Source: Paludibacteraceae bacterium
GTDB lineage: Bacteria > Bacteroidota > Bacteroidia > Bacteroidales > Paludibacteraceae
Length of the DNA stretch: 64,000 nucleotides
Direction of reading: 5' to 3'
Assembly (NCBI GenBank): GCA_017962085.1
Contig: JAGCWA010000013.1
Span: 1 to 64,000, forward strand
In this document: piece after piece, positions 1 to 64,000 of the stretch
Layout of the letters: each line of letters opens with the position of its first letter
Numbering within the stretch: position 1 is the stretch's first letter
Made by a program: the position numbers and the translations under genes
The notes under the pieces: generated by a model
What the model saw: the letters and a program-made list of their open reading frames with translations, nothing else
Told to the model about the DNA's origin: nothing
Databases searched by the model: none

Positions 1-549
1 CTCGAACTGCCGAATCGATCCAATCAAATAATCCTCCATGTTCGACAAAATAATCGCCAAACCAGGGTTATCCACCTCTTCTCCCAACATACCTTCGCCC
101 ACATACGCCAAAATCGGGCACCCCACACGGTCGTCCGCACAAATAATTGCAAATCCAGAACTGTCGGCAAAGTTACAAACATAGGCCAACGTGTCTGGGA
201 CATGCACCTCTTCGCCAGAGCCCGACCGCAAGGTGGTCTCCTCCGAATGAAGCACACGGACGTCGCAAATCTGCCGCATCCTTCCCGACCTAAGGCCATT
301 GCCATCCCTCGAGAACAAAGATGACGCATCCAACGCCAACTCCTTCGCCTCGTCCACACCAATTTTGTGATCAGTGGAAAACAACGCTCTATAATTAAGA
401 CTTGACTCTTCCTTCTTTTCCTGCGAAGAATCCGAATCCATCTCCTTCATCACATCGTCCTTCTCGCACGACGCAAACAAAACCATTGAAAGCATTCCAA
501 AGGAACACAATACCTTACGCAAACGCAACTCACTCCTTGAAAAATCCAT
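1..549 (-). CDS. C10 (streptopain-like) peptidase, N-terminal part, runs off left edge
   Basis: The first 183 codons of a lipoprotein precursor are visible; the 3' end lies outside the window. The N-terminus is basic, then hydrophobic, and ends in a lipobox (LFASC, Cys at about residue 27), followed by an acidic/Ser-rich linker. Residues about 110-183 match the Spi/propeptide pattern of streptopain-family cysteine proteases in Bacteroidales: a Gly-Phe-Ala-Ile-Ile strand, an Ala-Asp-Asp turn, Ile-Leu-Ala-Tyr-Val, then Asp-Asn-Pro-Gly and a helix. In known members this prodomain inhibits the catalytic domain until it is cleaved. The catalytic Cys/His region is not in view, so protease activity is inferred from the prodomain alone. 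The start is the ATG followed by the lipoprotein signal. A good promoter lies about 95 bases upstream. Confidence 0.75.
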   Translation of the reverse strand, partial: MDFSRSELRLRKVLCSFGMLSMVLFASCEKDDVMKEMDSDSSQEKKEESSLNYRALFSTDHKIGVDEAKELALDASSLFSRDGNGLRSGRMRQICDVRVLHSEETTLRSGSGEEVHVPDTLAYVCNFADSSGFAIICADDRVGCPILAYVGEGMLGEEVDNPGLAIILSNMEDYLIGSIRQFE

Positions 550-642
550 AATCACTATTTTTAAGTTTTTAAAGCAGACAAATTATCAATCATATTATTT
601 AAATATCCCGAGTTACTTATATGTATTTTTAAATATACAACG

Positions 643-674
643 CAAATATATATTATTTTTTAATTACAAACAAA
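643..674 (-). promoter_or_regulatory. Bacteroidota-type promoter for the C10 peptidase gene
   Basis: Read on the minus strand there is TTTG, a 20-base spacer, then TATATTTG (complement at 643-650). This matches the -33/-7 arrangement of the phylum's primary sigma factor. It implies a leader of roughly 90 AT-rich bases before the ATG at 549. Confidence 0.55.
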
Positions 675-744
675 AATTATTGGAAATTTTACACAAATAA
701 TACAGAAACCATTCATACAAGACTGATTTTCAACAGGAAGAGTA

Positions 745-779
745 TAAAAAAAGAGGGTGCATCAAGCTGACACACCCTC
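745..779 (-). terminator. Rho-independent terminator of the 800-1534 gene
   Basis: GAGGGTG (753-759) pairs with CACCCTC (773-779); on the minus strand the stem is followed by a run of T. It lies about 20 bases beyond the stop codon of the barrel gene. Confidence 0.8.
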
Positions 780-799
780 CCCTATGATATTTTTCTTAA

Positions 800-1534
800 T
801 TACCTAAAATAGAACGACAACGTGCCCATAAGAACATAATTTTTAGAAATCATGCTTTCAGCACCATCATGTTTCCTAAAGTCGTCAAGGATACCGTGAT
901 CAATCGCAATGGTGAAACGAGTGCGCTCCGAAATTCCCAAACTGAGTCCATAACGGATACCAAAATCAAAGCGTTTGGCGCCATCATCTCCAAAGAAATC
1001 ACGCTCTGAACTTGTGCTAACCCCCGTCTCTCCATCCGTTTCAAACTCTATGTCCATACCGGCTTCGGAGAACGAATCTCCCAACGCATTCAAGAAATCA
1101 GCAGCGTCTGCTTTTTGCTCGACTTTCACCTTGCCACCTACACCATAAGCGAAATAGACACCTGCCATGATTCCGAGATCAACTTTTCCTGACGGTAACG
1201 GGAGGACTGGATTAGCCGTGAGAGGCAACTCCATATAGTAAGCGTTGAATGTTTCGGTTTCGCTATAACCGAGCATGCTAAGTTCCCGCTTAAATCCCTT
1301 CTTTTGGAACAGCAAGTCAAATTCGTAGAAGAAGTACTCACTAGCCAAATAGGCGAAGGAAACACCTCCATGCACATTGGCGACTGGATCAAAATCAAGA
1401 AATGGAATAGCGGATGAGACACCACCACCGGCCGAAACGCCAATGTTAATCTCGCCTATCTCCACTGAGGTTTGAGCATTGGACGTCATGCCGAACGCCA
1501 ATAGACAAATTAGAGTGAATAAAGTTTTTTTCAT
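800..1534 (-). CDS. Outer-membrane beta-barrel protein (PorT/OmpX-like family)
   Basis: A 244-residue protein with a clean Sec signal peptide (about 20 residues, ending SNAQ) and then alternating hydrophobic/polar strands rich in Gly and aromatic residues, ending in Phe-Tyr-Phe-Arg, a typical outer-membrane insertion end. It is a paralogue of the next gene (1793-2551): both share the opening after the signal, the Tyr-Tyr-Met-Glu-Leu-Pro-Leu-Thr strand at the centre, the Gly-Val-Tyr-Phe-Ala-Tyr-Gly-Val-Gly-Gly-Lys motif and the phe/gly-rich final strands. No catalytic motif is seen. It is probably a small pore or structural barrel; ligand unknown. It is transcribed alone, with its own terminator. 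Confidence 0.75.
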   Translation of the reverse strand: MKKTLFTLICLLAFGMTSNAQTSVEIGEINIGVSAGGGVSSAIPFLDFDPVANVHGGVSFAYLASEYFFYEFDLLFQKKGFKRELSMLGYSETETFNAYYMELPLTANPVLPLPSGKVDLGIMAGVYFAYGVGGKVKVEQKADAADFLNALGDSFSEAGMDIEFETDGETGVSTSSERDFFGDDGAKRFDFGIRYGLSLGISERTRFTIAIDHGILDDFRKHDGAESMISKNYVLMGTLSFYFR

Positions 1535-1660
1535 ACCATAAATAAAATTAAGTTCGTAAATATACTCTAATCAAAATTAACATTTTTTTTAATATCCAAG
1601 CAAAAAAATCTATATTTTTAAGAATAATTTGTGTATTTATGATTTATTATTCACCAATTT

Positions 1661-1700
1661 GCATTTACTATTTATCTATTTACTATTTACTATTTTATAA
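1661..1700. repeat. AT-rich TTTACTATT direct-repeat tract
   Basis: Several imperfect copies of TTTACTATTTA follow each other here. The same motif recurs between genes at 2721-2760 (complement) and 45898-45930, so it is a dispersed intergenic repeat of this genome and not part of a gene. Confidence 0.55.
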
Positions 1701-1734
1701 ATGCAGGAGGGCTTCAGACCTTGCCTCTGCTACT

Positions 1735-1769
1735 CAAAAAAAAGACTCTCCACAACGCTGCGGAGAGTC
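1735..1769 (-). terminator. Rho-independent terminator of the 1793-2551 gene
   Basis: GACTCTCC pairs with GGAGAGTC across an 11-base loop (1744-1769); on the minus strand it is followed by about ten T. It lies just past the stop of the barrel gene. Confidence 0.8.
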
Positions 1770-1792
1770 CCTGTCAAAAATGTTTTCTATCA

Positions 1793-2551
1793 TTACTTAA
1801 CGTAGAAAGTCAGTGTGCCGAAAAGGACACCATTCCTGTTCTTGAAATTGCTGTTGTCGCCTCTGACGATATCCACGAGACCGAGGTCATAGCCGAAAGC
1901 CAATTTCACCTTCTCCGTGAAGGCCAAGCCAAGGCCGAAGCGCAATCCGTAGTCCAGCTTGTCCGCCGCACCATCGCCGAAGGAATCACCTTCCGTCTCC
2001 TCCGTTTTCTGATTCAAGCTACTTGCATCCGTGTAAACCTTCACAGACGGGTCATAGTCCGAGAGCTCTCCGGTGAGATCACCCAACACATTCGTCGCCT
2101 CGTCAAAATTATACTCCGTTGTGGATTTTGTCTTGCCTCCCACACCGTATGCAACGTATGCGCCGGCCTGAGGAATCAGACCCAAATCTCCGACAGGAAT
2201 GCGGAAATTGAGCGTCAGAGGAAGCTCCATATAATACAAATTGGTGGTAACGGTTGATTTATAACTCTTTGTTTCAATCTCTTGCTTACCACCCTTCCTT
2301 TGGAACGTCAATCCAGCCTCCGCAAAGAAGCCGTTCACGAACGTAATATCGAAAACGAGACCTCCCTGGATGTTGGCGATAGGCTTCCGCTCACTCGTGA
2401 AACCCGGATAGGTAGGGTCATCCGCATTGATCTTCGCCAAACCACCACCGACGGTAATACCGATGTTGAAATCTCCTGCGTTGGCATCCTGCGCAAACGA
2501 AGACACGCTAACCATAAATAGGCTTAATACTGAGAATAAAATCTTCTTCAT
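1793..2551 (-). CDS. Outer-membrane beta-barrel protein, paralogue of 800-1534
   Basis: A 252-residue protein with a signal peptide of about 20 residues (ending SFAQ) and a barrel-like sequence ending in Thr-Phe-Tyr-Val-Lys. It is clearly homologous along its length to the preceding gene product, with an acidic loop insert at about residues 145-185 (Thr/Asp/Glu-rich) as the main difference. The two genes point the same way but each has its own terminator, so they are a tandem duplication and not one operon. Function is unknown beyond a predicted outer-membrane location. Confidence 0.75.
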   Translation of the reverse strand: MKKILFSVLSLFMVSVSSFAQDANAGDFNIGITVGGGLAKINADDPTYPGFTSERKPIANIQGGLVFDITFVNGFFAEAGLTFQRKGGKQEIETKSYKSTVTTNLYYMELPLTLNFRIPVGDLGLIPQAGAYVAYGVGGKTKSTTEYNFDEATNVLGDLTGELSDYDPSVKVYTDASSLNQKTEETEGDSFGDGAADKLDYGLRFGLGLAFTEKVKLAFGYDLGLVDIVRGDNSNFKNRNGVLFGTLTFYVK

Positions 2552-2720
2552 GTAATAAAAATTATGTTTGTAATTAAATCTGAATCGAAATTAGCAACTA
2601 TTTCACTATGCGGCAAATGCTGAAAAACATTTTTATTAACATATGTTTCCGAACAATATTTATATACCTGATGCTCAGAGCAGAACACGAAATTTTTCAT
2701 AAAACACCGCATCAGCACAA

Positions 2721-2760
2721 ATACAAATAGTAAATAATAAATTGTTAAATAGTAAATACC
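2721..2760. repeat. AT-rich repeat tract (AAATAGTAAAT units)
   Basis: This is the complement of the TTTACTATTTA tract at 1661-1700. The two tracts bracket the 1793-2551 barrel gene in inverted orientation. Confidence 0.5.
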
Positions 2761-2790
2761 ATATGTCCGCCATGCGACACAAAAAGTCCA

Positions 2791-2822
2791 TTTGGATAAA
2801 TACATTTTTTTACGCATCTTTG
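2791..2822 (+). promoter_or_regulatory. Promoter of the nuclease-helicase gene, leaving almost no leader
   Basis: TTTG (2791-2794), a 20-base spacer and CATCTTTG (2815-2822) fit the TTTG/TAnnTTTG promoter with one mismatch. The ATG at 2827 starts four bases after the box, so transcription would begin at or next to the start codon and the mRNA would be essentially leaderless. Confidence 0.55.
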
Positions 2823-2826
2823 CCGT

Positions 2827-5800
2827 ATGAAAAAACAGAACTTGTCTTTAGAGCAAAATCAGGCGCAGGATGACTTAGTATCATTATTGAAGGACCTTCA
2901 GGGGAATCTTCCCATGAGGGTACGCTACGTGCGCCTAGGCAGGATGCTCCAACGCACGGTATCCGAGTTGAGCAGCCACCTGCATGTGGTCTATTCCAAC
3001 CAAGCCTCCTACATCGACGCGATATGCAAGGAGCGCAATTACCCGCAAAGGAAATCGTTGCAGGTGCTTCGCCGGCACATCAGCAACACCCTACACAACC
3101 AGTTCTCTCCCACGGAGGAGGATTACCTCTTCGACGTGAAGGCGATGGCGGAGGCCCTATCGTTCTTCTTCCGTGTCCCGATACCGATCAGACTGACAGA
3201 GGCCTTGCCCGAGTCGTGGCGTAACCTGGAATTCACCCCAGACACCCGCCACATGGTCAAGTACGCGCGCCTCCGCATGACGGTCAGCCGCTGGACGGAG
3301 AGTCTGTTGTACGGAGAGGTGGAGAACGTAGGAGAGGAATCATTCGACGGAGAATGCACCGCCGCCTATACGCAACTGAGCGGTGACGAACCGATGGCAC
3401 AAGCCACCCGACACCTAGGCGACACCTTCGCCAAACTGAACGACTCGCTTTTCGAAGGGGCGCAAATCAACTTATTGGACGTCTCCGTGGAGACCCGCGA
3501 GGATGGCACCCCGTTGTTCGTGCCTGAGCTGGTCGTGTTCGAGCCAGACTTCCTCGTGGACATCACCGCCATCACAGGCTGCATCCGCCCCTATGGAAGC
3601 CATGCGCTGAACCACCTGCTGCACAAGGTGGAACCGCCGTCCCAGTCGGCCGCCATCACGATCGGTAACGTGGCGAACCAATTCCTCGACGACTGCGTGA
3701 ACCAGACGAAGGAGGAGCCCGCCACCTACGAGGATTCCATGAAGAAGGCCTTCAACATGGACCCAATCCCCTTCTGCACGATGGAGGAGATCAATGCGGA
3801 ATTCTTCCAAACGACAAAAATACAATTCAATAACATCCAGCACACGGTAGCCAAGAGTTTCGACGAGGTGGGCATCCACCTGCGGGAAGGCGTGGTGCTG
3901 GAGCCCTCGTTCATCTGCGAGGCGTTAGGCATGCAAGGACGTATGGACTTGCTGTCGGCGGATTACCATAAGATCGTGGAGTTGAAGTCCGGCAAGGCGG
4001 ACGAATGGAACAAGACGGAGCCTGAGGTGCGCGACGAACACCTGCTGCAGCTGACGCTCTACTATGAGTTCCTCCACTACAACCTAGGACTGGACTATGC
4101 CGAGGTGAGCAGTTTCCTGCTCTACTCCCGCTACCCGAGGATGAAGGACTGCCGCGCCTCCCGCAGAATGGTGAGGGAAGCGTTGCAACTCCGCAACGAC
4201 ATCGTGGCGAGCGAATGGAACCTGCTCAGGGGAGGTTCACGCGACCTCTACACCACCCTTACCCCCGAGACATTGAACCAAAAGAACCTGTGCAGCAAAC
4301 TGTGGTCGGTCTACATCGAGCCATCGCTCTCCGACACGCTGAAGCCCCTGCACACCGCCGATGCGCTGGAACTCGCCTACTTCCACACCTTCTTCACCTT
4401 CGTGGAGCGGGAGATGTTCTTGGCGAAGATCGGATGCTCCTCCACCGACAGAAACGGAGGGTACTCCGACGCATGGAACCTGCCTGCGGAGGAGAAACTG
4501 CGCAGCGGCAACATCATCATGGACCTGACCATCGACCAATTCAACGTGACGGACGGACTGGACGTTTCCGACCAATCGGAGGCGATACGCAACATCCGTT
4601 TCCATTGGGTGCAGGACGATGAGAACCTAGCCAATTTCAGGGTGGGCGACCTGGTGATGGTCTACGAGCGCAACAACGCGCAGGACAATGTGACCAACAA
4701 ACAACTCTTCCGTTGCTCGATCGAATCGTTCGATGCGGACAACGTGGTGGTACGCCTCACCTACAAACAACGCAACCGGGCCGTCTTCAACCTGAGCAGC
4801 CATTATGCGATGGAGCATGATATGATGACCTCCTCGTTCAATGCCATGACACGCTCGTTGCGGACGTTCCTCACCGCTCCGAAAGAGCGGAGGGAGCTCC
4901 TGTTGGGACGGCGAGACTTCCGCTTCTCCCCGAAACAACCCATTCCACGGCCGTCGGCGGAAAGCGCACAGGTGAACGATATCGTAGGGGATGCCCTATG
5001 CGCCGAGGACTTCTACCTCTTGGTGGGACCTCCCGGAACAGGCAAGACCAACCTGGCGATGCGCACCATGGTGGACAACTTTCTGGCGAACCCCGAGCAC
5101 CGCATCCTGCTCATGGCTTACACCAACAGGGCGGTGGACGAGATATGCAGGATGTTGCACCGCTACGACCCCGAATTGGACTATATCCGCATAGGCAATG
5201 AACTGAATTGCGACCCAGCCTTCCGCCAGCACCTGCTCAAGTACCAGATTGAGGGATGCACCAACCGTTCGGCGGTGAAAAGTAGGCTATTCCAGCCCCG
5301 CATCTATGTGGCGACGGTAGCCTCCATGGATGGCAAGACCTCGCTGTTCGACCTCTTCCACTTCGACGTGGCCATTGTGGACGAGGCATCGCAGATATTA
5401 GAGCCTCAACTATTAGGATTACTGTGCGCCACGACGAAAGGAGGGCAACCAGCCATCCGCAAGTTCGTCATGATAGGCGACCACAAGCAATTGCCTGCCG
5501 TCGTGCAACAGCCTAGAAGCGAGTCGGAGGTGACAGACCCCGAGCTGCGCGCGTTCGGGTTGGAGAACTGTGCGGACTCCCTATTCGAGCGGTTACACCG
5601 TCACATGTTGGCGCACAGCGAAGTGAAGCCAGGCATGCTCGACACGCAATGGCGCATGCACCCGACCATCAGTGAGTTCGTCAGCCGTGAGTTCTACCAC
5701 AACGCCCTGCGGGTGGGTAAGAACCGGCACCAGACAATAGTTGACCTCCCCTTCTCAGGCGAAGGAGAGACCCGTCAACTAGCCTGTTTCCCGAAGAATA

Positions 5801-6324
5801 TGGAGCTGAGCGAAAAGAATATCCATGAGTTCGTGCGCACCGTGCGGATGGGCTTCGTGGACGTGCGCAAGGTCAGCAGGATGGACAATAGCAAAATCAA
5901 TGCGGAGGAGGCGGAGGTCGTGGCGCAGATGGTGCGCTCCATCGCCCGACTGAACGCATCCGACCCGAGTTTCAAGCTCTCCGAGCACGTGGGCATCATC
6001 GTGCCATTCCGCAATCAGATAGCCGTCATCCTCAAGCAGTTACGCAACTTAGGCGTCGAGGGGGCGGAGCAGATTGTGATCGACACGGTGGAGCGGTTGC
6101 AAGGCGGGCAGAAAGACTACATCATCTTCTCCACCACCATCAGCCAATATTACCAGTTAGGTGTTTTGAGTGAACCCGTCGAGGTGGAAGGTCAGGAGGT
6201 GGACCGCAAGTTGAACGTGGCGATCACCCGGGCCAGGATGCAGTTATTTGTGGTAGGCAACGAACCATTGTTGCGGATGTCAGACATTTATGGAAGGTTG
6301 ATTGAGTATTGTCGGGGGGAATGA
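2827..6324 (+). CDS. Dna2-like protein: PD-(D/E)XK nuclease plus SF1 helicase
   Basis: A 1165-residue two-enzyme protein. Residues about 315-430 carry Cas4/RecB-type nuclease motifs: Gly-Arg-Met-Asp-Leu-Leu, then Ile-Val-Glu-Leu-Lys-Ser-Gly at about 381-388 (the E-x-K pair), then His-Leu-Leu-Gln-Leu-Thr-Leu-Tyr-Tyr (QxxxY). Residues about 700-1160 are a Upf1/Dna2-type superfamily 1 helicase: Walker A GPPGTGKT at about 733, DEAS at 851, GDHKQLP at 884, QWRMHP at 941, ERLQGGQ near 1090 and the arginine motif AITRAR near 1133. The cysteine cluster that holds an Fe-S centre in Dna2/Cas4 is not obvious. The protein likely processes flaps or ends in replication or repair. It stands alone, with REP repeats following it. 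A role in phage defence cannot be excluded but has no support from neighbours. Confidence 0.88.
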   Translation: MKKQNLSLEQNQAQDDLVSLLKDLQGNLPMRVRYVRLGRMLQRTVSELSSHLHVVYSNQASYIDAICKERNYPQRKSLQVLRRHISNTLHNQFSPTEEDYLFDVKAMAEALSFFFRVPIPIRLTEALPESWRNLEFTPDTRHMVKYARLRMTVSRWTESLLYGEVENVGEESFDGECTAAYTQLSGDEPMAQATRHLGDTFAKLNDSLFEGAQINLLDVSVETREDGTPLFVPELVVFEPDFLVDITAITGCIRPYGSHALNHLLHKVEPPSQSAAITIGNVANQFLDDCVNQTKEEPATYEDSMKKAFNMDPIPFCTMEEINAEFFQTTKIQFNNIQHTVAKSFDEVGIHLREGVVLEPSFICEALGMQGRMDLLSADYHKIVELKSGKADEWNKTEPEVRDEHLLQLTLYYEFLHYNLGLDYAEVSSFLLYSRYPRMKDCRASRRMVREALQLRNDIVASEWNLLRGGSRDLYTTLTPETLNQKNLCSKLWSVYIEPSLSDTLKPLHTADALELAYFHTFFTFVEREMFLAKIGCSSTDRNGGYSDAWNLPAEEKLRSGNIIMDLTIDQFNVTDGLDVSDQSEAIRNIRFHWVQDDENLANFRVGDLVMVYERNNAQDNVTNKQLFRCSIESFDADNVVVRLTYKQRNRAVFNLSSHYAMEHDMMTSSFNAMTRSLRTFLTAPKERRELLLGRRDFRFSPKQPIPRPSAESAQVNDIVGDALCAEDFYLLVGPPGTGKTNLAMRTMVDNFLANPEHRILLMAYTNRAVDEICRMLHRYDPELDYIRIGNELNCDPAFRQHLLKYQIEGCTNRSAVKSRLFQPRIYVATVASMDGKTSLFDLFHFDVAIVDEASQILEPQLLGLLCATTKGGQPAIRKFVMIGDHKQLPAVVQQPRSESEVTDPELRAFGLENCADSLFERLHRHMLAHSEVKPGMLDTQWRMHPTISEFVSREFYHNALRVGKNRHQTIVDLPFSGEGETRQLACFPKNMELSEKNIHEFVRTVRMGFVDVRKVSRMDNSKINAEEAEVVAQMVRSIARLNASDPSFKLSEHVGIIVPFRNQIAVILKQLRNLGVEGAEQIVIDTVERLQGGQKDYIIFSTTISQYYQLGVLSEPVEVEGQEVDRKLNVAITRARMQLFVVGNEPLLRMSDIYGRLIEYCRGE

Positions 6325-6384
6325 ACGGGAGGAACGTAGTTCAGTCCAACATCATTCCAGTGAAATTATAAAAATATTTTCTTC

Positions 6385-6981
6385 ATGAATAATATTTTCG
6401 GGTGTCGCCCCTTCGGGGCTCTCCTGATCACTACACCTTTCGTACAGGGGTGTAAACCCCTGTGTGACAGATCCATTGCGCACCATGACCCCCCAACGGG
6501 GGTGACACATTACATCCGTCGCATTGAACCATATCATCCTTGTTTTCCGGGGTGTCGCCCCTTCGGGGCTCTCTTCACGCCTCGTCTATGCCGTACAGGG
6601 GTTTACACCCCTGCCTGGAGGGTGTCGTCCTTTCAGGACTGGGGAATCACACATCCGCAGATATCACACAATTAACTCCATCGAACTAACGTATCATAAT
6701 TCTAAATTCAAAATTCATGATTCTTAATTCGCCAATCCCCTGCCTGGGGGATGCCGTCCTTTCAGGACTAGGAAATGTCACATGACGGATATGTAGCTCA
6801 CAAGCTGTCATTGCATCAGAACTATTGATACTTGATTCACAACGACATACAACAAATACTCCTGAACATCACACATCCAAACCCCGAAGGGGTGATATCC
6901 TCCAGGCAGGGGCGTCAGCCCCTGTGTGACAGATTCGTTGCGTTCCATGAACCCCCAACGGGGGTGACACATTACATCCGT
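6385..6981. repeat. REP-like hairpin cluster, family A, left block
   Basis: This intergenic stretch is built of short GC-rich palindromes joined by conserved arms: GCCCCTTCGGGGC at 6407-6419 and 6557-6569; CAGGGGT..ACCCCTG types at 6445-6462 and 6596-6613, and CAGGGGC..GCCCCTG at 6907-6924; CCCCCAACGGGGG at 6490-6502 and 6952-6964; GTCCTTTCAGGAC at 6627-6639 and 6756-6768; CCCCGAAGGGG at 6882-6892. A compound unit of about 75 bp (6445-6519) recurs almost unchanged at 6907-6981, ending exactly at the stop codon of the transposase gene. Apparent reading frames through it are not genes. Confidence 0.85.
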
Positions 6982-7436
6982 CAATCCACAGAAATAAAAT
7001 CGGGATTACATTCCACATTATAAACCCTCAAAAATTCCATGTATTCATCCTTAAACAATACCTTTTTGTGATGTTCGGCCTGATTATTTATATACCGAAT
7101 CGTCTTATCAATTATAGACGGACTGACGCTGAATGCGCCATAACCTGCCTGCCACTCAAAATTCCTATAATACCCGTCTAATGATTTAATCCATTTACTA
7201 GAATTCGATTTAATGGTTCGCACGAAGTCCGAAATAGACATTGATTTGGGCAGAGAACATAGTATGTGCACATGGTCATTGACGCCACCTGTACAGATCG
7301 GAACTGTTTGTAGGTTTTTCACTATTCCATCTATGTATTTATGAATGAGGGGGATGTCATTCTCCCGCAAACATACACTAGTAGTTTTTGTGTGAAAAAT
7401 TAGATGGACATTAATTTTCACTAATGATGTTGCCAT
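6981..7436 (-). CDS. IS200-like Y1 (HUH) transposase, REP-associated
   Basis: A 151-residue single-domain Y1 transposase, the usual size for IS200 TnpA. The HUH metal motif is His55-Val-His57 in Asn-Asp-His-Val-His-Ile-Leu, and the likely nucleophile is Tyr115 in Arg-Tyr-Ile-Asn-Asn-Gln. Such enzymes nick and rejoin single-stranded DNA at hairpins. An upstream in-frame extension to about 7616 was rejected because it is made of repeat sequence; the chosen ATG begins Met-Ala-Thr-Ser-Leu-Val, the normal family start. REP hairpins lie on both sides, and near-identical copies of two repeat blocks flank the gene (6372-6450 with 7486-7563; 6611-6718 with 7573-7690). No TnpB or other cargo is present. 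It may be an IS200 copy or a domesticated REP transposase (RAYT). Confidence 0.85.
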   Translation of the reverse strand: MATSLVKINVHLIFHTKTTSVCLRENDIPLIHKYIDGIVKNLQTVPICTGGVNDHVHILCSLPKSMSISDFVRTIKSNSSKWIKSLDGYYRNFEWQAGYGAFSVSPSIIDKTIRYINNQAEHHKKVLFKDEYMEFLRVYNVECNPDFISVD

Positions 7437-7485
7437 AGTTTTGGATATTAATATTATGATTAAACGATATTTTTTTGTCATTATT

Positions 7486-7690
7486 ATATTTTCTTCATGA
7501 ATAATATTTTCGAGTGTCGCCCCTTTCGGGGCTCTCCTGGTCACCGCACCTTTCGTACAGGGGTTTACACCCCTGCCTGGGGGATGCCGTCCTTTCAGGA
7601 CTGGGGAATCACACATCCGCAGATATCACACAATTAACTCCATCGAACTAACGTATCATAATTCTTAATTCAAAATTCTTAATTCAAAAT
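7486..7690. repeat. REP-like hairpin cluster, family A, right block
   Basis: Hairpins at 7519-7532 (GCCCC..GGGGC), 7558-7575 (CAGGGG..CCCCTG) and 7589-7601 (GTCCTTTCAGGAC). The stretch repeats two segments from the left block nearly base for base, including the tail with the motif CGAACTAACGTATC. It ends in AT-rich tandem AATTCAAAATTC-type units (7655-7712). Confidence 0.85.
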
Positions 7691-7713
7691 TCATAATTCA
7701 TAATTCATATTGC

Positions 7714-7721
7714 TATCTTTG
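7714..7721 (+). promoter_or_regulatory. -7 box of the capA-like gene
   Basis: TATCTTTG matches TAnnTTTG. It lies 39 bases before the ATG and directly after the AT-rich repeat tract. No clear TTTG is found at the expected -33 distance. Confidence 0.45.
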
Positions 7722-7760
7722 CATAAACAAAACACAACCTATTACGTTTCAATAGATTAA

Positions 7761-8987
7761 ATGAAAAGATACTTTTTATTCATATTGCTCGCCCTGTTCG
7801 TATGCGCACAGAGCCAGGCCGGAAGAAGATCCAAAAGGAGACACAAAGCCACGATCGAAACCGTGGTCGACACATTGGCTAACAAACAAGAGAACCAGCC
7901 CGTGGTGGCAATCGACACGCTACGAGCCGATTCGTTAGCGCAGGGAACGGACACCCTCATGGTCGTCGAACCGACCGACAAGCACGACACGATCACCATC
8001 ACAGCGGTGGGGGACGTCATGATAGGCAGTATCCTACCCAACACCTCCTACTTGCCTCCGAAAGAAGAGGAGGATAAGTTCTTCGACGAAGTGAAGCCTT
8101 ACTTCCAAAACTCCGACATCGTATTCTGCAACGTGGAAGGCACCTTCACCGATACCGAGGTGGGCGCCAAGAACTGCAACGACCCTAAGACCTGCTTCAA
8201 GTTCGGTATGCCTTGCCGTTTCGCCCAATACTACAAAGATGCGGGCTTCAACGTGGTGAGCGTGGCGAACAACCATAGCGGAGACTTCGGCGAGAAGGGC
8301 AAGGAGAACGCCAAGAGACTATTCGACAGCCTGCAAATCAATTGGGCGGGCTTCACGGAGAAACCTACCGCGGAGTTCGTCGAGAACGGTGTCAAGTACG
8401 GTTTCTGCGCCTTCGCACCTAACCGGGGCACCGTGCAAATCACCGACTACGAAGGACTGGACTCGCTGGTAAAGCAACTACGTCAGACGTGCGACATCGT
8501 GATCGTATCCTTCCACGGAGGCGCTGAAGGCAGCAAATACCAGCACGTTCCGAGAAACTACGAAAACTTCCTCGGTCAGAACAGAGGGAATGTCTATGAA
8601 TTCGCACACAGAGCCATCGACGCCGGAGCGGACATCGTGCTGGGACATGGTCCTCACGTGACCCGCGCCGTGGAGATCTACAAGAACAAGTTCATCGCCT
8701 ACAGCATGGGCAACTTCGCCACCTACAGCAACGTGAACATCAAGGGAGTGAACGGTCTGGCCCCTATCTTCAGGGTGAAGATGGAGCAACAGACGGGCAA
8801 CTTCATCAGTGCGGAAGTCATCTCCACCTACCAAATCAAACCACCGAACAAGGGTCCTCACATCGACCCCGACAAACGTGTGCTGAAGGTGATTCAAGCC
8901 TTGACAAAAGAGGATATACACGACAATCTGCCACAGATATCCGACGAGGGAATCATTACGGCGACGAAGGAAACAAATAACGAATAA
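7761..8987 (+). CDS. CapA/PgsA-family metallophosphatase-like protein
   Basis: A 408-residue exported protein. Residues 1-21 form a signal peptide, followed by a basic then Thr/Asp-rich linker to about residue 78. The CapA domain (about 80-380) shows Ala-Val-Gly-Asp-Val-Met-Ile-Gly near residue 84, Asn-Val-Glu-Gly-Thr, Ala-Asn-Asn-His, Ser-Phe-His-Gly-Gly at about 251 and Gly-His-Gly-Pro-His at about 296, the metal-ligand pattern of calcineurin-like phosphatases. CapA relatives take part in poly-gamma-glutamate capsule formation, but no capB/capC genes are near, so the substrate is open. It has its own promoter and stands next to the REP island. Confidence 0.85.
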   Translation: MKRYFLFILLALFVCAQSQAGRRSKRRHKATIETVVDTLANKQENQPVVAIDTLRADSLAQGTDTLMVVEPTDKHDTITITAVGDVMIGSILPNTSYLPPKEEEDKFFDEVKPYFQNSDIVFCNVEGTFTDTEVGAKNCNDPKTCFKFGMPCRFAQYYKDAGFNVVSVANNHSGDFGEKGKENAKRLFDSLQINWAGFTEKPTAEFVENGVKYGFCAFAPNRGTVQITDYEGLDSLVKQLRQTCDIVIVSFHGGAEGSKYQHVPRNYENFLGQNRGNVYEFAHRAIDAGADIVLGHGPHVTRAVEIYKNKFIAYSMGNFATYSNVNIKGVNGLAPIFRVKMEQQTGNFISAEVISTYQIKPPNKGPHIDPDKRVLKVIQALTKEDIHDNLPQISDEGIITATKETNNE

Positions 8988-8994
8988 CAATTTT

Positions 8995-9020
8995 GAAACG
9001 TTAGTTCGATGTAATCAATA
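8995..9020 (+). repeat. GTTAGTTCGATG dispersed motif
   Basis: GAAACGTTAGTTCGATG plus a short AT tail follows the capA-like gene. The same motif is part of the family-A repeat blocks (complement at about 6672-6695 and 7634-7657) and occurs twice at 39105-39160. The rest of the gap 9021-9201 is AT-rich; TAGGTTTG at 9141-9148 is a possible -7 box for the adhesin gene. Confidence 0.5.
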
Positions 9021-9201
9021 TTGAATTAACATGTGGGAAATATTTTTAAAATTTTTATTGCGTATATTCTACATTATATAAAATTATTTTATACATTCGC
9101 GGACGGTAACCTCACGAAGCGTGCGGTTGGAAATACTTGTTAGGTTTGCAATCGGAACGCCTATAGGTTTGAAACTGTTATTGTTTGTAATAAAATAAAA
9201 T

Positions 9202-12200
9202 ATGCATTTAAAAGCTTTTCTATCTGCGATGCTAATTGTTTGTTGTTCAATAGGCAACATTCACGGAAGTGTACTTATCAGTGGCATAATGGCAGACCCG
9301 GCCAGCTACGACAACGTCTATGAGTACGTACAATTCATGACCTCCGAACGCATTGATTTCTCGGAGACACCCTACACGGTGATCATCTGCAATAACGGCA
9401 CGATCCTCCACCCGAGCGGTTGGCTTACGGGAAGCACGCTGACCTACGCGATACAACTCGATTCGGGCGTGGTAGAGATGGGTGAGACGTTCTACATAGG
9501 CGGTCCAACGCCCAAGCTGAACGGTCCGAACAGCGATGACATCACACCGAAGAATTGGTTTTCCGTGGATTGCACCGCCCAAGAGGGAGCGGGAGGGATA
9601 GGACTGAAGCAACAATGGAGAATCGGCATGGTAGGCAACGGAGGGCCCTCAGCGGACGGAATAGCCGTCTTTGCAGGCAAGGCGGAAGAACTGACGGAGG
9701 AGAGCGTTCCCCTAGACTGTGTCTTCTACGGCGATGCAGTGGGAGATGCGGCCGCCTACCAATACCGACAGACTGACGGTTCGTTATTGAATGATTCGTC
9801 CGACATCTACCCCTCCCCCGGCAAGGAGTGCCTGATGAAGTTCGAAGGGGTCTATAACTACCTGGAAGACAAATGGGTGGTGGAGCGTACAAGCTTTTCC
9901 GTCCCATCCTTCACCGAGGAGGATTTCAAGCCAGCGATCAAGCTGATCCCCTACGTTTTCGACGTGGAGGTCTCCTCCACCCCATGTGAGGAGTGCGTCA
10001 CATGGAAGAGCATCCTGCCCGACACCACACGTTTCGCCGTGCTTTGGCAAGAGGATTCCAGCGCCGCAGGATGTTCCGCCTGCCCCGCCACAATCTGCGG
10101 CATGCCCGATTCACTGCCCGACGGGCTCCATCTGATGGAGTTCTCCACCGAGAAGAACCTTTGCACAGCGAACGCACCCATGGCGCAACATCTGGTAGCC
10201 ATCTATCCAATAGAGAACGATTGCATAGACACCTTAGGTTGCGGGTTAGGGCTCCACACAACGCAAGCAGCCGCACGAGAGCCTATAATCCCCCAATTAC
10301 AGGGATGCTTGGGCGACACGACGCTCTACCTAAAAGAAGGGGAAGACAGTGTTTGGGTAGACCTGCCATCGCCCCTATTCGACAACCCCTGCGACCGTTT
10401 CCACCTGACCAGCACCTTCCAGCCAGACTCCTTCGCACCAGGGACGTACACATTCGATTTTGCCTTGCGGAACGACTCTGCGCAGGTGGTGGATCAATGC
10501 GCCACGCTTGTCCACGTGATAGATACCACACCACCCGTCACACCCGACACTACGCCTACAATTGTGGATACCATACCGCCTGTTGTGCCTGATACCACGC
10601 CTACAATTGTGGATACCATACCGCCTATCGTGCCGGACACCACGCCTGCGATTGTGGATACCATTCCACCTATCGTACCAGACACTACGCCTACGATTGT
10701 AGATACCATACCGCCTGTCGTGCCTGATACTACGCTTACGATTGTGGATACCATACCGCCTGTCACACCTGATACCACGCCTACGATTGTGGATACGATA
10801 CCGCCTGTCATTCCAGACACTACGCCTACAATTGTAGACACCATACCACCTATTGTGCCTGATACCACGCCTACAATTGTGGATACCATACCGCCTATTG
10901 TACCAGACACTACGCCTACGATTGCGGATACCATTCCACCTATCGTACCAGACACTACGCCTACGATTGTGGATACAGTTCCACCTATCGTGCCTGATAC
11001 TACGCCTGCCGTTGTGGATACGATACCGCTTGTTGTGCCAGATACTACGCCTACAATTGTGGACACCATACCGCCTATTGTGCCGGACACCACACCTATG
11101 GTTGTGGATACCATACCGCATATCATTCCTGACACTACGCCTATGGTTGTGGATACGATACCGCCTATTGTGTCTGACACTACGCCTACGGTTGTGGATA
11201 CGATACCGCCCGTCACACCCGATACTACGCCTACGATTGCGGACACTATTCCGCCTATTGTGCCAGACACTACGCCTACGATTGTGGATACAATACCACC
11301 TATCGTGCAGGATTCCACGCCTACGGTTGTGGATACGATACCGTCTATCGTGCAGGATACCACGCCTACAATTGTGGATACAATACCACCTATCGTACCT
11401 GATACTACGCCTACGATTGTGGATACCATACCGCCTATCGTGCCGGACACCACGCCTGCGGTTGTGGATACCATACCACCTATCGTGCCGGACACTACGC
11501 CTGCCGTTGTGGATACGATACCGTCTATTGTGCCTGACACTACGCCTACGGTTGTGGATACGATACCGCCTATTGTGCCGGACACTACGCCTGCGATTGT
11601 GGATACGATACCGCCTATCGTGCATGATACTACGCCTGCGATTGTAGATACCATACCGCCTATTGGGCCTGATACTACGCCTGCGATTATAGATACCATA
11701 CCGCCAATCGTGCCTGATACCACACCTACGATTGTGGATACGATACCGCCTATCGCACCTGATACCACGCCTGCGATTGTGGATACGATACCGCCTATCG
11801 TGCCTGATACTACGCCTACCATCGTGGACACCATACCGCCTATCGTACCTGACACTACACCTACGATTGTGGATACGATACCGCCTATCGCACCTGATAC
11901 CACGCCTACAATTGTAGATACGATACCGCCTGTAGTGCCTGATACTACGCCTGCGATTGTGGATACCATACCGTCTGTCGTGTCTGATACTACGCCTACC
12001 ATTGCGGATACGATACCGCCTATCGTGCCGGACACCACGCCTGCGATTGTGGATACGATACCGACTGTCGTGCCGGACACTACGCCAACGATTGTGGACA
12101 CCATACCGCCTATCGTGCCTGATACCACGCCTACCGTTGTGGATACCATCCCCGAGTTGGTGGAAGATGAACCGTTTTTGCCTACAGACACGATATCGGA

Positions 12201-12507
12201 AGAACAAGGGAGCGGAAAGACGAAGGAGTTCTCTTATAACCTGTTACTGACCCCTAACGGAGATGGTATAAACGATAGACTTGAGATCGAATCATTGTCG
12301 CAATACCCTGACAATGAAATCTATATCTACAACAAATGGGGCATACAAGTCTTCCACATGAAGCACTACGACAACCATTGGGGAGGCGACAACCACAACG
12401 GATTCAGCCTAGGCGGGAGGAAACTATTGCCCGTCGGGACATACTATTACCTGCTCCTCTCCAAAGGGTCGAAAGCACTATCTGGTTTTATTGAATTATC
12501 ATATTGA
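9202..12507 (+). CDS. Large repeat adhesin with type IX secretion type-B sorting domain
   Basis: A 1101-residue secreted protein. Residues 1-22 are a signal peptide. The N-terminal 400 residues hold a domain whose start (Ile-Ser-Gly-Ile-Met-Ala-Asp-Pro, then Tyr-Glu-Tyr-Val-Gln-Phe) resembles lamin-tail-type modules, followed by a Cys-rich region with CxxC pairs near residue 258-300. Residues about 447-983 are 36 tandem copies of a 15-residue unit (consensus PDTTPTIVDTIPPIV). The last about 85 residues fit the CHU_C/gliding type-B sorting domain: Leu-Thr-Pro-Asn-Gly-Asp-Gly-Ile-Asn-Asp, then Ile-Tyr-Asn-Lys-Trp-Gly, Trp-Gly-Gly and Gly-Thr-Tyr-Tyr-Tyr. Such domains send proteins through T9SS to the surface, usually with a PorP/SprF partner, which is the next gene, 3 bases away. 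The rigid Pro/Thr stalk probably projects the N-terminal domain from the cell. Confidence 0.85.
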   Translation: MHLKAFLSAMLIVCCSIGNIHGSVLISGIMADPASYDNVYEYVQFMTSERIDFSETPYTVIICNNGTILHPSGWLTGSTLTYAIQLDSGVVEMGETFYIGGPTPKLNGPNSDDITPKNWFSVDCTAQEGAGGIGLKQQWRIGMVGNGGPSADGIAVFAGKAEELTEESVPLDCVFYGDAVGDAAAYQYRQTDGSLLNDSSDIYPSPGKECLMKFEGVYNYLEDKWVVERTSFSVPSFTEEDFKPAIKLIPYVFDVEVSSTPCEECVTWKSILPDTTRFAVLWQEDSSAAGCSACPATICGMPDSLPDGLHLMEFSTEKNLCTANAPMAQHLVAIYPIENDCIDTLGCGLGLHTTQAAAREPIIPQLQGCLGDTTLYLKEGEDSVWVDLPSPLFDNPCDRFHLTSTFQPDSFAPGTYTFDFALRNDSAQVVDQCATLVHVIDTTPPVTPDTTPTIVDTIPPVVPDTTPTIVDTIPPIVPDTTPAIVDTIPPIVPDTTPTIVDTIPPVVPDTTLTIVDTIPPVTPDTTPTIVDTIPPVIPDTTPTIVDTIPPIVPDTTPTIVDTIPPIVPDTTPTIADTIPPIVPDTTPTIVDTVPPIVPDTTPAVVDTIPLVVPDTTPTIVDTIPPIVPDTTPMVVDTIPHIIPDTTPMVVDTIPPIVSDTTPTVVDTIPPVTPDTTPTIADTIPPIVPDTTPTIVDTIPPIVQDSTPTVVDTIPSIVQDTTPTIVDTIPPIVPDTTPTIVDTIPPIVPDTTPAVVDTIPPIVPDTTPAVVDTIPSIVPDTTPTVVDTIPPIVPDTTPAIVDTIPPIVHDTTPAIVDTIPPIGPDTTPAIIDTIPPIVPDTTPTIVDTIPPIAPDTTPAIVDTIPPIVPDTTPTIVDTIPPIVPDTTPTIVDTIPPIAPDTTPTIVDTIPPVVPDTTPAIVDTIPSVVSDTTPTIADTIPPIVPDTTPAIVDTIPTVVPDTTPTIVDTIPPIVPDTTPTVVDTIPELVEDEPFLPTDTISEEQGSGKTKEFSYNLLLTPNGDGINDRLEIESLSQYPDNEIYIYNKWGIQVFHMKHYDNHWGGDNHNGFSLGGRKLLPVGTYYYLLLSKGSKALSGFIELSY
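10540..12150 (+). repeat. Tandem 45-bp repeat, about 36 copies, inside the adhesin gene
   Basis: Every unit is 45 bp with no frame-breaking indels. Variation between units is mostly at third positions (GACACT, GATACC, GATACT for Asp-Thr) or gives conservative changes (Ile/Val, Thr/Ala). Because 45 is a multiple of 3, long open frames appear on both strands here; only the plus-strand frame is real. Confidence 0.95.
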
Positions 12508-12510
12508 GTC

Positions 12511-13419
12511 ATGAAACATTTACTACTGATCCTATTCATCATGGCAGGCTGGGTGGCCAAAGCCCAGCAGGAAGAGCGTCCATCGTTATACATGGCGAAC
12601 CCATATCTCTACAACTCAGCGAGTTCGGGATTCACCAGCGGACTGAACGTGGCGATTCAATACACCAACCAATGGATGGGGATAGCGGGTAGTCCGAGCG
12701 AAATATCCGCCACCGTCCATAAATTATTGCGGGAAACGAACTACTCCATGGGAGGCGTTGTCTTGTGCGAGAAGGCAGGCATTTCCAAGCTATTGGAGGT
12801 GGAGATGTCCGGTACCTACCGTTTCCTGGTCTCCGACTGGACCTGGCTCTCCCTGAACGTGGGCGGAGGAGCCCGATGCATCGGGAAGGACTTCTCCCTC
12901 CTCAGGCAAGACGAAGACCCATACTTCGAGCGGCAGGAAAAAACGGAGGTGGTGGTCCGCTTCCGCATGGGGGCATGGCTACGGTTCGAAGGGGAGGACT
13001 TCCTCGCTTTCAGCGTGCGGGGTGTAGGGAACGGACACCTACGGGCCTTCGGGCACAAACAGGCGACCCACTTCTACCTCTCCGGCGGAAAAAGGTTCCG
13101 CACGAGCGCAGACAGGCATCTGGCGTTAAACGGAATGCTCTACGTGGCGAAATACTCACCCTTCGGAGCGGTGGTCTCCCCCAGCCTACAACTGAGGAAG
13201 AAGTGGGAGCTCGGGCTCAGCTACCAGACAGGGAGGATGGTCTCCCCTTGGGCAAGGCTGAACCACAAAGAGAACCTCTTCCTCACCTGCATGTACACCT
13301 TCCCGATGAGTCGTCTCTGCCAAGCCGGCAACGCCTCCACCTTCTCCCTGATGATCGGCTTCCGATGCGTGTCGAGCGAAAAAGAAAAGGAGCGATCCTA
13401 CCGGAACGCTCCCCTATGA
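12511..13419 (+). CDS. PorP/SprF-family type IX secretion membrane protein
   Basis: A 302-residue outer-membrane protein with a signal peptide of about 19 residues (ending AKAQ) and the family start: Tyr-Met-Ala-Asn-Pro-Tyr-Leu-Tyr-Asn-Ser-Ala, then Gly-Leu-Asn-Val-Ala-Ile-Gln-Tyr-Thr-Asn-Gln-Trp. Barrel-like strands follow to the end. SprF-type proteins are needed for export or anchoring of type-B sorted substrates such as SprB. The gene starts 3 bases after the adhesin stop codon, so the two are surely cotranscribed and probably dedicated to each other. Its last codons overlap the pdxA terminator hairpin on the other strand. Confidence 0.85.
   Translation: MKHLLLILFIMAGWVAKAQQEERPSLYMANPYLYNSASSGFTSGLNVAIQYTNQWMGIAGSPSEISATVHKLLRETNYSMGGVVLCEKAGISKLLEVEMSGTYRFLVSDWTWLSLNVGGGARCIGKDFSLLRQDEDPYFERQEKTEVVVRFRMGAWLRFEGEDFLAFSVRGVGNGHLRAFGHKQATHFYLSGGKRFRTSADRHLALNGMLYVAKYSPFGAVVSPSLQLRKKWELGLSYQTGRMVSPWARLNHKENLFLTCMYTFPMSRLCQAGNASTFSLMIGFRCVSSEKEKERSYRNAPL
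13383..13412 (-). terminator. pdxA terminator lying inside the end of the sprF-like gene
   Basis: GGAGCG (13389-13394) pairs with CGCTCC (13407-13412); on the minus strand the stem is followed by TTTTCTTT. It is about 32 bases past the pdxA stop codon and within the last codons of the convergent sprF-like gene. Confidence 0.6.
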
Positions 13420-13443
13420 TCATTTGAATGAAAAGTGACAAGA

Positions 13444-14511
13444 CTATTCGACCTGTCCGCTGATTTCCACCTCCTGCTTTTTCAGCTTGTTCTTATTCAG
13501 CTCCGCATATTGGATTCTGTTCTTGTAGATATCGCAGGCGAGGTAAAGCGCATTACGGAAGGACTCCTCGGAAGCCTCACCGACACCCACCTTGTCGTAC
13601 GACACGTCATGCACAGGAGAGGTACGGATGATAGGCAAGTTGGCCGTGAAGTTCACGCCACTCTCCATAGCGATGCATTTGAACGGAGCCAAACCCTGGT
13701 CATGGTACATGGCCAACACCGCATCGAAGCGCTTGAAGTTACCGCTACCGAACAATGAATCGGCAGGGTAAGGTCCGAAGCAGGTGATACCCATATCCGC
13801 GGCTTTCTTGATGGCAGGGATGATAATCTCCTCCTCTTCGGAGCCCAACACACCATTGTCGCCCGCATGAGGGTTAAGTCCCAACACCGCAATGCGAGGA
13901 CGTACCACGGAGAAATCACAGATAAGCGTCTTATTCAAATCGCTCAACTTAGAGACAATCTTTTCAACCGAAAGATAAGAAGAGACCGCCTTGATAGGCA
14001 CGTGTCCCGTAGCCACGGCAACCTTCAGCACATCGCTCACCATCAGCATCAGGCCCTTCTCGCCGTAGCCGAACTTATCCTGCAAGTATTCGGAATGTCC
14101 TGGGAAGTGGAACTTCTCGGACTGGATATTCTTCTTGTTAATAGGCGCCGTCACCAGCACATCGATCAAGCCATCACGCAAGTCGGACGTGGCACGCTCC
14201 AAGGCCAAGAAAGCAGCATGGCCAGCCTCCTCCGTGGATTTAGCCAACTCCACCTTTATCTCCTCATCGACACAATTGATGATATTGGAGCGCTTCGGAT
14301 TCGCCTCCGTAGCGTTGGAGATGACATTCAGATTGAAGTTCTCGATATTCAACGACTTACGATGATAGGCAGCCGCCTTCGAGGAACCATACACGATCGG
14401 AATGCAGAACTCATTCACGCGCATATCGGCCAACGTCTTGATAATCACCTCATAACCAATTCCATTGATATCACCTTGCGTAATGCCGACTTTTATTTTA
14501 TCTTCTTCCAT
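13444..14511 (-). CDS. pdxA: 4-hydroxythreonine-4-phosphate dehydrogenase
   Basis: A 355-residue PdxA, which oxidises 4-phosphohydroxy-L-threonine in the DXP-dependent pathway of pyridoxal 5'-phosphate synthesis in the cytoplasm. Family marks in order: Gly-Asp-Ile-Asn-Gly-Ile-Gly-Tyr-Glu near the start, Tyr-Gly-Ser-Ser near residue 41, the metal-binding His in Pro-Gly-His-Ser-Glu-Tyr near 138, Asn-Pro-His-Ala-Gly-Asp near 214 and Met-Tyr-His-Asp-Gln-Gly near 268. Length is slightly above the Escherichia coli enzyme. It is the last gene of the minus-strand run that starts with coaX; 51 bases separate it from the DUF4837 gene. Confidence 0.95.
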   Translation of the reverse strand: MEEDKIKVGITQGDINGIGYEVIIKTLADMRVNEFCIPIVYGSSKAAAYHRKSLNIENFNLNVISNATEANPKRSNIINCVDEEIKVELAKSTEEAGHAAFLALERATSDLRDGLIDVLVTAPINKKNIQSEKFHFPGHSEYLQDKFGYGEKGLMLMVSDVLKVAVATGHVPIKAVSSYLSVEKIVSKLSDLNKTLICDFSVVRPRIAVLGLNPHAGDNGVLGSEEEEIIIPAIKKAADMGITCFGPYPADSLFGSGNFKRFDAVLAMYHDQGLAPFKCIAMESGVNFTANLPIIRTSPVHDVSYDKVGVGEASEESFRNALYLACDIYKNRIQYAELNKNKLKKQEVEISGQVE

Positions 14512-14562
14512 GTCTTTTATAATCAGAATTATCTACTTTCTTTTTCACAAAAGTAAAAAAAA

Positions 14563-15564
14563 TTATTCAATTTCCAACGAATGGAGGGCCGCCTCCACCT
14601 GTCTGATCTTATTTCTCTTTTTATGCTGCGGAGCATAGACGAAAGCCTCCACGGTCACCGCTTCCTGATGCAATGTGTCGACAAAGGTACGGCTGACGAA
14701 CGGACCGCCCATGAACTCGTTCTCCGTGCGCCAGAGGCCACGCACCTCAGTGCATTTTTTCCCCTTGTAGAGGATTCGACGCTCCACCGGAGGAATGACC
14801 TCTCGCTCCACACACATATAGGAGCCCTCGGAAGGGCCAGGGATATAAATCTTCGTGAGGGAATCCCTCTTCTCCAATATACGCTCAATGCCCATATCCT
14901 TCGGTCCTTGGAAAGGAGTACGATAAGCGAGGATGTCCAGACGGGCATCAACGCTACCGTTAGAGAGCCAAATGAATTTGTCTCCAACCTTGCTTTTGTC
15001 TATGTAATTAGGCAATGAGAGCCTAATACCCAACTTGTCATGCAGCAGTTTTTCCCCATCCAAATTCGGATACCTATCGAAGAAGAGGAGGCTACGCTCG
15101 CACTCCTTATCGACGAAGAAATCGACGATAGACCTTCCTTTCTCCTTCACGATACGCTCCATCTCTTCTTGGTTAGGTGCGGTAATCTTCACAATGGCTT
15201 GCGTTTTAGCCCAACGATCCACGGAGAAGGAGACCTTTCCTTGTGTGTATTGCGTGCTATCCACATCGTAAAAGACAAGGCTACGCATAGGTTTCACAAT
15301 ATCCGTAAAATCCTGTGTGTTAAGGAATAAGATATTGAACATAGGCTCCGCTTGCGGAAGTCCCGGCATATCTTCATCCAAGACGTCGAACAAGGCGCGA
15401 CCCGCATTCCCCTTCCAGATGTCAGGGTCACCCACGACCATCACATCGTAGGCGTTTCCGCCCACCGTGACCGTAAACAAACCACTGTCCTTTTTCGAAC
15501 ACGAAGTGAGCGCGACGAGCGCCATAAAGGCACAACACGCTATGAACGCAACTCTTTTTTTCAT
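14563..15564 (-). CDS. DUF4837 family lipoprotein
   Basis: A 333-residue lipoprotein of a family seen almost only in Bacteroidota, with no assigned role. The signal ends at a lipobox Leu-Thr-Ser-Cys (Cys about 22). After a Lys-Lys-Asp linker comes Val-Gly-Gly-Asn-Ala-Tyr-Asp-Val-Met-Val-Val-Gly-Asp and a mixed alpha/beta body. The reading frame extends 24 codons upstream, but the Met before Lys-Lys-Arg-Val-Ala is chosen because it gives a proper signal peptide; that extension would also overlap rlmN. It lies between rlmN and pdxA and is probably cotranscribed with both. Confidence 0.8.
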   Translation of the reverse strand: MKKRVAFIACCAFMALVALTSCSKKDSGLFTVTVGGNAYDVMVVGDPDIWKGNAGRALFDVLDEDMPGLPQAEPMFNILFLNTQDFTDIVKPMRSLVFYDVDSTQYTQGKVSFSVDRWAKTQAIVKITAPNQEEMERIVKEKGRSIVDFFVDKECERSLLFFDRYPNLDGEKLLHDKLGIRLSLPNYIDKSKVGDKFIWLSNGSVDARLDILAYRTPFQGPKDMGIERILEKRDSLTKIYIPGPSEGSYMCVEREVIPPVERRILYKGKKCTEVRGLWRTENEFMGGPFVSRTFVDTLHQEAVTVEAFVYAPQHKKRNKIRQVEAALHSLEIE

Positions 15565-15587
15565 GAAATCTACCATTATCGTGGATA

Positions 15588-16625
15588 CTATAAATTGCTT
15601 TTTTCGGAAATCTTTTGGGTTGACAACAATCCACACGCCGCAAGGATATCCTCTCCCCTCGACTTCCTGATGGTTGTAGTGACGCCCTTTCTGTTAAGCT
15701 GGTCGCGGAACCACTCCATCCGTTGCATGGAGGCGCCCTTGTAAGGGGTGTCCGGCACCGTATGGAAACGGATAAGGTTGACCCTGCACTCCAGGCCGGA
15801 AAGAAGCCGCACAAGCGCATCGACGTGGCGTTGCTGGTCATTCACCCCTTCGAACATCGTATATTCGAAGGAGACCCTCCTCTGGCCTGTGAAATCGAAC
15901 CGTTTTATCTCCTCGAGAACCCGTGCGATAGGGAAGGCTTTCTGCGCCGGCATCATCTCCAAGCGCTCCTCCGCTATCGGATTATGCAGGCTGACCGCCA
16001 AGTGGCACTGGCTCTCCGTCAGGAAGCGAAGCATCCCCGGAATCAGTCCCACGGTGGAGACAGTGACCCGTTTCGGGCTCCAGGCATAACCAGTCTCCGC
16101 AGTGAGCACATTCAACACCCGCAGCACATTGTCCGTATTGTCGAACGGTTCGCCCATGCCCATGAAGACGATATTGGTCAGTTCCTGGGACTCCGGAATG
16201 GATTGGATTTGATTCAGTATATCCGTGGCGGTAAGTTGGCCATGGAAGCCCTGCTTACCCGTCGCGCAAAACCTGCAGCCCATCTTACAGCCCACTTGAG
16301 TGGAGACGCACAAGGTGCAACGCTCCCCGTCAGGGATCATCACGCTCTCGACAAAGCCGCCATTGACCTCGAAGAGATACTTCTTCGTACCATCCTTCGA
16401 GAGGGTCGTCTGGATAGGCTTGTAGCACCCCACCTCATACACCTCGCCCAGTTTGGTACGGTTCGCCAGGGAGAGGTTAGTCATCTCGGCAATGGAAGTC
16501 ACCCGTTTCTTATAGAGCCAATCAGCGATCTGCTTAGCGGTGAAAGAAGGCATGGACATCTCCTGGACAATCTGTTTCAGTTCGTCCAACGACAATGCCA
16601 ATAAAGGTTTCCTTTGCTTATCCAT
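15588..16625 (-). CDS. rlmN: Dual-specificity 23S rRNA/tRNA adenine C2-methyltransferase
   Basis: A 345-residue radical-SAM enzyme that methylates A2503 of 23S rRNA and A37 of some tRNAs. The CxxxCxxC cluster (Cys-Lys-Met-Gly-Cys-Arg-Phe-Cys) is at about residues 113-120, Gly-Met-Gly-Glu-Pro follows, and the second catalytic Cys lies in Ala-Ala-Cys-Gly-Leu near residue 330, as in RlmN. The Met at 16625 is preferred to the in-frame Met 14 codons upstream because it gives the usual N-terminus. Confidence 0.95.
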   Translation of the reverse strand: MDKQRKPLLALSLDELKQIVQEMSMPSFTAKQIADWLYKKRVTSIAEMTNLSLANRTKLGEVYEVGCYKPIQTTLSKDGTKKYLFEVNGGFVESVMIPDGERCTLCVSTQVGCKMGCRFCATGKQGFHGQLTATDILNQIQSIPESQELTNIVFMGMGEPFDNTDNVLRVLNVLTAETGYAWSPKRVTVSTVGLIPGMLRFLTESQCHLAVSLHNPIAEERLEMMPAQKAFPIARVLEEIKRFDFTGQRRVSFEYTMFEGVNDQQRHVDALVRLLSGLECRVNLIRFHTVPDTPYKGASMQRMEWFRDQLNRKGVTTTIRKSRGEDILAACGLLSTQKISEKSNL

Positions 16626-16676
16626 TGTAGAGTCGAGATTACAATTCGATAGGATGCCAATCCTCAAATAATATAA

Positions 16677-16717
16677 CTAAAAAAGGCGCGAGGAAAATAC
16701 AAGTTAACCTCGCGCCT
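16677..16717 (-). terminator. Strong terminator after the ppiD-like gene
   Basis: AGGCGCGAGG (16684-16693) pairs perfectly with CCTCGCGCCT (16708-16717), followed on the minus strand by six T. It separates the upstream ppiD-like gene from rlmN, so rlmN must have its own promoter or depend on readthrough. Confidence 0.9.
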
Positions 16718-16738
16718 GTTATGTCAATTCAGTTCAAA

Positions 16739-18829
16739 TCAATAGAAAGTGGAGCGATTGTCAACGATGTCAGTCTTGTCGATCAAGACACCCATGGATT
16801 GTCTGAACATCATCTCCAATTCCCTACGTTGGTTGGACGTAACAGGACCCTCAGCAGGCTTCTTGTCGAGCACCTTCACCTTATAGACACCGCTCAATCC
16901 CTTGATAGGAGCGGAAGTCTCGCCCACGCCCAACGAATAGATGCTGGCGAGAACAGCAGGGTCTTGGATGTTCACGTCGAAGCGAGCGTCCTTTACTGTA
17001 TCGATTCTGTCAGAGCAAGCGGCAAGATCCTTGTCTTTCCACTCCTCGATAGTAGCTTGCGCCTTCTTCTCCTCCATCACCTTCCTCTTGGAATAATCAT
17101 TAGCGTAGCTGTAAGAGTAAGGGAGGAATCCCTTCTCCACAATACCCGTCAAAGCGGCGATCACGCATTGGTTAGAGAACTCGAACGGTTGGGAAGTGAT
17201 ATCACCCACCTCGTGGTTGAATGCCCAGCTTACCACCTTACGAGCGTTCTCGATGTTGCTGTTCCTGATTTGATAATCGTTCTCGAAGATTGGAGAATAT
17301 TCGTAAGCGATCAAACCTTGTGCGGAAGCGTTGTTGGAGAAGTCTTCCAACGTGTGGTTCTCGCTAAGGTACTTGCTAGCCTTCTCGTAGTATTTGCGGT
17401 AAGTATCCGAACTAGCCTCCACCTTGATAGCCACCTCGGCGATCTTCACCTTCTTGATTGGAGCTGTCATGGAGTCAATCTTCACGATGATTTGGTCATC
17501 CTTATCCGCCAATTGGAATACTTGGCCAACCTTGCCGTTGAAGGCAATATCGTCGAAATCCTTGAATCTGCCGAACATACCCTCTCTCAACCATCCGAAC
17601 TCACCCTTGTTCCTTTGGGAGTTGTCCATGGAGAATTTCTCAGCCATGTCGGCGAACGAAGCACCCTGCATGATGGCACCGAAGATGCTATCAGCCTTCT
17701 TCTTCGTGTCATCCTCTTTCTTAGTCTTCGCCAAGTAGATCAAGGAGATCTTCACAGAGTCTGGGTGAGAGACAACATCGGAAAGCACCTTAGCCGTCTT
17801 GTAGAAAAGACCGTCGGCGAAAGTAGGGATAACAGAATCCTTTTTCGCAGCGAAGGCGAACTCCCTCAGAGCGTAATCGATATCATCAGATTTCATGTAT
17901 ACATTTCTGGAGATGAAGTTAGGATCGCTCTCCTGAGAAGCCAAGAGATAAGCCTCGTCGAGATCGTTGATCTTCTTGAATTCAGCCTCGTTGTCAAGAG
18001 CTCTGTCCCTCGCATCAGCGGAGTCAGCCGCATCTGGTCTCACGTCGAACACGATAGCCTTGATGGAGCGGAACTTATCCGTCTTGAAAGTGTTTTTAAT
18101 CTTCTCATATTCCGCGCGACCCTCCTCATCCGTCACTACGAAAGCGGAGTCCGGCATCATGAAATAAGGCTTGAACGCGCAAGCGAAATCAACTTGCTCG
18201 CCAGCATATTTAGCGATAAGGTCTTTCTCAGCCTTAGGAGCTCTCGATGCGGATGCTGTCAAAGTGACAAGTTTCTCATAAGCCAAGGAGTTGACCAACT
18301 TATTCTCCACGCACAACCAACCGTTGTATATATCTTTGATGTACTCGTTGTTCGCATTCTCCTCGGAATCCTCCTCGAACTGTTTGAATGTACGGAGCAA
18401 GTTCTCCAAGCGTTGTGGACTGAAATTACCGTTCTCGTCCTTCAATATCTGTAGATTTCTCAACTCTCTGTGAGGGTTCACCTTGGTCATATACTCCAAC
18501 TCATCTGGGGAGATGGACATGCCGATCTTGTTCATTCTGTCCTCCAACATGTTGGTGATGATGAACGTCTGCCATGCCTCGTTTCTCACTTCGGCGTCAC
18601 CCACGTTGTTACCCTCAATTTTGTTGAAGCTGGTGAATGCGCTGATGCTCTTCTGAAATTCCGCGGAGGTCATCTTCTTTCCGCACACCGTTCCGATCTG
18701 ATCACGGCTCGAATTGATAATCGCGCTTGAATTACTCAAAAAGTCACCAACGACGAAGGCGAGCAATGCCACGAACACAATACCCAGCACAATCTTACCC
18801 TGCTTTCTAATTTTCTCTAATGCTGCCAT
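16739..18829 (-). CDS. PpiD-like periplasmic folding chaperone (SurA_N/parvulin)
   Basis: A 696-residue membrane-anchored protein. A short basic N-terminus and one transmembrane segment (about residues 13-32) are followed by a SurA-type N-terminal helical domain (to about 260) and a parvulin PPIase domain at about 355-455, with Gly-Ala-Ser-Phe-Ala-Asp-Met-Ala, Asn-Lys-Gly-Glu-Phe-Gly-Trp and a final Ile-Ile-Val-Lys-Ile strand. The C-terminal 200 residues are helical. PpiD relatives help newly exported outer-membrane proteins fold at the inner-membrane surface. The neighbours lptC and the FadL-like barrel fit envelope biogenesis. Confidence 0.88.
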   Translation of the reverse strand: MAALEKIRKQGKIVLGIVFVALLAFVVGDFLSNSSAIINSSRDQIGTVCGKKMTSAEFQKSISAFTSFNKIEGNNVGDAEVRNEAWQTFIITNMLEDRMNKIGMSISPDELEYMTKVNPHRELRNLQILKDENGNFSPQRLENLLRTFKQFEEDSEENANNEYIKDIYNGWLCVENKLVNSLAYEKLVTLTASASRAPKAEKDLIAKYAGEQVDFACAFKPYFMMPDSAFVVTDEEGRAEYEKIKNTFKTDKFRSIKAIVFDVRPDAADSADARDRALDNEAEFKKINDLDEAYLLASQESDPNFISRNVYMKSDDIDYALREFAFAAKKDSVIPTFADGLFYKTAKVLSDVVSHPDSVKISLIYLAKTKKEDDTKKKADSIFGAIMQGASFADMAEKFSMDNSQRNKGEFGWLREGMFGRFKDFDDIAFNGKVGQVFQLADKDDQIIVKIDSMTAPIKKVKIAEVAIKVEASSDTYRKYYEKASKYLSENHTLEDFSNNASAQGLIAYEYSPIFENDYQIRNSNIENARKVVSWAFNHEVGDITSQPFEFSNQCVIAALTGIVEKGFLPYSYSYANDYSKRKVMEEKKAQATIEEWKDKDLAACSDRIDTVKDARFDVNIQDPAVLASIYSLGVGETSAPIKGLSGVYKVKVLDKKPAEGPVTSNQRRELEMMFRQSMGVLIDKTDIVDNRSTFY

Positions 18830-18921
18830 TTGTTTGTTTATTAATTATTTTATTTTCTTTACATTTTTTAGCGCACGAAATTAGTAAAATTACATTCAAC
18901 GTGAAACTTTTTTTCTGATTT

Positions 18922-19494
18922 TTATTCCCTAATCGGGAAAATTCCCTCCGGATTTTTAATTGTATATTTCGTCAACGTCTGGTTGGAGTCGAAACCCTTC
19001 CCATAGATGACCCTATCCTTCTGGGTAATTTTGATTTTTCCGTTGGAGTAAACACGCTCCGCCTTCTCGTCCCAGAAGAGCTGGTCGCACTCGAACTGCT
19101 CCCCCTCCAGGTTGACCGCCTTCACGCTGTCACGCAGGTCCCAGAGCTTAGGCTCCGTCTTGTAGATGGCGTATTTGCTCCGTATCTCGGCATCGACCTT
19201 CATCTGGGGGTCGAAACGTTCGAGATGAAGCCCCACGGGGAAGTCCCAATAGGGATCCTCCGCCTTGTCATAGACGAACCACTCCTTCGTGTTGACACGA
19301 TAGCGCACCACACCCGAGTCGGAGACGAGCGTCTGCACGTCCAACGCATGCAACGAAGGACGTTTGGAGCGATCCATAGACGGCACATAATCCTTATCGT
19401 CGCTACAGGATAATAAACATATAGCAGCCACGAAACCCGCAGCCGCTATACGTATAAACCCGTTATGGAAAATATTCCGTTTCACAGATACCAT
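18922..19494 (-). CDS. lptC: LptC-like lipopolysaccharide export protein
   Basis: A 190-residue protein with an N-terminal hydrophobic segment ending in a lipobox-like Leu-Leu-Ser-Cys at about residue 30, then the beta-jellyroll pattern of LptC: Leu-Val-Ser-Asp-Ser-Gly-Val-Val-Arg-Tyr-Arg-Val near 56, and Asp-Ser-Val-Lys-Ala-Val-Asn-Leu-Glu-Gly-Glu. LptC joins LptBFG to the periplasmic bridge that carries LPS to the outer membrane. Bacteroidota members often look like lipoproteins, unlike the single-TM enterobacterial form. It lies 7 bases after the TPR gene. Confidence 0.82.
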   Translation of the reverse strand: MVSVKRNIFHNGFIRIAAAGFVAAICLLSCSDDKDYVPSMDRSKRPSLHALDVQTLVSDSGVVRYRVNTKEWFVYDKAEDPYWDFPVGLHLERFDPQMKVDAEIRSKYAIYKTEPKLWDLRDSVKAVNLEGEQFECDQLFWDEKAERVYSNGKIKITQKDRVIYGKGFDSNQTLTKYTIKNPEGIFPIRE

Positions 19495-19501
19495 CAGAAT
19501 A

Positions 19502-20866
19502 TCATCTTACCGTTGTCTTCTCGTTGATCCAACCAGGCACCGTGAAGTCCTGTCCCTTGGTGATGTTCCTCATGAAGAGTTGGTCAGCCGCAGGGAAGTA
19601 TGGTTTGTATTTGTTAATCAATCTGTTAGCATCCGCAGCAGAAGAAGGGTCGGCTTGCTTAGCCTTCTCCCATTGATCTACAGCCACCCAATAAGCGGTT
19701 TGGCGGATAATCGCATCGTCGCTGATGTCACCGTTGAAAGAGACATACAAGTTACCGATCAAGATATATGCCTTTCCGTTTGTCCTATCGAAGGAGATGG
19801 CCTTCTGAGCAGCCGTACGGGCAGCGGAAGGATTCTTCATATCCCTGTAAATCGTTGCGACGATGTACTGGAGCTTAGACTTCTCGCTGTTCTTCGTCTC
19901 CAAATTGATCGCATCGTTCAGATAGGTCAAAGCCTTGCTGTAGTCCTTGTTCTTGATAGACTGGGAAGCGAGACCTCTCGCCGAGTTGGCTGAAGGGTCG
20001 ATCTTATGCTTGTAAGCGGCCGCCTTGAAATATACTTGGGACTCCTCGCAACCTGCCAACGCATAGAGGGAAAGCACCATATTCAAGAAATCCTTGTCGC
20101 TCTTATTCGCATCGATCTTGCTGCTGTACACGCCATCCAACGTCTTGCAGTCAGCCGCGCCGGAGCTAGCGAACTTCTGGTCGATATCAGCCTTAGCGCC
20201 CTGATAATTAGGCAAATCAGGATCATCCGCAGCCAATGCGGCCATCTTCTCGCTGATGTAGCCGGAAACCGTCAAATAATCAGACAAGAACTTGTCCCTG
20301 AAACCATCTTTGTTGCTTTGATACAAGCCAGCGGACAAATAGAAACGCTGTTGGAGCACCGAAGCAGAAGTGGCTTCCTTCTTGGCATCGATAACCTCGC
20401 CCAACCAGTTGTAGGCAACCTCCTTGTTAGGGTCTTTCTTGCTCTCAGGCACATAACGGATGTAATCCGAAGCCTTCTTGCCCAGGATATAGTACTTATC
20501 ATACTTCTTATCACGCCCGAAATATTTGATACGATCATCATACAGCTTCATCATTCTATCAAATATCTTCTCCTTCTTAGCTGCATCCGTCTCCTTGGAC
20601 AACTGATCCGCCAAGATATCCACACCATTAGTATAGACGTTCTTCGAGCACTTAGGGCACTCAGCGTACACGATCTCGAAACATGGAGCAGCGCTTGCGT
20701 AATCTTTCTGTTTGGTGTACTGAACCATCATGCTAAGGTTGGAAATACACCTGATACTATCTTCGCCATGTCCATACTTGGATCCGTCACTTGTTCCTTT
20801 CTGTGCGAATGTCATTGACGGTAAGGCCAATAACACCACGCCTAAAAAAATTGAATTCGTTTTCAT
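19502..20866 (-). CDS. Periplasmic tetratricopeptide-repeat protein
   Basis: A 454-residue exported protein with a signal peptide of about 21 residues (ending TFAQ) and a helical body. TPR-like units are clear at about residues 290-390 (Ala-Arg-Gly-Leu-Ala-Ser, Asp-Tyr-Ser-Lys-Ala-Leu-Thr-Tyr-Leu, then Ala-Ala-Gln-Lys-Ala-Ile-Ser-Phe-Asp). A pair Cys-Pro-Lys-Cys stands near residue 72. It sits between a barrel gene and lptC in a cotranscribed set, which suggests a scaffold role in envelope assembly, but no specific function is known. Confidence 0.8.
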   Translation of the reverse strand: MKTNSIFLGVVLLALPSMTFAQKGTSDGSKYGHGEDSIRCISNLSMMVQYTKQKDYASAAPCFEIVYAECPKCSKNVYTNGVDILADQLSKETDAAKKEKIFDRMMKLYDDRIKYFGRDKKYDKYYILGKKASDYIRYVPESKKDPNKEVAYNWLGEVIDAKKEATSASVLQQRFYLSAGLYQSNKDGFRDKFLSDYLTVSGYISEKMAALAADDPDLPNYQGAKADIDQKFASSGAADCKTLDGVYSSKIDANKSDKDFLNMVLSLYALAGCEESQVYFKAAAYKHKIDPSANSARGLASQSIKNKDYSKALTYLNDAINLETKNSEKSKLQYIVATIYRDMKNPSAARTAAQKAISFDRTNGKAYILIGNLYVSFNGDISDDAIIRQTAYWVAVDQWEKAKQADPSSAADANRLINKYKPYFPAADQLFMRNITKGQDFTVPGWINEKTTVR

Positions 20867-20887
20867 ATCATTAAATTTAATCGTTTT

Positions 20888-22135
20888 TTACTCTAATTTC
20901 CGTTTCACGAACCAACGCTCGTTAAGCGTCACGTTGATCGTTCCCTTCAAATACTGCTCTTTGACAAGCCCGTTGTCGTTGTTGCCTCTCTTGCCATACT
21001 CAAGCCCCACATTGATCACCGTCGGATTCATTCCTTTCTTCAGAGGGAATCCGAAACCCGCATCAACCGCCATCTGATTAATCCCCTCACCATTCACCTT
21101 GTAGTATGACTTGCTCACATTCAATCCACAACGATAGTACATCCGCTGGAAATACCGCCTTGCGCTCTTGCCTGGCTGATATTGCACTCCCCATGCGAAC
21201 CTGTTCACATCCTCAAAAGGTTTCTCACCAAAGAACCTGACGTCTGACCAAGCCGTCCGCTTGTAGTCAAATCCGGCAAGCACCTTGCTATTAAAGTGAA
21301 ATACAAATCCCATGCCAAAACTGGAGGGTGTATCGAAATTATTATCATAATTTAACACTATGGTATCCGACGTGATGATGGTCCTGTCAGCCTCCGATTT
21401 CAACACGGATTTGAACTGATACGTGGCACCGATGGTCAAGAACTGCTCCTTGCTGAACTTGAAGGATCCTTGCAGACCCACATTCGCGCAAAAATCCCGC
21501 ACGTGGATCTTCTGCGTCTGGGTGGTCGGATAGATGTAGGCGTCATCGAACGTCGCCGCACTGTTATGCTCAATCGTACCGAAATGGTACAACAGGTTAC
21601 CACCGACAGAGAGGTTCTTGAACGGACGGAAACCCACTCCAAAATAGAGTTGGTTGATACCACCCTCCCCTTCATAGGTGTAACTGCTCTTCAACGTGTC
21701 TTGCGTCAGATCAGTGGACTCGGTCACATGGCGGGAATTCTTATACCCCACCAATGAATAGGGACGGATTCCGATACTGACCGCCATCCATCTCTTGACA
21801 GGGAATTGCATGGCAAGATACTCGAAGTTACCCGACATGCATCTCTGGCTCTTCGTCGCGTCCGAATACTTTTCCGAGGAAAAGCTCAACCCCGCCTCAA
21901 TCCTGAAATTGAGGGAATCGATGGCCGTATAAGATGCCGGATTGGATGGATTGGTGAAATACGCAGAGCGCAGACCTGCCATCAGTCCTCCCATCTGAGT
22001 GCTTTGTCCATAGCCACCCTCGACTATCGACCCGTAGCCATAACGCGTGTACGGTGAACTTATATTGTTTTGCGCCAAGGTGTTGGTGAAAACACCCGCT
22101 ACCATTATTCCTATGAATGCAACTCTCTTAATCAT
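20888..22135 (-). CDS. FadL/OmpP1-like outer-membrane barrel
   Basis: A 415-residue outer-membrane protein. A signal peptide (ending TLAQ) is followed by Asn-Asn-Ile-Ser-Ser-Pro-Tyr-Thr-Arg-Tyr-Gly-Tyr-Gly, then a Gly-rich region with Arg-Ser-Ala-Tyr-Phe-Thr-Asn-Pro-Ser-Asn-Pro-Ala, the usual start of the FadL/PorV-like families in Bacteroidota, and many amphipathic strands. The start codon overlaps the coaX stop (ATGA), so translation is coupled. The ligand is unknown. Confidence 0.78.
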   Translation of the reverse strand: MIKRVAFIGIMVAGVFTNTLAQNNISSPYTRYGYGSIVEGGYGQSTQMGGLMAGLRSAYFTNPSNPASYTAIDSLNFRIEAGLSFSSEKYSDATKSQRCMSGNFEYLAMQFPVKRWMAVSIGIRPYSLVGYKNSRHVTESTDLTQDTLKSSYTYEGEGGINQLYFGVGFRPFKNLSVGGNLLYHFGTIEHNSAATFDDAYIYPTTQTQKIHVRDFCANVGLQGSFKFSKEQFLTIGATYQFKSVLKSEADRTIITSDTIVLNYDNNFDTPSSFGMGFVFHFNSKVLAGFDYKRTAWSDVRFFGEKPFEDVNRFAWGVQYQPGKSARRYFQRMYYRCGLNVSKSYYKVNGEGINQMAVDAGFGFPLKKGMNPTVINVGLEYGKRGNNDNGLVKEQYLKGTINVTLNERWFVKRKLE

Positions 22136-22854
22136 CTAAACATTAGAATTCGGTTTAACCCGAGTGATAATAAATTTGGGACTACAAAGTTGCAGTATTT
22201 TATCCTTTTTTCAAAATATTTTGCGTTTCCACCTGTTAAAAACACTAAAAGTTTCGGATAAATCGATCGAAAAGCATCGATGAAACCATCTATTTCATAG
22301 GTCATACCGTTCAAAACACCCGAGGCGATCGCCTCCCGCGTGGTTCCTCCGGTCAAGGGGGATTCCTCCTCCTTCGTCACAAGGGGAAGCTTGCTGGTGA
22401 AGGCGTTCAGGGCCTTGAAACGCATGTCCACCCCCATCGAGATGTTCCCGCCCACATAGTTGTTCTCCGAATTGACCACATCGTACGTGATGGCGGTGCC
22501 GGCGTCTATCACCAACAGATTACGGTCGGGGCTCAAATAGTTGGCTCCGACACATACCGCAATACGGTCTTTCCCTAATGTTTTGGGGGTCTTGTATAGA
22601 TTTCCTATGGGCAACGGGGTGTTTTCGTCCAACTGCATGAACTTCCGCGAATTCTCCGTCAGCCATCGCACCAGCTCCGGGTCCGTCTCCACAACGGACG
22701 AGATGATGGAATTCTCCCAACCGAACTCCCGCTGGATCTTTCGGAGGGTCTCCACGCAAAGTGTATCATAACGTTCCGAACAGGTCATCACACCGTCGTC
22801 GTAAAGGCTCACCTTGCTGGAGGAATTTCCTTGGTCTATGATTAAATTTTTCAT
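22132..22854 (-). CDS. coaX: Type III pantothenate kinase
   Basis: A 240-residue CoaX, which phosphorylates pantothenate in the first step of coenzyme A synthesis. Motifs: Ile-Asp-Gln-Gly-Asn-Ser-Ser-Ser-Lys at residues 5-13 (phosphate loop), Gly-Lys-Asp-Arg near 93, Ile-Asp-Ala-Gly-Thr-Ala near 118 and Gly-Gly-Asn-Ile-Ser-Met-Gly near 135. Type III enzymes use an ASKHA fold and are insensitive to CoA feedback. It is the first gene of the minus-strand run. Confidence 0.93.
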   Translation of the reverse strand: MKNLIIDQGNSSSKVSLYDDGVMTCSERYDTLCVETLRKIQREFGWENSIISSVVETDPELVRWLTENSRKFMQLDENTPLPIGNLYKTPKTLGKDRIAVCVGANYLSPDRNLLVIDAGTAITYDVVNSENNYVGGNISMGVDMRFKALNAFTSKLPLVTKEEESPLTGGTTREAIASGVLNGMTYEIDGFIDAFRSIYPKLLVFLTGGNAKYFEKRIKYCNFVVPNLLSLGLNRILMFR

Positions 22855-22871
22855 GTTTATCTTTTTTCACA

Positions 22872-22920
22872 CAGAGTTTTACACCCCTGCCTATGTTATA
22901 CCGTTCCTCGAGGTTTACGG
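22872..22920. repeat. Degenerate family-A repeat fragment
   Basis: GTTTTACACCCCTGCCTATG resembles the right arm of the CAGGGGTTTACACCCCTGCC units of the 6.4-7.7 kb island, with the left stem lost. An AATTCATAATTCAAAATT tract follows at 22935-22955, the same companion as in the island. Confidence 0.4.
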
Positions 22921-22959
22921 ATCGATCATTCCTCTTAATTCATAATTCAAAATTATCCC

Positions 22960-25900
22960 CTATTCTCGCTCAATGACCTGCGACGGTTTCGTGCCGAAGT
23001 ACTCCCTGAACCGGCGGCTGAAGTAGGCAGGGTCACTGAAGCCGACATTATAGGCCACATCGCTGATCTGCGTTTCGCTATCGGCGTTCTTCAACTGCCT
23101 CATCGCCTCGTTCAGCCTGAACTCGTTGAGGATCTCAAGCGGGGTCTTGCCGATGATGGAGTTGGTGCGACGCGTCAGGGTGGACTTGCTAAGGAACATA
23201 TCCTGCGCAAGGTCTTCTATGGTGATATCGCTCTCCGTGTAACGCTTCTCGATGACCTCGAGGAATTGTTTCACGAACGGATTGACCTTCTTCGGCCTCT
23301 TCTCCTCCTCGGATTGTTCCTCCTCCACAGTCTGTCCCCTTCTCTCCTCCATTATCTGATTGAGGATGTACTGCTGTTGCTTCTGCCTCATTTTGAGGAT
23401 ATTGCACACTTTGAGCAACAACTCTTCCGGTCTGAATGGCTTCGGAATATAATCCACCGCCCCACTCTTCAGTCCGATGAGACGGTCGGAGTCCTCGTTC
23501 CTTGCGGAGAGGAAAAGCAACGGTATATGCTCCGTCTCCACCGATTGCTCGATGATCCGGCTCATCTCGATACCGTTCATGACTGGCATCTCCACGTCGC
23601 TGAGGATGATGTCCGGCTTCTTCTGCTCGATGATCTCCAGCGCCTCTTTACCGTTGCTGGCGGTGAGGACATTCAGGTAAGAGGAGAGCAACGTCTTCAC
23701 GTTCTCGCAGATGAGCGGGTTGTCGTCTATGACGATGGCCGTGTTGCCCGTGAGGATGGAGTAATCCTCGACGGACTTAGGTTCATCCATCTTATATGCC
23801 TCCTTGATCTCCACCTTCCGCTCCGACGCAGGGAGGGTGATGGTGATGATGGTTCCCAAACCTTGCTTGCTCTCCACATCCATGGATCCGTTGTTACGCA
23901 GGATATAATTGCGGCAGATACGGTATCCCAAACCGTTTCCCTCCTCGCTGTTCGTGCCCTGCGTGGAGACGGTGGACTCGCCCGCCTGCAACCGTTTCAC
24001 CTGCTCGTCGGACATTCCGACACCATTGTCCTTCACGGCTATCTTGACGGTCTTATTGTCCATCCACGACAAGATGGATATGCTGCCTCCCTCTGGCGTG
24101 AACTTGATCGCATTGCCCAACAGATTACGGATAACAGCCTCCAGCATACGTGGGTCGGCGAAGGCGAAATGGGTCAGGCGGATATCGGTCGTGAGCAATA
24201 TGCGTTTCTTCCCCATGACATTGGAGAGGAGAAGCGTCACATTACGAATAACGGACTGCACATCCACATCCGACGGATGGCAGGTGATGTCTTCCTTCTT
24301 GGACTGCGCCCAATCAAGAATCTTCAGCATCTCGTTCTGCAATGCCTTGGCGGAGTCATACGTGCTATTGGTGATGCGCTGGCGATCCTGCTCATTAAGC
24401 GTACCCGCATCGCTGGAAAGGTTCTCCAATGCGCCGACGATGGCGAACATAGGGTTCTTCAGGTCGTGGGCCACAACAGAGATCAATCGGTCTTTGTCCG
24501 CAAGTGCCTCCTTCAATTCGGAGGTACGCTCGTTCACCTTCTGCTCCAACTCCTTCTTCGCATGCATCAATCTTTTGATACGCAGGAGGATAATGCTTCC
24601 GACGATAAGGGTGATGACAAGGGCGGACAACGCCTTGAACCACCAAGTCTCCCACCAAGGAGGCAAAACTTTTATGGAGAGCGTGATCTGTCTCGGCTGG
24701 CACTCCTTGTTGTTTCGGAACGCCTCTATGGTCAGTGTATAGTCGCCCACCGGCAAGTGGGAGAACTGCACAAATTTGTCTCCCGAGATCTCGCTCCACT
24801 CCTCCTTTAGGTTGCTGAGCCTATACCTGTATTGTATAGGGTCGAACTCCGAATAGTCGATGGCGTCGAAGTGGATGGTGATGTCCGTTTGGTCATACTC
24901 AAGCGACAGATGCCCGTCCCACAGGTTGCACTCCTTCAGCGGGCCACTCCCACGTTTCACCTTGTTGTTGCTAATATACAAGTCTGAAAACGCCAGGTAC
25001 GGGATGCTCGTATCCACTGCGAGGTGGGCAGGGTCAAACGTGACAAAACCATCATTGGTGCCGAAATGGATCCGTCCTCTGCTATCCTTAAATCCGCTGC
25101 GGAAGATAAAGTAGTGCAAGGCTATGTTATTACGGCTATCGGTCAGCAAACGGAAACTTTTCTTCTTGACATCAACCCGTGCGATACCATTGTCTCCCGC
25201 CAGCCAGAAAAAACCGTTATCATCCCTTTGTATGCTGTGATAACTACAGGCCGGGACAAAGTCGGACAGTTCACACTCATCCTTTCCAGCCTCCACCACG
25301 AAGAATCCCTTGTTCGAGGTGACATAGAGATTGCCCTCGTCATCGCAGGCGCCATCCGCCAGACTGAGGGTAGAGAGTTTATCGCCCTCCAATCCTTTGA
25401 TTGGAATGAGGTCGCAACGTCCATTCCGCAAGCGCCACAATGCGGTCGACGTCAACGCCCATGTGGTGTTATCGGGCGCATCGATAGCTTTGAAGGCCCA
25501 CCTGTCCACCTCCGTGGTGTCATTCTTGAGGATGATCTTCTGCCAATCCTTGTCACCCTCCTTCTTGTAGAGTCCATCACCCGCCGAACACGCATAGAGG
25601 GTTTGGCCATACCGGCAAGCCCCGAAATAGCAACGGCTGGGTAGATGCATGCCGGAGAAGTCCTCCTTGCTGATGGCCCTCGTTTTCGCGTCAATGTTAA
25701 ACGTTCCCCCACCCCAGGTAGGCACGATCACGTCTCCGTTCTCCTTCACGACAGCGGAGCAGACGTTGTTGTTTTCCAGCTCGACGAGCTCAATATTTCT
25801 GAAATCGGGCGAGACGTAATAGACACCGCTACCATCCGAACCAACTACCAAATTGCCTTGCTTATCCTCCGAAATACCCGTGCAGGCAACCGCGGGGAAG

Positions 25901-26922
25901 CCATAATTGCGGGAGAAGGAGATGTTGGTCAGGTCATTTCCACGGTAACACCAGATACCGGAGTTTCTCGTGCCCAACCACACATTACCGGCAGAATCCA
26001 ACGTCATGCAGTAGATCTTCCTGATTTCCAAACCCTGGGAATTATACGGGACAACGGAGTGGAACCTGGCTTTCTCCGAGATCTCATCATCGGTATACCA
26101 GAGACCGAAGCCATCCGTGGCGAACCAATAACGATTGTTCTTATCCCTCAGCACCTTGACGGTGTTCCCGAACGGCACATTCAGCACGGTTGGTTTTCCG
26201 ATCGTGTCTTGGATGTCGAAGATCCACATCTCGTGCGTCTGCGTGGTGACCAGCAGTTTATCGTCACCGATCGGCAACAGGTTCCATATAAAGCCGCAAG
26301 CGTCTATCGGAGGGTCGCACTCCACGATCAACTCGCCCGAAGAATCATAGACGTAATATTTGTCAAGGGAGCCCACCCAGTATCTGCCATATTTATCCAC
26401 ATACATCGACTTGATGTAAGTCTCCTTCGTGCCCTCGTAGATCTTCGTGTCGCTACGGAACGCGTGCGTCTCCGGGTCATAAAGGAATATGCCCTTGGTG
26501 GTCATCGCGAAACGACGTCCATCGTCCGCCACATAGAAGCCCTCCGTCTCCTCCGGTTTGCCCGTCACGAAGACGTCGGGGATATGGTCTATCAAGGTAT
26601 CCCGCTCCTGGTCGTACTCTTCCAGCAGGCCATGATAGCCTCCGAGGAAAAGATTGTTATTATCCCCCAAATGACAAATGAGGACATCCTCCCTACGCAG
26701 CGTCGGGTAATCTTTTTTCTGATGATGCTTGAACGTTTTTCCGTCAAAGCGGTCGAAGCCGAAATCCGTGGCGAGCCATAGGAAGCCGTTCTGGTCGAAC
26801 GTGATATTGTATACCCTATCCGATATCAACCCATCCTCCGTACCGAAATGGTCAAACCGGCCATATTCCTGCGCATTCGCGAGGAATGTGGCGAATAGGA
26901 TTACCGGAAGAATCACCTTCAT
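22960..26922 (-). CDS. Hybrid two-component sensor kinase/response regulator with AraC output
   Basis: A 1320-residue one-protein signalling system. A signal peptide (ending ANAQ) leads into a two-propeller periplasmic sensor made of Reg_prop-type repeats (about 25-670; for example Asn-Gly-Phe-Leu-Trp-Leu-Ala-Thr-Asp), then a Y_Y_Y domain (about 680-755), one membrane helix (about 760-780), the histidine kinase with His at about 818 in Ala-His-Asp-Leu-Lys-Asn-Pro, an ATPase domain, a receiver with the phospho-Asp at about 1108 in Leu-Ser-Asp-Val-Glu-Met-Pro, and an AraC helix-turn-helix domain (about 1220-1320). The start 32 codons below the first ATG is chosen because it begins the signal peptide. 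Such sensors usually control nearby glycan-use genes, but no SusC/SusD pair is present here. Confidence 0.92.
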   Translation of the reverse strand: MKVILPVILFATFLANAQEYGRFDHFGTEDGLISDRVYNITFDQNGFLWLATDFGFDRFDGKTFKHHQKKDYPTLRREDVLICHLGDNNNLFLGGYHGLLEEYDQERDTLIDHIPDVFVTGKPEETEGFYVADDGRRFAMTTKGIFLYDPETHAFRSDTKIYEGTKETYIKSMYVDKYGRYWVGSLDKYYVYDSSGELIVECDPPIDACGFIWNLLPIGDDKLLVTTQTHEMWIFDIQDTIGKPTVLNVPFGNTVKVLRDKNNRYWFATDGFGLWYTDDEISEKARFHSVVPYNSQGLEIRKIYCMTLDSAGNVWLGTRNSGIWCYRGNDLTNISFSRNYGFPAVACTGISEDKQGNLVVGSDGSGVYYVSPDFRNIELVELENNNVCSAVVKENGDVIVPTWGGGTFNIDAKTRAISKEDFSGMHLPSRCYFGACRYGQTLYACSAGDGLYKKEGDKDWQKIILKNDTTEVDRWAFKAIDAPDNTTWALTSTALWRLRNGRCDLIPIKGLEGDKLSTLSLADGACDDEGNLYVTSNKGFFVVEAGKDECELSDFVPACSYHSIQRDDNGFFWLAGDNGIARVDVKKKSFRLLTDSRNNIALHYFIFRSGFKDSRGRIHFGTNDGFVTFDPAHLAVDTSIPYLAFSDLYISNNKVKRGSGPLKECNLWDGHLSLEYDQTDITIHFDAIDYSEFDPIQYRYRLSNLKEEWSEISGDKFVQFSHLPVGDYTLTIEAFRNNKECQPRQITLSIKVLPPWWETWWFKALSALVITLIVGSIILLRIKRLMHAKKELEQKVNERTSELKEALADKDRLISVVAHDLKNPMFAIVGALENLSSDAGTLNEQDRQRITNSTYDSAKALQNEMLKILDWAQSKKEDITCHPSDVDVQSVIRNVTLLLSNVMGKKRILLTTDIRLTHFAFADPRMLEAVIRNLLGNAIKFTPEGGSISILSWMDNKTVKIAVKDNGVGMSDEQVKRLQAGESTVSTQGTNSEEGNGLGYRICRNYILRNNGSMDVESKQGLGTIITITLPASERKVEIKEAYKMDEPKSVEDYSILTGNTAIVIDDNPLICENVKTLLSSYLNVLTASNGKEALEIIEQKKPDIILSDVEMPVMNGIEMSRIIEQSVETEHIPLLFLSARNEDSDRLIGLKSGAVDYIPKPFRPEELLLKVCNILKMRQKQQQYILNQIMEERRGQTVEEEQSEEEKRPKKVNPFVKQFLEVIEKRYTESDITIEDLAQDMFLSKSTLTRRTNSIIGKTPLEILNEFRLNEAMRQLKNADSETQISDVAYNVGFSDPAYFSRRFREYFGTKPSQVIERE

Positions 26923-26987
26923 TTTAAAACCTATAACAATCGATCGGTTGTCTGCCCTGCGGTCCATAGTATCAGATAAGTACAATG

Positions 26988-26995
26988 CAAATATA
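26988..26995 (-). promoter_or_regulatory. -7 box of the hybrid sensor gene
   Basis: On the minus strand TATATTTG lies about 65 bases before the chosen start. It also lies inside the longer possible reading frame, which supports the shorter start at 26922. Confidence 0.4.
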
Positions 26996-27167
26996 TAAAA
27001 ACGTTGTGATTCCATCATGATTTATTTGTTTTTGATGAACAACTACCCAAGATTTCTACGTTTATTCCTCCTCCGACAACGCCTCATACCCCTCCGCTCA
27101 CCAAAGATGGGGAAGGTACTCGCTTATTTCATCATTTATCGTTATTCCACGGATGGACGGGAAGGGG

Positions 27168-27175
27168 TAGATTTG
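27168..27175 (+). promoter_or_regulatory. -7 box of the flavodoxin gene
   Basis: TAGATTTG matches TAnnTTTG, 39 bases before the ATG. It is followed by an AT-rich GAGTTAAGAATTAAAAA tract of the dispersed type. Confidence 0.45.
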
Positions 27176-27214
27176 CAATGAGTTAAGAGTTAAGAATTAA
27201 AAATACTAAAGCGT

Positions 27215-27709
27215 ATGAAGGTTGGAATCTTTTATGGAAGTAGTACTGGGACCACGGAGGATGTCGCAGGAAGAATCGCCAAGGCGTTGAACGTGGACTC
27301 TGCGGATGTCCACAATGTGACGGATGCTGACTCCGCCATGATCGAGGGCTATGATGTCCTGGTGTTGGGTAGTTCCACATGGGGCGTGGGAGAGTTGCAG
27401 GACGATTGGTACGATGGTATCAAGAAGTTCAAGGCGGCGAACCTGCAGGGAAAGAAGGTTGCGTTGTTCGGATTGGGCGACAGCGGGTCGTTCAGCGACA
27501 CCTTCTGCGATGCCATGGGGATCATCAAGGGCGAGTTGGCTGGTGCCGGCGTGACATTCATCGGAGAGGTTCCATCGGATGACTATTCCTTTGATTCGTC
27601 TGTCTCCGTGGAGAACGGATGTTTCGTGGGACTGGCCTTGGACGAGGTGAACGAGGACTATAAGACCGACGAGCGTATCAGCCGCTGGGCGTCGTCCTTG
27701 CCACTATAA
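27215..27709 (+). CDS. fldA: Flavodoxin
   Basis: A 164-residue long-chain-type flavodoxin, a soluble FMN protein that carries low-potential electrons. The FMN phosphate loop Gly-Ser-Ser-Thr-Gly-Thr-Thr-Glu is at residues 8-15, the Ser-Ser-Thr-Trp-Gly loop near 54-58 and the Gly-Leu-Gly-Asp loop near 87-90. It precedes a DUF2023 gene, a pairing common in Bacteroidales. Confidence 0.93.
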   Translation: MKVGIFYGSSTGTTEDVAGRIAKALNVDSADVHNVTDADSAMIEGYDVLVLGSSTWGVGELQDDWYDGIKKFKAANLQGKKVALFGLGDSGSFSDTFCDAMGIIKGELAGAGVTFIGEVPSDDYSFDSSVSVENGCFVGLALDEVNEDYKTDERISRWASSLPL

Positions 27710-27756
27710 GAGAGTCTTATATACATGATGTGAAATAAAATTAAAGGAGGTAGGTT

Positions 27757-28137
27757 ATGCAAATGATGATGCCTACGGGCGAATTTAAGGTTTTGTCGAA
27801 CTACATCTATGAGTTCAAGAAAGGGGTGCGCAACTTGGTGCTTTACACGATGGATGTGCGCCATAAGGAGATGGCTTGCCGTCGATTGGAGGGCGCTGGT
27901 ATCAATTACCTCATGCAGCGGGTCAACGACCGGAACGTGAACTTCTATTTCGGGGAGCCAGAATGCCTAAATGTTGTCCGCTCGTTCCTGGATCGTCCGT
28001 TGAATAAACTGACGCCCGAAGAGGATTTCATATTAGGAACACTCTTGGGGTATGACCTCCGTAAACAATGCTCCCGTTATTGCGAGCGGAAGGGACGTAT
28101 GTCGTTTGCCCCATCCATCGCATCGACGGTTATGTAA
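27757..28137 (+). CDS. DUF2023 family protein
   Basis: A 126-residue cytoplasmic protein of uncharacterised family DUF2023, with Asn-Tyr-Ile-Tyr-Glu-Phe-Lys-Lys-Gly near residue 15 and a Cys pair near 107-112. A strong Shine-Dalgarno AAAGGAGG lies 6 bases before the ATG, which is unusual in this phylum and suggests well-supported translation. It follows flavodoxin by 47 bases, so a role linked to flavodoxin or iron supply is likely but unproven. Confidence 0.82.
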   Translation: MQMMMPTGEFKVLSNYIYEFKKGVRNLVLYTMDVRHKEMACRRLEGAGINYLMQRVNDRNVNFYFGEPECLNVVRSFLDRPLNKLTPEEDFILGTLLGYDLRKQCSRYCERKGRMSFAPSIASTVM

Positions 28138-28223
28138 AATTGCCTCCCCCTCTCCATGGGGGGATTGTATACTGTTGCTATCGTTCCCAAAAGGGAAAGG
28201 TTAATCTGTTTTTTGTGTTGTGT

Positions 28224-28264
28224 AAAGAAAGGGAGGGAATCCAATCGGAAACCCTCCCTTTTGA
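28224..28264. terminator. Bidirectional terminator between DUF2023 and maeB
   Basis: AAAGGGAGGG (28228-28237) pairs with CCCTCCCTTT (28252-28261), with A on the left and T on the right, so it can stop transcripts from both converging genes. A second hairpin, CCCCC..GGGGG, stands at about 28145-28163. Confidence 0.8.
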
Positions 28265-28284
28265 CATTTCATGAACTGGAACTA

Positions 28285-30558
28285 TTATTTGTTGTTCAAT
28301 TGAGCATCAATTACAGCAATGGTCGTCATGTTGACGATATCGCGTACGGAAGCCTCCACATCCAACACGTGAACTGGCTTCTTCAGACCCATTTGAACAG
28401 GACCTACGCTCTCCGCCATACCCATCTGCATCAACATACGGTAAGCGATGTTGGCTGAGTTCAAGCAAGGGAATACCATGGTGTTCACATCCATGCCGTC
28501 GATCTTGCTGAATGGGAACTTCTCGTGACGAAGCTTCTTGTCAAGGGCGAAGTTCACCTGCATCTCACCATCCACCAAAATCTCAGGGTGGTTCTTATGC
28601 AAGTTCTCCACAGCGTCGTGTACCAAGCAAGGGTTTCCTGTGGAATCCGCGCCGAAGTTAGAGTAGGACAACATAGCCATCACTGGGTGCTCGTTGAACA
28701 ACTTCACCGTCTCGTTGGTCAATACCGCGATCTCAGCCAACACGTCAGCTGATGGAGAATCGTTCACCAAAGTATCCGCCAAGAAGTAAACGCCCTTGGA
28801 AGTGTTCAGGATGTTGAGCGCCGCGATGTTCGTGACACCATCACGCATTCCGATGATATCCATAGCAGGCTTGATGGCCTCCATGTAGCGGGTATATGAA
28901 CCGGTGATCATAGCGTCCGCCTCACCCATCTCCACCATCATGGCGCCGAAGTAGTTGCGGTCGTACATCTTCTCGTTCGCCTCAGAGTAGGTGTAACCCT
29001 TGCGGGCCAACTTCTCGGAGAGGTATTTAGCGTAACGGTTGCGGCGAGACTCCTCACGGTCGTGACGGAGGTTGATGATCTCGATGCCCTCGATGTCGAT
29101 ACCGTTCTCTTTCGCGATCTTAGCGATACGCTCCTCGTTACCCAAAAGGATAGGAATACAGATGCCCTCTTTCTTCGTCGTGGAAGCGGCCTGTAATGTA
29201 TTAGGGGTGTTAGCCTCCGTGAAGACCACACGTTTAGGATTTGCCTTAGCGGCCTCGGTCAACGAACCGATCAACGTGTTGTCCAATCCCATGCGGGCGC
29301 GGAGCTCAGCCTTGTACTCGTTCCAGTTGGTGATGTTCTTGCGGGCCACACCTGAATCCATAGCTGCCTTAGCGACTGCCGGAGCGACTGTCTCGAGCAA
29401 ACGTGGGTCGAATGCCGTAGGGATGATATAGTCAGGACCGAACTTCATCTTCTTGTTGCCGTAAGCGATGGAGACTGCCTCAGGTACCGGTTGCTTAGCC
29501 AAGTCGGCCAAGGCGTGCACAGCGGCCAGCTTCATCTCCTCGTTGATGGCCTTAGCGTGGGTATCCAACGCACCACGGAAGATGTAAGGGAATCCTAACA
29601 CGTTGTTGATTTGGTTCGGATAGTCGGAACGACCCGTACCGCAGATCACGTCAGGGCGGGAAGCCTTCGCATCCTCGTAGGAGATCTCAGGCGTAGGGTT
29701 GGCCAATGCGAAGACGATAGGGTTCTTAGCCATCGAACGAACCATGTCTTGGCTCAACACGTTACCCTTGGAGAGACCCAAGAAGACGTCCGCATCCTTT
29801 ACAGCCTCCGCCAACGTCGTGATGTCACGGCTAGTGGCGAAAGGTTTCTTTCTGTCGTTCAAGTCTGTTCTCTTGGTGTTGATGACACCCTTGGAGTCGC
29901 ACATCACGATGTTCTCCAAACGGGCACCCAACGCCATATAAAGTTTCGTGCACGAGTTGGCTGCGGCACCGGCACCATTCACCACGATCTTCACATTCTC
30001 GATCTTCTTGCCAACCAATTCCAATGCGTTCACCAAAGCGGCCGAAGAGATGATCGCCGTACCGTGTTGGTCGTCGTGCATCAACGGGATGTCCAGCTCA
30101 GCCTTCAGACGGTCCTCGATCTCGAAGCATTCAGGAGCCTTGATATCCTCCAAGTTGATACCACCGAACGTAGGAGCGATTGCTTTGACAGTCTGGCAGA
30201 ACTTGTCGATGTCCTTCTCGTTCACCTCGATATCGAACACGTCGATGTCAGCAAAGATCTTGAACAAGAGTCCCTTACCTTCCATAACCGGCTTGCCTGC
30301 CTCAGCGCCTATGTCGCCAAGACCCAAGACAGCCGTTCCGTTAGAAATCACAGCCACCAAATTACCCTTGGCGGTGTAATCGTATGCCTTGTGCTGATCC
30401 TTCTGGATCTCCAAACATGGCTCTGCCACACCTGGAGAATAAGCCAATGCCAAATCCCTCTGGGTGGCTGTCGGCTTGGTTGGAACTACTTGGACCTTTC
30501 CTGGTCTTCCCTCCGCATGATACCTTAACGCATCTGATTGTTTTTTCTCGTCACTCAT
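28285..30558 (-). CDS. maeB: NADP-dependent malic enzyme with phosphotransacetylase-like domain
   Basis: A 757-residue MaeB-type protein. Residues about 1-430 are malic enzyme: Tyr-Ser-Pro-Gly-Val-Ala near 39, Gly-Asp-Ile-Gly near 80, Asp-Asp-Gln-His-Gly-Thr-Ala near 163 and the nucleotide loop Gly-Ala-Gly-Ala-Ala near 195. Residues about 430-757 match phosphate acetyltransferase in fold, a part thought to regulate or be inactive in MaeB. It converts malate to pyruvate and CO2 with NADPH formation. It is transcribed alone. Confidence 0.93.
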   Translation of the reverse strand: MSDEKKQSDALRYHAEGRPGKVQVVPTKPTATQRDLALAYSPGVAEPCLEIQKDQHKAYDYTAKGNLVAVISNGTAVLGLGDIGAEAGKPVMEGKGLLFKIFADIDVFDIEVNEKDIDKFCQTVKAIAPTFGGINLEDIKAPECFEIEDRLKAELDIPLMHDDQHGTAIISSAALVNALELVGKKIENVKIVVNGAGAAANSCTKLYMALGARLENIVMCDSKGVINTKRTDLNDRKKPFATSRDITTLAEAVKDADVFLGLSKGNVLSQDMVRSMAKNPIVFALANPTPEISYEDAKASRPDVICGTGRSDYPNQINNVLGFPYIFRGALDTHAKAINEEMKLAAVHALADLAKQPVPEAVSIAYGNKKMKFGPDYIIPTAFDPRLLETVAPAVAKAAMDSGVARKNITNWNEYKAELRARMGLDNTLIGSLTEAAKANPKRVVFTEANTPNTLQAASTTKKEGICIPILLGNEERIAKIAKENGIDIEGIEIINLRHDREESRRNRYAKYLSEKLARKGYTYSEANEKMYDRNYFGAMMVEMGEADAMITGSYTRYMEAIKPAMDIIGMRDGVTNIAALNILNTSKGVYFLADTLVNDSPSADVLAEIAVLTNETVKLFNEHPVMAMLSYSNFGADSTGNPCLVHDAVENLHKNHPEILVDGEMQVNFALDKKLRHEKFPFSKIDGMDVNTMVFPCLNSANIAYRMLMQMGMAESVGPVQMGLKKPVHVLDVEASVRDIVNMTTIAVIDAQLNNK

Positions 30559-30839
30559 AATATTTCGCGAATTATGTTTTTCAACATACTTTAAATTTTC
30601 CGCGAAGATAATAAAAATTCCTTTTGCGTCCCAATTCCTTTCTTTTTTATGTTAAATAATGTCATTTGTTTACAGAATGATAGTTATAGCAAAACTAATA
30701 TGATAAAATGAGAGGAGGAGACAATTGCCTTCCCAGTGATACTTTTCAGTGTCAATCGCTCCAAAAAATACCTACAAATAGGGATGCCAACTTCCGGAAA
30801 TACCAACTATTCACTATGACCCACGATAGGCTGAGCGCC

Positions 30840-30847
30840 TAACTTTG
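30840..30847 (+). promoter_or_regulatory. -7 box at the head of the porin/imelysin/cytochrome module
   Basis: TAACTTTG matches TAnnTTTG and lies 22 bases before the first ATG. The rest of the 30559-30839 gap holds no gene; it is AT-rich, and on the minus strand has TATCTTCG as a possible box for maeB near 30607. Confidence 0.5.
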
Positions 30848-30869
30848 CCCCGTAAAAAAGTAAGAAAAA

Positions 30870-32201
30870 ATGGGAACATCCATATTGAAGAAAAACATTG
30901 TGACATTGGCTATTAGCCTAGCATGTGCGGGTAACGCATCCGCACAAGTGGACACGACATTCCAAAAAATCCGCCTCGGAGGATACGGTGAGATGCTGGC
31001 ATCATGGAAGGATTACGGTCTGAACCGTTGGAGTGGCTCGACGCAGGGCAACGCGAAGGTGAACCACGCGCACATATCAATCCCAAGATTCGTGCTGGCA
31101 ATGGACTATAAGTTCAACGACAAATGGATGCTCGGCTCGGAGATTGAATTCGAGGCGGGCGGCACCGGCACCGCCATGGAGATGGAGGCTGGCTCGGGCA
31201 GCGAGAACGGGGAGTACGAGACGGAGATCGAGAAGGGTGGCGAGGTGGCCTTGGAGCAGTTCCACCTCACCCGCTATTTCGCAAGGGCCTTCAGCGTCAA
31301 AGCGGGCCATATCGTCTTACCGGTCGGACAGACCAACACACATCACGAACCAATCAATTTCTTCACCACCTTCCGCCCTGAGGGAGCGACTACCCTCCTA
31401 CCCTGCACATGGCACGAGACGGGTCTGGAGTTCTTCGGAACGATAGGGAAAGAGGCCGCCGAATTCGACTACCAGGCGCAGATCGTGGCAGGTCAGAACC
31501 CGCTGGGCTTCAGCCGCTACAATTGGATCAAGGGAGGCAAACAGGGGCTGTTCGAGATGGACAACTTCTCCAGTCCGGCCTACGTCTTCCGTCTGGATTA
31601 CTTGGGCGTGAAAGGGTTACGGTTGGGCATGTCGATGTACTTCTGCTACGATGCGGGCAAGAACTGCGACCGACTCATCACCTTCAACAACGATGACCCG
31701 GTGAACATCTCCATCTTCTCGGCCGATGCGCAGTACAAGCACAAGTTCTTCACATTCCGTGGCAACTACCTCAGCGGCAATCTGTCAGAGCCTTTGGTCG
31801 TGGATAAAATCATCCGCACCTACTCCTCCAAGTCGGGTTACAACCGCAGTCCGAACGTGGCGGAGAGGGCCCTCACCTACAACTTCGAGTTGGGCGTGAA
31901 TCTGAAAAACGTCTTTAACGCTGGGAAGAAGTTCCCGGTCATCTACCCCTTCGCCCACTACGAGTATTACAACCCGCAGGAGGATGGAGTGAGCCTACAG
32001 GTGATGGACGACCGCTGTCAAGTGAGCTACTGGACTTGGGGATTGAACTACTTCGTCCTGCCTAACCTTGTCATCAAGGCGGACTACACGAGCAGGAGGA
32101 TCGGAACGAGCCAAGTATTCAAGAACACGAAATCGAACTACAACAACGAGAACGAGCTGAACCTCTCCATCGCTTACGTGGCTTGGTTTCTGAACAAATA
32201 A
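30870..32201 (+). CDS. Porin-like outer-membrane protein (module gene 1)
   Basis: A 443-residue outer-membrane barrel with a signal peptide of about 25 residues (ending ASAQ). The body has long amphipathic strands with the features of phosphate-selective-porin-like proteins: Arg-Leu-Gly-Gly-Tyr-Gly-Glu-Met near the start, Gly-Ser-Glu-Ile-Glu-Phe-Glu, a Leu-Glu-Gln-Phe-His-Leu-Thr-Arg-Tyr strand, and a C-terminal aromatic-rich end. A Glu/Gly-rich loop at about residues 90-125 is acidic and could bind cations. It leads a plus-strand set of six genes. Confidence 0.75.
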   Translation: MGTSILKKNIVTLAISLACAGNASAQVDTTFQKIRLGGYGEMLASWKDYGLNRWSGSTQGNAKVNHAHISIPRFVLAMDYKFNDKWMLGSEIEFEAGGTGTAMEMEAGSGSENGEYETEIEKGGEVALEQFHLTRYFARAFSVKAGHIVLPVGQTNTHHEPINFFTTFRPEGATTLLPCTWHETGLEFFGTIGKEAAEFDYQAQIVAGQNPLGFSRYNWIKGGKQGLFEMDNFSSPAYVFRLDYLGVKGLRLGMSMYFCYDAGKNCDRLITFNNDDPVNISIFSADAQYKHKFFTFRGNYLSGNLSEPLVVDKIIRTYSSKSGYNRSPNVAERALTYNFELGVNLKNVFNAGKKFPVIYPFAHYEYYNPQEDGVSLQVMDDRCQVSYWTWGLNYFVLPNLVIKADYTSRRIGTSQVFKNTKSNYNNENELNLSIAYVAWFLNK

Positions 32202-32238
32202 GCACAATAAAAACAATAAACATTAAATCATACGAACA

Positions 32239-33426
32239 ATGAAAAAAAGAGCATTTTTAGCAGCCGGACTGATTGCCTTCGGCGCAGTGACGTTCAACGC
32301 CTGCAAGGACGATGACGAAGAGACTCTGGCAAACATCGACGACTCCACCGCCATCAACGCGGAATACACCTCCGCCTATGCGAAGCAGTGGGGCAATTAC
32401 ATGCGTACCGTAGCATCCCTCCTCAAGACGGATGCGGAGAACCTCTACGCTTACTGGAACGACAGCTACGAAGGGGGAGATAGCTATGCGAAGCGCTTCC
32501 TTTCCCACACGGGCGCAGGGTTCCAATCATCCAAGGATTGTGTGGAACAGATCATAGACGGTTGCGTGGACATCGCCAATGAGGTGGGTGATTCCAAGAT
32601 CGGCGGACCGGTCGAGAAGTGGAGCGAGAACAACAAGGAGGAGGCGGTCCTCGCCGTCGAGTCATGGTTCTCCTGGCACTCCAGGGTGGACTACTCCAAC
32701 AACATCGCTTCCATCCAAAACGCATACTTCGGCAGCCTGGATGGCACCGTGAACGCCAACTCCATCTCGAAGGTCATCAACGGAAGCAATGCAACACTGG
32801 ACGCTAAGGTAACCGCAGCCATCCAAAACGCACAAGCGAAAATCTTAGCCATCCCGCAACCGTTCCGCAACAACTTGGGTTGTAGCGAGGCGAGAGAGGC
32901 CATGACCGCCTGCGCGGAACTCCGCGACATTCTGGACGAGGAGCTGAAGAACTACATCGACGAGAACCTCGCCGACTATAACTGGGACGCAGTCCTCACC
33001 CAATACGTGAACAACGTGGTCCTTCCAACTTACAAGAGCCTGAAGGAGAAGAACGCAGAGCTCTACAACGCAGTGGTGGCCTTCCAGCAGAACCCATCGG
33101 ACGGAGGGTTCTCGAAATGTGCCGACGCATGGATCGCGGCTCGTACTCCATGGGAGTCTTCCGAGGCATTCCTCTTCGGACCAGTAGCGGACAAAGGATT
33201 GGACCCGAACATGGACTCATGGCCATTGGACCTCAAGGGAATCATCAAGATATTCAACACCGCCTCTTGGGGCGAGCTGGAATGGTCCGGCGAATACGAG
33301 GAAATGCCTGAGGAGGGCGAAGGCTCACAGCATGCGCAGGACATCGAGTCCGCTCAGAACCTCCGAGGATTCCACACGTTGGAATACCTCATCTTCAAGG
33401 ACGGCAAGGCGCGGACGATCCATTGA
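32239..33426 (+). CDS. Imelysin-family lipoprotein
   Basis: A 395-residue lipoprotein (lipobox Phe-Asn-Ala-Cys, Cys about 22) of the imelysin/insulin-cleaving M75 family. The family motif Gly-x-His-x-x-Glu appears as Gly-Phe-His-Thr-Leu-Glu near residue 378. The family is linked to iron uptake (EfeO, IrpA), and its members are iron-regulated in several bacteria; a protease function is disputed. Its position before a di-heme oxidoreductase matches the imelysin/thiol-oxidoreductase neighbourhood known from Pseudomonas and others. Confidence 0.85.
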   Translation: MKKRAFLAAGLIAFGAVTFNACKDDDEETLANIDDSTAINAEYTSAYAKQWGNYMRTVASLLKTDAENLYAYWNDSYEGGDSYAKRFLSHTGAGFQSSKDCVEQIIDGCVDIANEVGDSKIGGPVEKWSENNKEEAVLAVESWFSWHSRVDYSNNIASIQNAYFGSLDGTVNANSISKVINGSNATLDAKVTAAIQNAQAKILAIPQPFRNNLGCSEAREAMTACAELRDILDEELKNYIDENLADYNWDAVLTQYVNNVVLPTYKSLKEKNAELYNAVVAFQQNPSDGGFSKCADAWIAARTPWESSEAFLFGPVADKGLDPNMDSWPLDLKGIIKIFNTASWGELEWSGEYEEMPEEGEGSQHAQDIESAQNLRGFHTLEYLIFKDGKARTIH

Positions 33427-33520
33427 TTGTAAGCCCTAAGCAACGAACGATTACACAGGAACGGTGGGGAAAAACATCCCCCCCGTTTCTCTATTTCACA
33501 CAACACACAAACACAAAAAC

Positions 33521-34957
33521 ATGAACTTTAACCTAAAAACATTTGCCCTAACAGCCATAATCGCCCTGTTGTCCGCCGCTTGCGACAACGAGGAGGGGTT
33601 GGAGGTGGACGAGATAAAGGTTCCCGACGGATATATACTTTCGGCGGGCACGTCGACCGTCTTCCTGAGCTCCACCTTCGCCTACGACACCGATGCGAAA
33701 TGGCTGAGCGGCAAATACTTATCACGATTCAACAACGGAGACAACCTCTACGACAACCCGCTCGGTTCCGCTCAGAGCCAAGGCGGACTAGGGCCCGTCT
33801 ATGCGGGTTACTCGTGCGGAAGTTGCCACCGCAACGCAGGGCGCACCGAACCGACGCTCTGGAGCGCTGGAGGAAGCGGAAGCTACGGTTTCTCCTCCAT
33901 GCTGATCTACATCACACGCAAGAACGGAGCTTTCTTCCAAGACTACGGAAGGGTCGTCCATGACCAGTCCATCATAGGCGTCAAGCCGGAAGGGAAGCTC
34001 AAAGTAACCTATGAATTCAAGACCTTCCGATTCCCCGACGGGGAAACGTACGAACTAGCGAAACCCAACTACACCATCACGGAATGGTATGCCGACAGCA
34101 TCGCACCGGAGGACCTCTTCTGCACCGTCAGGATACCGCTCAGGCACGTGGGAATGGGCCCTATGATGGCGATCGACCGCAACGAGATCGAACAGCTGGC
34201 ACGGCAAAGCAACTACCCTGAATACGGCATCTCAGGCAAGGCCAACTACATCACCGAGCGAGGCATCCGCCAACTCGGTCTCTCCGGCAACAAGGCGCAA
34301 CACGCGGACCTGACCGTCGAGTTAGGCTTCTCGTCCGACATGGGTGCGACCAACAGCCGCTTCCCCGAAGAGATCTGCGAGGGACAAGCTCAGATGCGAC
34401 AAGGCACGAGCGCCATGGGACTCACCTACAATCAATTAGACGTCACAAGCGAACAGATGGAGGATGTTGACCTCTACATGCAATGCCTAGGCGTTCCCGC
34501 ACGACGCAACGTGAACGACCCGAACGTGAAACGGGGCGAAGAGATGTTCTACCAGGCCAAATGCCACCTCTGCCACGTGACGACGCTCCACACGCAACCG
34601 CAGGGCTCCGTCCTGCTGAACGGCACACGCATCCCTTGGCTCGGCGGACAGACCATCCACCCCTACAGCGATTTCCTCCTGCACGACATGGGTAGCGAGA
34701 TCATGGGCGTGGGCCTCAACGACAACTACGTCAGCGGACTGGCGCGCGGCAACGAATGGCGCACCACCCCACTTTGGGGCGTGGGCCTGCAGAAGATCGT
34801 CAACGGGCACACCTACTTCCTGCACGACGGGCGGGCAAGGAACTTCGTCGAAGCCATCATGTGGCACGGCGGTGAGGGCGAAGCCTCCAAAAACATCTTC
34901 GCCAAGATGCCCAAGGCAGACCGTGAAGCGCTGGTCGCATTCTTGGAATCATTATAA
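33521..34957 (+). CDS. Di-heme oxidoreductase (DUF1111-type)
   Basis: A 478-residue lipoprotein-like protein (Cys in Leu-Leu-Ser-Ala-Ala-Cys near residue 20). Two c-type heme sites are visible: Cys-Gly-Ser-Cys-His near residue 101 and Cys-His-Leu-Cys-His near residue 350. Their order and spacing fit the putative di-heme peroxidase/thiol oxidoreductase family. The ATG at 33521 is chosen because it starts the signal; the upstream in-frame ATG at 33464 gives no export signal. It follows imelysin, as in other phyla, and would be matured by the ResB-CcsA protein encoded three genes on. Confidence 0.85.
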   Translation: MNFNLKTFALTAIIALLSAACDNEEGLEVDEIKVPDGYILSAGTSTVFLSSTFAYDTDAKWLSGKYLSRFNNGDNLYDNPLGSAQSQGGLGPVYAGYSCGSCHRNAGRTEPTLWSAGGSGSYGFSSMLIYITRKNGAFFQDYGRVVHDQSIIGVKPEGKLKVTYEFKTFRFPDGETYELAKPNYTITEWYADSIAPEDLFCTVRIPLRHVGMGPMMAIDRNEIEQLARQSNYPEYGISGKANYITERGIRQLGLSGNKAQHADLTVELGFSSDMGATNSRFPEEICEGQAQMRQGTSAMGLTYNQLDVTSEQMEDVDLYMQCLGVPARRNVNDPNVKRGEEMFYQAKCHLCHVTTLHTQPQGSVLLNGTRIPWLGGQTIHPYSDFLLHDMGSEIMGVGLNDNYVSGLARGNEWRTTPLWGVGLQKIVNGHTYFLHDGRARNFVEAIMWHGGEGEASKNIFAKMPKADREALVAFLESL

Positions 34958-35006
34958 CTCAACAATAACAACGGACTATCCATTAGCCCTTTAATAGACT
35001 CAAAAA

Positions 35007-36272
35007 ATGAAAAGATTATATATAGCAACCCTATTATCAGCCATCACCCTATCGGCCATGGCACAGGCGGAAGAACCCATCAAGGCAGAAGTCGTATCGA
35101 ACCCAACGTCCCTAATGGACGAAGAGGCGGAGAACGGTGTCGTATCATTAGCCGGAAGAAAAGGATTCTCCATCTCCACCGCAAAAGGAGACTTCGTCTT
35201 CAAGCCCTACACTCTCATCCAAGCAGCGGGGAAATACAACTGGTACGATGACGAAGGCCTCGACAAAGCCTACAACCAGGACAACGTCATGAACAGCGGG
35301 TTCGCCATCCCTTATGCCATCCTCGGTTTCACCGGCAAGGTGTTCGACCGTATCTCCTTCAACCTCAGCCTCAACGCCGCAGGCTCGGGAGGCGCACTGC
35401 TGCAGCAGGCATGGTTCGACGTGAAGGTGAAGAACGCACTGTGCTTCAGGGTGGGTAAGTTCAAGACACCGTACACCCACGCCTACCTCACCACCCTGGG
35501 AGAAACGCTCTTCCCTGTGGTACCAACATCCTTGACCACCAACGTCATCATGCCTTACGTGCTCAACGCAGTCAATCCGACCATCGGAACAGGCTTCGAC
35601 CTTGGCGTCATGGCCCATGGCGTAACCCCCAACGAGAAGTTCGGCTATGAAGTAGGGCTGTTCAACGGAACGGGCGCAGGCGTGAACAGCGCCACGAAGA
35701 CGCTCAGCGACGACATCAAAGGGTTGCCTTCCCTACTCTATGCGGGAAGGATCGCCGTGACACCGCTCGGACACATGCCGGCGAGCCAAGGAAAGCCGAA
35801 CCTATCGGACGAGCGCAAACTGCTGTTCGCCCTCTCCGCCAACGTGAACGTGGAGGCGCAGAGCGAATCGACCAACGACGCCCGCTATGGCTTCGAGTTC
35901 GCCTATCTGGCAAAGAAGCTCTACCTCGCGGCCGAGTTCTATAGGATGCACATCAGCTATACCGACCGTCAGAAAATCAGCGAAGAGTTCAACTACTGGG
36001 GCGCTTACATCCAAGCGGGTTACTTCGTCGCTCCGCAGTGGCAAATCGCCCTCCGCTACGACTTCATGGACAGGAACGCGACAGCAAAGGACGGTATCAT
36101 CAACATGCCAGCCGCTGGGTTCAACTACTTCATCAAGCACACGAACCTCAAACTGCAGACGATGTACCAATACATGGGCAGGACAGGGCATCAGACACAA
36201 CTGGACCGTGACAACGACGACCTCGGACTCGCGACCCACTCGGCCACCGTCATGCTGCAATACGCCTTCTAA
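35007..36272 (+). CDS. Porin-like outer-membrane protein (module gene 4)
   Basis: A 421-residue barrel with a signal peptide of about 19 residues (ending AMAQ). After a short Glu-rich linker the barrel begins with Ser-Thr-Ala-Lys-Gly-Asp-Phe-Val-Phe-Lys-Pro-Tyr and contains Arg-Val-Gly-Lys-Phe-Lys-Thr-Pro-Tyr, a mark of the phosphate-selective porin O/P superfamily, ending in Met-Leu-Gln-Tyr-Ala-Phe. It is only distantly like the first porin of the module. Confidence 0.8.
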   Translation: MKRLYIATLLSAITLSAMAQAEEPIKAEVVSNPTSLMDEEAENGVVSLAGRKGFSISTAKGDFVFKPYTLIQAAGKYNWYDDEGLDKAYNQDNVMNSGFAIPYAILGFTGKVFDRISFNLSLNAAGSGGALLQQAWFDVKVKNALCFRVGKFKTPYTHAYLTTLGETLFPVVPTSLTTNVIMPYVLNAVNPTIGTGFDLGVMAHGVTPNEKFGYEVGLFNGTGAGVNSATKTLSDDIKGLPSLLYAGRIAVTPLGHMPASQGKPNLSDERKLLFALSANVNVEAQSESTNDARYGFEFAYLAKKLYLAAEFYRMHISYTDRQKISEEFNYWGAYIQAGYFVAPQWQIALRYDFMDRNATAKDGIINMPAAGFNYFIKHTNLKLQTMYQYMGRTGHQTQLDRDNDDLGLATHSATVMLQYAF

Positions 36273-36313
36273 GCAAAAGGCGACACACAATCAACACATA
36301 AACATTTGAACCC

Positions 36314-37033
36314 ATGAGAAAAATATTGATAGCCAGTCTTATAGCCTTCTCCGCCTGTGACGACGGAGACATTCTGGAACACGTCACCTACCAGCAAGAG
36401 GGGATGAAGGTGGCCGTTGAAGCGGAGATCTCGGGCATTGATTCATGGACGAACGAATATACCGTCACACTGTCCGGCTTCGAGAGCCAACGCAACGACA
36501 AGGATATCCCTGAGTACTCGGAGATCTCCAAACAGATCCTGCAACCGAAGGACGGGAAGCTACACATCACCTTAGGGGGCGTTCCGCAGACGGTCAATTA
36601 TCTGGAAATCACTGTCATAAATAGAATACGTCAACGGGTCATCACCCTTTGGCAGCATGAGTTGACAGCTGACGACAAAAATAGCAAGGACACGCTACGT
36701 TTGGATGCCGGACGATTGGACGTGGATATGTTCACTTACATCCAAAACGAGTACCTGAACAAATCGTGCGCCAACTGCCACGGTCTCAGCGAAAGGGGCG
36801 CCGCTGCCGGTCTCTTCCTTACCGAAGGGAAAAGCCTTGCGGCGATGGTGAACGTGCCTTCCTCGAAACGTGCCGGCATCAACATCGTCAGCCCCTACGA
36901 CACCGCCAGGAGCTCGCTGCACCTGATCCTCTGGGGGAAACTCCCGGAGGCGCACCATAACCACACAGACAAACTGGCTATCGATGCGGAGAAGGAGTTG
37001 ATCGATAATTGGATTCTGGGAGGAGGAAAGTGA
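36314..37033 (+). CDS. c-type heme lipoprotein
   Basis: A 239-residue lipoprotein (Ala-Phe-Ser-Ala-Cys, Cys about 15). Residues about 25-130 look like a beta-sandwich with no clear match. The C-terminal part carries one heme site, Cys-Ala-Asn-Cys-His near residue 153, and a downstream Met/His-rich helix pattern (His-His-Asn-His near 215) that could give the distal ligand. It probably passes electrons to or from the di-heme enzyme. The short, acidic signal region is still export-competent. Confidence 0.75.
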   Translation: MRKILIASLIAFSACDDGDILEHVTYQQEGMKVAVEAEISGIDSWTNEYTVTLSGFESQRNDKDIPEYSEISKQILQPKDGKLHITLGGVPQTVNYLEITVINRIRQRVITLWQHELTADDKNSKDTLRLDAGRLDVDMFTYIQNEYLNKSCANCHGLSERGAAAGLFLTEGKSLAAMVNVPSSKRAGINIVSPYDTARSSLHLILWGKLPEAHHNHTDKLAIDAEKELIDNWILGGGK

Positions 37034-37120
37034 ATTAAGAATTTTGAATTTTGAATTATTAGGGAGGCGATAGCAATCATGTTTTTGATTACTTTTGTCC
37101 AACTAAACAAAGAAGGATAC

Positions 37121-39091
37121 ATGCAGAATAAGACACTGAAATATATCATCACAGGCCTATTTGCCGCGATCATCATTGCAATGGCGACCGCCACCTTCTT
37201 CGACCAATACACTGCGGAGGAACATATCTACTCCTCCCTATGGTTCTGCGGATTATGGGCGGCGCTCTCCGTCCTCTCCGCCTTCGCATTCCTGAAGAGG
37301 CTGACGGGCAAAGTCGCCGCACTGCTGTTCCACCTATCTTTTCTCCTCATTCTATCAGGGGCACTGGCCACCAAACTGACCTCCAAAGAGGGAATGTTGC
37401 ACCTGCGTTGCGGCGAAAAGACAGACTACTTCATCCTCAAGAAGAATACGGTCAAAGAGGATTTCGGGTTTGAAGTGCGACTGGACAGCTTCGTTGTTCT
37501 GAACTACCAAGGCACCCAGATGCCGCAGGACTACGCCAGCCACCTCACCATACTCGACAACGGGGAGCGCCTTCAAGCCTCCGTCTCAATGAACAATATC
37601 TTCAAGAGAAACGGCTTCCGCTTCTACCAGACGAGCTTCGACGAGGACCGGCAAGGAAGCGTCCTATCCGTCAGCTACGACCCGATAGGGATCCCGCTCA
37701 CCTACCTCGGATACCTGCTCTTCGCACTGTCGGGCATCTGGATGCTCTTCTCCAGGAAGACCGCCTTCCTGCAGTTGTTGCAACATCCATTGCTGAAAAA
37801 GGGAGGACTATTCGTCCTGCTACTCTGCATAAGCCACCAAGCCTTGCCCCAAGAACGGAAGGTACCGACCATAAGCGCTGAGCAGGCCGCACAATTGTCC
37901 GAGAAACAAATCGTCTACAACGGACGCATCGCTCCCTTCAACACGATGGCAAGGGATTTCCTCCTGAAGACCTACGGGAAATCCACCTACCACCAACTAA
38001 CCCCTGAGCAGGTGGTCTGCGGATGGATATACCGTCCGGAGGTCTGGAAAGACGAGAAGATGATCCTCGTCAAGGACAAACAGCTGCGGCAACAACTCGG
38101 ACTCAAAAAGTACGCCTCCTTCGCTGATTTCTTCGATGAAAAGGAGAACTATCGGCTGAACGGGTTACCGCTCACCAAGGGAGTGCGGGAGGCCGACGAG
38201 AAGGTAGGTGTGATCCTCATGCTCACCAAGGGGAAACTATTCTCCGAAAGCAGTGTGACGCTCCCCGAGGCGAAGGTCAAGGCGGAGCTCTTCTACAATA
38301 GGATTAATTTCGCCAAGATCCTCTTCATGCTGAATCTGACGCTCGGGTTCGCCGCCTTCCTGCTCATGATATTCACGAAAGGGGACTCCCGCTTCTCCGA
38401 GAAGTTCTTCAAGGCGCTGAAGGCGATATTGGTGGCGGCCCTGCTCTTCGACCTCTGCGGTTACATCCTACGATGGTACATCTCAGGACGCATTCCGATG
38501 GGCAACGGCTACGAGACCATGCTCTTCATGTCGCTGATCATCATGGCAATGGGCATATTCCTCAAAGGGAAATTCGCTACGTCGGCAGGCTTCCTTCTCT
38601 CAGGGTTCACCTTGTTGGTGGCCTATCTCGGGCAAAAGAACCCGCAGATCACCCCGCTGATGCCCGTGCTCAACTCACCAATCCTCAGTGCGCACGTCTC
38701 AACGATCATGATCGCCTATAGCCTGCTGGCCTTCACCTTCTTCAACGGAATCTTCTCCCTATTCTTCAAAGAAGAGGAGAAGAAGACGCAGCTGGCCTTG
38801 CTCAGCCGCATCATGCTCTACCCTGCGGAGATATTGCTCGGCATAGGCATCTTCCTCGGAGCGGTTTGGGCCAACATATCATGGGGCACCTACTGGAGCT
38901 GGGACCCGAAGGAGACTTGGGCCCTGATCACCTTCATGGTCTACGCCGTGCCATTCCACTCAACTGATTTAAAGTTCTTGCAGGGCAATCGCAACCTGCA
39001 TTTATACTTTATAATTTCTTTCGCGGCCGTGCTGTTCACCTACTTCGGAGTGAATTACTTCCTAGGGGGAATGCACAGCTATGCGAATTAA
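37121..39091 (+). CDS. System II cytochrome c maturation protein (ResB-CcsA fusion)
   Basis: A 656-residue membrane protein. The N-terminal half is ResB-like (helices at about 7-27, 35-60, 65-85, then a periplasmic domain and a helix near 200); the C-terminal half (about 400-656) is CcsA, with Gly-Asn-Gly-Tyr-Glu-Thr, a helix containing His-Val-Ser-Thr, and the tryptophan-rich heme-handling motif Trp-Gly-Thr-Tyr-Trp-Ser-Trp-Asp-Pro-Lys-Glu-Thr-Trp. It exports heme and attaches it to CxxCH proteins, of which two are encoded just upstream. TACTTTTG at 37090-37097 is a possible own promoter and supports the start at 37121 over 37079. Confidence 0.9.
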   Translation: MQNKTLKYIITGLFAAIIIAMATATFFDQYTAEEHIYSSLWFCGLWAALSVLSAFAFLKRLTGKVAALLFHLSFLLILSGALATKLTSKEGMLHLRCGEKTDYFILKKNTVKEDFGFEVRLDSFVVLNYQGTQMPQDYASHLTILDNGERLQASVSMNNIFKRNGFRFYQTSFDEDRQGSVLSVSYDPIGIPLTYLGYLLFALSGIWMLFSRKTAFLQLLQHPLLKKGGLFVLLLCISHQALPQERKVPTISAEQAAQLSEKQIVYNGRIAPFNTMARDFLLKTYGKSTYHQLTPEQVVCGWIYRPEVWKDEKMILVKDKQLRQQLGLKKYASFADFFDEKENYRLNGLPLTKGVREADEKVGVILMLTKGKLFSESSVTLPEAKVKAELFYNRINFAKILFMLNLTLGFAAFLLMIFTKGDSRFSEKFFKALKAILVAALLFDLCGYILRWYISGRIPMGNGYETMLFMSLIIMAMGIFLKGKFATSAGFLLSGFTLLVAYLGQKNPQITPLMPVLNSPILSAHVSTIMIAYSLLAFTFFNGIFSLFFKEEEKKTQLALLSRIMLYPAEILLGIGIFLGAVWANISWGTYWSWDPKETWALITFMVYAVPFHSTDLKFLQGNRNLHLYFIISFAAVLFTYFGVNYFLGGMHSYAN

Positions 39092-39104
39092 GAGTTAAGA
39101 ATTT

Positions 39105-39273
39105 TGAAACGTCAGTTCGACGTAGTCAATTTTGAAACGTTCGTTCGATGTCACCAATTACGTGAAACACGGAAGAAACGATCAACCCGCGAACCCCGAA
39201 GGGGTGTTATATCACAGGCAGGGGTGCTAACCCCTGTACAATAGAACCGAGAATAGTCCGAACCCCGAAGGGG
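39105..39273. repeat. Family-A REP-like repeat satellite locus
   Basis: Two copies of the GAAACGTnnGTTCGA motif (39105-39120 and 39134-39148) are followed by hairpins CCCCGAAGGGG (39194-39204), CAGGGGTGCTAACCCCTG (39219-39236) and CCCCGAAGGGG (39263-39273). These are the same elements as in the 6.4-7.7 kb island, here with no transposase. The last hairpin ends 24 bases before the next start codon. Confidence 0.8.
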
Positions 39274-39297
39274 TGGACACTTTAATGAATATGAATT

Positions 39298-40440
39298 ATG
39301 ATGAACAGATTTAAAATATACTTCAAAAAGATCAACGCCCATGCGGAAGTATCCCGTTTCGCCCCCAAGGGAAAAACGGAGGAATACCACGTCATGATCC
39401 ATGTCGCACCATGCGACGAAATGTTTCCCCAGCAATACCAAAGAATCTGCGAGGCGGAACAACAACTATTGCAACATTCTGATATTCAGGGAGCGAAAAT
39501 AATTTTCAAACGATACTTCGTCAGCGACGCGACCAACCAGAAACCGCTGATGAAACAAGAGAACGCCGATGCGGTATCCCTCATTCAACAACCCCCATTG
39601 GACGGTAGCAAAATAGCGGTATGGCTCTACCTCGCCAAGGAGATGGAGGTCGTCGCCAAGGAGGGTTGCATGACCGCATCGCACAATGGGTACACGCACA
39701 TCTACAAGATGGGCATGCACGAGCACAACGGGGACAGCGCCGCACAAACGGAGAGCCTGCTGTTGGACTACGAGGAGACGTTGGCGAAGTTCCACGCCAC
39801 CCTTGCGGACAACTGCATACGCACCTGGTTCTTTGTGCGAGACGTCGACACGCAGTACGCCGGAATGGTGAAGGCCCGCCGGGAGAACTTCACGGAGCAA
39901 GGGCTCACAGAGAAAACACACTATATCGCTTCGACCGGCATCGGCGGATTGCCTGCCGACACCCGCTCGCTCGTCCAGCTCGGCACCTATGCCCTCACAG
40001 GGCATGAGCAGACACAAGTCAAGTATCTCTACGCACCAGCCTACCTCAACCCAACGTACGAATACGGCGTGACCTTCGAGCGTGGCACCTGCGTGGAGTA
40101 CGGGGATAGGGCGGAAATCTACATCTCAGGCACGGCCAGCATCGACAACAAGGGCAATGTGCTCCACCTCGGAGACATACAAAAACAGACCTTCAGGATG
40201 ATGGAGAACGTCAACGCATTGCTGGCGGAGGCAGAGAGCGGATTCCAGGACATCGCGCAGATCATCGTATACCTACGGGACGTGAGCGACTATGCAACAG
40301 TGAAAGCGATATTCGAAGAGAAATTCCCGGACATTCCATGCGTCATCACCCTCGCACCCGTCTGCAGACCCACATGGCTCATCGAGATGGAATGCATCGC
40401 CATCACCGAGAGGAGGAACAATAAGTTCAGAGAATATTAA
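39298..40440 (+). CDS. Rid (YjgF/YER057c)-family protein with N-terminal extension
   Basis: A 380-residue cytoplasmic protein. The last about 130 residues are a Rid domain: Ile-Ser-Gly-Thr-Ala-Ser-Ile-Asp, Gln-Thr-Phe-Arg-Met-Met-Glu-Asn-Val, Val-Tyr-Leu-Arg-Asp, and a Cys-Arg-Pro-Thr-Trp-Leu-Ile-Glu-Met-Glu end. The N-terminal 240 residues resemble the layout of chorismatase-type relatives (FkbO/Hyg5), including Thr-Gly-Ile-Gly-Gly, but key residues cannot be confirmed by eye. Classic Rid proteins hydrolyse reactive imines. Start could also be the second Met at 39301. Confidence 0.75.
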   Translation: MMNRFKIYFKKINAHAEVSRFAPKGKTEEYHVMIHVAPCDEMFPQQYQRICEAEQQLLQHSDIQGAKIIFKRYFVSDATNQKPLMKQENADAVSLIQQPPLDGSKIAVWLYLAKEMEVVAKEGCMTASHNGYTHIYKMGMHEHNGDSAAQTESLLLDYEETLAKFHATLADNCIRTWFFVRDVDTQYAGMVKARRENFTEQGLTEKTHYIASTGIGGLPADTRSLVQLGTYALTGHEQTQVKYLYAPAYLNPTYEYGVTFERGTCVEYGDRAEIYISGTASIDNKGNVLHLGDIQKQTFRMMENVNALLAEAESGFQDIAQIIVYLRDVSDYATVKAIFEEKFPDIPCVITLAPVCRPTWLIEMECIAITERRNNKFREY

Positions 40441-40466
40441 ACGATGAATTGAATTAGGGAGGGTTA

Positions 40467-40835
40467 TCAGCAACGGACGCCCTCCCAACGGAGGTAGTAA
40501 CGCCATGCGGAGAAGAGCTTACGATGTTTCAGGTAAGTAAAATCCTGGTCATTGGAGAACGCCTCCCGCTCGAAAGAGATGCTACGGTAGGGATTAATGC
40601 CACGGTCGAAGAGGCTACGGATAAGCCAGAAGAACCACTCCAACAGGTAAAGGATATAGAAAAACACGAAGAGCGTCTCCACCATCTGCGCCGTATGGAT
40701 CCGTTCGTGAAAAATCACACGTTCGTTCACTCGGGAAACATACGCCTTACGGACGAACAAAACGCCAAAGAGATTGATAGCGATAAAACCCTTGGGCGGC
40801 AATATACGACTGATGAAGATCTTCATGTCCGGCAC
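40467..40835 (-). CDS. Small membrane protein with HExxH motif
   Basis: A 122-residue conserved hypothetical. After a short N-terminal part (Asn-Leu-Phe-Gly-Val-Leu-Phe-Val-Arg) comes His-Glu-Arg-Ile-His (about residues 44-48) followed by Thr-Ala-Gln-Met, then one or two membrane helices (about 55-78), and a C-terminal part with Arg-Glu-Ala-Phe and a His-Arg-Lys pair. HExxH with a later Glu in Phe-Glu-Arg-Glu-Ala recalls a gluzincin-type zinc site in miniature. No signal peptide. It lies 3 bases after the DUF4294 gene and is probably cotranscribed. Confidence 0.7.
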   Translation of the reverse strand: MPDMKIFISRILPPKGFIAINLFGVLFVRKAYVSRVNERVIFHERIHTAQMVETLFVFFYILYLLEWFFWLIRSLFDRGINPYRSISFEREAFSNDQDFTYLKHRKLFSAWRYYLRWEGVRC

Positions 40836-40838
40836 CCT

Positions 40839-41450
40839 CTATAGTTGTCCCGCCTCAACCAAGTTGATGACACGTTCAACAATCCTATCATCCTCATTGC
40901 TAAGGTCATAGGTCGTCTTCAGGTTTGCACCCATCATCTTGGCGAATCCCTGCCAGAAGACAGCGCGGAAACCACCACGGAACTGCTTAATCAATTGGTA
41001 AGAGGTCTTGTCACATTCACGGTCCACTAGACGAATCAGCATCTTTCCTTGGGACAACGTGAACTTTCTCATAACAGGCTTATATGTTTCAAGCAACTCA
41101 TCCTCCTTCGCCTCCATATACTTCTTCCGCTCACGATCGTTAGGCAATGCGGCCAAATCCTTGTCGATATCTTTCAACATCTTACCAATCATCTTCGCAT
41201 ACGGCAAGGTCTTCTTCACGTCACGTACGGTCTTCCAGTAGAACTTCTCCTGCTTCTTATCCTTGAACACCAATACGGGATAGACATACACCTGAGGGAG
41301 AAGCAGATTTGGAACCGTATCCCCGTTCTCATCCACAATGGCAGGGACAAGATAGCCCCCTTCCTCAGACTCACCCTGTGCGAACGCTTCCCCGAAAAAA
41401 GAGAAGAGGCAAGCGAACATTATAAGATATTTTATTATCTTTGTCATCAT
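40839..41450 (-). CDS. DUF4294 family secreted protein
   Basis: A 203-residue exported protein with a signal peptide (ending AFAQ near residue 25). The mature part has Leu-Pro-Gln-Val-Tyr-Val-Tyr-Pro and a long charged helical region (Val-Arg-Asp-Val-Lys-Lys-Thr-Leu-Pro-Tyr-Ala), marks of DUF4294, a Bacteroidota family of unknown role. Two adjacent ATGs (41450, 41447) are possible starts. Confidence 0.8.
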   Translation of the reverse strand: MMTKIIKYLIMFACLFSFFGEAFAQGESEEGGYLVPAIVDENGDTVPNLLLPQVYVYPVLVFKDKKQEKFYWKTVRDVKKTLPYAKMIGKMLKDIDKDLAALPNDRERKKYMEAKEDELLETYKPVMRKFTLSQGKMLIRLVDRECDKTSYQLIKQFRGGFRAVFWQGFAKMMGANLKTTYDLSNEDDRIVERVINLVEAGQL

Positions 41451-41474
41451 CTACACTGTTATATATGCCATATG

Positions 41475-41504
41475 CAAATGTAGCATAATAAACATGCAAA
41501 ACAA
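41475..41504 (-). promoter_or_regulatory. Promoter of the DUF4294/HExxH gene pair
   Basis: On the minus strand TTG, a 19-base spacer, and TACATTTG (complement 41475-41482), about 25 bases before the ATG. This is one of the best matches to the TTTG/TAnnTTTG pattern in the window. Confidence 0.6.
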
Positions 41505-41521
41505 TTTGTAAAATAAAAAAA

Positions 41522-42349
41522 ATGAAGATTATTCCTGTTTTTATTGCATTTTTTAGCATTTCGGTTTTTAATGGTTCGGCAGAGGCAAACCACAACTGTG
41601 TGCGTGCCTCCGCAGGAGAGTGCCTCGCCTACGACGTCGGATCGGAGGACTTACGCCTATGCGACGCCCAAACGTGCCGCCTCTACGCCACCCTCGGCAA
41701 CCACTACCTCGCCTCCGAACTCAGTCACAGCAAACTGGAGGCCATCATCCCTGCCCGCTCGCTCGTCCTCGCCACCGACATGGAGTGGTTCGGCTATGCG
41801 CTCTACAACCGCCTGCGCACCCACTTCGCTCTCTCCAAACGGTTGGGCGAACATTGCGTCCTCGGGGTAGGCTTCCGGCTCGCCTCCCTCCACTACGAAG
41901 GGAATGAGAGAAGGCGCCTTTCACTTGCGGAGGACGTCACCTTCCTCTTCCAAGGCAGAACGACCGACCTCTACGCGAAGGGTGAAAACCTCTTCGACAC
42001 GGGTTGGCGAGGCATCCTCGGAGAACGTTTCAAAGAGCCGATGCGCACCACCTTAGGCGTCCTATTCCACTTCTCCGAAAGCGTCAGCTGCGCCCTCGAA
42101 TCCTACTGGGAAGGAGAGAGGAACCTCTTCGGACGGTTCGGCACTCGCTACGACATCGGCAAGTTCCAGCTGAGATGCGGCGCCATGGGTCCACCCATCA
42201 CCCCCACATTCGGGTGCGGATTCCTCGGAAAGAATTTTCGGCTGGACCTCTCCGCCCGCTGGATCCGTAACCTCGGATATGCACTTGACTGCGGCATCGG
42301 TTACACTTTTAACAAAAAAGAATCGGAAGTCCTACCTATCAGCGAATAA
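41522..42349 (+). CDS. Secreted, probably outer-membrane barrel protein of unknown family
   Basis: A 275-residue exported protein with a signal peptide of about 21 residues. The mature part begins with a Cys-rich stretch (Cys at about 25, 33, 46, 51) and then repeated amphipathic strands with Gly and aromatic residues, ending Gly-Ile-Gly-Tyr-Thr-Phe before a short charged tail. It lies 3 bases before the helix-hairpin-helix gene, with which it is certainly cotranscribed. Family not recognised. Confidence 0.65.
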   Translation: MKIIPVFIAFFSISVFNGSAEANHNCVRASAGECLAYDVGSEDLRLCDAQTCRLYATLGNHYLASELSHSKLEAIIPARSLVLATDMEWFGYALYNRLRTHFALSKRLGEHCVLGVGFRLASLHYEGNERRRLSLAEDVTFLFQGRTTDLYAKGENLFDTGWRGILGERFKEPMRTTLGVLFHFSESVSCALESYWEGERNLFGRFGTRYDIGKFQLRCGAMGPPITPTFGCGFLGKNFRLDLSARWIRNLGYALDCGIGYTFNKKESEVLPISE

Positions 42350-42352
42350 AAC

Positions 42353-44344
42353 ATGAAAAGACCTGTTTTCACTGCCCTGCTACTGCTACATACGCTCCCG
42401 TGCCTATCGCAGGAGGAGTTCTTCTCCGAACAATTCATCGACGCGATGGAATCCTTCCAGGAGGAGGATGGGGAGCAATTGGACGTCGAGAACCTCTACG
42501 ATATCCTCAACGAACTAAAGACCAGCAAATTGGACCTCAACAAGGCGACGGAGGAAGAGTTCGAGCAATTGCCCTTCCTCTCCCCCACAGACGCCCGTAA
42601 CCTCGTGCGCCACAGGGAACTCTACGGCAACTACCAAACACTCTACGAACTGAAGCACATCCCTGATTTCACGAAGGAGAAGATCGACCAACTGCTTCCC
42701 TTCGTGGTCATCCGAGGCAACGAGAAGCAGCTCACCCTCCTAGAACGCCTGCGAAAGAGCCAGTCGCAGTTCTACGTCGCAGCGGACCGCTTCCTGCAAC
42801 AGAAGAAGGGATACCTGCCCGACAGCACTGGGACGAGCCGATACGCTGGTTCCCCCTACCATTACTACGGCAAATACCTCTTCAACGCGGAGCGCCTGAA
42901 AGCCTCACTCGTGGGCGAGAAAGATGCAGGAGAGGCGGAATGGAGCCGCACCGGACATGGGTTCGACTTCGCCAGCGCCTCCCTGGAAGTGGAAGGGACA
43001 AAATGGATGAAGCAACTCTGCTTGGGAGACTACAAGGCGAACTTCGGACAGGGATTGGTCGTCGGCACAGGCTCCATCCTCGGCAAGAACGCCAGCGTCA
43101 CCAACGCCTACAAGAACACGCAGGGAATCAAGCGATACGCATCCACCGGCGAGAGCGGTTTCTTCAGAGGCGCCGCATCCACCTTGGGCTGGGGCAACCT
43201 CCGCACCACCCTCTTCGGCTCCTGGCGCCAAGCGGACGCTACCCTCAAAGGGGAGAAGATCACCTCGCTCAAGACCGACGGGTTGCACCGCACCACCCAA
43301 GAGATCGAAAAGAAAAAGAACTACACGGAGAAGCTTTGGGGCCTCAACCTCAGCTACAAGCACAAGGGTCTGACACTCGGCGCCACCCTGCTCCATTACC
43401 ACTACTCCAGAACGTTGCACCCCACGGAGAAGGCCTACACGCTCTTCCGCCTTTCGGAGACCCGCTCGCACTGGAACGCCGGACTGGACTACAAGGCGAG
43501 GCTACGCCACATCACCTTCTACGGAGAGAGCGCCCTCGACGCCAACGGACACTTCGCCACACTGAACGGCGCCGCCATCTACCCTCTCTCCCGATTGGAA
43601 ATTGCCCTAGCGCAACGCTACTACCAACCCGCCTACCAGTCCAACTACGGGGGCGGATTCGCAGAGAACTCCAGGGTGGAGAACGAGCAAGGCATCTACC
43701 TCAGCACCCGCTTCACACCCTTCAAACGGCTCATCCTATCGGCCTATGCGGACGCCTACAGGTTTCCGTGGGCGCTCTACGCCTCCCCCACCCCCTCGTC
43801 GGGGCAGGAGCTCTGCCTCCAAGCCAACGTGAAGATGACGAAACGGACGGACCTAACCCTCAAATACAAGTACAAGGAGAAGAGCGAAGAGGAGAACCAT
43901 AAGAGAACGCTCCGAAGCACCCTCAACACGCAAATAGGCAAGTGGAGGATACAAACCATCGCAGAAGGGAACTGCGCCGACAAGGGTGGACAATCACCCA
44001 CTTACGGATGGATCCTCTCGCAGACCCACACGGGCAACCTGCCAAAGCTCCACCTCTCCGCCGCCTTCCGCTACGCCTACTTCCAGGCGGAGAACTACGA
44101 CAACCGTATCTACATCTACGAGAAGGACCTGCCCTACACGCTCTCCTTCCCGATGCACTACGGCAAAGGGCATAGATTAGCCATCAGCCTCTCATGGAAG
44201 AAGACTGAACGTCTACAATTGATCGCAAAGGCGGGATGTTTCGTCTACACGGACAGACGCACCAGCATCGGCACAGGACAGGAAATGATGGAGGGGAATG
44301 TCTCCACGCAGGTGAAATTCATGGTCAAGGCGGTTATTCCATAG
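42353..44344 (+). CDS. Helix-hairpin-helix plus beta-barrel outer-membrane protein
   Basis: A 663-residue exported protein (signal ending CLSQ). Residues about 55-125 are ComEA-like helix-hairpin-helix motifs: Leu-Asp-Leu-Asn-Lys-Ala-Thr-Glu-Glu-Glu-Phe-Glu-Gln-Leu-Pro, then Leu-Tyr-Glu-Leu-Lys-His-Ile-Pro. The remaining 530 residues are barrel-like strands. HhH motifs usually bind DNA; on an outer-membrane protein this could mean DNA uptake or simply a plug-like fold. Bacteroidota have many such proteins with no known function. Confidence 0.75.
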   Translation: MKRPVFTALLLLHTLPCLSQEEFFSEQFIDAMESFQEEDGEQLDVENLYDILNELKTSKLDLNKATEEEFEQLPFLSPTDARNLVRHRELYGNYQTLYELKHIPDFTKEKIDQLLPFVVIRGNEKQLTLLERLRKSQSQFYVAADRFLQQKKGYLPDSTGTSRYAGSPYHYYGKYLFNAERLKASLVGEKDAGEAEWSRTGHGFDFASASLEVEGTKWMKQLCLGDYKANFGQGLVVGTGSILGKNASVTNAYKNTQGIKRYASTGESGFFRGAASTLGWGNLRTTLFGSWRQADATLKGEKITSLKTDGLHRTTQEIEKKKNYTEKLWGLNLSYKHKGLTLGATLLHYHYSRTLHPTEKAYTLFRLSETRSHWNAGLDYKARLRHITFYGESALDANGHFATLNGAAIYPLSRLEIALAQRYYQPAYQSNYGGGFAENSRVENEQGIYLSTRFTPFKRLILSAYADAYRFPWALYASPTPSSGQELCLQANVKMTKRTDLTLKYKYKEKSEEENHKRTLRSTLNTQIGKWRIQTIAEGNCADKGGQSPTYGWILSQTHTGNLPKLHLSAAFRYAYFQAENYDNRIYIYEKDLPYTLSFPMHYGKGHRLAISLSWKKTERLQLIAKAGCFVYTDRRTSIGTGQEMMEGNVSTQVKFMVKAVIP

Positions 44345-44349
44345 AGAGG

Positions 44350-44847
44350 TCAGACAACCTCCGCAAACAGTTCCAAGTTCTCATCCACGTAATGGGCGAT
44401 CGCCTCAGTGGTCTCCTCCTCGATCAGGAAGAACTTCTCCTCCAGTTCGTCGAAGACCTCAAAGTCCACGTACATGGCGAGAAACTCCTCCTCGGTAGTC
44501 TCCCGCTCCAGCTCCTTCTGGTTGGCCATGTAGATCGTCTTCGCGTCGTAGACCAACTTGGCGAGTTGGCGCGCTCCGAAGAGACGCATCGACTTGGCGA
44601 AAGGGTTCTGGAAAAAGTAGCCGCCATAGCCGTTTTGTATCAGTTGCACGAAGCCTCCGTCGTTCATTTCGTTGCGGAAGATGGAGTACGCCAGCAGGGT
44701 GTTCTGGTAAGCGTTCAGCTTGGCCATGCCTTCAGCGGTGAGCTCGCCGCCCATTTCAGCCCAATACTTATCCACGAAGAGGGCGATGAATTCGTCCATG
44801 CCCTTTCCCGCTGCCTCGCGTAATTCCGCGTCAGAGACCTGTATCAT
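44350..44847 (-). CDS. DMP19/DUF4375-like protein
   Basis: A 165-residue acidic cytoplasmic protein. Its pattern Phe-Arg-Asn-Glu-Met-Asn-Asp-Gly-Gly-Phe-Val-Gln-Leu-Ile-Gln-Asn-Gly-Tyr-Gly and the very acidic C-terminal helix (Glu-Glu-Glu clusters) fit DUF4375, the family of the Neisseria DNA-mimic DMP19. DMP19 binds a transcription factor in place of DNA; whether this one does is unknown. Its start overlaps the stop of the upstream HU-SPOR gene (ATGA), so the two are translationally coupled. That is notable for a DNA mimic beside an HU-fold protein. Confidence 0.72.
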   Translation of the reverse strand: MIQVSDAELREAAGKGMDEFIALFVDKYWAEMGGELTAEGMAKLNAYQNTLLAYSIFRNEMNDGGFVQLIQNGYGGYFFQNPFAKSMRLFGARQLAKLVYDAKTIYMANQKELERETTEEEFLAMYVDFEVFDELEEKFFLIEEETTEAIAHYVDENLELFAEVV

Positions 44848-45743
44848 TTCAATTCGTCGTTTTGTATATTCTTAAACTTAGAGACAGAAAGCACATAGGA
44901 GCTTTCCGCAAGATCCTCGGATTGGTCACGGAAGGCGACCACCTCCTCTTTGGTCTTCGCAGAGAAAGCGGAGACGTAGAAATGTTGGTCGATGCCAAGC
45001 AATGTCAGGGAGTTGTTCCTTGCGCTGTGGAGGTAAGAGGCGGCGGACTCCTCATCCGGGAAGTCGGCCACAATCAGGTAATAGCCATCCACCGCGTCAC
45101 GGTATGCGTCCAGTTCAGACTGCACCTGATTCAGCTCCATATTCTTCACGTCCAATTCCTTCTGCAGAGAACTTTTGGAAGCTATTTGAGGCATCATAGA
45201 GGCCATGTCGGTCTGTGGAGCGTCGTTGATAGGCTGCACGGCGAAGAGAAGCGCGATGACCGCCACCGCAGCCACCGTAAGCGACTTGAGGGACTTCGAA
45301 GCGGAGAAGCCAGTCGTGGAGTTCCCCTTCCGTTGCGACTTATCCAGCGCCGGGAAATAAAACTCGTTCAGTCCGAAAGAGTCGCCGCAAGCGATCTTCA
45401 GGTTCTTTTGGAGGAAAGCCACCTTGCCGGACTTCATCGTGAAGACACCGAAGTTAGGGACGACGAATATACCGTCCTCGCGCAACGCCTTCCACATGGA
45501 AGCCACCTCCTCGGAGATCATCCGGTTAGCCTCCTCGAAGGAACAGGACTTCGCCTTGGACAGCGCCGAGGCCAGGTCTCCGTCGTTATGGACAAGCTTC
45601 GAGTTATACACCAACTCCTTGCGGGGCGGGAAGAATTTGCCGTCGACGACTTTAGCCGCACAATCATTCACCACGAATCCTCCGAATTCAGGGACGATCA
45701 CGCACTCGCGACGGGACAACAGATCTATAATGGTTTCGAACAT
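44844..45743 (-). CDS. HU/CCDC81-fold, transmembrane, SPOR-domain protein
   Basis: A 299-residue three-part protein. Residues about 1-125 are an HU-like fold (Cys-Val-Ile-Val-Pro-Glu-Phe-Gly-Gly-Phe-Val, then Phe-Phe-Pro-Pro-Arg-Lys-Glu-Leu-Val-Tyr-Asn), about 155-175 a membrane helix, about 180-215 a short coiled coil, and about 220-290 a SPOR domain (Tyr-Tyr-Leu-Ile-Val-Ala-Asp-Phe; Ala-Phe-Ser-Ala-Lys-Thr). SPOR binds denuded peptidoglycan at division sites. The chosen start (45743) follows a -7 box 21 bases upstream; the longer frame lacks homology. Confidence 0.85.
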   Translation of the reverse strand: MFETIIDLLSRRECVIVPEFGGFVVNDCAAKVVDGKFFPPRKELVYNSKLVHNDGDLASALSKAKSCSFEEANRMISEEVASMWKALREDGIFVVPNFGVFTMKSGKVAFLQKNLKIACGDSFGLNEFYFPALDKSQRKGNSTTGFSASKSLKSLTVAAVAVIALLFAVQPINDAPQTDMASMMPQIASKSSLQKELDVKNMELNQVQSELDAYRDAVDGYYLIVADFPDEESAASYLHSARNNSLTLLGIDQHFYVSAFSAKTKEEVVAFRDQSEDLAESSYVLSVSKFKNIQNDELK

Positions 45744-45763
45744 ATCACGATTTTTTAGGAAGA

Positions 45764-45771
45764 CAAAGATA
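45764..45771 (-). promoter_or_regulatory. -7 box of the HU-SPOR gene
   Basis: On the minus strand TATCTTTG, 20 bases before the ATG at 45743. It lies inside the longer alternative frame and so supports the shorter start. Confidence 0.5.
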
Positions 45772-45833
45772 ATAGATTCCACGAGAATCGAAGCACAATC
45801 GCCCGAAATCAATGTTAACAGACGGTTCAACAC

Positions 45834-45866
45834 GTTATTGATAGGTTATTAACAGGTTGTTAACAG
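45834..45866. repeat. Three tandem 11-bp units, DnaA-box-like
   Basis: GTTATTGATAG, GTTATTAACAG and GTTGTTAACAG follow each other without gaps; a related GTTAACAG lies at 45814-45821. The inner 9-mers TTATTAACA and TTGTTAACA differ at two or three places from the DnaA box TTATCCACA. An AT-rich tract follows at 45898-45930. This could be a DnaA-binding or other regulator site; see findings. Confidence 0.5.
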
Positions 45867-45897
45867 GGGAAGGGGTTCGTCGGGGAGCAAGGTGTTG

Positions 45898-45930
45898 ATT
45901 TACTATTTAACTATTCACTATTTACGATTT
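45898..45930. repeat. AT-rich TTTACTATT repeat tract
   Basis: Same dispersed motif as at 1661-1700, here beside the 11-bp tandem repeats. The rest of 45867-45985 contains a short CTATCCTGATGTGAAC/CTATCCTATG near-repeat and no gene. Confidence 0.5.
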
Positions 45931-45985
45931 CAGGGATTCGGGGATGTGAATCTATCCTGATGTGAACCTATCCTATGGCATGGGC

Positions 45986-46023
45986 AAAAAAAGAGCCGTT
46001 CGTTGGTCGAACGGCTCTTTTTC
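45986..46023 (-). terminator. Terminator of the coiled-coil lipoprotein gene
   Basis: A perfect 12-bp stem AAGAGCCGTTCG/CGAACGGCTCTT with loop TTGGT (45991-46019), with T runs on either strand. It is the strongest hairpin terminator in the window. Confidence 0.95.
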
Positions 46024-46044
46024 TATTCGTCTTGTAACTACGAA

Positions 46045-46887
46045 TTACTTAACTTGGATGACCAATTTCTTAGAAACTGACCAGAAAGTCTTGTAGTTAG
46101 TGATCTTCAAGATCAAGTTCTTGTCGTCACCTGGAGACTTAACCAAAGAGTATGAGTTAGTTGGGTGGTTAGTCAAGATGACAGCCTTCTTAGCGCCGAG
46201 AGGCAACTCCTTGAACTCACGGATATCAACTTTCGTGCAAAGGCTCTCGTTGATAGTAGCGCCTTGCAAGTTCTTCAAACCTTTCTCCTTCAAAGTCTTC
46301 TTGTTAGCCAAGAAGTAGTAAGCAGTGTTCAACTCCTCATCTTGCTGTTGGATAGCGGCCATGTTAGCGTTGTTAACCTCGTTGATAGAGTCTCTGATGG
46401 CAGCGATGCTGGCAACAGTGCTGTCCAAAGAAGCGATCTTGATGTTCTTCTCGTCCAACTGAGCCTTCAAGTCCTTGATGGTCTGCTCGCTGGCCTTCAA
46501 ATCCTTCTGCAAGCCGGCAACCAAGCCACGCAAGTAAGGGAGCTTGCCCTCAGCCTTCTTCAAAGCGTTCTCCATAGAGTCGAGCTTAGAACGGCTGTCT
46601 TGGAAAGCGCGGTGGATAGACTCGAAATCCTGTTGGATTTTTTGCTTGCTGTCAGCGTTAACACCCTCGGATTGAGCCTCGTCCAAGATACCCAACTCAG
46701 TTTGCTTAATGCTTCTCAAGTTAGATTGAACCTCAGTGATCAGAGCAAAATAGCTGTTCATCTTTTGCTCGTTCATGTCATTCACTTGTTGAAGTGAATC
46801 AACTTGTTGCGTCAAAGCGTCAATTTTGTCTTGGTTACAAGACACTGCGAATAATGCAACGAATGCACCTAAAACTACTTTTTTCAT
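46045..46887 (-). CDS. Coiled-coil lipoprotein of unknown function
   Basis: A 280-residue lipoprotein (Ala-Val-Ser-Cys, Cys about 17). Residues about 20-180 form long heptad-rich coiled coils (Ile-Asp-Ala-Leu-Thr-Gln-Gln-Val-Asp-Ser-Leu-Gln-Gln). The C-terminal 80 residues are a beta-rich domain ending Lys-Leu-Val-Ile-Gln-Val-Lys. Codon choice looks like that of a highly expressed gene (uniform use of a few codons, as in gapA), and the terminator is strong. It is likely an abundant envelope protein, comparable in form but not in sequence to Lpp-type linkers. Confidence 0.75.
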   Translation of the reverse strand: MKKVVLGAFVALFAVSCNQDKIDALTQQVDSLQQVNDMNEQKMNSYFALITEVQSNLRSIKQTELGILDEAQSEGVNADSKQKIQQDFESIHRAFQDSRSKLDSMENALKKAEGKLPYLRGLVAGLQKDLKASEQTIKDLKAQLDEKNIKIASLDSTVASIAAIRDSINEVNNANMAAIQQQDEELNTAYYFLANKKTLKEKGLKNLQGATINESLCTKVDIREFKELPLGAKKAVILTNHPTNSYSLVKSPGDDKNLILKITNYKTFWSVSKKLVIQVK

Positions 46888-46921
46888 TTTGTCTTAAATT
46901 TAAATTTATAATAAAAAATAA

Positions 46922-47638
46922 TTACTCTTCAACATTCACTTTTTTGTCACTCTTATCGTTAGGCTTACCAGCCAGTACAATCACAATCTCTCCCTTGGGG
47001 TCGTGTTCCTTGAAATAGTCCCGTACCTCCTCGACCGTGCCTCGGACTGTCTGTTCGTGCACCTTGGATATCTCTCGGGAGACCGACACTCGGCGGTGCG
47101 GCCCCATCACTTCCACTAATTGTTCCAACGTCTTTACCAGACGAAAAGGAGACTCATATACAATCATTGTCCGATGCTCCTCCGCCAACTCCTTTAATTT
47201 GGTCTGCCTACCCTTCTTCTGAGGCAAAAAGCCCTCAAAACAGAAACGATCGTTCGGCAAACCTGAATTGACCAAGGCCGGCACAAAGGCCGTCGGACCT
47301 GGCAAGCATTCCACCTCAATGTCCGCCTCCACGCATGCGCGCACCAGCAGAAACCCAGGATCGGAAATCGCGGGCGTACCCGCATCAGAGACTAATGCTA
47401 TCGTCTCGCCACCCTTCAATCGTTCAACCACCGAATCTGTCGTCTGGTGCTCGTTGAACTTATGGTGGGAAAGCATCTTCTTCTCTATTTCAAAATGCTT
47501 GAGCAACACGCTTGTTGTCCTAGTATCTTCCGCGAGGATCAGGTCCACTTCCTTCAATATTCTGACCGCCCTCAACGTCATGTCCTCCAAGTTACCCACA
47601 GGAGTAGGCACCACATAAAGTTTACCCACACTCTTCAT
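46922..47638 (-). CDS. rsmI: 16S rRNA (cytidine-1402-2'-O)-methyltransferase
   Basis: A 238-residue tetrapyrrole-methylase-fold enzyme that 2'-O-methylates C1402 in the ribosomal decoding centre. Motifs: Val-Val-Pro-Thr-Pro-Val-Gly-Asn-Leu-Glu-Asp near the start, Glu-Asp-Thr-Arg near 36, Val-Ser-Asp-Ala-Gly-Thr-Pro-Ala-Ile-Ser-Asp-Pro-Gly near 81 and Glu-Ser-Pro-Phe-Arg near 158. It is shorter than the Escherichia coli enzyme because it lacks the C-terminal tail. Start overlaps the preceding gene's stop (ATGA). Confidence 0.93.
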   Translation of the reverse strand: MKSVGKLYVVPTPVGNLEDMTLRAVRILKEVDLILAEDTRTTSVLLKHFEIEKKMLSHHKFNEHQTTDSVVERLKGGETIALVSDAGTPAISDPGFLLVRACVEADIEVECLPGPTAFVPALVNSGLPNDRFCFEGFLPQKKGRQTKLKELAEEHRTMIVYESPFRLVKTLEQLVEVMGPHRRVSVSREISKVHEQTVRGTVEEVRDYFKEHDPKGEIVIVLAGKPNDKSDKKVNVEE

Positions 47639-48423
47639 GAAAATCTGTCCTCCAACAATCTCATGAAATCCGATACGGCCTCATCCGCCTCGTCCCACGA
47701 GAAATTCCACTTCACGTAATCCTTCGCCTCCTGTAATGTGTCCATGGCATCCAACGCCGCTATGGTCGTCGACATCAACTCGGAATCCCCACCGAACAAC
47801 TCGTTCTGATAACGAATGCGGTCGTTCAATGTGATCGCTTTCTTGATCGACTGGACAAAACGGCTCTCTACTCGCTTCGAAGACCGATTGGCATCCAAAA
47901 CCGTACGGACACTGCCCCCCTCCGGGACATGGGTCCTCACCTCCGGACGAACGACCACATTGCGCTTCCCCTTTGGTGATTCTGTGTTATTTTTTTCAGG
48001 CACCGCCTCCTCTTTCGGAGAAGATGATTTCGCTGATTGATATTCAATTTTCACCACATCTTCCAGAGGTTTTCTCTCCTCGACCTTCGCCTTCGGAACT
48101 TCGTGAACTGGCTCCTCCTCTTTCTCGACAACTCTTACCTCCTCTTTCGGAACCTCCACCTTCGGATTAACCGCAGGCTGACTGACGACTGGCTCAACCA
48201 CGCGAGCCTCAGACTGAACCGGCGCATCCACCACCCGGGAAGATGCTTCCTCTTTCTGACATGACTCCAGCATCTCAATCCTCTGTAATAACGAAGTTGC
48301 CTTCCCCTTCGCCAAGCTTAACACGGACGCCGGGACGTTAACCATCTCCGACATTCCGCTGCATAATAGCGAAAGTTCCTTCACATCTTCTGATATTAGA
48401 CTCATCAAATCCTTACTGTCCAT
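47635..48423 (-). CDS. Hypothetical protein with acidic low-complexity centre
   Basis: A 262-residue protein. Residues 1-60 are helical (Leu-Ser-Leu-Leu-Cys-Ser-Gly-Met), about 65-165 are a Glu/Val/Lys/Pro-rich disordered stretch, and about 185-262 form a conserved helical end with Phe-Val-Gln-Ser-Ile-Lys-Lys-Ala-Ile-Thr-Leu-Asn-Asp-Arg and Phe-Gly-Gly-Asp. The end part recurs in Bacteroidales proteins of no known role. Translationally coupled to rsmI. Confidence 0.7.
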   Translation of the reverse strand: MDSKDLMSLISEDVKELSLLCSGMSEMVNVPASVLSLAKGKATSLLQRIEMLESCQKEEASSRVVDAPVQSEARVVEPVVSQPAVNPKVEVPKEEVRVVEKEEEPVHEVPKAKVEERKPLEDVVKIEYQSAKSSSPKEEAVPEKNNTESPKGKRNVVVRPEVRTHVPEGGSVRTVLDANRSSKRVESRFVQSIKKAITLNDRIRYQNELFGGDSELMSTTIAALDAMDTLQEAKDYVKWNFSWDEADEAVSDFMRLLEDRFS

Positions 48424-48487
48424 ACGCTCTGTCTAGAAATTTTTCTTTTCAGTCCCCAAAACCTTCACGAATTTATGAGAAACTCTG

Positions 48488-48495
48488 TATATTTG
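48488..48495 (+). promoter_or_regulatory. -7 box of the perM/prmC/recX/CPBP run
   Basis: TATATTTG, 65 bases before the perM-like ATG at 48561. No strong -33 element is visible. Confidence 0.45.
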
Positions 48496-48560
48496 CAAAT
48501 AACCGCGTAAAGGTATAAAAAAACTTTACCAAACGTACCAATTTGATTCCATTTTTTGTG

Positions 48561-49694
48561 ATGAACACACCTTTTTCGAAACCATTTACTTTAGATAGAA
48601 CCGTCAGAACACTGCTGGTTATCGGGTCAATTGTTGGCATTGTATTGTTAATCAGATATTTAAGTCCAGTACTTATCCCTTTTTGCTTGGCTTGGCTACT
48701 GGCTTACCTGATTTACCCTGTCGTCTATTTTGTTCAAAAAAAACTGAAGGTGGGCAACAAAAGCCTCTCAATTATCCTCGCTTTGGCGGCTATTGGAGGC
48801 CTAATCACCGTCCTCGTCTGCATTTTCGCGCCCCAATTTGTCGAGGAGGCGGTGAAGCTGAAAAACTTTTTGGTCGAATATTCCTCCAATAACAACGAGA
48901 ACGGCATCATCCCCCACCGCTGGGAGATTTTCCTGCAAGATCTTATCCGCAACTACAACCTCGCTGAGATTGTGGACCGTGACGACTTCCTAGACATCGT
49001 GAAGAGTGTCTCCCCTCATGTCTGGTCGCTCGTCACCAGCTCCGTCAACCTCACCGTGAGCATCTTCGCTATGCTCATCACGGGCATATACCTCTTCTTT
49101 ATCCTAAGGGACTACAGAAAAATCACACAGTACTTCAGCGCATTGATTCCTCCGAAATATAGGACCTTCGCGCAAACCTTGTATAGGGATATCGAAGAGG
49201 GCATGAAGCAATATTATAGGGGCCAGGCGCTGGTCGCCATATTCGTGGGTATCCTCTACACCACGGGCTTCGTCATCATCGACCTGCCCTTGGCGCTCAC
49301 CATGGGACTCCTCATCGGTACGCTGAATATGGTCCCTTACCTTCAGGTGATAGGCATTCCGCCTTGTATCTTGCTGGCGCTTGTGCATGCGGCGGAGACA
49401 GGCCACTCGCCTTGGATTCCCCTACTGTCGCTCCTCGCTGTCTTTGTCATCGTACAAATCATCCAGGACGGTTACCTTGTTCCTAAAATCATGGGCAAAA
49501 GGATGGGCCTCAACGCGGCGGTCATCCTGCTCTCCCTCTCCGTCTTCGGCATGATGTTCGGCATCCTCGGTTTCATCATCGCCCTGCCGGCCACTTCCCT
49601 GATAATCTCCTACTACAAAAGATATATCCTTTCCCGATACTACAGCACCCCAACCAACGAGTCGCAAGAATACATAGAGGAGGAAAATCAATGA
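48561..49694 (+). CDS. AI-2E family (PerM-like) membrane transporter
   Basis: A 377-residue inner-membrane protein with about eight helices: two near the start (about 18-55), one near 65-85, then a soluble stretch (about 90-145), and a C-terminal set with Pro-Leu-Ala-Leu-Thr-Met-Gly-Leu-Leu-Ile-Gly and Asn-Met-Val-Pro-Tyr. The family includes TqsA (AI-2 export) and Na+/H+ antiporters; the substrate cannot be read from sequence. The Met at 48561 gives the normal N-terminus. Its stop overlaps prmC (ATGA). Confidence 0.85.
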   Translation: MNTPFSKPFTLDRTVRTLLVIGSIVGIVLLIRYLSPVLIPFCLAWLLAYLIYPVVYFVQKKLKVGNKSLSIILALAAIGGLITVLVCIFAPQFVEEAVKLKNFLVEYSSNNNENGIIPHRWEIFLQDLIRNYNLAEIVDRDDFLDIVKSVSPHVWSLVTSSVNLTVSIFAMLITGIYLFFILRDYRKITQYFSALIPPKYRTFAQTLYRDIEEGMKQYYRGQALVAIFVGILYTTGFVIIDLPLALTMGLLIGTLNMVPYLQVIGIPPCILLALVHAAETGHSPWIPLLSLLAVFVIVQIIQDGYLVPKIMGKRMGLNAAVILLSLSVFGMMFGILGFIIALPATSLIISYYKRYILSRYYSTPTNESQEYIEEENQ

Positions 49695-50533
49695 ACAACG
49701 AATGGATCACACGCATCGTGGAGGCGCTGACGGGAGAGTACCCGGAACGGGAGGCGAAGAACATCGCCTACCTCACCCTGCAACATATCTGCGGATGCGA
49801 TATGGTGGATTTGCTCATGGGTAAACATGATTACCTGACGGAGGAGCAAACCGCACAAATGGAGGATCTCCTCGACAGACTCTCCCAGGGGGAACCTATC
49901 CAATACATCCTCGGCGAAGGGGAATTCCACGGATTTACTTTCGAAGTGAACAGAGACGTGCTGATTCCCCGCCCGGAAACGGCGGAACTGGTGAACTGGA
50001 TATGCGACGACTTCGGTGGCAAGAATGCCTCCTTCCTCGACGTCGGAACGGGTAGCGGATGCATCGCCATCACCCTGAAATACCTGAACGCCCAGTTCGA
50101 CGCCAATGCGACCGACATCTCCCCGCTCGCCCTGAACACCGCCATGCGGAACGCCAAAAGGCTCTGCACCGACGTGAGCTTCATCATAGATGATATCCTA
50201 CATCCCCAGACAGAATTCGAACCGCTGGACTTCATCGTGAGCAACCCGCCTTACATCACTAAGGCGGAGAAAGCCCAGATGCGCACGAACGTGCTGGACT
50301 ATGAGCCGCACTTCGCCCTCTTCGTCGAGGGGGACGATCCGCTGCTTTTCTACCGCGCCATCGCGGACTACGGCCTCACACATCTGAAGAACAACGGATT
50401 CCTCTACTTCGAGATCAATGAACAGTTCGGCAAGGAGATCCGACAGATGCTGGAAGAATATGGATACAAGGAGGTCGTCATAAAAGAGGACATGGAAGGC
50501 AAAGAAAGGATGGTGAGATGCAAAAAGAGATAA
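49691..50533 (+). CDS. prmC: Peptide chain release factor N5-glutamine methyltransferase
   Basis: A 280-residue HemK/PrmC, which methylates the Gln of the GGQ motif in release factors. The SAM-binding Asp-Val-Gly-Thr-Gly-Ser-Gly is near residue 117, and the Asn-Pro-Pro-Tyr substrate-binding motif starts at residue 185. The N-terminal helical domain (about 1-80) is intact. Coupled to perM before it and overlapping recX by 16 bases. Confidence 0.95.
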   Translation: MNNEWITRIVEALTGEYPEREAKNIAYLTLQHICGCDMVDLLMGKHDYLTEEQTAQMEDLLDRLSQGEPIQYILGEGEFHGFTFEVNRDVLIPRPETAELVNWICDDFGGKNASFLDVGTGSGCIAITLKYLNAQFDANATDISPLALNTAMRNAKRLCTDVSFIIDDILHPQTEFEPLDFIVSNPPYITKAEKAQMRTNVLDYEPHFALFVEGDDPLLFYRAIADYGLTHLKNNGFLYFEINEQFGKEIRQMLEEYGYKEVVIKEDMEGKERMVRCKKR

Positions 50534-51030
50534 CATACGAACAGGCTAAGTCCAAACTGGAGGCGCTCTGTTCCCAAAGGGAACTCTGCGAAAAGGATGT
50601 GCGGGACCGCCTGCAACGATGGGGCATCGCCGACGACGAGGGCGATAGGATCGTCAAACACCTCATCCAGGAACGGTACGTGGACGATGCCCGTTTCGCC
50701 CGTTTCTTCGCGAAGGATAAGCATAACCTCTCCCACTGGGGGAAGACGAAAATTACATTCGAACTACGGAGCCGGAGAATTCCTTCCGCCATTATCGAGG
50801 AGGCCATCGCGCAAATACCCGATGAGGGCTACGAGGAGCAGTTGGAGGAGATGCTCGTGAAGAAAAAGAAGAGCATCAAGGCCGGCAAATCCTACGAAAT
50901 AGGCGCCAAACTGATTCGCTTCGGTCTATCCAGGGGGTATGAGAGCAGACTTGTCATCGATACAGTAAAAAAAATCATCAAAACAGATAACGACACATCA
51001 GATTATGAATTTGAATTGGATAACATTTAA
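50518..51030 (+). CDS. recX: Regulatory protein RecX
   Basis: A 170-residue RecX-type protein, a modulator of RecA filaments. Features: Cys-Ser-Gln-Arg-Glu-Leu-Cys-Glu-Lys-Asp-Val-Arg near the start, and Arg-Tyr-Val-Asp-Asp-Ala-Arg-Phe-Ala-Arg near residue 51, the family signature, followed by Trp-Gly-Lys. recA is not in the window. Its 3' end overlaps the next gene by 26 bases. Confidence 0.9.
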   Translation: MQKEITYEQAKSKLEALCSQRELCEKDVRDRLQRWGIADDEGDRIVKHLIQERYVDDARFARFFAKDKHNLSHWGKTKITFELRSRRIPSAIIEEAIAQIPDEGYEEQLEEMLVKKKKSIKAGKSYEIGAKLIRFGLSRGYESRLVIDTVKKIIKTDNDTSDYEFELDNI

Positions 51031-51913
51031 GGGAATGTTCGCGGACGGTCCGCTGTGGAAGAAAATCATTTTATTCATCTTTCTCCTCGTATTTTGCACG
51101 GTCACCATGGTTTCACTATCCAAGCTCATCTGCTTTGTGGTTGGTTGGAATCCAGACAGTTTGGAAGTGGAAGTGCTAAAGACTAAACAACTAATGAGTT
51201 CGTCAGGAATGTTCATCCTGGCTCCTGTTCTCTTCGTATACCTGACAAAGAATGAAGCCGTAAATTATTTTAAGCTGAAATTGGTCGACCCAAGGATCAT
51301 TTTCCTAAGCATACTGGCAGTCTGCACGGTCTATCCATTCATCTCGGTCACCGCCGCTTGGAACGAAGGGATGCATCTGCCGGAGGCCTTGCAAGGTGTG
51401 GAGGATTGGATGAAGCATTACGAAGAACTGCTGAAGAGCGCCACATTGCGCATGTTAGATTCAAGCAGCATTCCCCAACTCATTTTCAACTTGATCATCA
51501 TCGCTTTGATACCCGCCATTGGGGAGGAACTGACATTCCGTGGTGTGATCCAACAGAGCTTCGCCAAATATCTCAAGAACGAACATGTGGCCGTATGGCT
51601 CGCCGCCATAATCTTCAGTGCCATCCACCTGCAGTTCTTCGGATTTTTCCCTAGGATGCTCCTCGGTGTGGTGCTTGGTTATATATTCCTCTACGGGAAG
51701 AGCCTGATCGCCTCGATTTTCTGCCACTTCATGAACAATGCGTTTATCATCATCTATGCCTACGTGAGCGATCCTGAGACAGCATTGGCCTCCGAATCAT
51801 CCCACAACATGACGCATGGGACCATCGCCGCAAGCATTCTACTGCTTTGCGTAACGATCTTCATCCTGATGAGGATCAAGTATATCAGTGATAAAAAAAA
51901 GGAAGCGGTTTAA
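51005..51913 (+). CDS. CPBP-family intramembrane glutamic protease-like protein
   Basis: A 302-residue multi-helix membrane protein. The three CPBP/Abi motifs are present: Glu-Glu-Leu-Thr-Phe-Arg at about 174-179, a His in Ile-His-Leu-Gln-Phe-Phe-Gly near 205, and Cys-His-Phe-Met-Asn-Asn near 240. Relatives are Rce1 CAAX proteases and bacterial peptide-maturation or immunity proteins. There is no bacteriocin gene nearby, so a housekeeping role is likelier. Confidence 0.88.
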   Translation: MNLNWITFKGMFADGPLWKKIILFIFLLVFCTVTMVSLSKLICFVVGWNPDSLEVEVLKTKQLMSSSGMFILAPVLFVYLTKNEAVNYFKLKLVDPRIIFLSILAVCTVYPFISVTAAWNEGMHLPEALQGVEDWMKHYEELLKSATLRMLDSSSIPQLIFNLIIIALIPAIGEELTFRGVIQQSFAKYLKNEHVAVWLAAIIFSAIHLQFFGFFPRMLLGVVLGYIFLYGKSLIASIFCHFMNNAFIIIYAYVSDPETALASESSHNMTHGTIAASILLLCVTIFILMRIKYISDKKKEAV

Positions 51914-51921
51914 CGCAGTGA

Positions 51922-52530
51922 TCACTTGCCCAAAAGGTTCATAAACTCCTCGCGGGTCTTGGCGGTGTTGAACGCGCCTGTGAAGTCGGACGTGGTGGTG
52001 ATGGAATGCATCTTCTCCACACCACGCATCTGCATGCACATGTGCTGCGCCTCGATGACGACCATAACACCCATTGGATTCAACGTCTCCTGGATACAAT
52101 CCTTGATTTGAGTGGTGAGACGCTCTTGGATCTGCAAACGGCGGGAGAGAATCTCCACGACACGGGCGATCTTGCTCAGTCCGGTTATCTTCCTGTCAGG
52201 TATATATGCCACATGCGCCTTGCCGAAGAAAGGCAACAGGTGATGTTCGCACAAGGAATAGAAGTCGATATCCTTCACGATGACCATCTGTTGGTAATCC
52301 TCCTCGAACACAGCGGATTCCAAAACCTCACGAGGGTCTATCTTATAACCATAGGTCATGAACTGCATAGCTTTAGCGACACGTTCAGGGGTCTTCTTCA
52401 AACCTTCGCGGTTCACATCCTCTCCGAGCAGAGTGATTGCTTCCGCATACAGGGGAGCCAATTTCTCCGTAAGGCTCTTACTTGGGTACTTGGCGATATC
52501 CCAAGGCTTCATTTGCAAATCGTCGTTCAT
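51922..52530 (-). CDS. folE: GTP cyclohydrolase I
   Basis: A 202-residue FolE, which converts GTP to dihydroneopterin triphosphate for folate synthesis. The zinc motif Cys94-Glu-His96-His97 is present, with the second Cys in Gln-His-Met-Cys-Met near residue 165, and Thr-Pro-Glu-Arg-Val-Ala-Lys-Ala near 47. The start at 52530 (Met-Asn-Asp-Asp-Leu) is preferred; the longer frame adds an unrelated Lys-rich tail that overlaps the upstream gene. Confidence 0.95.
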
Positions 52531-52537
52531 TTTCTTT

Positions 52538-53041
52538 TTACTTTTCGAGACGGACATCACGGGCCTCATCATCGACCACGAATACCTCTCCTGTCATTTC
52601 CGGGAATTCGGACAATATATTTTGGGCAAACACCATCGCCTCCGTCTGCACGCGGAAATCGCCTAAACGTAGCTTCCAAAATGGGGAAGAAAAGGTGAGG
52701 TAGGATGTGACATTTGGATATTTCGCCTTTATCTTCTTTTCGCGCTCTAATGCCTCCACCTTAGACTTCTTGGGAAGGTTACCCATATAGACCTGGACAC
52801 GATAACCAGAAAAAGTCACATAGGTTTTTTCATCATTGACGGAGAGCTTCTTCCGCATCAAAGACTTCATCTTAGGGTCTTGCTTTATCACCACCTTCCC
52901 ACTCCCCGCAGGGGTCTTGGACAATGTCTCGAACACATCCGTATAAGGCTTCTTATTCGAGGATTTGGTCGTCTGGGCGCAAAGAGATAAGCTCAAACCA
53001 CAAGCGGCTGTCAAAAGAAGAATTTTATGCCACATATACAT
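52538..53041 (-). CDS. Secreted SPOR-domain protein
   Basis: A 167-residue exported protein (signal ending SLCAQ). Residues about 85-160 are SPOR-like: Gly-Tyr-Arg-Val-Gln-Val-Tyr-Met-Gly, then Trp-Lys-Leu-Arg-Leu-Gly-Asp-Phe-Arg. SPOR domains bind septal peptidoglycan. The stop lies 7 bases before the folE start, so they are cotranscribed. Confidence 0.8.
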
Positions 53042-53104
53042 TCAATTTAAATCCAGCACAAAAATACATAATCTTATTCAAAAACGCAAAAACAATAAAA
53101 GCAT

Positions 53105-53427
53105 ACTCCCTCTTCCACCCCCTCCATTCCGTCTCTTCCCCGGGGATTCCATCCCCGCCCCTCCCTTTCTCATTTCCTCATTTCCCTACGTTCCGTCCTT
53201 TCCGCGGGGATTCCATCCCCCCGTCCCTTCCCCCGCCCTCCTTATCTCTCCACTCCTTCTCGTCTCTTCCTCATTCCCTCCCCCCGTTCCGTCCTTTCAT
53301 CGGGGATTCCATCCCCGCCTCCTTATCTCTCCCCCCCCTCCCTCCCCAAAAAGTTCCATCTCCTCCCCCCCCGCCTGAAAAAAAATCACTATCTTTGTTC
53401 CGTTAATTCAGCGGGAATTCCATTCCC
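53105..53427. repeat. REP-like hairpin repeats, family B, upstream block in polypyrimidine tract
   Basis: Three copies of a unit made of GTTCCGTC or ATTCCGTC, a short pyrimidine run, then the palindrome GGGGATTCCATCCCC (53142-53156, 53206-53220, 53302-53316), and a variant GGGAATTCCATTCCC at 53413-53427. Apart from the palindromes the plus strand is almost all C and T from 53105 to 53375. The variant copy lies between the -7 box and the ATG of the transposase-like gene. No gene is present. Confidence 0.88.
53390..53397 (+). promoter_or_regulatory. -7 box of the RAYT-like fusion gene
   Basis: TATCTTTG matches TAnnTTTG. Transcription would start near 53405, placing the variant hairpin 53413-53427 in the mRNA leader, 18 bases before the ATG. 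Confidence 0.55.
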
Positions 53428-53445
53428 GCCCAAACCACAATAACA

Positions 53446-54453
53446 ATGGAAAAAGAAACCTTCTCCTGGCTACAACCAGGTGCCTGGCGCAAGCCATGCA
53501 TAGTACACATAACAATGGCCGCCAAAGACAGACAACCCCTCTTTGGCACCCTCTCCCACAACGGATCCAATGCCTACGTAGAGAAGACTCCTCTCGGCTG
53601 GATACTAGTCAACCAACAAAAGAAAATGCTTACACTATGTCCCGAAATCAAAATCCTAGCGGACAAGGTCATGCCCGACCATCACCACATGGTGCTTCAA
53701 GTGATGCGGAGCATGCGACGCAGCGTCAAAGAAGTGGTGCGCGGATACATGCAGGGTTGCAAAGCGGAAGCCCGAAAACTCGGATTCCAAGGAAACATTT
53801 ACGACGATGTCCCTTTTTACCGTGTTCTCACACACAAAGGGCAATTACGTTCAATGATTAATTACGTGTACGCCAACGCAGAACGTGCCTGGCAACGAAA
53901 ACAAAACCCATTCCTCTTCCAAATGCACCGTCAAACCAATGTCTGCGGATTAACCTTCACATCGCTAGGCAACCATTTCCTACTCGACTGGGTGGACCGC
54001 CAAAGAATCGAGGTGTCACGAAATGCAAACGCAGAATACATAGAACAGCTATTACAACATGCGCTGACAGCCGCACAAAACGGTGCGATCACATACACTG
54101 CCGCCATTAGCAAAGGCGAACAAACCATCGCCCGCAACCTGCGGGAACAGGGTTTCCCTCTAGTTATACTTCTCAACGATGGATTCCCAGAGGCAGGATC
54201 GCCTCACGAAAAATACTACAAACCAGGCGGTGTATATTTCGAGGCGTGCGCCAAAGGTCATCTTTTACTCCTAGAACCAACCGAGCAAACCTTCACCATA
54301 CCCTCAGTTGCTACAAGCACATTAGCAACACTTCAACGCAAAGCAAAAGAGAAACACCTAACATATTCCCCCATTTCCACATCATCCCAACGCTACCGCT
54401 TCGTAGCCCTCAACGAAATCGCCCGAATACTATGCAACCAACCAACAGATTAA
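53446..54453 (+). CDS. RAYT-like HUH transposase fused to a Rossmann-like domain
   Basis: A 335-residue two-domain protein. Residues about 15-165 form a Y1/HUH domain of REP-associated type: Val-His-Ile-Thr-Met-Ala-Ala-Lys-Asp-Arg, Cys-Pro-Glu-Ile, the HUH motif Asp-His79-His-His81 after Met-Pro, a basic helix (Met-Arg-Arg-Ser-Val-Lys-Glu-Val-Val), and the likely nucleophile Tyr140 in Ile-Asn-Tyr-Val-Tyr-Ala-Asn. Residues about 195-290 are different: Ile-Ser-Lys-Gly-Glu-Gln-Thr-Ile-Ala, Phe-Pro-Leu-Val-Ile-Leu, Lys-Pro-Gly-Gly and Gly-His-Leu-Leu-Leu-Leu-Glu-Pro, which recall the DprA/LOG nucleotide-binding superfamily. Family-B hairpins stand on both sides. Homologues probably occur in other Bacteroidales, but I know of no function for the second domain. 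It may be a domesticated enzyme that maintains the REP repeats. Confidence 0.8.
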   Translation: MEKETFSWLQPGAWRKPCIVHITMAAKDRQPLFGTLSHNGSNAYVEKTPLGWILVNQQKKMLTLCPEIKILADKVMPDHHHMVLQVMRSMRRSVKEVVRGYMQGCKAEARKLGFQGNIYDDVPFYRVLTHKGQLRSMINYVYANAERAWQRKQNPFLFQMHRQTNVCGLTFTSLGNHFLLDWVDRQRIEVSRNANAEYIEQLLQHALTAAQNGAITYTAAISKGEQTIARNLREQGFPLVILLNDGFPEAGSPHEKYYKPGGVYFEACAKGHLLLLEPTEQTFTIPSVATSTLATLQRKAKEKHLTYSPISTSSQRYRFVALNEIARILCNQPTD

Positions 54454-54640
54454 AACACCCCATTCTCCGCACCTTCCCCTCTCTTCCTCATTCTCCAACC
54501 CGTTCCGTCCCTTCCTTATCCCCCACATGTTCCGTCCCTTCCCCGGGGATTCCATCCCCGCCTCTCATCCTCGTTCCTATCTCCGTCCCTCATCTCCTCA
54601 CCTTCCCCGACTCCGTCCTTTCAAACCGCGCCACAAACTC
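54454..54640. repeat. REP-like hairpin repeats, family B, downstream block
   Basis: One full unit with GGGGATTCCATCCCC at 54545-54559, preceded by GTTCCGTCCC, and solitary heads GTTCCGTCCC at about 54502 and CTCCGTCC at about 54582 and 54611 without hairpins. The plus strand is again mostly pyrimidine. The last part overlaps the end of the menE-like gene. Confidence 0.75.
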
Positions 54641-55618
54641 CACCCTCTTAGGCATCTCATACGTAGAAAGGCATTCCGACATCCGTCTCAGCAACCCGTC
54701 TGTAGCAAAGGGCTCCGACTCAATCCGCAACACCACACGCTGCCCGAACTTCTCATCCGCCTCGGAGGTGAAGTAGAACGGCACCTCCAGCAAATCTTCG
54801 ACCTTCTTCTCCATCTTTTCAGGGAAGACCTTCACTCCGCCGGTGTTGATCACGTTGTCCCACCGTCCTAACCAAGAAAAGGAGCGGTCGGAATGGAGGC
54901 GCACCACATCATTGGTGACAAATGGAGAGCCTGCGAGGTAATCGGCATGAATGACGAGGCATTCCCGCTCATCGACGGAAAAGCGTACATCCGGCAAGGC
55001 TTGGTACAAGGGTTCCTTGCCCGCCTTCAAAGGGGAAAGGGCCACGTGGGATACCGTCTCTGTCATACCATAGGAGACGTAAGACTTCACCGACAACGTA
55101 TCTAACCACTCGACCTCGGATTGTTGGATCGGACCGCCTCCGACAAGGAGATGACGGACCCCCGCCATGCGTTCCTCCCCCTCCCCGCTCACGCGCAGGG
55201 CATGCACCTGCATCGGAACCATGGAGACGAGGTCGAATCGTCCTGCCACACGAGGCATCGAGGTAGCTGGCTCCACATAGAGGTTCAATCCACCCACCAA
55301 GGCTCGTACCACCATCATCTTCCCTGCGATATAATTGGCAGACAGGCATAGCAGAATGGAATCCCCTCGCTTCAGTCCAAAGAAGGCATTGGTACGACGG
55401 GCGGACTCGAACATGGATCGCTTGGAGAGCTCTATCCGCTTCGGTTCGCCCGTGGAGCCGGAGGTGTGTCCCACAACGAAATCACGGTCGTCCCACCAAG
55501 CCGACAGGAAATCAGCCAGCGCCTCATCGCAGCCGGGGATGGCGAGCACCTTGCCCCTATCCCGCATGTCGTCCTCCGTCAAGAGAGTATCGTTTATGTT
55601 CAACGTCATCATATTCAA
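54590..55618 (-). CDS. menE: O-succinylbenzoate-CoA ligase-like AMP-binding enzyme
   Basis: A 342-residue adenylate-forming enzyme, shorter than typical MenE (about 450) but of the length usual in Bacteroidales. Motifs: His-Thr-Ser-Gly-Ser-Thr-Gly-Glu-Pro-Lys near residue 50, Ser-Tyr-Gly-Met-Thr-Glu-Thr near 187, Asn-Thr-Gly-Gly-Val-Lys-Val near 262, and the catalytic Lys in Glu-Ser-Gly-Lys-Val-Arg at the very end. It would activate o-succinylbenzoate in menaquinone synthesis; the other men genes are outside the window. The stop codon falls in the family-B pyrimidine tract. Confidence 0.82.
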   Translation of the reverse strand: MNMMTLNINDTLLTEDDMRDRGKVLAIPGCDEALADFLSAWWDDRDFVVGHTSGSTGEPKRIELSKRSMFESARRTNAFFGLKRGDSILLCLSANYIAGKMMVVRALVGGLNLYVEPATSMPRVAGRFDLVSMVPMQVHALRVSGEGEERMAGVRHLLVGGGPIQQSEVEWLDTLSVKSYVSYGMTETVSHVALSPLKAGKEPLYQALPDVRFSVDERECLVIHADYLAGSPFVTNDVVRLHSDRSFSWLGRWDNVINTGGVKVFPEKMEKKVEDLLEVPFYFTSEADEKFGQRVVLRIESEPFATDGLLRRMSECLSTYEMPKRVEFVARFERTESGKVRR

Positions 55619-55630
55619 GAGATCAAAGAA

Positions 55631-55661
55631 AGAAAAAGCCCGGACAACAAGCCCGGGCTTT
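55631..55661 (-). terminator. gapA terminator
   Basis: AAAGCCCGG (55635-55643) pairs with CCGGGCTTT (55653-55661), followed by T-rich sequence on the minus strand. It lies between the gapA stop and the menE-like start. Confidence 0.85.
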
Positions 55662-55681
55662 GAAGGTATAATTACTAAGAA

Positions 55682-56710
55682 TTAGCAGTTCTCTGCGAAA
55701 TACTTAATAGTTCTAACCATTTGAGAAGTGTAAGAGTTCTCGTTGTCATACCAAGAAACGACTTGTACTTGATAAGTGTTGTCGTCGATCTTAGAAACCA
55801 TTGTTTGAGTAGCGTCGAACAATGAACCGAACTTCATACCGATGATATCAGAAGAAACGATCTCATCCTCAGTATAACCGTAAGACTCAGTTTGAGCTGC
55901 CTTCATAGCTGCGTTGATACCCTCCTTAGTGATATCCTTACCCTTAACAACAGCGATCAAGATAGTAGTAGATCCAGTTGGAGTAGGGATACGTTGTGCA
56001 GAACCGATCAACTTACCGTTCAACTCAGGGATAACCAAACCGATAGCCTTAGCAGCACCAGTTGAGTTAGGAACGATGTTCTGAGCACCTGCACGAGAAC
56101 GACGGAGATCGCCCTTACGTTGAGGACCGTCCAAGATCATTTGGTCGCCAGTGTAAGCGTGGATCGTAGACATGATACCTGATTGGATTGGAGCGAACTT
56201 GTTCAATGCTGCTGCCATAGGAGCCAAGCAGTTAGTAGTACAAGAAGCTGCAGAGATGATGTTATCGTTCTTAGTCAAAGTCTTGTGGTTAACGTTGTAA
56301 ACGATAGTAGGAAGGTCGTTTCCTGCAGGAGCAGAGATAACAACTTTCTTAGCACCAGCGTTGATGTGAGCTTGTGCCTTATCTTTTGAAGTATAGAAAC
56401 CAGTGCACTCCAATACTACGTCTACATTGTATTTCTTCCAAGGGCAGTTGTTTGCGTCAGCCTCCTTAGAGATCTTGATTTCTTTTCCGTCAACGATGAT
56501 AGAATCCTCTGTAGAATCTACAGTGTGCTTTCCCTCACCGAACTTGCCAGCGAAACCACCTTGTGCAGTGTCATACTTCAAAAGGTGAGCCAACATCTTA
56601 GGGCTAGTCAAGTCGTTGATTGCAACTACCTCATAACCATCTGCCTCAAACATCTGACGGAATGCAAGACGTCCAATACGTCCGAAACCATTAATAGCAA
56701 CTTTTACCAT
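55682..56710 (-). CDS. gapA: Glyceraldehyde-3-phosphate dehydrogenase, type I
   Basis: A 342-residue GAPDH of glycolysis. The NAD motif Asn-Gly-Phe-Gly-Arg-Ile-Gly-Arg is at residues 7-14, the catalytic Cys in Ala-Ala-Ser-Cys-Thr-Thr-Asn-Cys near 155, and the end Ser-Trp-Tyr-Asp-Asn-Glu-Asn-Ser-Tyr is intact. Codon use is strongly biased (for example, GTA/GTT and AAC over alternatives) and less GC-rich than its neighbours, as expected for a very highly expressed gene. Confidence 0.97.
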
Positions 56711-56824
56711 TTTTAATTTATATTAATGTTAAACAAAAATTAGTCTCTAACTAAAACTACTCTCTTTTTTACTTACTTCAATACAACAAACAACCAGTCT
56801 ACACAAAAACAACGTGACGCACGA

Positions 56825-56926
56825 CTAGAAACAGCCGCACGACGACGATTTGCATGCCACAGCGATCACCGCCACAACGATGAGCGCAACGACTAATTTG
56901 ATATATTTTACGAGAGAATCACGCAT
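56825..56926 (-). CDS. Tiny lipoprotein, 33 residues
   Basis: The frame runs Met-Arg-Asp-Ser-Leu-Val-Lys-Tyr-Ile-Lys, a valine-rich hydrophobic stretch, then Ala-Val-Ala-Cys, leaving a mature peptide of nine residues (Cys-Lys-Ser-Ser-Ser-Cys-Gly-Cys-Phe). The ATG overlaps the end of the next small gene (8-base overlap), so they are coupled. The lipobox and basic N-region support a real gene despite its size. Function unknown. Confidence 0.55.
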   Translation of the reverse strand: MRDSLVKYIKLVVALIVVAVIAVACKSSSCGCF

Positions 56927-57047
56927 TCTGTTGAAGCTCAATCACCTCAGTATGCATATTCCCGTAACCTGGACAAAGTTGTTGCTTGCAAGCACTCATT
57001 GCCAATAGCAATAATGCAGCTGCGATAACCATCTTAATTGTTCTCAT
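56919..57047 (-). CDS. Small lipoprotein, 42 residues
   Basis: A basic start (Met-Arg-Thr-Ile-Lys), a hydrophobic run and lipobox Met-Ser-Ala-Cys at residue 20, then a 23-residue mature peptide with Cys-Pro-Gly-Tyr and a Glu/Gln-rich end. Short Bacteroidales lipoproteins with a Cys-Pro-x-Tyr motif are common but unstudied. It lies 47 bases after the DUF4105 gene stop on the same strand. Confidence 0.6.
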   Translation of the reverse strand: MRTIKMVIAAALLLLAMSACKQQLCPGYGNMHTEVIELQQNA

Positions 57048-57094
57048 AACGTATCAAATTATTAATTACCATTCAATAGTGCAAATTTACTTTT

Positions 57095-58303
57095 TTATTT
57101 TATTCGTTGTTTATCCGAAAGCGTTTTTTTGTCGAATTTTGCAAAAAAAGATTTTTTATACACCATAGCATACGACAAACCGCTAATTATCAACGACATC
57201 GCAAATAAAATGAATTCCATGCACGTCGATTGGGGCAACATTGCAATGAGCAACACATAGCCCACACAAAACAACAAATCCAACCCGACCACCACCTGGG
57301 CTAAACGGTTCCGCACCCCTACGGCGACTATGCCCGCAACAACCAAATGCAACGGATTCACCCACATCAAATTGAAGTTCGGGAAGGTGCATTCATGCGT
57401 GGAGAAGAATGTCAGAAAAAAGATCAGCACACCCGCCAGTCCCATCGCCAAGAAAAGGACAGTCCCATAGACACGCACATAGGCCTTGCAAATCGCACGC
57501 CATGCGAAGAAAAGGGAAACCAGCGAGAGGAGAAGCAACAGCAAACCAACCGCCATAGGGGTAGTGAAGAACGACTCTTCCTTAAACGCCTTCGGCTGTG
57601 GCCTCCACACCTGCGCCTTCTTCCGCACCAACGGACGACGGTCGCCCGACTGGTCCACGATGGTGGCACTGTCCAACTGCGTCATCAGCTCCACCGGCAA
57701 GAACGACACCATAGAGTCCGGTATCACCGCATCGGCACCGCTTCCCAAACTGAGGTCGATGCCCAAACGCAACCAAGGCGTGGAGGTGCAAAGCGCATGA
57801 ACCTTGTCTCGGTAGCTCTCCGTGTTTCCCTTCGGCACATAGGTTATTCCGCCCATGCAACGTTCCAATAGGCGCCGTGGACGTGTGGCGCAATTGTCCG
57901 AGAAAAACTTATACCGGTAATATTTGTTCTCTGGCTTCGTGTTCTCCACCAAGGCGATCCGCACCCTCTCCGCCTCTTCGTCCGTCAAATTCAACTCCTG
58001 CAGGTAGGCATAGCAGTTCTTCCAGATGATTTCGTCCGTGGTGTTCTGCGGACGGTCCGTCTCCAAACAATAATCGGTCTCGCCCGCAAGGAACTTGTAC
58101 ACGAAATCGTCGGAGAAATCAAACACACCGTAATTGTACACCAAACTGGTGGAGTCGGTCGACACCAACAACGCCGTATGCCCCCACACCGTATAGACCG
58201 CCCTTTCACTCGGATAGGTGGTGATCACATAGACAGACGTCTTAGCGTTCGACACGAACGAAAGAGAAATAAGAAACAAAAGCAATAGGAACCTATGCCT
58301 CAC
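57095..58303 (-). CDS. DUF4105/Lnb-type membrane protein
   Basis: A 402-residue envelope protein. A signal peptide (about 1-20) is followed by a DUF4105 periplasmic domain (now called the Lnb N-terminal domain) with Tyr-Thr-Val-Trp-Gly-His-Thr-Ala-Leu near residue 37, Asn-Tyr-Gly-Val-Phe-Asp-Phe and Phe-Phe-Ser-Asp-Asn-Cys-Ala-Thr-Arg-Pro near 137, a His and Cys likely to form a catalytic pair, then five or more C-terminal helices (about 240-385). The domain is tied to lipoprotein N-acylation in organisms lacking Lnt; in this window lipoproteins are plentiful. Confidence 0.82.
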   Translation of the reverse strand: MRHRFLLLLFLISLSFVSNAKTSVYVITTYPSERAVYTVWGHTALLVSTDSTSLVYNYGVFDFSDDFVYKFLAGETDYCLETDRPQNTTDEIIWKNCYAYLQELNLTDEEAERVRIALVENTKPENKYYRYKFFSDNCATRPRRLLERCMGGITYVPKGNTESYRDKVHALCTSTPWLRLGIDLSLGSGADAVIPDSMVSFLPVELMTQLDSATIVDQSGDRRPLVRKKAQVWRPQPKAFKEESFFTTPMAVGLLLLLLSLVSLFFAWRAICKAYVRVYGTVLFLAMGLAGVLIFFLTFFSTHECTFPNFNLMWVNPLHLVVAGIVAVGVRNRLAQVVVGLDLLFCVGYVLLIAMLPQSTCMEFILFAMSLIISGLSYAMVYKKSFFAKFDKKTLSDKQRIK

Positions 58304-58326
58304 AACAATAGAATTTAAATGCTGAA

Positions 58327-58653
58327 TTATTTGATTACAATGCGTTGAACGATATTCTCAACGCGCACCACATAAAAGCCTTTCTTCAGGTCCAGAGATA
58401 TCTTCTCGTCGTCGTTGGTCGTCTCGACTGAAAGCACGGGCACACCCAACATATTCATCACCTCCACCTTCGTGCCTTCCTTGACACCGGAGAGATATAA
58501 ATAGTTGCCGGAGAAAGATATCGAAATCGCATTCGCCTTCCCCGCCTGCTGTTGTTCCTCACGCACCTCGTTCCCACCCTTCACGGACTGGGAGAAGGCA
58601 ACCGTAGGAGCCATCAACATGAGCAAAAATAATATGTGAGCGAATCTCTTCAT
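58327..58653 (-). CDS. Minimal secreted protein with type IX type-A sorting-like domain
   Basis: A 108-residue protein: a signal peptide (ending AFSQ), about 20 linker residues, and then a domain that fits the type A sorting signal of T9SS (Val-Glu-Val-Met-Asn-Met-Leu-Gly-Val-Pro-Val-Leu, Lys-Gly-Phe-Tyr-Val-Val-Arg-Val, final Gln-Arg-Ile-Val-Ile-Lys). There is almost no cargo. The Met at 58653 is used because it begins the signal peptide. It precedes the DUF4105 gene by 23 bases. Confidence 0.72.
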   Translation of the reverse strand: MKRFAHILFLLMLMAPTVAFSQSVKGGNEVREEQQQAGKANAISISFSGNYLYLSGVKEGTKVEVMNMLGVPVLSVETTNDDEKISLDLKKGFYVVRVENIVQRIVIK

Positions 58654-58747
58654 AAACCTTTTTCTTTTTCGCAAAAATAATGTCTACAATCGTGAATTCA
58701 AAATTATTTCACAATTTTTAATCCGATTACACAATAAAATGATGTGT

Positions 58748-59200
58748 TTAGTGTTGTAGAACATCCTTTTCGTATGCGCGGATCACCTTACGCCACTCTT
58801 CGGAGATAGGCAAAGAGAGATTTGTCTTAGGGTCGAAGCCGCACATGATGGTTCGGCAGACGCTCTTCACCCGCTGGGTTTTCTCGTCATACAACTCCTG
58901 AACGAGCTTCACGCTCTTGTTGCCTATTTCGTAGATCTTTGTCTTCACCACGATATTATCGCCCATGAAAATAGGCGCCTGGAAGTCCACGTTCACATTC
59001 ACGATCACCAGCGCCATGTCGCCGTGACCGATCCCTTGCTTGTCCAACGCCTCGAAATAGGAGACTTTCCCCAAATCGAAGTAGGAAAGGATGACCGCAT
59101 TGTTCACATGTCCGTAGATATCCACGTCGTTAAAACGGATCTGAACACTCATTTGGTGGTTGAACTTCACCGCCTCGGCATCGAAAACAGAATTATCCAT
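58748..59200 (-). CDS. Hotdog-fold acyl-CoA thioesterase
   Basis: A 150-residue YbgC/4-hydroxybenzoyl-CoA thioesterase-type protein. The active-site pattern Val-Arg-Phe-Asn-Asp-Val-Asp-Ile-Tyr-Gly-His-Val-Asn-Asn is read as Ile-Arg-Phe-Asn-Asp-Val-Asp near residue 22, with Asn and His following. It would hydrolyse acyl-CoA in the cytoplasm; substrate unknown. A gap of 22 bases separates it from the DciA-like gene. Confidence 0.88.
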   Translation of the reverse strand: MDNSVFDAEAVKFNHQMSVQIRFNDVDIYGHVNNAVILSYFDLGKVSYFEALDKQGIGHGDMALVIVNVNVDFQAPIFMGDNIVVKTKIYEIGNKSVKLVQELYDEKTQRVKSVCRTIMCGFDPKTNLSLPISEEWRKVIRAYEKDVLQH

Positions 59201-59222
59201 CTATATGTCAGTTAACAGATTA

Positions 59223-59513
59223 TCATAAAAAAACTATATCATCGATCACTGATGTCCCCACCTTCCCGTTCAGGCGTTCCACCAAGGTGCTTCGGCTCAT
59301 CATCAGGTCGTTTTTCAGCAATGGGGAGGTGAGCTTCACGAAGAGCTTGCGTCCGCTCAGATAGACGTTGTTGGTATACCGCCCGATGTTGCCGCCACCC
59401 AACTTGCGCCACTCTTCCAGCACCTGCTGTTCGGCGATGCGCTTGCCCAGTTCCCCCTGATGGAGGAAGTCCTCTATGTAGCCGCCCAACAATTCAGGAT
59501 CCTTCGCCTTCAT
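59223..59513 (-). CDS. DUF721/DciA-like protein
   Basis: A 96-residue protein of the DUF721 family. Its body has Gln-Gln-Val-Leu-Glu-Glu-Trp-Arg-Lys-Leu-Gly-Gly, and a central Leu-Phe-Val-Lys-Leu-Thr-Ser-Pro-Leu-Leu-Lys-Asn, the KH-like core. DciA loads the replicative helicase in bacteria lacking DnaC; adjacency to recF fits a replication role. The start at 59513 overlaps the recF stop by 4 bases. Confidence 0.85.
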   Translation of the reverse strand: MKAKDPELLGGYIEDFLHQGELGKRIAEQQVLEEWRKLGGGNIGRYTNNVYLSGRKLFVKLTSPLLKNDLMMSRSTLVERLNGKVGTSVIDDIVFL

Positions 59514-60619
59514 CGCTTCACCTCCATGAGTTGTTCCACCACACCATCCTCCACCTTGAAGAGGAGGTAGTCGCACCCCGAATGTTCCAGGATCGAGGAG
59601 AGGTGCTCCCGGTCGGTGTCGGAGATGAAGACCTGCCCGAAACGGTCGTCCCGCAACAATTGCAGGATGCGGCTCACACGCTGGGCGTCAAGCTTGTCGA
59701 ATATATCGTCCAAAAGCAATATAGGGCGCACCCCACTCTGCTCCTTCAGGAAGTTGAACTGCGCCAGTTTCAGGGCGATCAGGTATGTCTTGTTCTGTCC
59801 CTGCGAGCCGATGCGTTTGATGGGAAGTCCGCCCATCTCCATGTCGAGGTCGTCCTTATGGATGCCCTTCGTGGAGTAGCCGATGACGAAGTCGCGGTCG
59901 CGGGTCATCCGCAGCTGTTCCTCGAACGGAAGGGAATCCTGCAAGTGTGAGCGATACGTGAGCCCCACCTGCTCCTTCCCGTCGGAGACGATTTGGTGGA
60001 ATTCTGAGAAATGGGGCAAGAAATGTTCGATGAAATCGCTCCTTTTCGCGAAGATATAGGATCCATACTCCACCATCTGCGCCTCCAGCACATCGAGCAA
60101 CAGGTCTTCCCTATTCTCCGCCTTGATCATCGCGTTACGTTGCGACAAGGCATTGTTGTAGGCCAAAAGGCAGGAGAGGTATTTCTTGTCATACTGCGAG
60201 ATGAAGCCGTCCATGAACTTGCGGCGCTCGTCGCTTCCCTCCTGAATCAGGACACCGTCCGCAGGCGAGATGAGCACCAGCGGCAAGAGACCGATATGGT
60301 CGGAGAGCTTCTCGTACTCCTTCTTGTCGCACTTGAAATGCTTCTTCTGGCGGCGCTTCAGGTCGCAATGGATATCCACGTTCCGATCGCCCCGCTCATA
60401 CTTGCCCTCCAGCATCATGAACTCCTCGTCGTGCGTGACGTTCTGGCTGTCGATCGCATTGCAGTGACTCTTGCAGAAAGAGAGGTAGTAGACCGCATCC
60501 AACAGGTTCGTTTTGCCCATGCCGTTATTGCCCACGAAGCAGTTGATCTTAGGGGAAAACATAAGATCCGCTTCCCGGATATTCTTGTAATTCAATATGC
60601 GAAGGCGGGACAAAAACAT
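59510..60619 (-). CDS. recF: DNA replication and repair protein RecF
   Basis: A 369-residue SMC-like ATPase of gap repair. Walker A Gly-Asn-Asn-Gly-Met-Gly-Lys-Thr-Asn is near residue 31, the signature Gly-Ser-Gln-Gly-Gln-Asn-Lys near 277 and Walker B Leu-Leu-Leu-Asp-Asp-Ile-Phe-Asp near 305. It binds DNA and with RecO/RecR loads RecA. Confidence 0.95.
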   Translation of the reverse strand: MFLSRLRILNYKNIREADLMFSPKINCFVGNNGMGKTNLLDAVYYLSFCKSHCNAIDSQNVTHDEEFMMLEGKYERGDRNVDIHCDLKRRQKKHFKCDKKEYEKLSDHIGLLPLVLISPADGVLIQEGSDERRKFMDGFISQYDKKYLSCLLAYNNALSQRNAMIKAENREDLLLDVLEAQMVEYGSYIFAKRSDFIEHFLPHFSEFHQIVSDGKEQVGLTYRSHLQDSLPFEEQLRMTRDRDFVIGYSTKGIHKDDLDMEMGGLPIKRIGSQGQNKTYLIALKLAQFNFLKEQSGVRPILLLDDIFDKLDAQRVSRILQLLRDDRFGQVFISDTDREHLSSILEHSGCDYLLFKVEDGVVEQLMEVKR

Positions 60620-60684
60620 AGCGTATCACAAAGCAACAGGTCTCCGCCGACGGTTCGAAAACCCCTGCGGAGACCTGTTCGTTC

Positions 60685-61635
60685 TTACTTATTCAGATAA
60701 GCCAGCACATTCTTCTCGATGCGGTTCCCGAGAGCGGACATGTCCGTCTCCTTCTGGAACTTCTCGCCGACGATGTTCTCGTACAACTCGATGTAACGCT
60801 CCGAGATGGACTTCACGATGGCGCTGGTCATCTCAGGCACCTTCTGACCGGCCTTTCCCTGGAATCCGTTGTCCATCAGCCACTCGCGGACGAACTCCTT
60901 GGAGAGTTGCTTCTGAGGCTCACCCTTAGCGAAACGCTCTTGATAGCCATCGGCGTAGAAGTAGCGGGAAGAGTCTGGCGTGTGGATCTCATCCATCAAG
61001 TAGATGGTTCCGTTGGCCTTACCGAACTCATATTTCGTGTCCACGAGGATTAAACCTCGCTTAGCGGCGATCTCGGTGCCACGTTGGAAGAGAGCCAAGG
61101 TATACTTCTCCAGCACCTCGTAGTCCTCCTTAGAGACCAAACCTCTCGCCAAGATCTCCTCCTTGGAGATATCCTCGTCGTGCTGACCGATCTCAGCCTT
61201 CGTGGTAGGGGTGATGATCGGGGTTGGGAACTTCTGGTTCTCCTTCATGCCCTCAGGGATCTTCACGCCGCAGATCTCACGCACACCGCTCTTGTAGGCG
61301 CGCCATGCGCTACCGCAGAGGTAACCGCGGACGATCATCTCGACTGGATAACCCTCGCAACGGATGCCGACCGTCACCATAGGGTCCGGAGTCGCCAATT
61401 TCCAGTTAGGGCAAATATCCTTGGTGTCGTCCAAGAACTTAGCGGCGATTTGGTTCAGCACCTGTCCCTTGAAAGGAATACCCTTAGGGAGGATGACGTC
61501 GAAGGCGGATATCCTATCCGTAGCCACCATCACCAACTTATCGTCACCGATACTATACACATCTCTGACCTTCCCGTTGTAGACAGACTTCTGTCCAGGG
61601 AATTCAAAACTCGTTTTTACCAATGCGCTTTCCAT
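60685..61635 (-). CDS. purC: SAICAR synthase (phosphoribosylaminoimidazole-succinocarboxamide synthase)
   Basis: A 316-residue PurC of purine synthesis, of the longer ADE1-like kind. Motifs: Gly-Lys-Val-Arg-Asp-Val-Tyr near residue 21, Thr-Asp-Arg-Ile-Ser-Ala-Phe-Asp near 39, Gly-Ser-Ala-Trp near 108 and Leu-Val-Asp-Thr-Lys-Tyr-Glu-Phe-Gly near 205. The start at 61635 lies 32 bases inside the end of phoH, so translation is probably coupled; the frame upstream is phoH sequence out of frame. Confidence 0.95.
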
Positions 61636-62653
61636 ATCCAATATTTTTGTTTGATTGTTTCTGTTCCGAATCGGCCGCCTCAGCGTTCCGCAGCTCCTCC
61701 TGCCTCTTCTTACGTTCCTCCGTGGCCTTGTCGTAGGCCTCCACGATGCGTTGCACCAGCGGGTGGCGGACGATATCCTTGACGTCGAACTGCACCTTCG
61801 CCACACCGTCCACATCCTGGAGGGTCTGGAGGGCGTCGATCAAGCCCGACTTCTGGTTAGGCGGCAGGTCGATCTGGGAGATGTCGCCGGTGACCACGAT
61901 CTTACTGTTCACACCCATACGGGTGAGCAGCATCTTGATCTGCTGGGTGGTCGTGTTCTGGGCCTCATCCAGGATGATGAAAGAGTCGCCAAGCGTACGT
62001 CCACGCATGAAGGCGAGCGGAGCGATCTGTATGGTGCCGTTCTCCATGAACTCGCGGAGCTTCGTGCCCGGCACCATGTCCTGCAAAGCGTCATAGAGCG
62101 GTTGCAGATAAGGGTCGATCTTCTCCTTCATATCGCCCGGCAGGAATCCCAGCTTCTCGCCAGCCTCAACAGCGGGACGGCTCAGGACGATGCGGCGCAC
62201 CTCCTTGTTCTTCAAGGCGCGCACGGCCAAGGCGATCGCCGTGTAGGTCTTACCGGAACCCGCCGGACCCGTAGCGAAGAGGAGGTCGTTCTTCTCATAT
62301 TCCGCCACGAGGCGTTTCTGGTTCGGTGTGCGGGCCACGATCGGTTTCCCGCTCACGCCGTAGATGATCAGGTTCTTATCCGCCACGTTCTCAGGCTGTG
62401 TTTTTCCTTTGATGAGGTCGATCACCACCTCCTCCGACAGGGCATTGTATCGGGCGCAATACTGCTCCATGAGGGCGAAAGCCTCCTCGAAGCGGGCAAT
62501 CTCCTCCTCGTCGCCGATGCACTTCACAGCGTTTCCGCGCGCCACAATTTTCAGCTTGGGCAACAAGTTCTTGATCGCATGGATATTGCAATTGTTCACG
62601 CCGTAGAAGATTACGGGATCAGCATTCTCTATAAGGAAAATCTTCTCTATCAT
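61604..62653 (-). CDS. phoH: PhoH-family ATPase
   Basis: A 349-residue PhoH-like protein. Walker A Gly-Pro-Ala-Gly-Ser-Gly-Lys-Thr is near residue 131, Walker B Ile-Ile-Leu-Asp-Glu-Ala-Gln near 235, and a KH-like start (Asn-Ala-Val-Lys-Cys-Ile-Gly-Asp) near 43. It is likely an RNA-associated ATPase or helicase with unclear role; phosphate control is historical. An adjacent upstream ATG at 62656 is equally possible. It overlaps purC. Confidence 0.9.
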
Positions 62654-62685
62654 CAACCCAAAAAAGTCTTTTCGATTTTATGGTG

Positions 62686-62693
62686 CAAAGATA
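62686..62693 (-). promoter_or_regulatory. -7 box of the phoH-purC pair
   Basis: On the minus strand TATCTTTG, about 30 bases before the phoH start. Confidence 0.5.
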
Positions 62694-62794
62694 ATTAAAA
62701 ATTAGGAGTTGAGAGTTATGAATAAAGAATTATGGGGACGAGGTATTATATTATTATAAAATATTAATATACAATATGTTATATTACATCAAAA

Positions 62795-62829
62795 CAACAA
62801 AACGGTGGAAGGCATGCACCCTCCACCGT
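62795..62829 (-). terminator. Terminator of the 62852-63550 lipoprotein gene
   Basis: ACGGTGGA (62802-62809) pairs with TCCACCGT (62822-62829), followed on the minus strand by TTTTGTTGTTTT. Confidence 0.75.
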
Positions 62830-62851
62830 AGATTTCACAAGACGATATTTC

Positions 62852-63550
62852 TCACAACTCCACATGCACCGTCGACGACACCGACTTCCATCCATCGAAG
62901 GAGAAAGTGACGGTGAAGTTATGTATGCGGGAGAGGGTGGGAAGAGGAAGATAGATGCCAACTGGGCCTTCATCCCAAAGAGATTTCTCCTGCTGTTCAT
63001 ACTCGCTAAAAGGTTTTAAAACTTCGCAAAAAGGTTTTAAAATATGCTCTTGGGAATATATACCATTGTATCCATTCTGAATAAACAATGCGTACGATTC
63101 AGAATAGATCTTCGCAACGTCAATCAGTTCACTACCGGCAAGATGTGTATCATCGAAATCAGCGTCCGAAACGACAGAAATAGCACTGACAGGGTATGCG
63201 ATAGCAGGATACATATAGTTGGTTTTCCCATACCATGCCGTGTCATGATACATCCTGACAAGGGAATCGTACAACGGATGGGGAGTTTGAGGATGGGTAG
63301 GACATTCTCCCGAATATACATATTCGCCCTTGAAGCAAAAGCCCATCACAATAGAATCCCCTTTCTTAGCAACTATATTCCAGGACAGATTCTCCATAGA
63401 ATCCGGCAAAATATAACTTTGAAGATAATGCTTCGAAGGCCAAGTATATTCCGGGGTCTTTTTCCCTTCATCCTCTTCCTGACATGAAGCAAAGGCAATG
63501 ACGGTTACCGTCGTCAACGCACCAACAATGATTTGAAAAAATTTATTCAT
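62852..63550 (-). CDS. Lipoprotein of unknown function, paralogue of the right-edge gene
   Basis: A 232-residue lipoprotein (Phe-Ala-Ser-Cys, Cys about 23). It has a central Ala-Ile-Ser-Val-Val-Ser-Asp-Ala-Asp-Phe-Asp-Asp and a beta-rich C-terminus ending Val-His-Val-Glu-Leu. It may belong to the uncharacterised DUF5034 group of Bacteroides lipoproteins, but I am not certain. The last about 35 codons are nearly identical, even at the DNA level, to those of the next gene, while the middle is quite different. Confidence 0.7.
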   Translation of the reverse strand: MNKFFQIIVGALTTVTVIAFASCQEEDEGKKTPEYTWPSKHYLQSYILPDSMENLSWNIVAKKGDSIVMGFCFKGEYVYSGECPTHPQTPHPLYDSLVRMYHDTAWYGKTNYMYPAIAYPVSAISVVSDADFDDTHLAGSELIDVAKIYSESYALFIQNGYNGIYSQEHILKPFCEVLKPFSEYEQQEKSLWDEGPVGIYLPLPTLSRIHNFTVTFSFDGWKSVSSTVHVEL

Positions 63551-63591
63551 AATTCATATCTTTCGTCAGCCAAACTACACGAATCTTTGCG

Positions 63592-63696
63592 TCATGTTGC
63601 ATACTCCACGTCTGTCGCATAGCATCGCAACAGATCCTTCAGCCAATCCGCGACATTAGACAGCCGCCCCTTGCCATAGAAAATCTCCAAACAATC
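63592..63696 (-). other. Open in-frame tail after the stop of the right-edge gene
   Basis: After the TAG at 63699-63697 the same frame stays open for 34 codons to TGA at 63594-63592 and reads plausibly (Val-Ala-Asp-Trp-Leu-Lys-Asp-Leu-Leu-Arg-Cys-Tyr). There is no start codon of its own in good context. It could be a remnant of a longer or other gene, or chance. Confidence 0.25.
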
Positions 63697-64000
63697 CTAC
63701 AGTTCCACATGCACCGTCGACGACACCGACTTCCACCCCTCGAAGGAGAAGGTGACGGTGAGGTTGTGTGTGCGGGAGAGGGTGGGAAGAGGAAGGTAGA
63801 TGCCAATACCACCACACCAAAGATAACGTTCATAATCAGAAAATAAAGAGAAAGGCTTCAACAACAGATCTTCTACATTCTCTCCTCGATAGCCAGACAA
63901 CACGAAATTCCCCATCGAACAAACGCGAATATCCGCCAAATCGCAAAGTTCAGCTCCCGCAGGATGTTGCTCATCAAAATCAGCATCCGAGACCACTGAC
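63697..64000 (-). CDS. Lipoprotein paralogue, N-terminus beyond the window
   Basis: The last about 100 codons of a gene homologous to 62852-63550; the 5' part is outside the window. The shared parts are Val-Val-Ser-Asp-Ala-Asp-Phe-Asp near the edge and the C-terminal Gly-Ile-Tyr-Leu-Pro-Leu-Pro-Thr-Leu-Ser-Arg to Val-His-Val-Glu-Leu. A tandem duplication is the simple explanation. Confidence 0.72.
   Translation of the reverse strand, partial: SVVSDADFDEQHPAGAELCDLADIRVCSMGNFVLSGYRGENVEDLLLKPFSLFSDYERYLWCGGIGIYLPLPTLSRTHNLTVTFSFEGWKSVSSTVHVEL

Follow-up and report, generated by a model that had tools for sequence, protein, structure and literature searches.

We consider it on balance probable that the gene at 53446..54453 (forward strand) of the 64,000-nucleotide stretch of gut-bacterial DNA analyzed here (the window) belongs to a low-copy mobile element of the REPtron kind, made up of one HUH tyrosine transposase gene, which has a novel DprA-like domain, together with hairpin units of its own for recognition. 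Enzyme gene and hairpins are tied in cis, covary across bacterial families and have seemingly spread horizontally, with a DNA-recombination-type domain fused to the enzyme. It appears that the package has moved from one ruminant-gut bacterium to another, and this offers a new angle on the origin of bacterial hairpin repeats. REP repeats are common in bacteria and their mode of spread is poorly understood, according to the abstract of PMC8266576.

The gene is an intact reading frame of 335 amino acids. Reading frame, fold, conservation and selection point to an HUH Y1 transposase domain (residues ~1–155) and a DprA-like Rossmann domain (residues ~160–335). On one side of it lie folE and a small gene without a Pfam match, which we take to be SPOR-like, and on the other an AMP-binding gene, presumably menE-like, followed by GAPDH; the named neighbors in the window are metabolic genes. 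Both flanks, 53071..53432 (+) with the upstream units and 54422..54669 (+) with the downstream unit, are ~80% pyrimidine and are the sole parts of the 64 kb to exceed 75% in 200-nt windows. The gene is under purifying selection in both domains, with a mean dN/dS of 0.125 over ten pairs among five orthologues (HUH part 0.093, second domain 0.147). Close copies occur once per genome, and a few relatives are truncated or frame-broken. The source genome also holds a distant paralogue of 382 amino acids (L087, contig 8 of G000, 46599–47717), and inspection by eye found no matching hairpin in the 360 nt upstream of it or the 300 nt downstream; paralogues of this type are present in several sister genomes as well.

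Fold matches, a sub-cut-off NCBIfam match and invariant columns support the assignment of the N-terminal part of the protein (53446..53910, +) as a REP-associated-type HUH transposase domain, with the motif PDHHH (H79, H81) and residues Y140, N144 and R147. The model of the window protein retrieves the ISDra2 and IS608 TnpA transposases in Foldseek, with E-values from 1e-5, and 4er8, a RAYT bound to its own REP hairpin, at 2.8e-5. M76, P77, D78, H79, H81, Y140, N144 and R147 are among the residues invariant in 27 aligned members, window protein included, in agreement with a sequence-only reading of the window that had proposed a REP-associated HUH domain with His79/His81 and a probable Tyr140. 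The NCBIfam model REP_Tyr_transpos matches the window protein with an E-value of 3e-4 and 20.6 bits, below the model cut-off of 80, and is matched by all 27 members at E ≤ 1 (best 2.4e-12). The Pfam Y1_Tnp match to the window protein is sub-threshold, and PHROGs yields weak matches to one transposase family in nine of the 27 members. Within the class 2 motif Y-x-x-x-N-P, N144 is invariant and the last position is P in most of the wider family and A in the window's clade. The W motif (W[QE]) is missing from that clade; among the wider members, 5 of 27 (L098, L108, L109, L111 and L112) have WE and the others mostly F.

The second domain (53911..54450, +) is Rossmann-like and resembles the first half of DprA, as judged from AlphaFold2, Foldseek, a weak collinear profile match and conservation. 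The top AlphaFold2 model, built from 23 sequences, has a mean pLDDT of 87.7 and a pTM of 0.62, and the other four models score between 85.8 and 65.9, so that how the two domains sit relative to each other is uncertain. Foldseek lists DprA entries from rank 32 on, after the HUH transposases. The H. pylori DprA entries have E-values of 2.6e-3 to 1.4e-2, probabilities of 0.98–1.00 and TM-scores by target length of 0.36–0.43; the output carries no query range, and we infer that the transposases fall on the first domain and DprA on the second. A profile comparison with Bacteroidales DprA (hhalign) is weak (E 0.006, probability 6%) and spans the second domain, in which the GxR, SGxAxGID, VLGxGxxxYP, GGLxTE and RN segments follow in the same order over ~140 core columns. 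Pfam DNA_processg_A (DprA) does not match the protein. ShosA (8zva, 5e-5), which we assume to be akin to DprA, is also listed, with a weak alignment (rmsd 19.7 over 213 columns). Invariant residues of this domain in the 27 members include I221, S222, E225, P260, G271, L274 and N323. Taken together, the predicted structure and the fold search give moderate support to a second domain that is DprA-like at the fold level, close to the DprA/LOG type proposed earlier, and show a separate Rossmann-like domain rather than an ordinary extension of the HUH domain. We found no paper in the open-access literature on a RAYT or HUH transposase fused to a DprA-like or Rossmann domain.

Five 33-nt hairpin units accompany the gene, all on the forward strand. 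The start unit (53397..53429), supported by unit search, alignment, covariation and folding, ends 17 nt before the ATG, and the unit search places three flanking units farther upstream (53126..53158, 53190..53222 and 53286..53318) and one downstream (54529..54561), the layout of four repeats before the gene and one after that had been read from the sequence. A unit consists of a head, GTYCCGTY, and a hairpin at a fixed distance from it, the head lying several nucleotides from the stem; a GTAG-like tetranucleotide at the hairpin foot is absent, and the head is found instead. Four of the five units contain GGGGATTCCATCCCC and the gene-adjacent one GCGGGAATTCCATTCCCGC, with the stem GGAAT in the start unit and GGGAT in the others; 25 units taken from five genomes give the consensus GTTCCGTCCCTTCnGCGGGAATTCCATTCCCGC. 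In DNA folding each of the five forms a hairpin on its own; four are unmatched by any of 200 shuffles, and ten of 200 shuffles fold as well as the unit at 53190. Rfam gives no match within 52500–55000. The sequence TATCTTTG (53390..53397, +), also present in L008–L010, fits TAnnTTTG, which we take to be the Bacteroidales −7 promoter motif, and the start unit begins with its final base (53397). At locus L011 (5584–5985), CTACCTTTG precedes several array copies and the start unit, and from this arrangement the array copies there may carry their own promoter-like element.

We found 41 relatives in species genomes, which according to the genome records come mostly from ruminant guts. A pattern of head plus hairpin with an AT-NNN-AT apex was scanned over 39 loci, namely the window and 38 relatives, leaving out L033 and L037 (gene at a contig edge) and L044 (no clear start). 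The scan returned 104 units, against 1, 3, 3, 5 and 3 in five block-shuffled controls, an excess that chance does not explain, and 102 of the 104 lie within 500 nt of the gene. At least one unit is present in 33 of the 39 loci and none was found in six; L024 and L032 have hairpins without the head. We chose 43 units from the window's genus, from the Prevotella group (loci whose records are named Prevotella, Prevotellaceae, Bacteroidaceae or Bacteroidales and which share one layout) and from other bacteria, and these align without gaps over 33 columns; their 96% pairing is biased because the units were preselected by a stem filter. Changes on both sides occur in five of seven pairs, with 65 both-side cells against 19.6 ± 5.6 after shuffling (0 of 500) and a covariation score of 0.559 against 0.223 (0 of 500), shuffle counts that are not probabilities because the aligned sequences are related. 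Two of the five measures are unremarkable (pairs with both-side changes, 45 of 500; pair types, 333 of 500). Restricting the test to the 25 units of the genus leaves the score exceptional (0 of 500) and the pair count (156 of 500) and the pair types (417 of 500) unremarkable. The results support the conclusion that the hairpin family goes with the gene across bacterial families, with strong compensatory changes. The gene's own hairpin repeat family, postulated from the window alone, thus recurs at the gene in relatives of other families and covaries there. Three close relatives, L012, L014 and L016 (72–73% identity), possibly lie outside Bacteroidales; the L016 gene has a PARG-like gene on one side and the gene pair of a two-subunit glycine dehydrogenase on the other.

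The units before the gene differ from the others in the Prevotella group. In 22 of its loci the unit before the start codon has the stem xAAAT in 20 of 20 cases, in gene sense, and the remaining units have xGGAT in 46 of 49 and lie on the opposite strand in 46 of 49, where the AT of the stem is demanded by the scan itself and some loci are near copies of one another. L012, L013, L014 and L016 each have just two units, a single one ahead of the gene and an inverted one at its end. The units found in the window's genus all face the same direction, unlike the inverted start and flank units of the Prevotella group. In the Prevotella group, 1–4 nt separate the end of the start-unit hairpin from the ATG at 17 of 23 loci; in the window's genus the gap is 17 nt at four of five loci and 20 nt in L011. 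Start and flank units of the Prevotella group, differing in stem and orientation, look like two kinds of element end.

The units are largely confined to the gene. In the source genome, searches with the exact palindrome and with unit model R1 found no unit away from the HUH gene, and the palindrome occurs four times genome-wide, all at the window gene. The sequence-only reading had proposed a REP system and named a genome-wide count of the unit as a check; every unit found in this genome adjoins the gene, and a dispersed REP population there was rejected as far as the searches reach. Across 16 genomes of the genus, R1 gives 36 matches in six genomes and none in the other ten; in the five genomes that have a close orthologue every match (34 of 34) is at the gene, and the remaining two are at a contig end beside folE in G011. 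With model R2, 59 of 62 matches at E < 1e-3 in 21 genomes lie within ~550 nt of the gene, the exceptions being two in G065 and one in G064, and the genome of L032 has no R2 match. Because units of these loci went into both models, matches at the gene arise partly by construction and only absence elsewhere is informative; the best 150 first-look candidates were scored per genome, and weak distant copies could escape. The 39 weaker R2 matches (1e-3 to 0.5) divide into 16 close to the gene and 23 away from it (seven in G065, six in G062, three each in G061 and G077, and four single), and those outside G065 are most likely chance. A unit-model match in a gltD-like frame in G065 and G078, a reading that appears to us to be of normal length, was judged ordinary coding sequence, and weak matches in contig 49 of G062 look like repeated coding sequence.

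The place of the gene is kept within the genus and changes beyond it. All five loci of the window's genus share the same gene neighbors. Among 15 Prevotella-group genomes, a neighbor within 5 kb of the HUH gene is common to one of 105 pairs, against 68 of 105 for the dprA control, some loci being shortened by contig ends. The sequence-only reading had proposed a vertically kept, non-selfish system; synteny upholds the vertical part within the genus and speaks against it between species, so that a purely vertical and non-selfish system is not supported. The sister genomes G009 and G015 have no close orthologue and no units, yet the region is rearranged in them too: G009 has folE, a small gene, a TonB-receptor-like gene (by eye) and menE, without the HUH gene or units, and G015 departs from the shared sequence at about the point where the array begins. 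Neither a cleavage or target site nor a target duplication or clean empty site turned up at the loci compared, sisters G009 and G015 included. In 14 Prevotella-group genomes (G064 was dropped for its partial dprA match) the protein is 83.3% identical, against 53.9% for DprA, and is the more similar in 91 of 91 pairs, with a rank correlation of −0.03; the window protein is 69.0% identical to those of the same 14 genomes, against 38.5% for DprA, the sole control gene, whose evolution may be more rapid than that of many core genes. Of 393 genomes sampled from the order, 17 have a relative at E ≤ 1e-20, and so do 10 of 207 genera, counting that of the window. The scattered distribution, the changes of location and the excess similarity together make it very likely that the gene spreads horizontally. 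No plasmid, phage or viral-contig copies were found, and none of the 68 pattern matches of the viral scan is a relative.

According to PMC8266576, the enzymes known from this class work on a single strand of the hairpin in its folded form, and a 5′ tetranucleotide may guide them. By analogy with these enzymes, the HUH domain here would bind the folded unit on single-stranded DNA, with the head as guide and the stem and loop as shape; Y140 would cut and the HUH domain would join the ends, while the DprA-like domain would hold or pair single-stranded DNA beside the active site. A single strand with the start unit at one end and a flanking unit at the other would be excised and inserted again at another place, and rarely a lone unit may be copied elsewhere. 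Through the hairpin directly ahead of the start codon, the protein probably restrains its own expression as well. Such a simple excision scheme does not explain why start and flank units are direct in the window's genus and inverted in the Prevotella group. With its compact protein and 33-nt substrate pair, the system is suited to in vitro work.

The closeness of the start hairpin to the ATG (1–4 nt in 17 of 23 Prevotella-group loci, 17 nt in four of five of the genus) also fits units that are mainly control sites, at which the protein, or a ribosome or RNase, acts on a hairpin at the 5′ end of the mRNA or gene and sets the protein's level, the enzyme having a host task unrelated to moving. 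The AT-rich type of start stem in 20 of 20 Prevotella-group units, purifying selection on both domains, the single close copy per genome and vertical descent within the genus agree with this, but it leaves unexplained the flanking arrays on both sides and their opposite orientation, the change of place and the excess similarity between species, and we regard it as unlikely, if worth keeping in view. A good deal less probable is that the C-terminal domain senses a nucleotide or other signal, presumably as a SLOG-type domain, in a defense or stress switch with the HUH domain as effector: ShosA is among the Foldseek matches and the domain has invariant residues, yet the ShosA superposition is poor, PADLOC gives no convincing match (three families, one member each, best 0.007) and the window's named neighbors are metabolic.

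Slightly less probable again is the REP system first proposed for the window, in which the enzyme descends vertically and its repeats populate the whole genome. The protein class, the conserved hairpins and the constant place within the genus would suit it, but no unit was found off the gene in the source genome and few in the other 20 genomes searched, and the place of the gene changes between species. A decayed transposase with leftover tandem repeats might account for the single close copy per genome and for the few truncated or frame-broken relatives; with the gene intact, dN/dS at about 0.1 and hairpins that covary across families, we hold this to be very improbable.

The low-copy mobile element that we favor shares with RAYT/TnpA-REP and its REPtron (class 2 of Quentin 2018) an HUH domain with Y-x-x-x-N, low copy number and a gene flanked by 5′-headed hairpins. 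It differs in its 335-residue protein with a DprA-like domain, in the head GTYCCGTY set apart from the stem where class 2 has GTAG at the stem foot, in the missing W motif of the window's clade, and in units that are confined to the gene in nearly all genomes searched, with G065 as the exception. PMC6006769 distinguishes 12 subclasses, and its main text mentions neither DprA nor Rossmann. Subclass 2.6, as described there, is alike in phylum (Bacteroidetes) and in its “atypical secondary structures”, but has a median of 179 amino acids, no Rossmann domain in the description and hairpin copies elsewhere in the genome. IS200/IS605 TnpA (IS608, ISDra2) shares the fold, the catalytic residues and hairpins at the presumed ends; here these putative ends are 33-nt units in arrays, there is no expansion to many copies, and the DprA-like domain is added. 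DprA/Smf probably shares the Rossmann-like core, and has the collinear segments of the weak profile match, which covers only ~140 core columns, and differs by the lack of a sequence-level family match and by the fusion to HUH. CGTC-tagged REPs and Rickettsia palindromic elements came into consideration since some heads hold CGTC, and G065 has copies inside reading frames. The definition of CGTC REPs in PMC3733652 calls for a CGTC end motif, AT pairs in the first and second stem positions and a tail that is mostly CCA, and the same source reports this large hairpin class to be without a dedicated transposase. Here an enzyme gene lies among the units, the AT pairs are at the loop end and not at the base, and the head is not at the stem foot; membership was rejected on this stem layout.

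Genome G065, that of locus L021, carries 15 dispersed look-alike units GTYCCGTCTNTTNNNGGGGATTNNNAATCCCCG (L162–L176) with at most three mismatches, against none in 15 other genomes and none with the reversed pattern. All 15 lie within long open frames (the longest of six frames, 217–1011 amino acids). Twelve are in sense orientation (chance 0.018) and in one shared phase, encoding VPSxxGDLQSP-like peptides in unrelated proteins; the shared phase has a chance of 6e-6, given equal phases and independent copies, and is not explained by stops since the sense phases are open in 14, 14 and 9 of the 15. Solved relatives of TcdA have a 14-residue gap over the G065 unit, the only clear surplus among the proteins compared. 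Methionyl-tRNA formyltransferase shows a scattered surplus against its solved relatives, and 3-dehydroquinate synthase no net surplus against 3zok (297 vs 301 residues), with 10 of 16 best stretches starting at residues 54–65, at or just behind the unit at 48–58. Fragment searches with dehydroquinate synthase and a third G065 protein found nothing. Head and hairpin position equal those of the gene's own units and the apex differs by one base pair, a likeness that alone ties these copies to the enzyme, and single units may rarely be copied elsewhere. More speculatively, and in our view doubtful, the gene could represent a new class of single-stranded DNA transposase with a built-in DprA-type holding domain and two distinct hairpin ends (start and flank), whose unit can leave the locus and settle in host genes as an in-frame insert of 11 codons, G065 being the case in point; if true, one enzyme family would carry itself between species and write short peptides into proteins.

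A further relative, L046 (5950–7143), has in-frame tandem repeats (TQMPKGG-like) inserted between the HUH motif and the Tyr region. Genome G024 holds at least five paralogues (L079–L083), and GCGGNAATNNNATTNCCGC hairpins occur there at 11 places, four of which are beside these paralogue genes.
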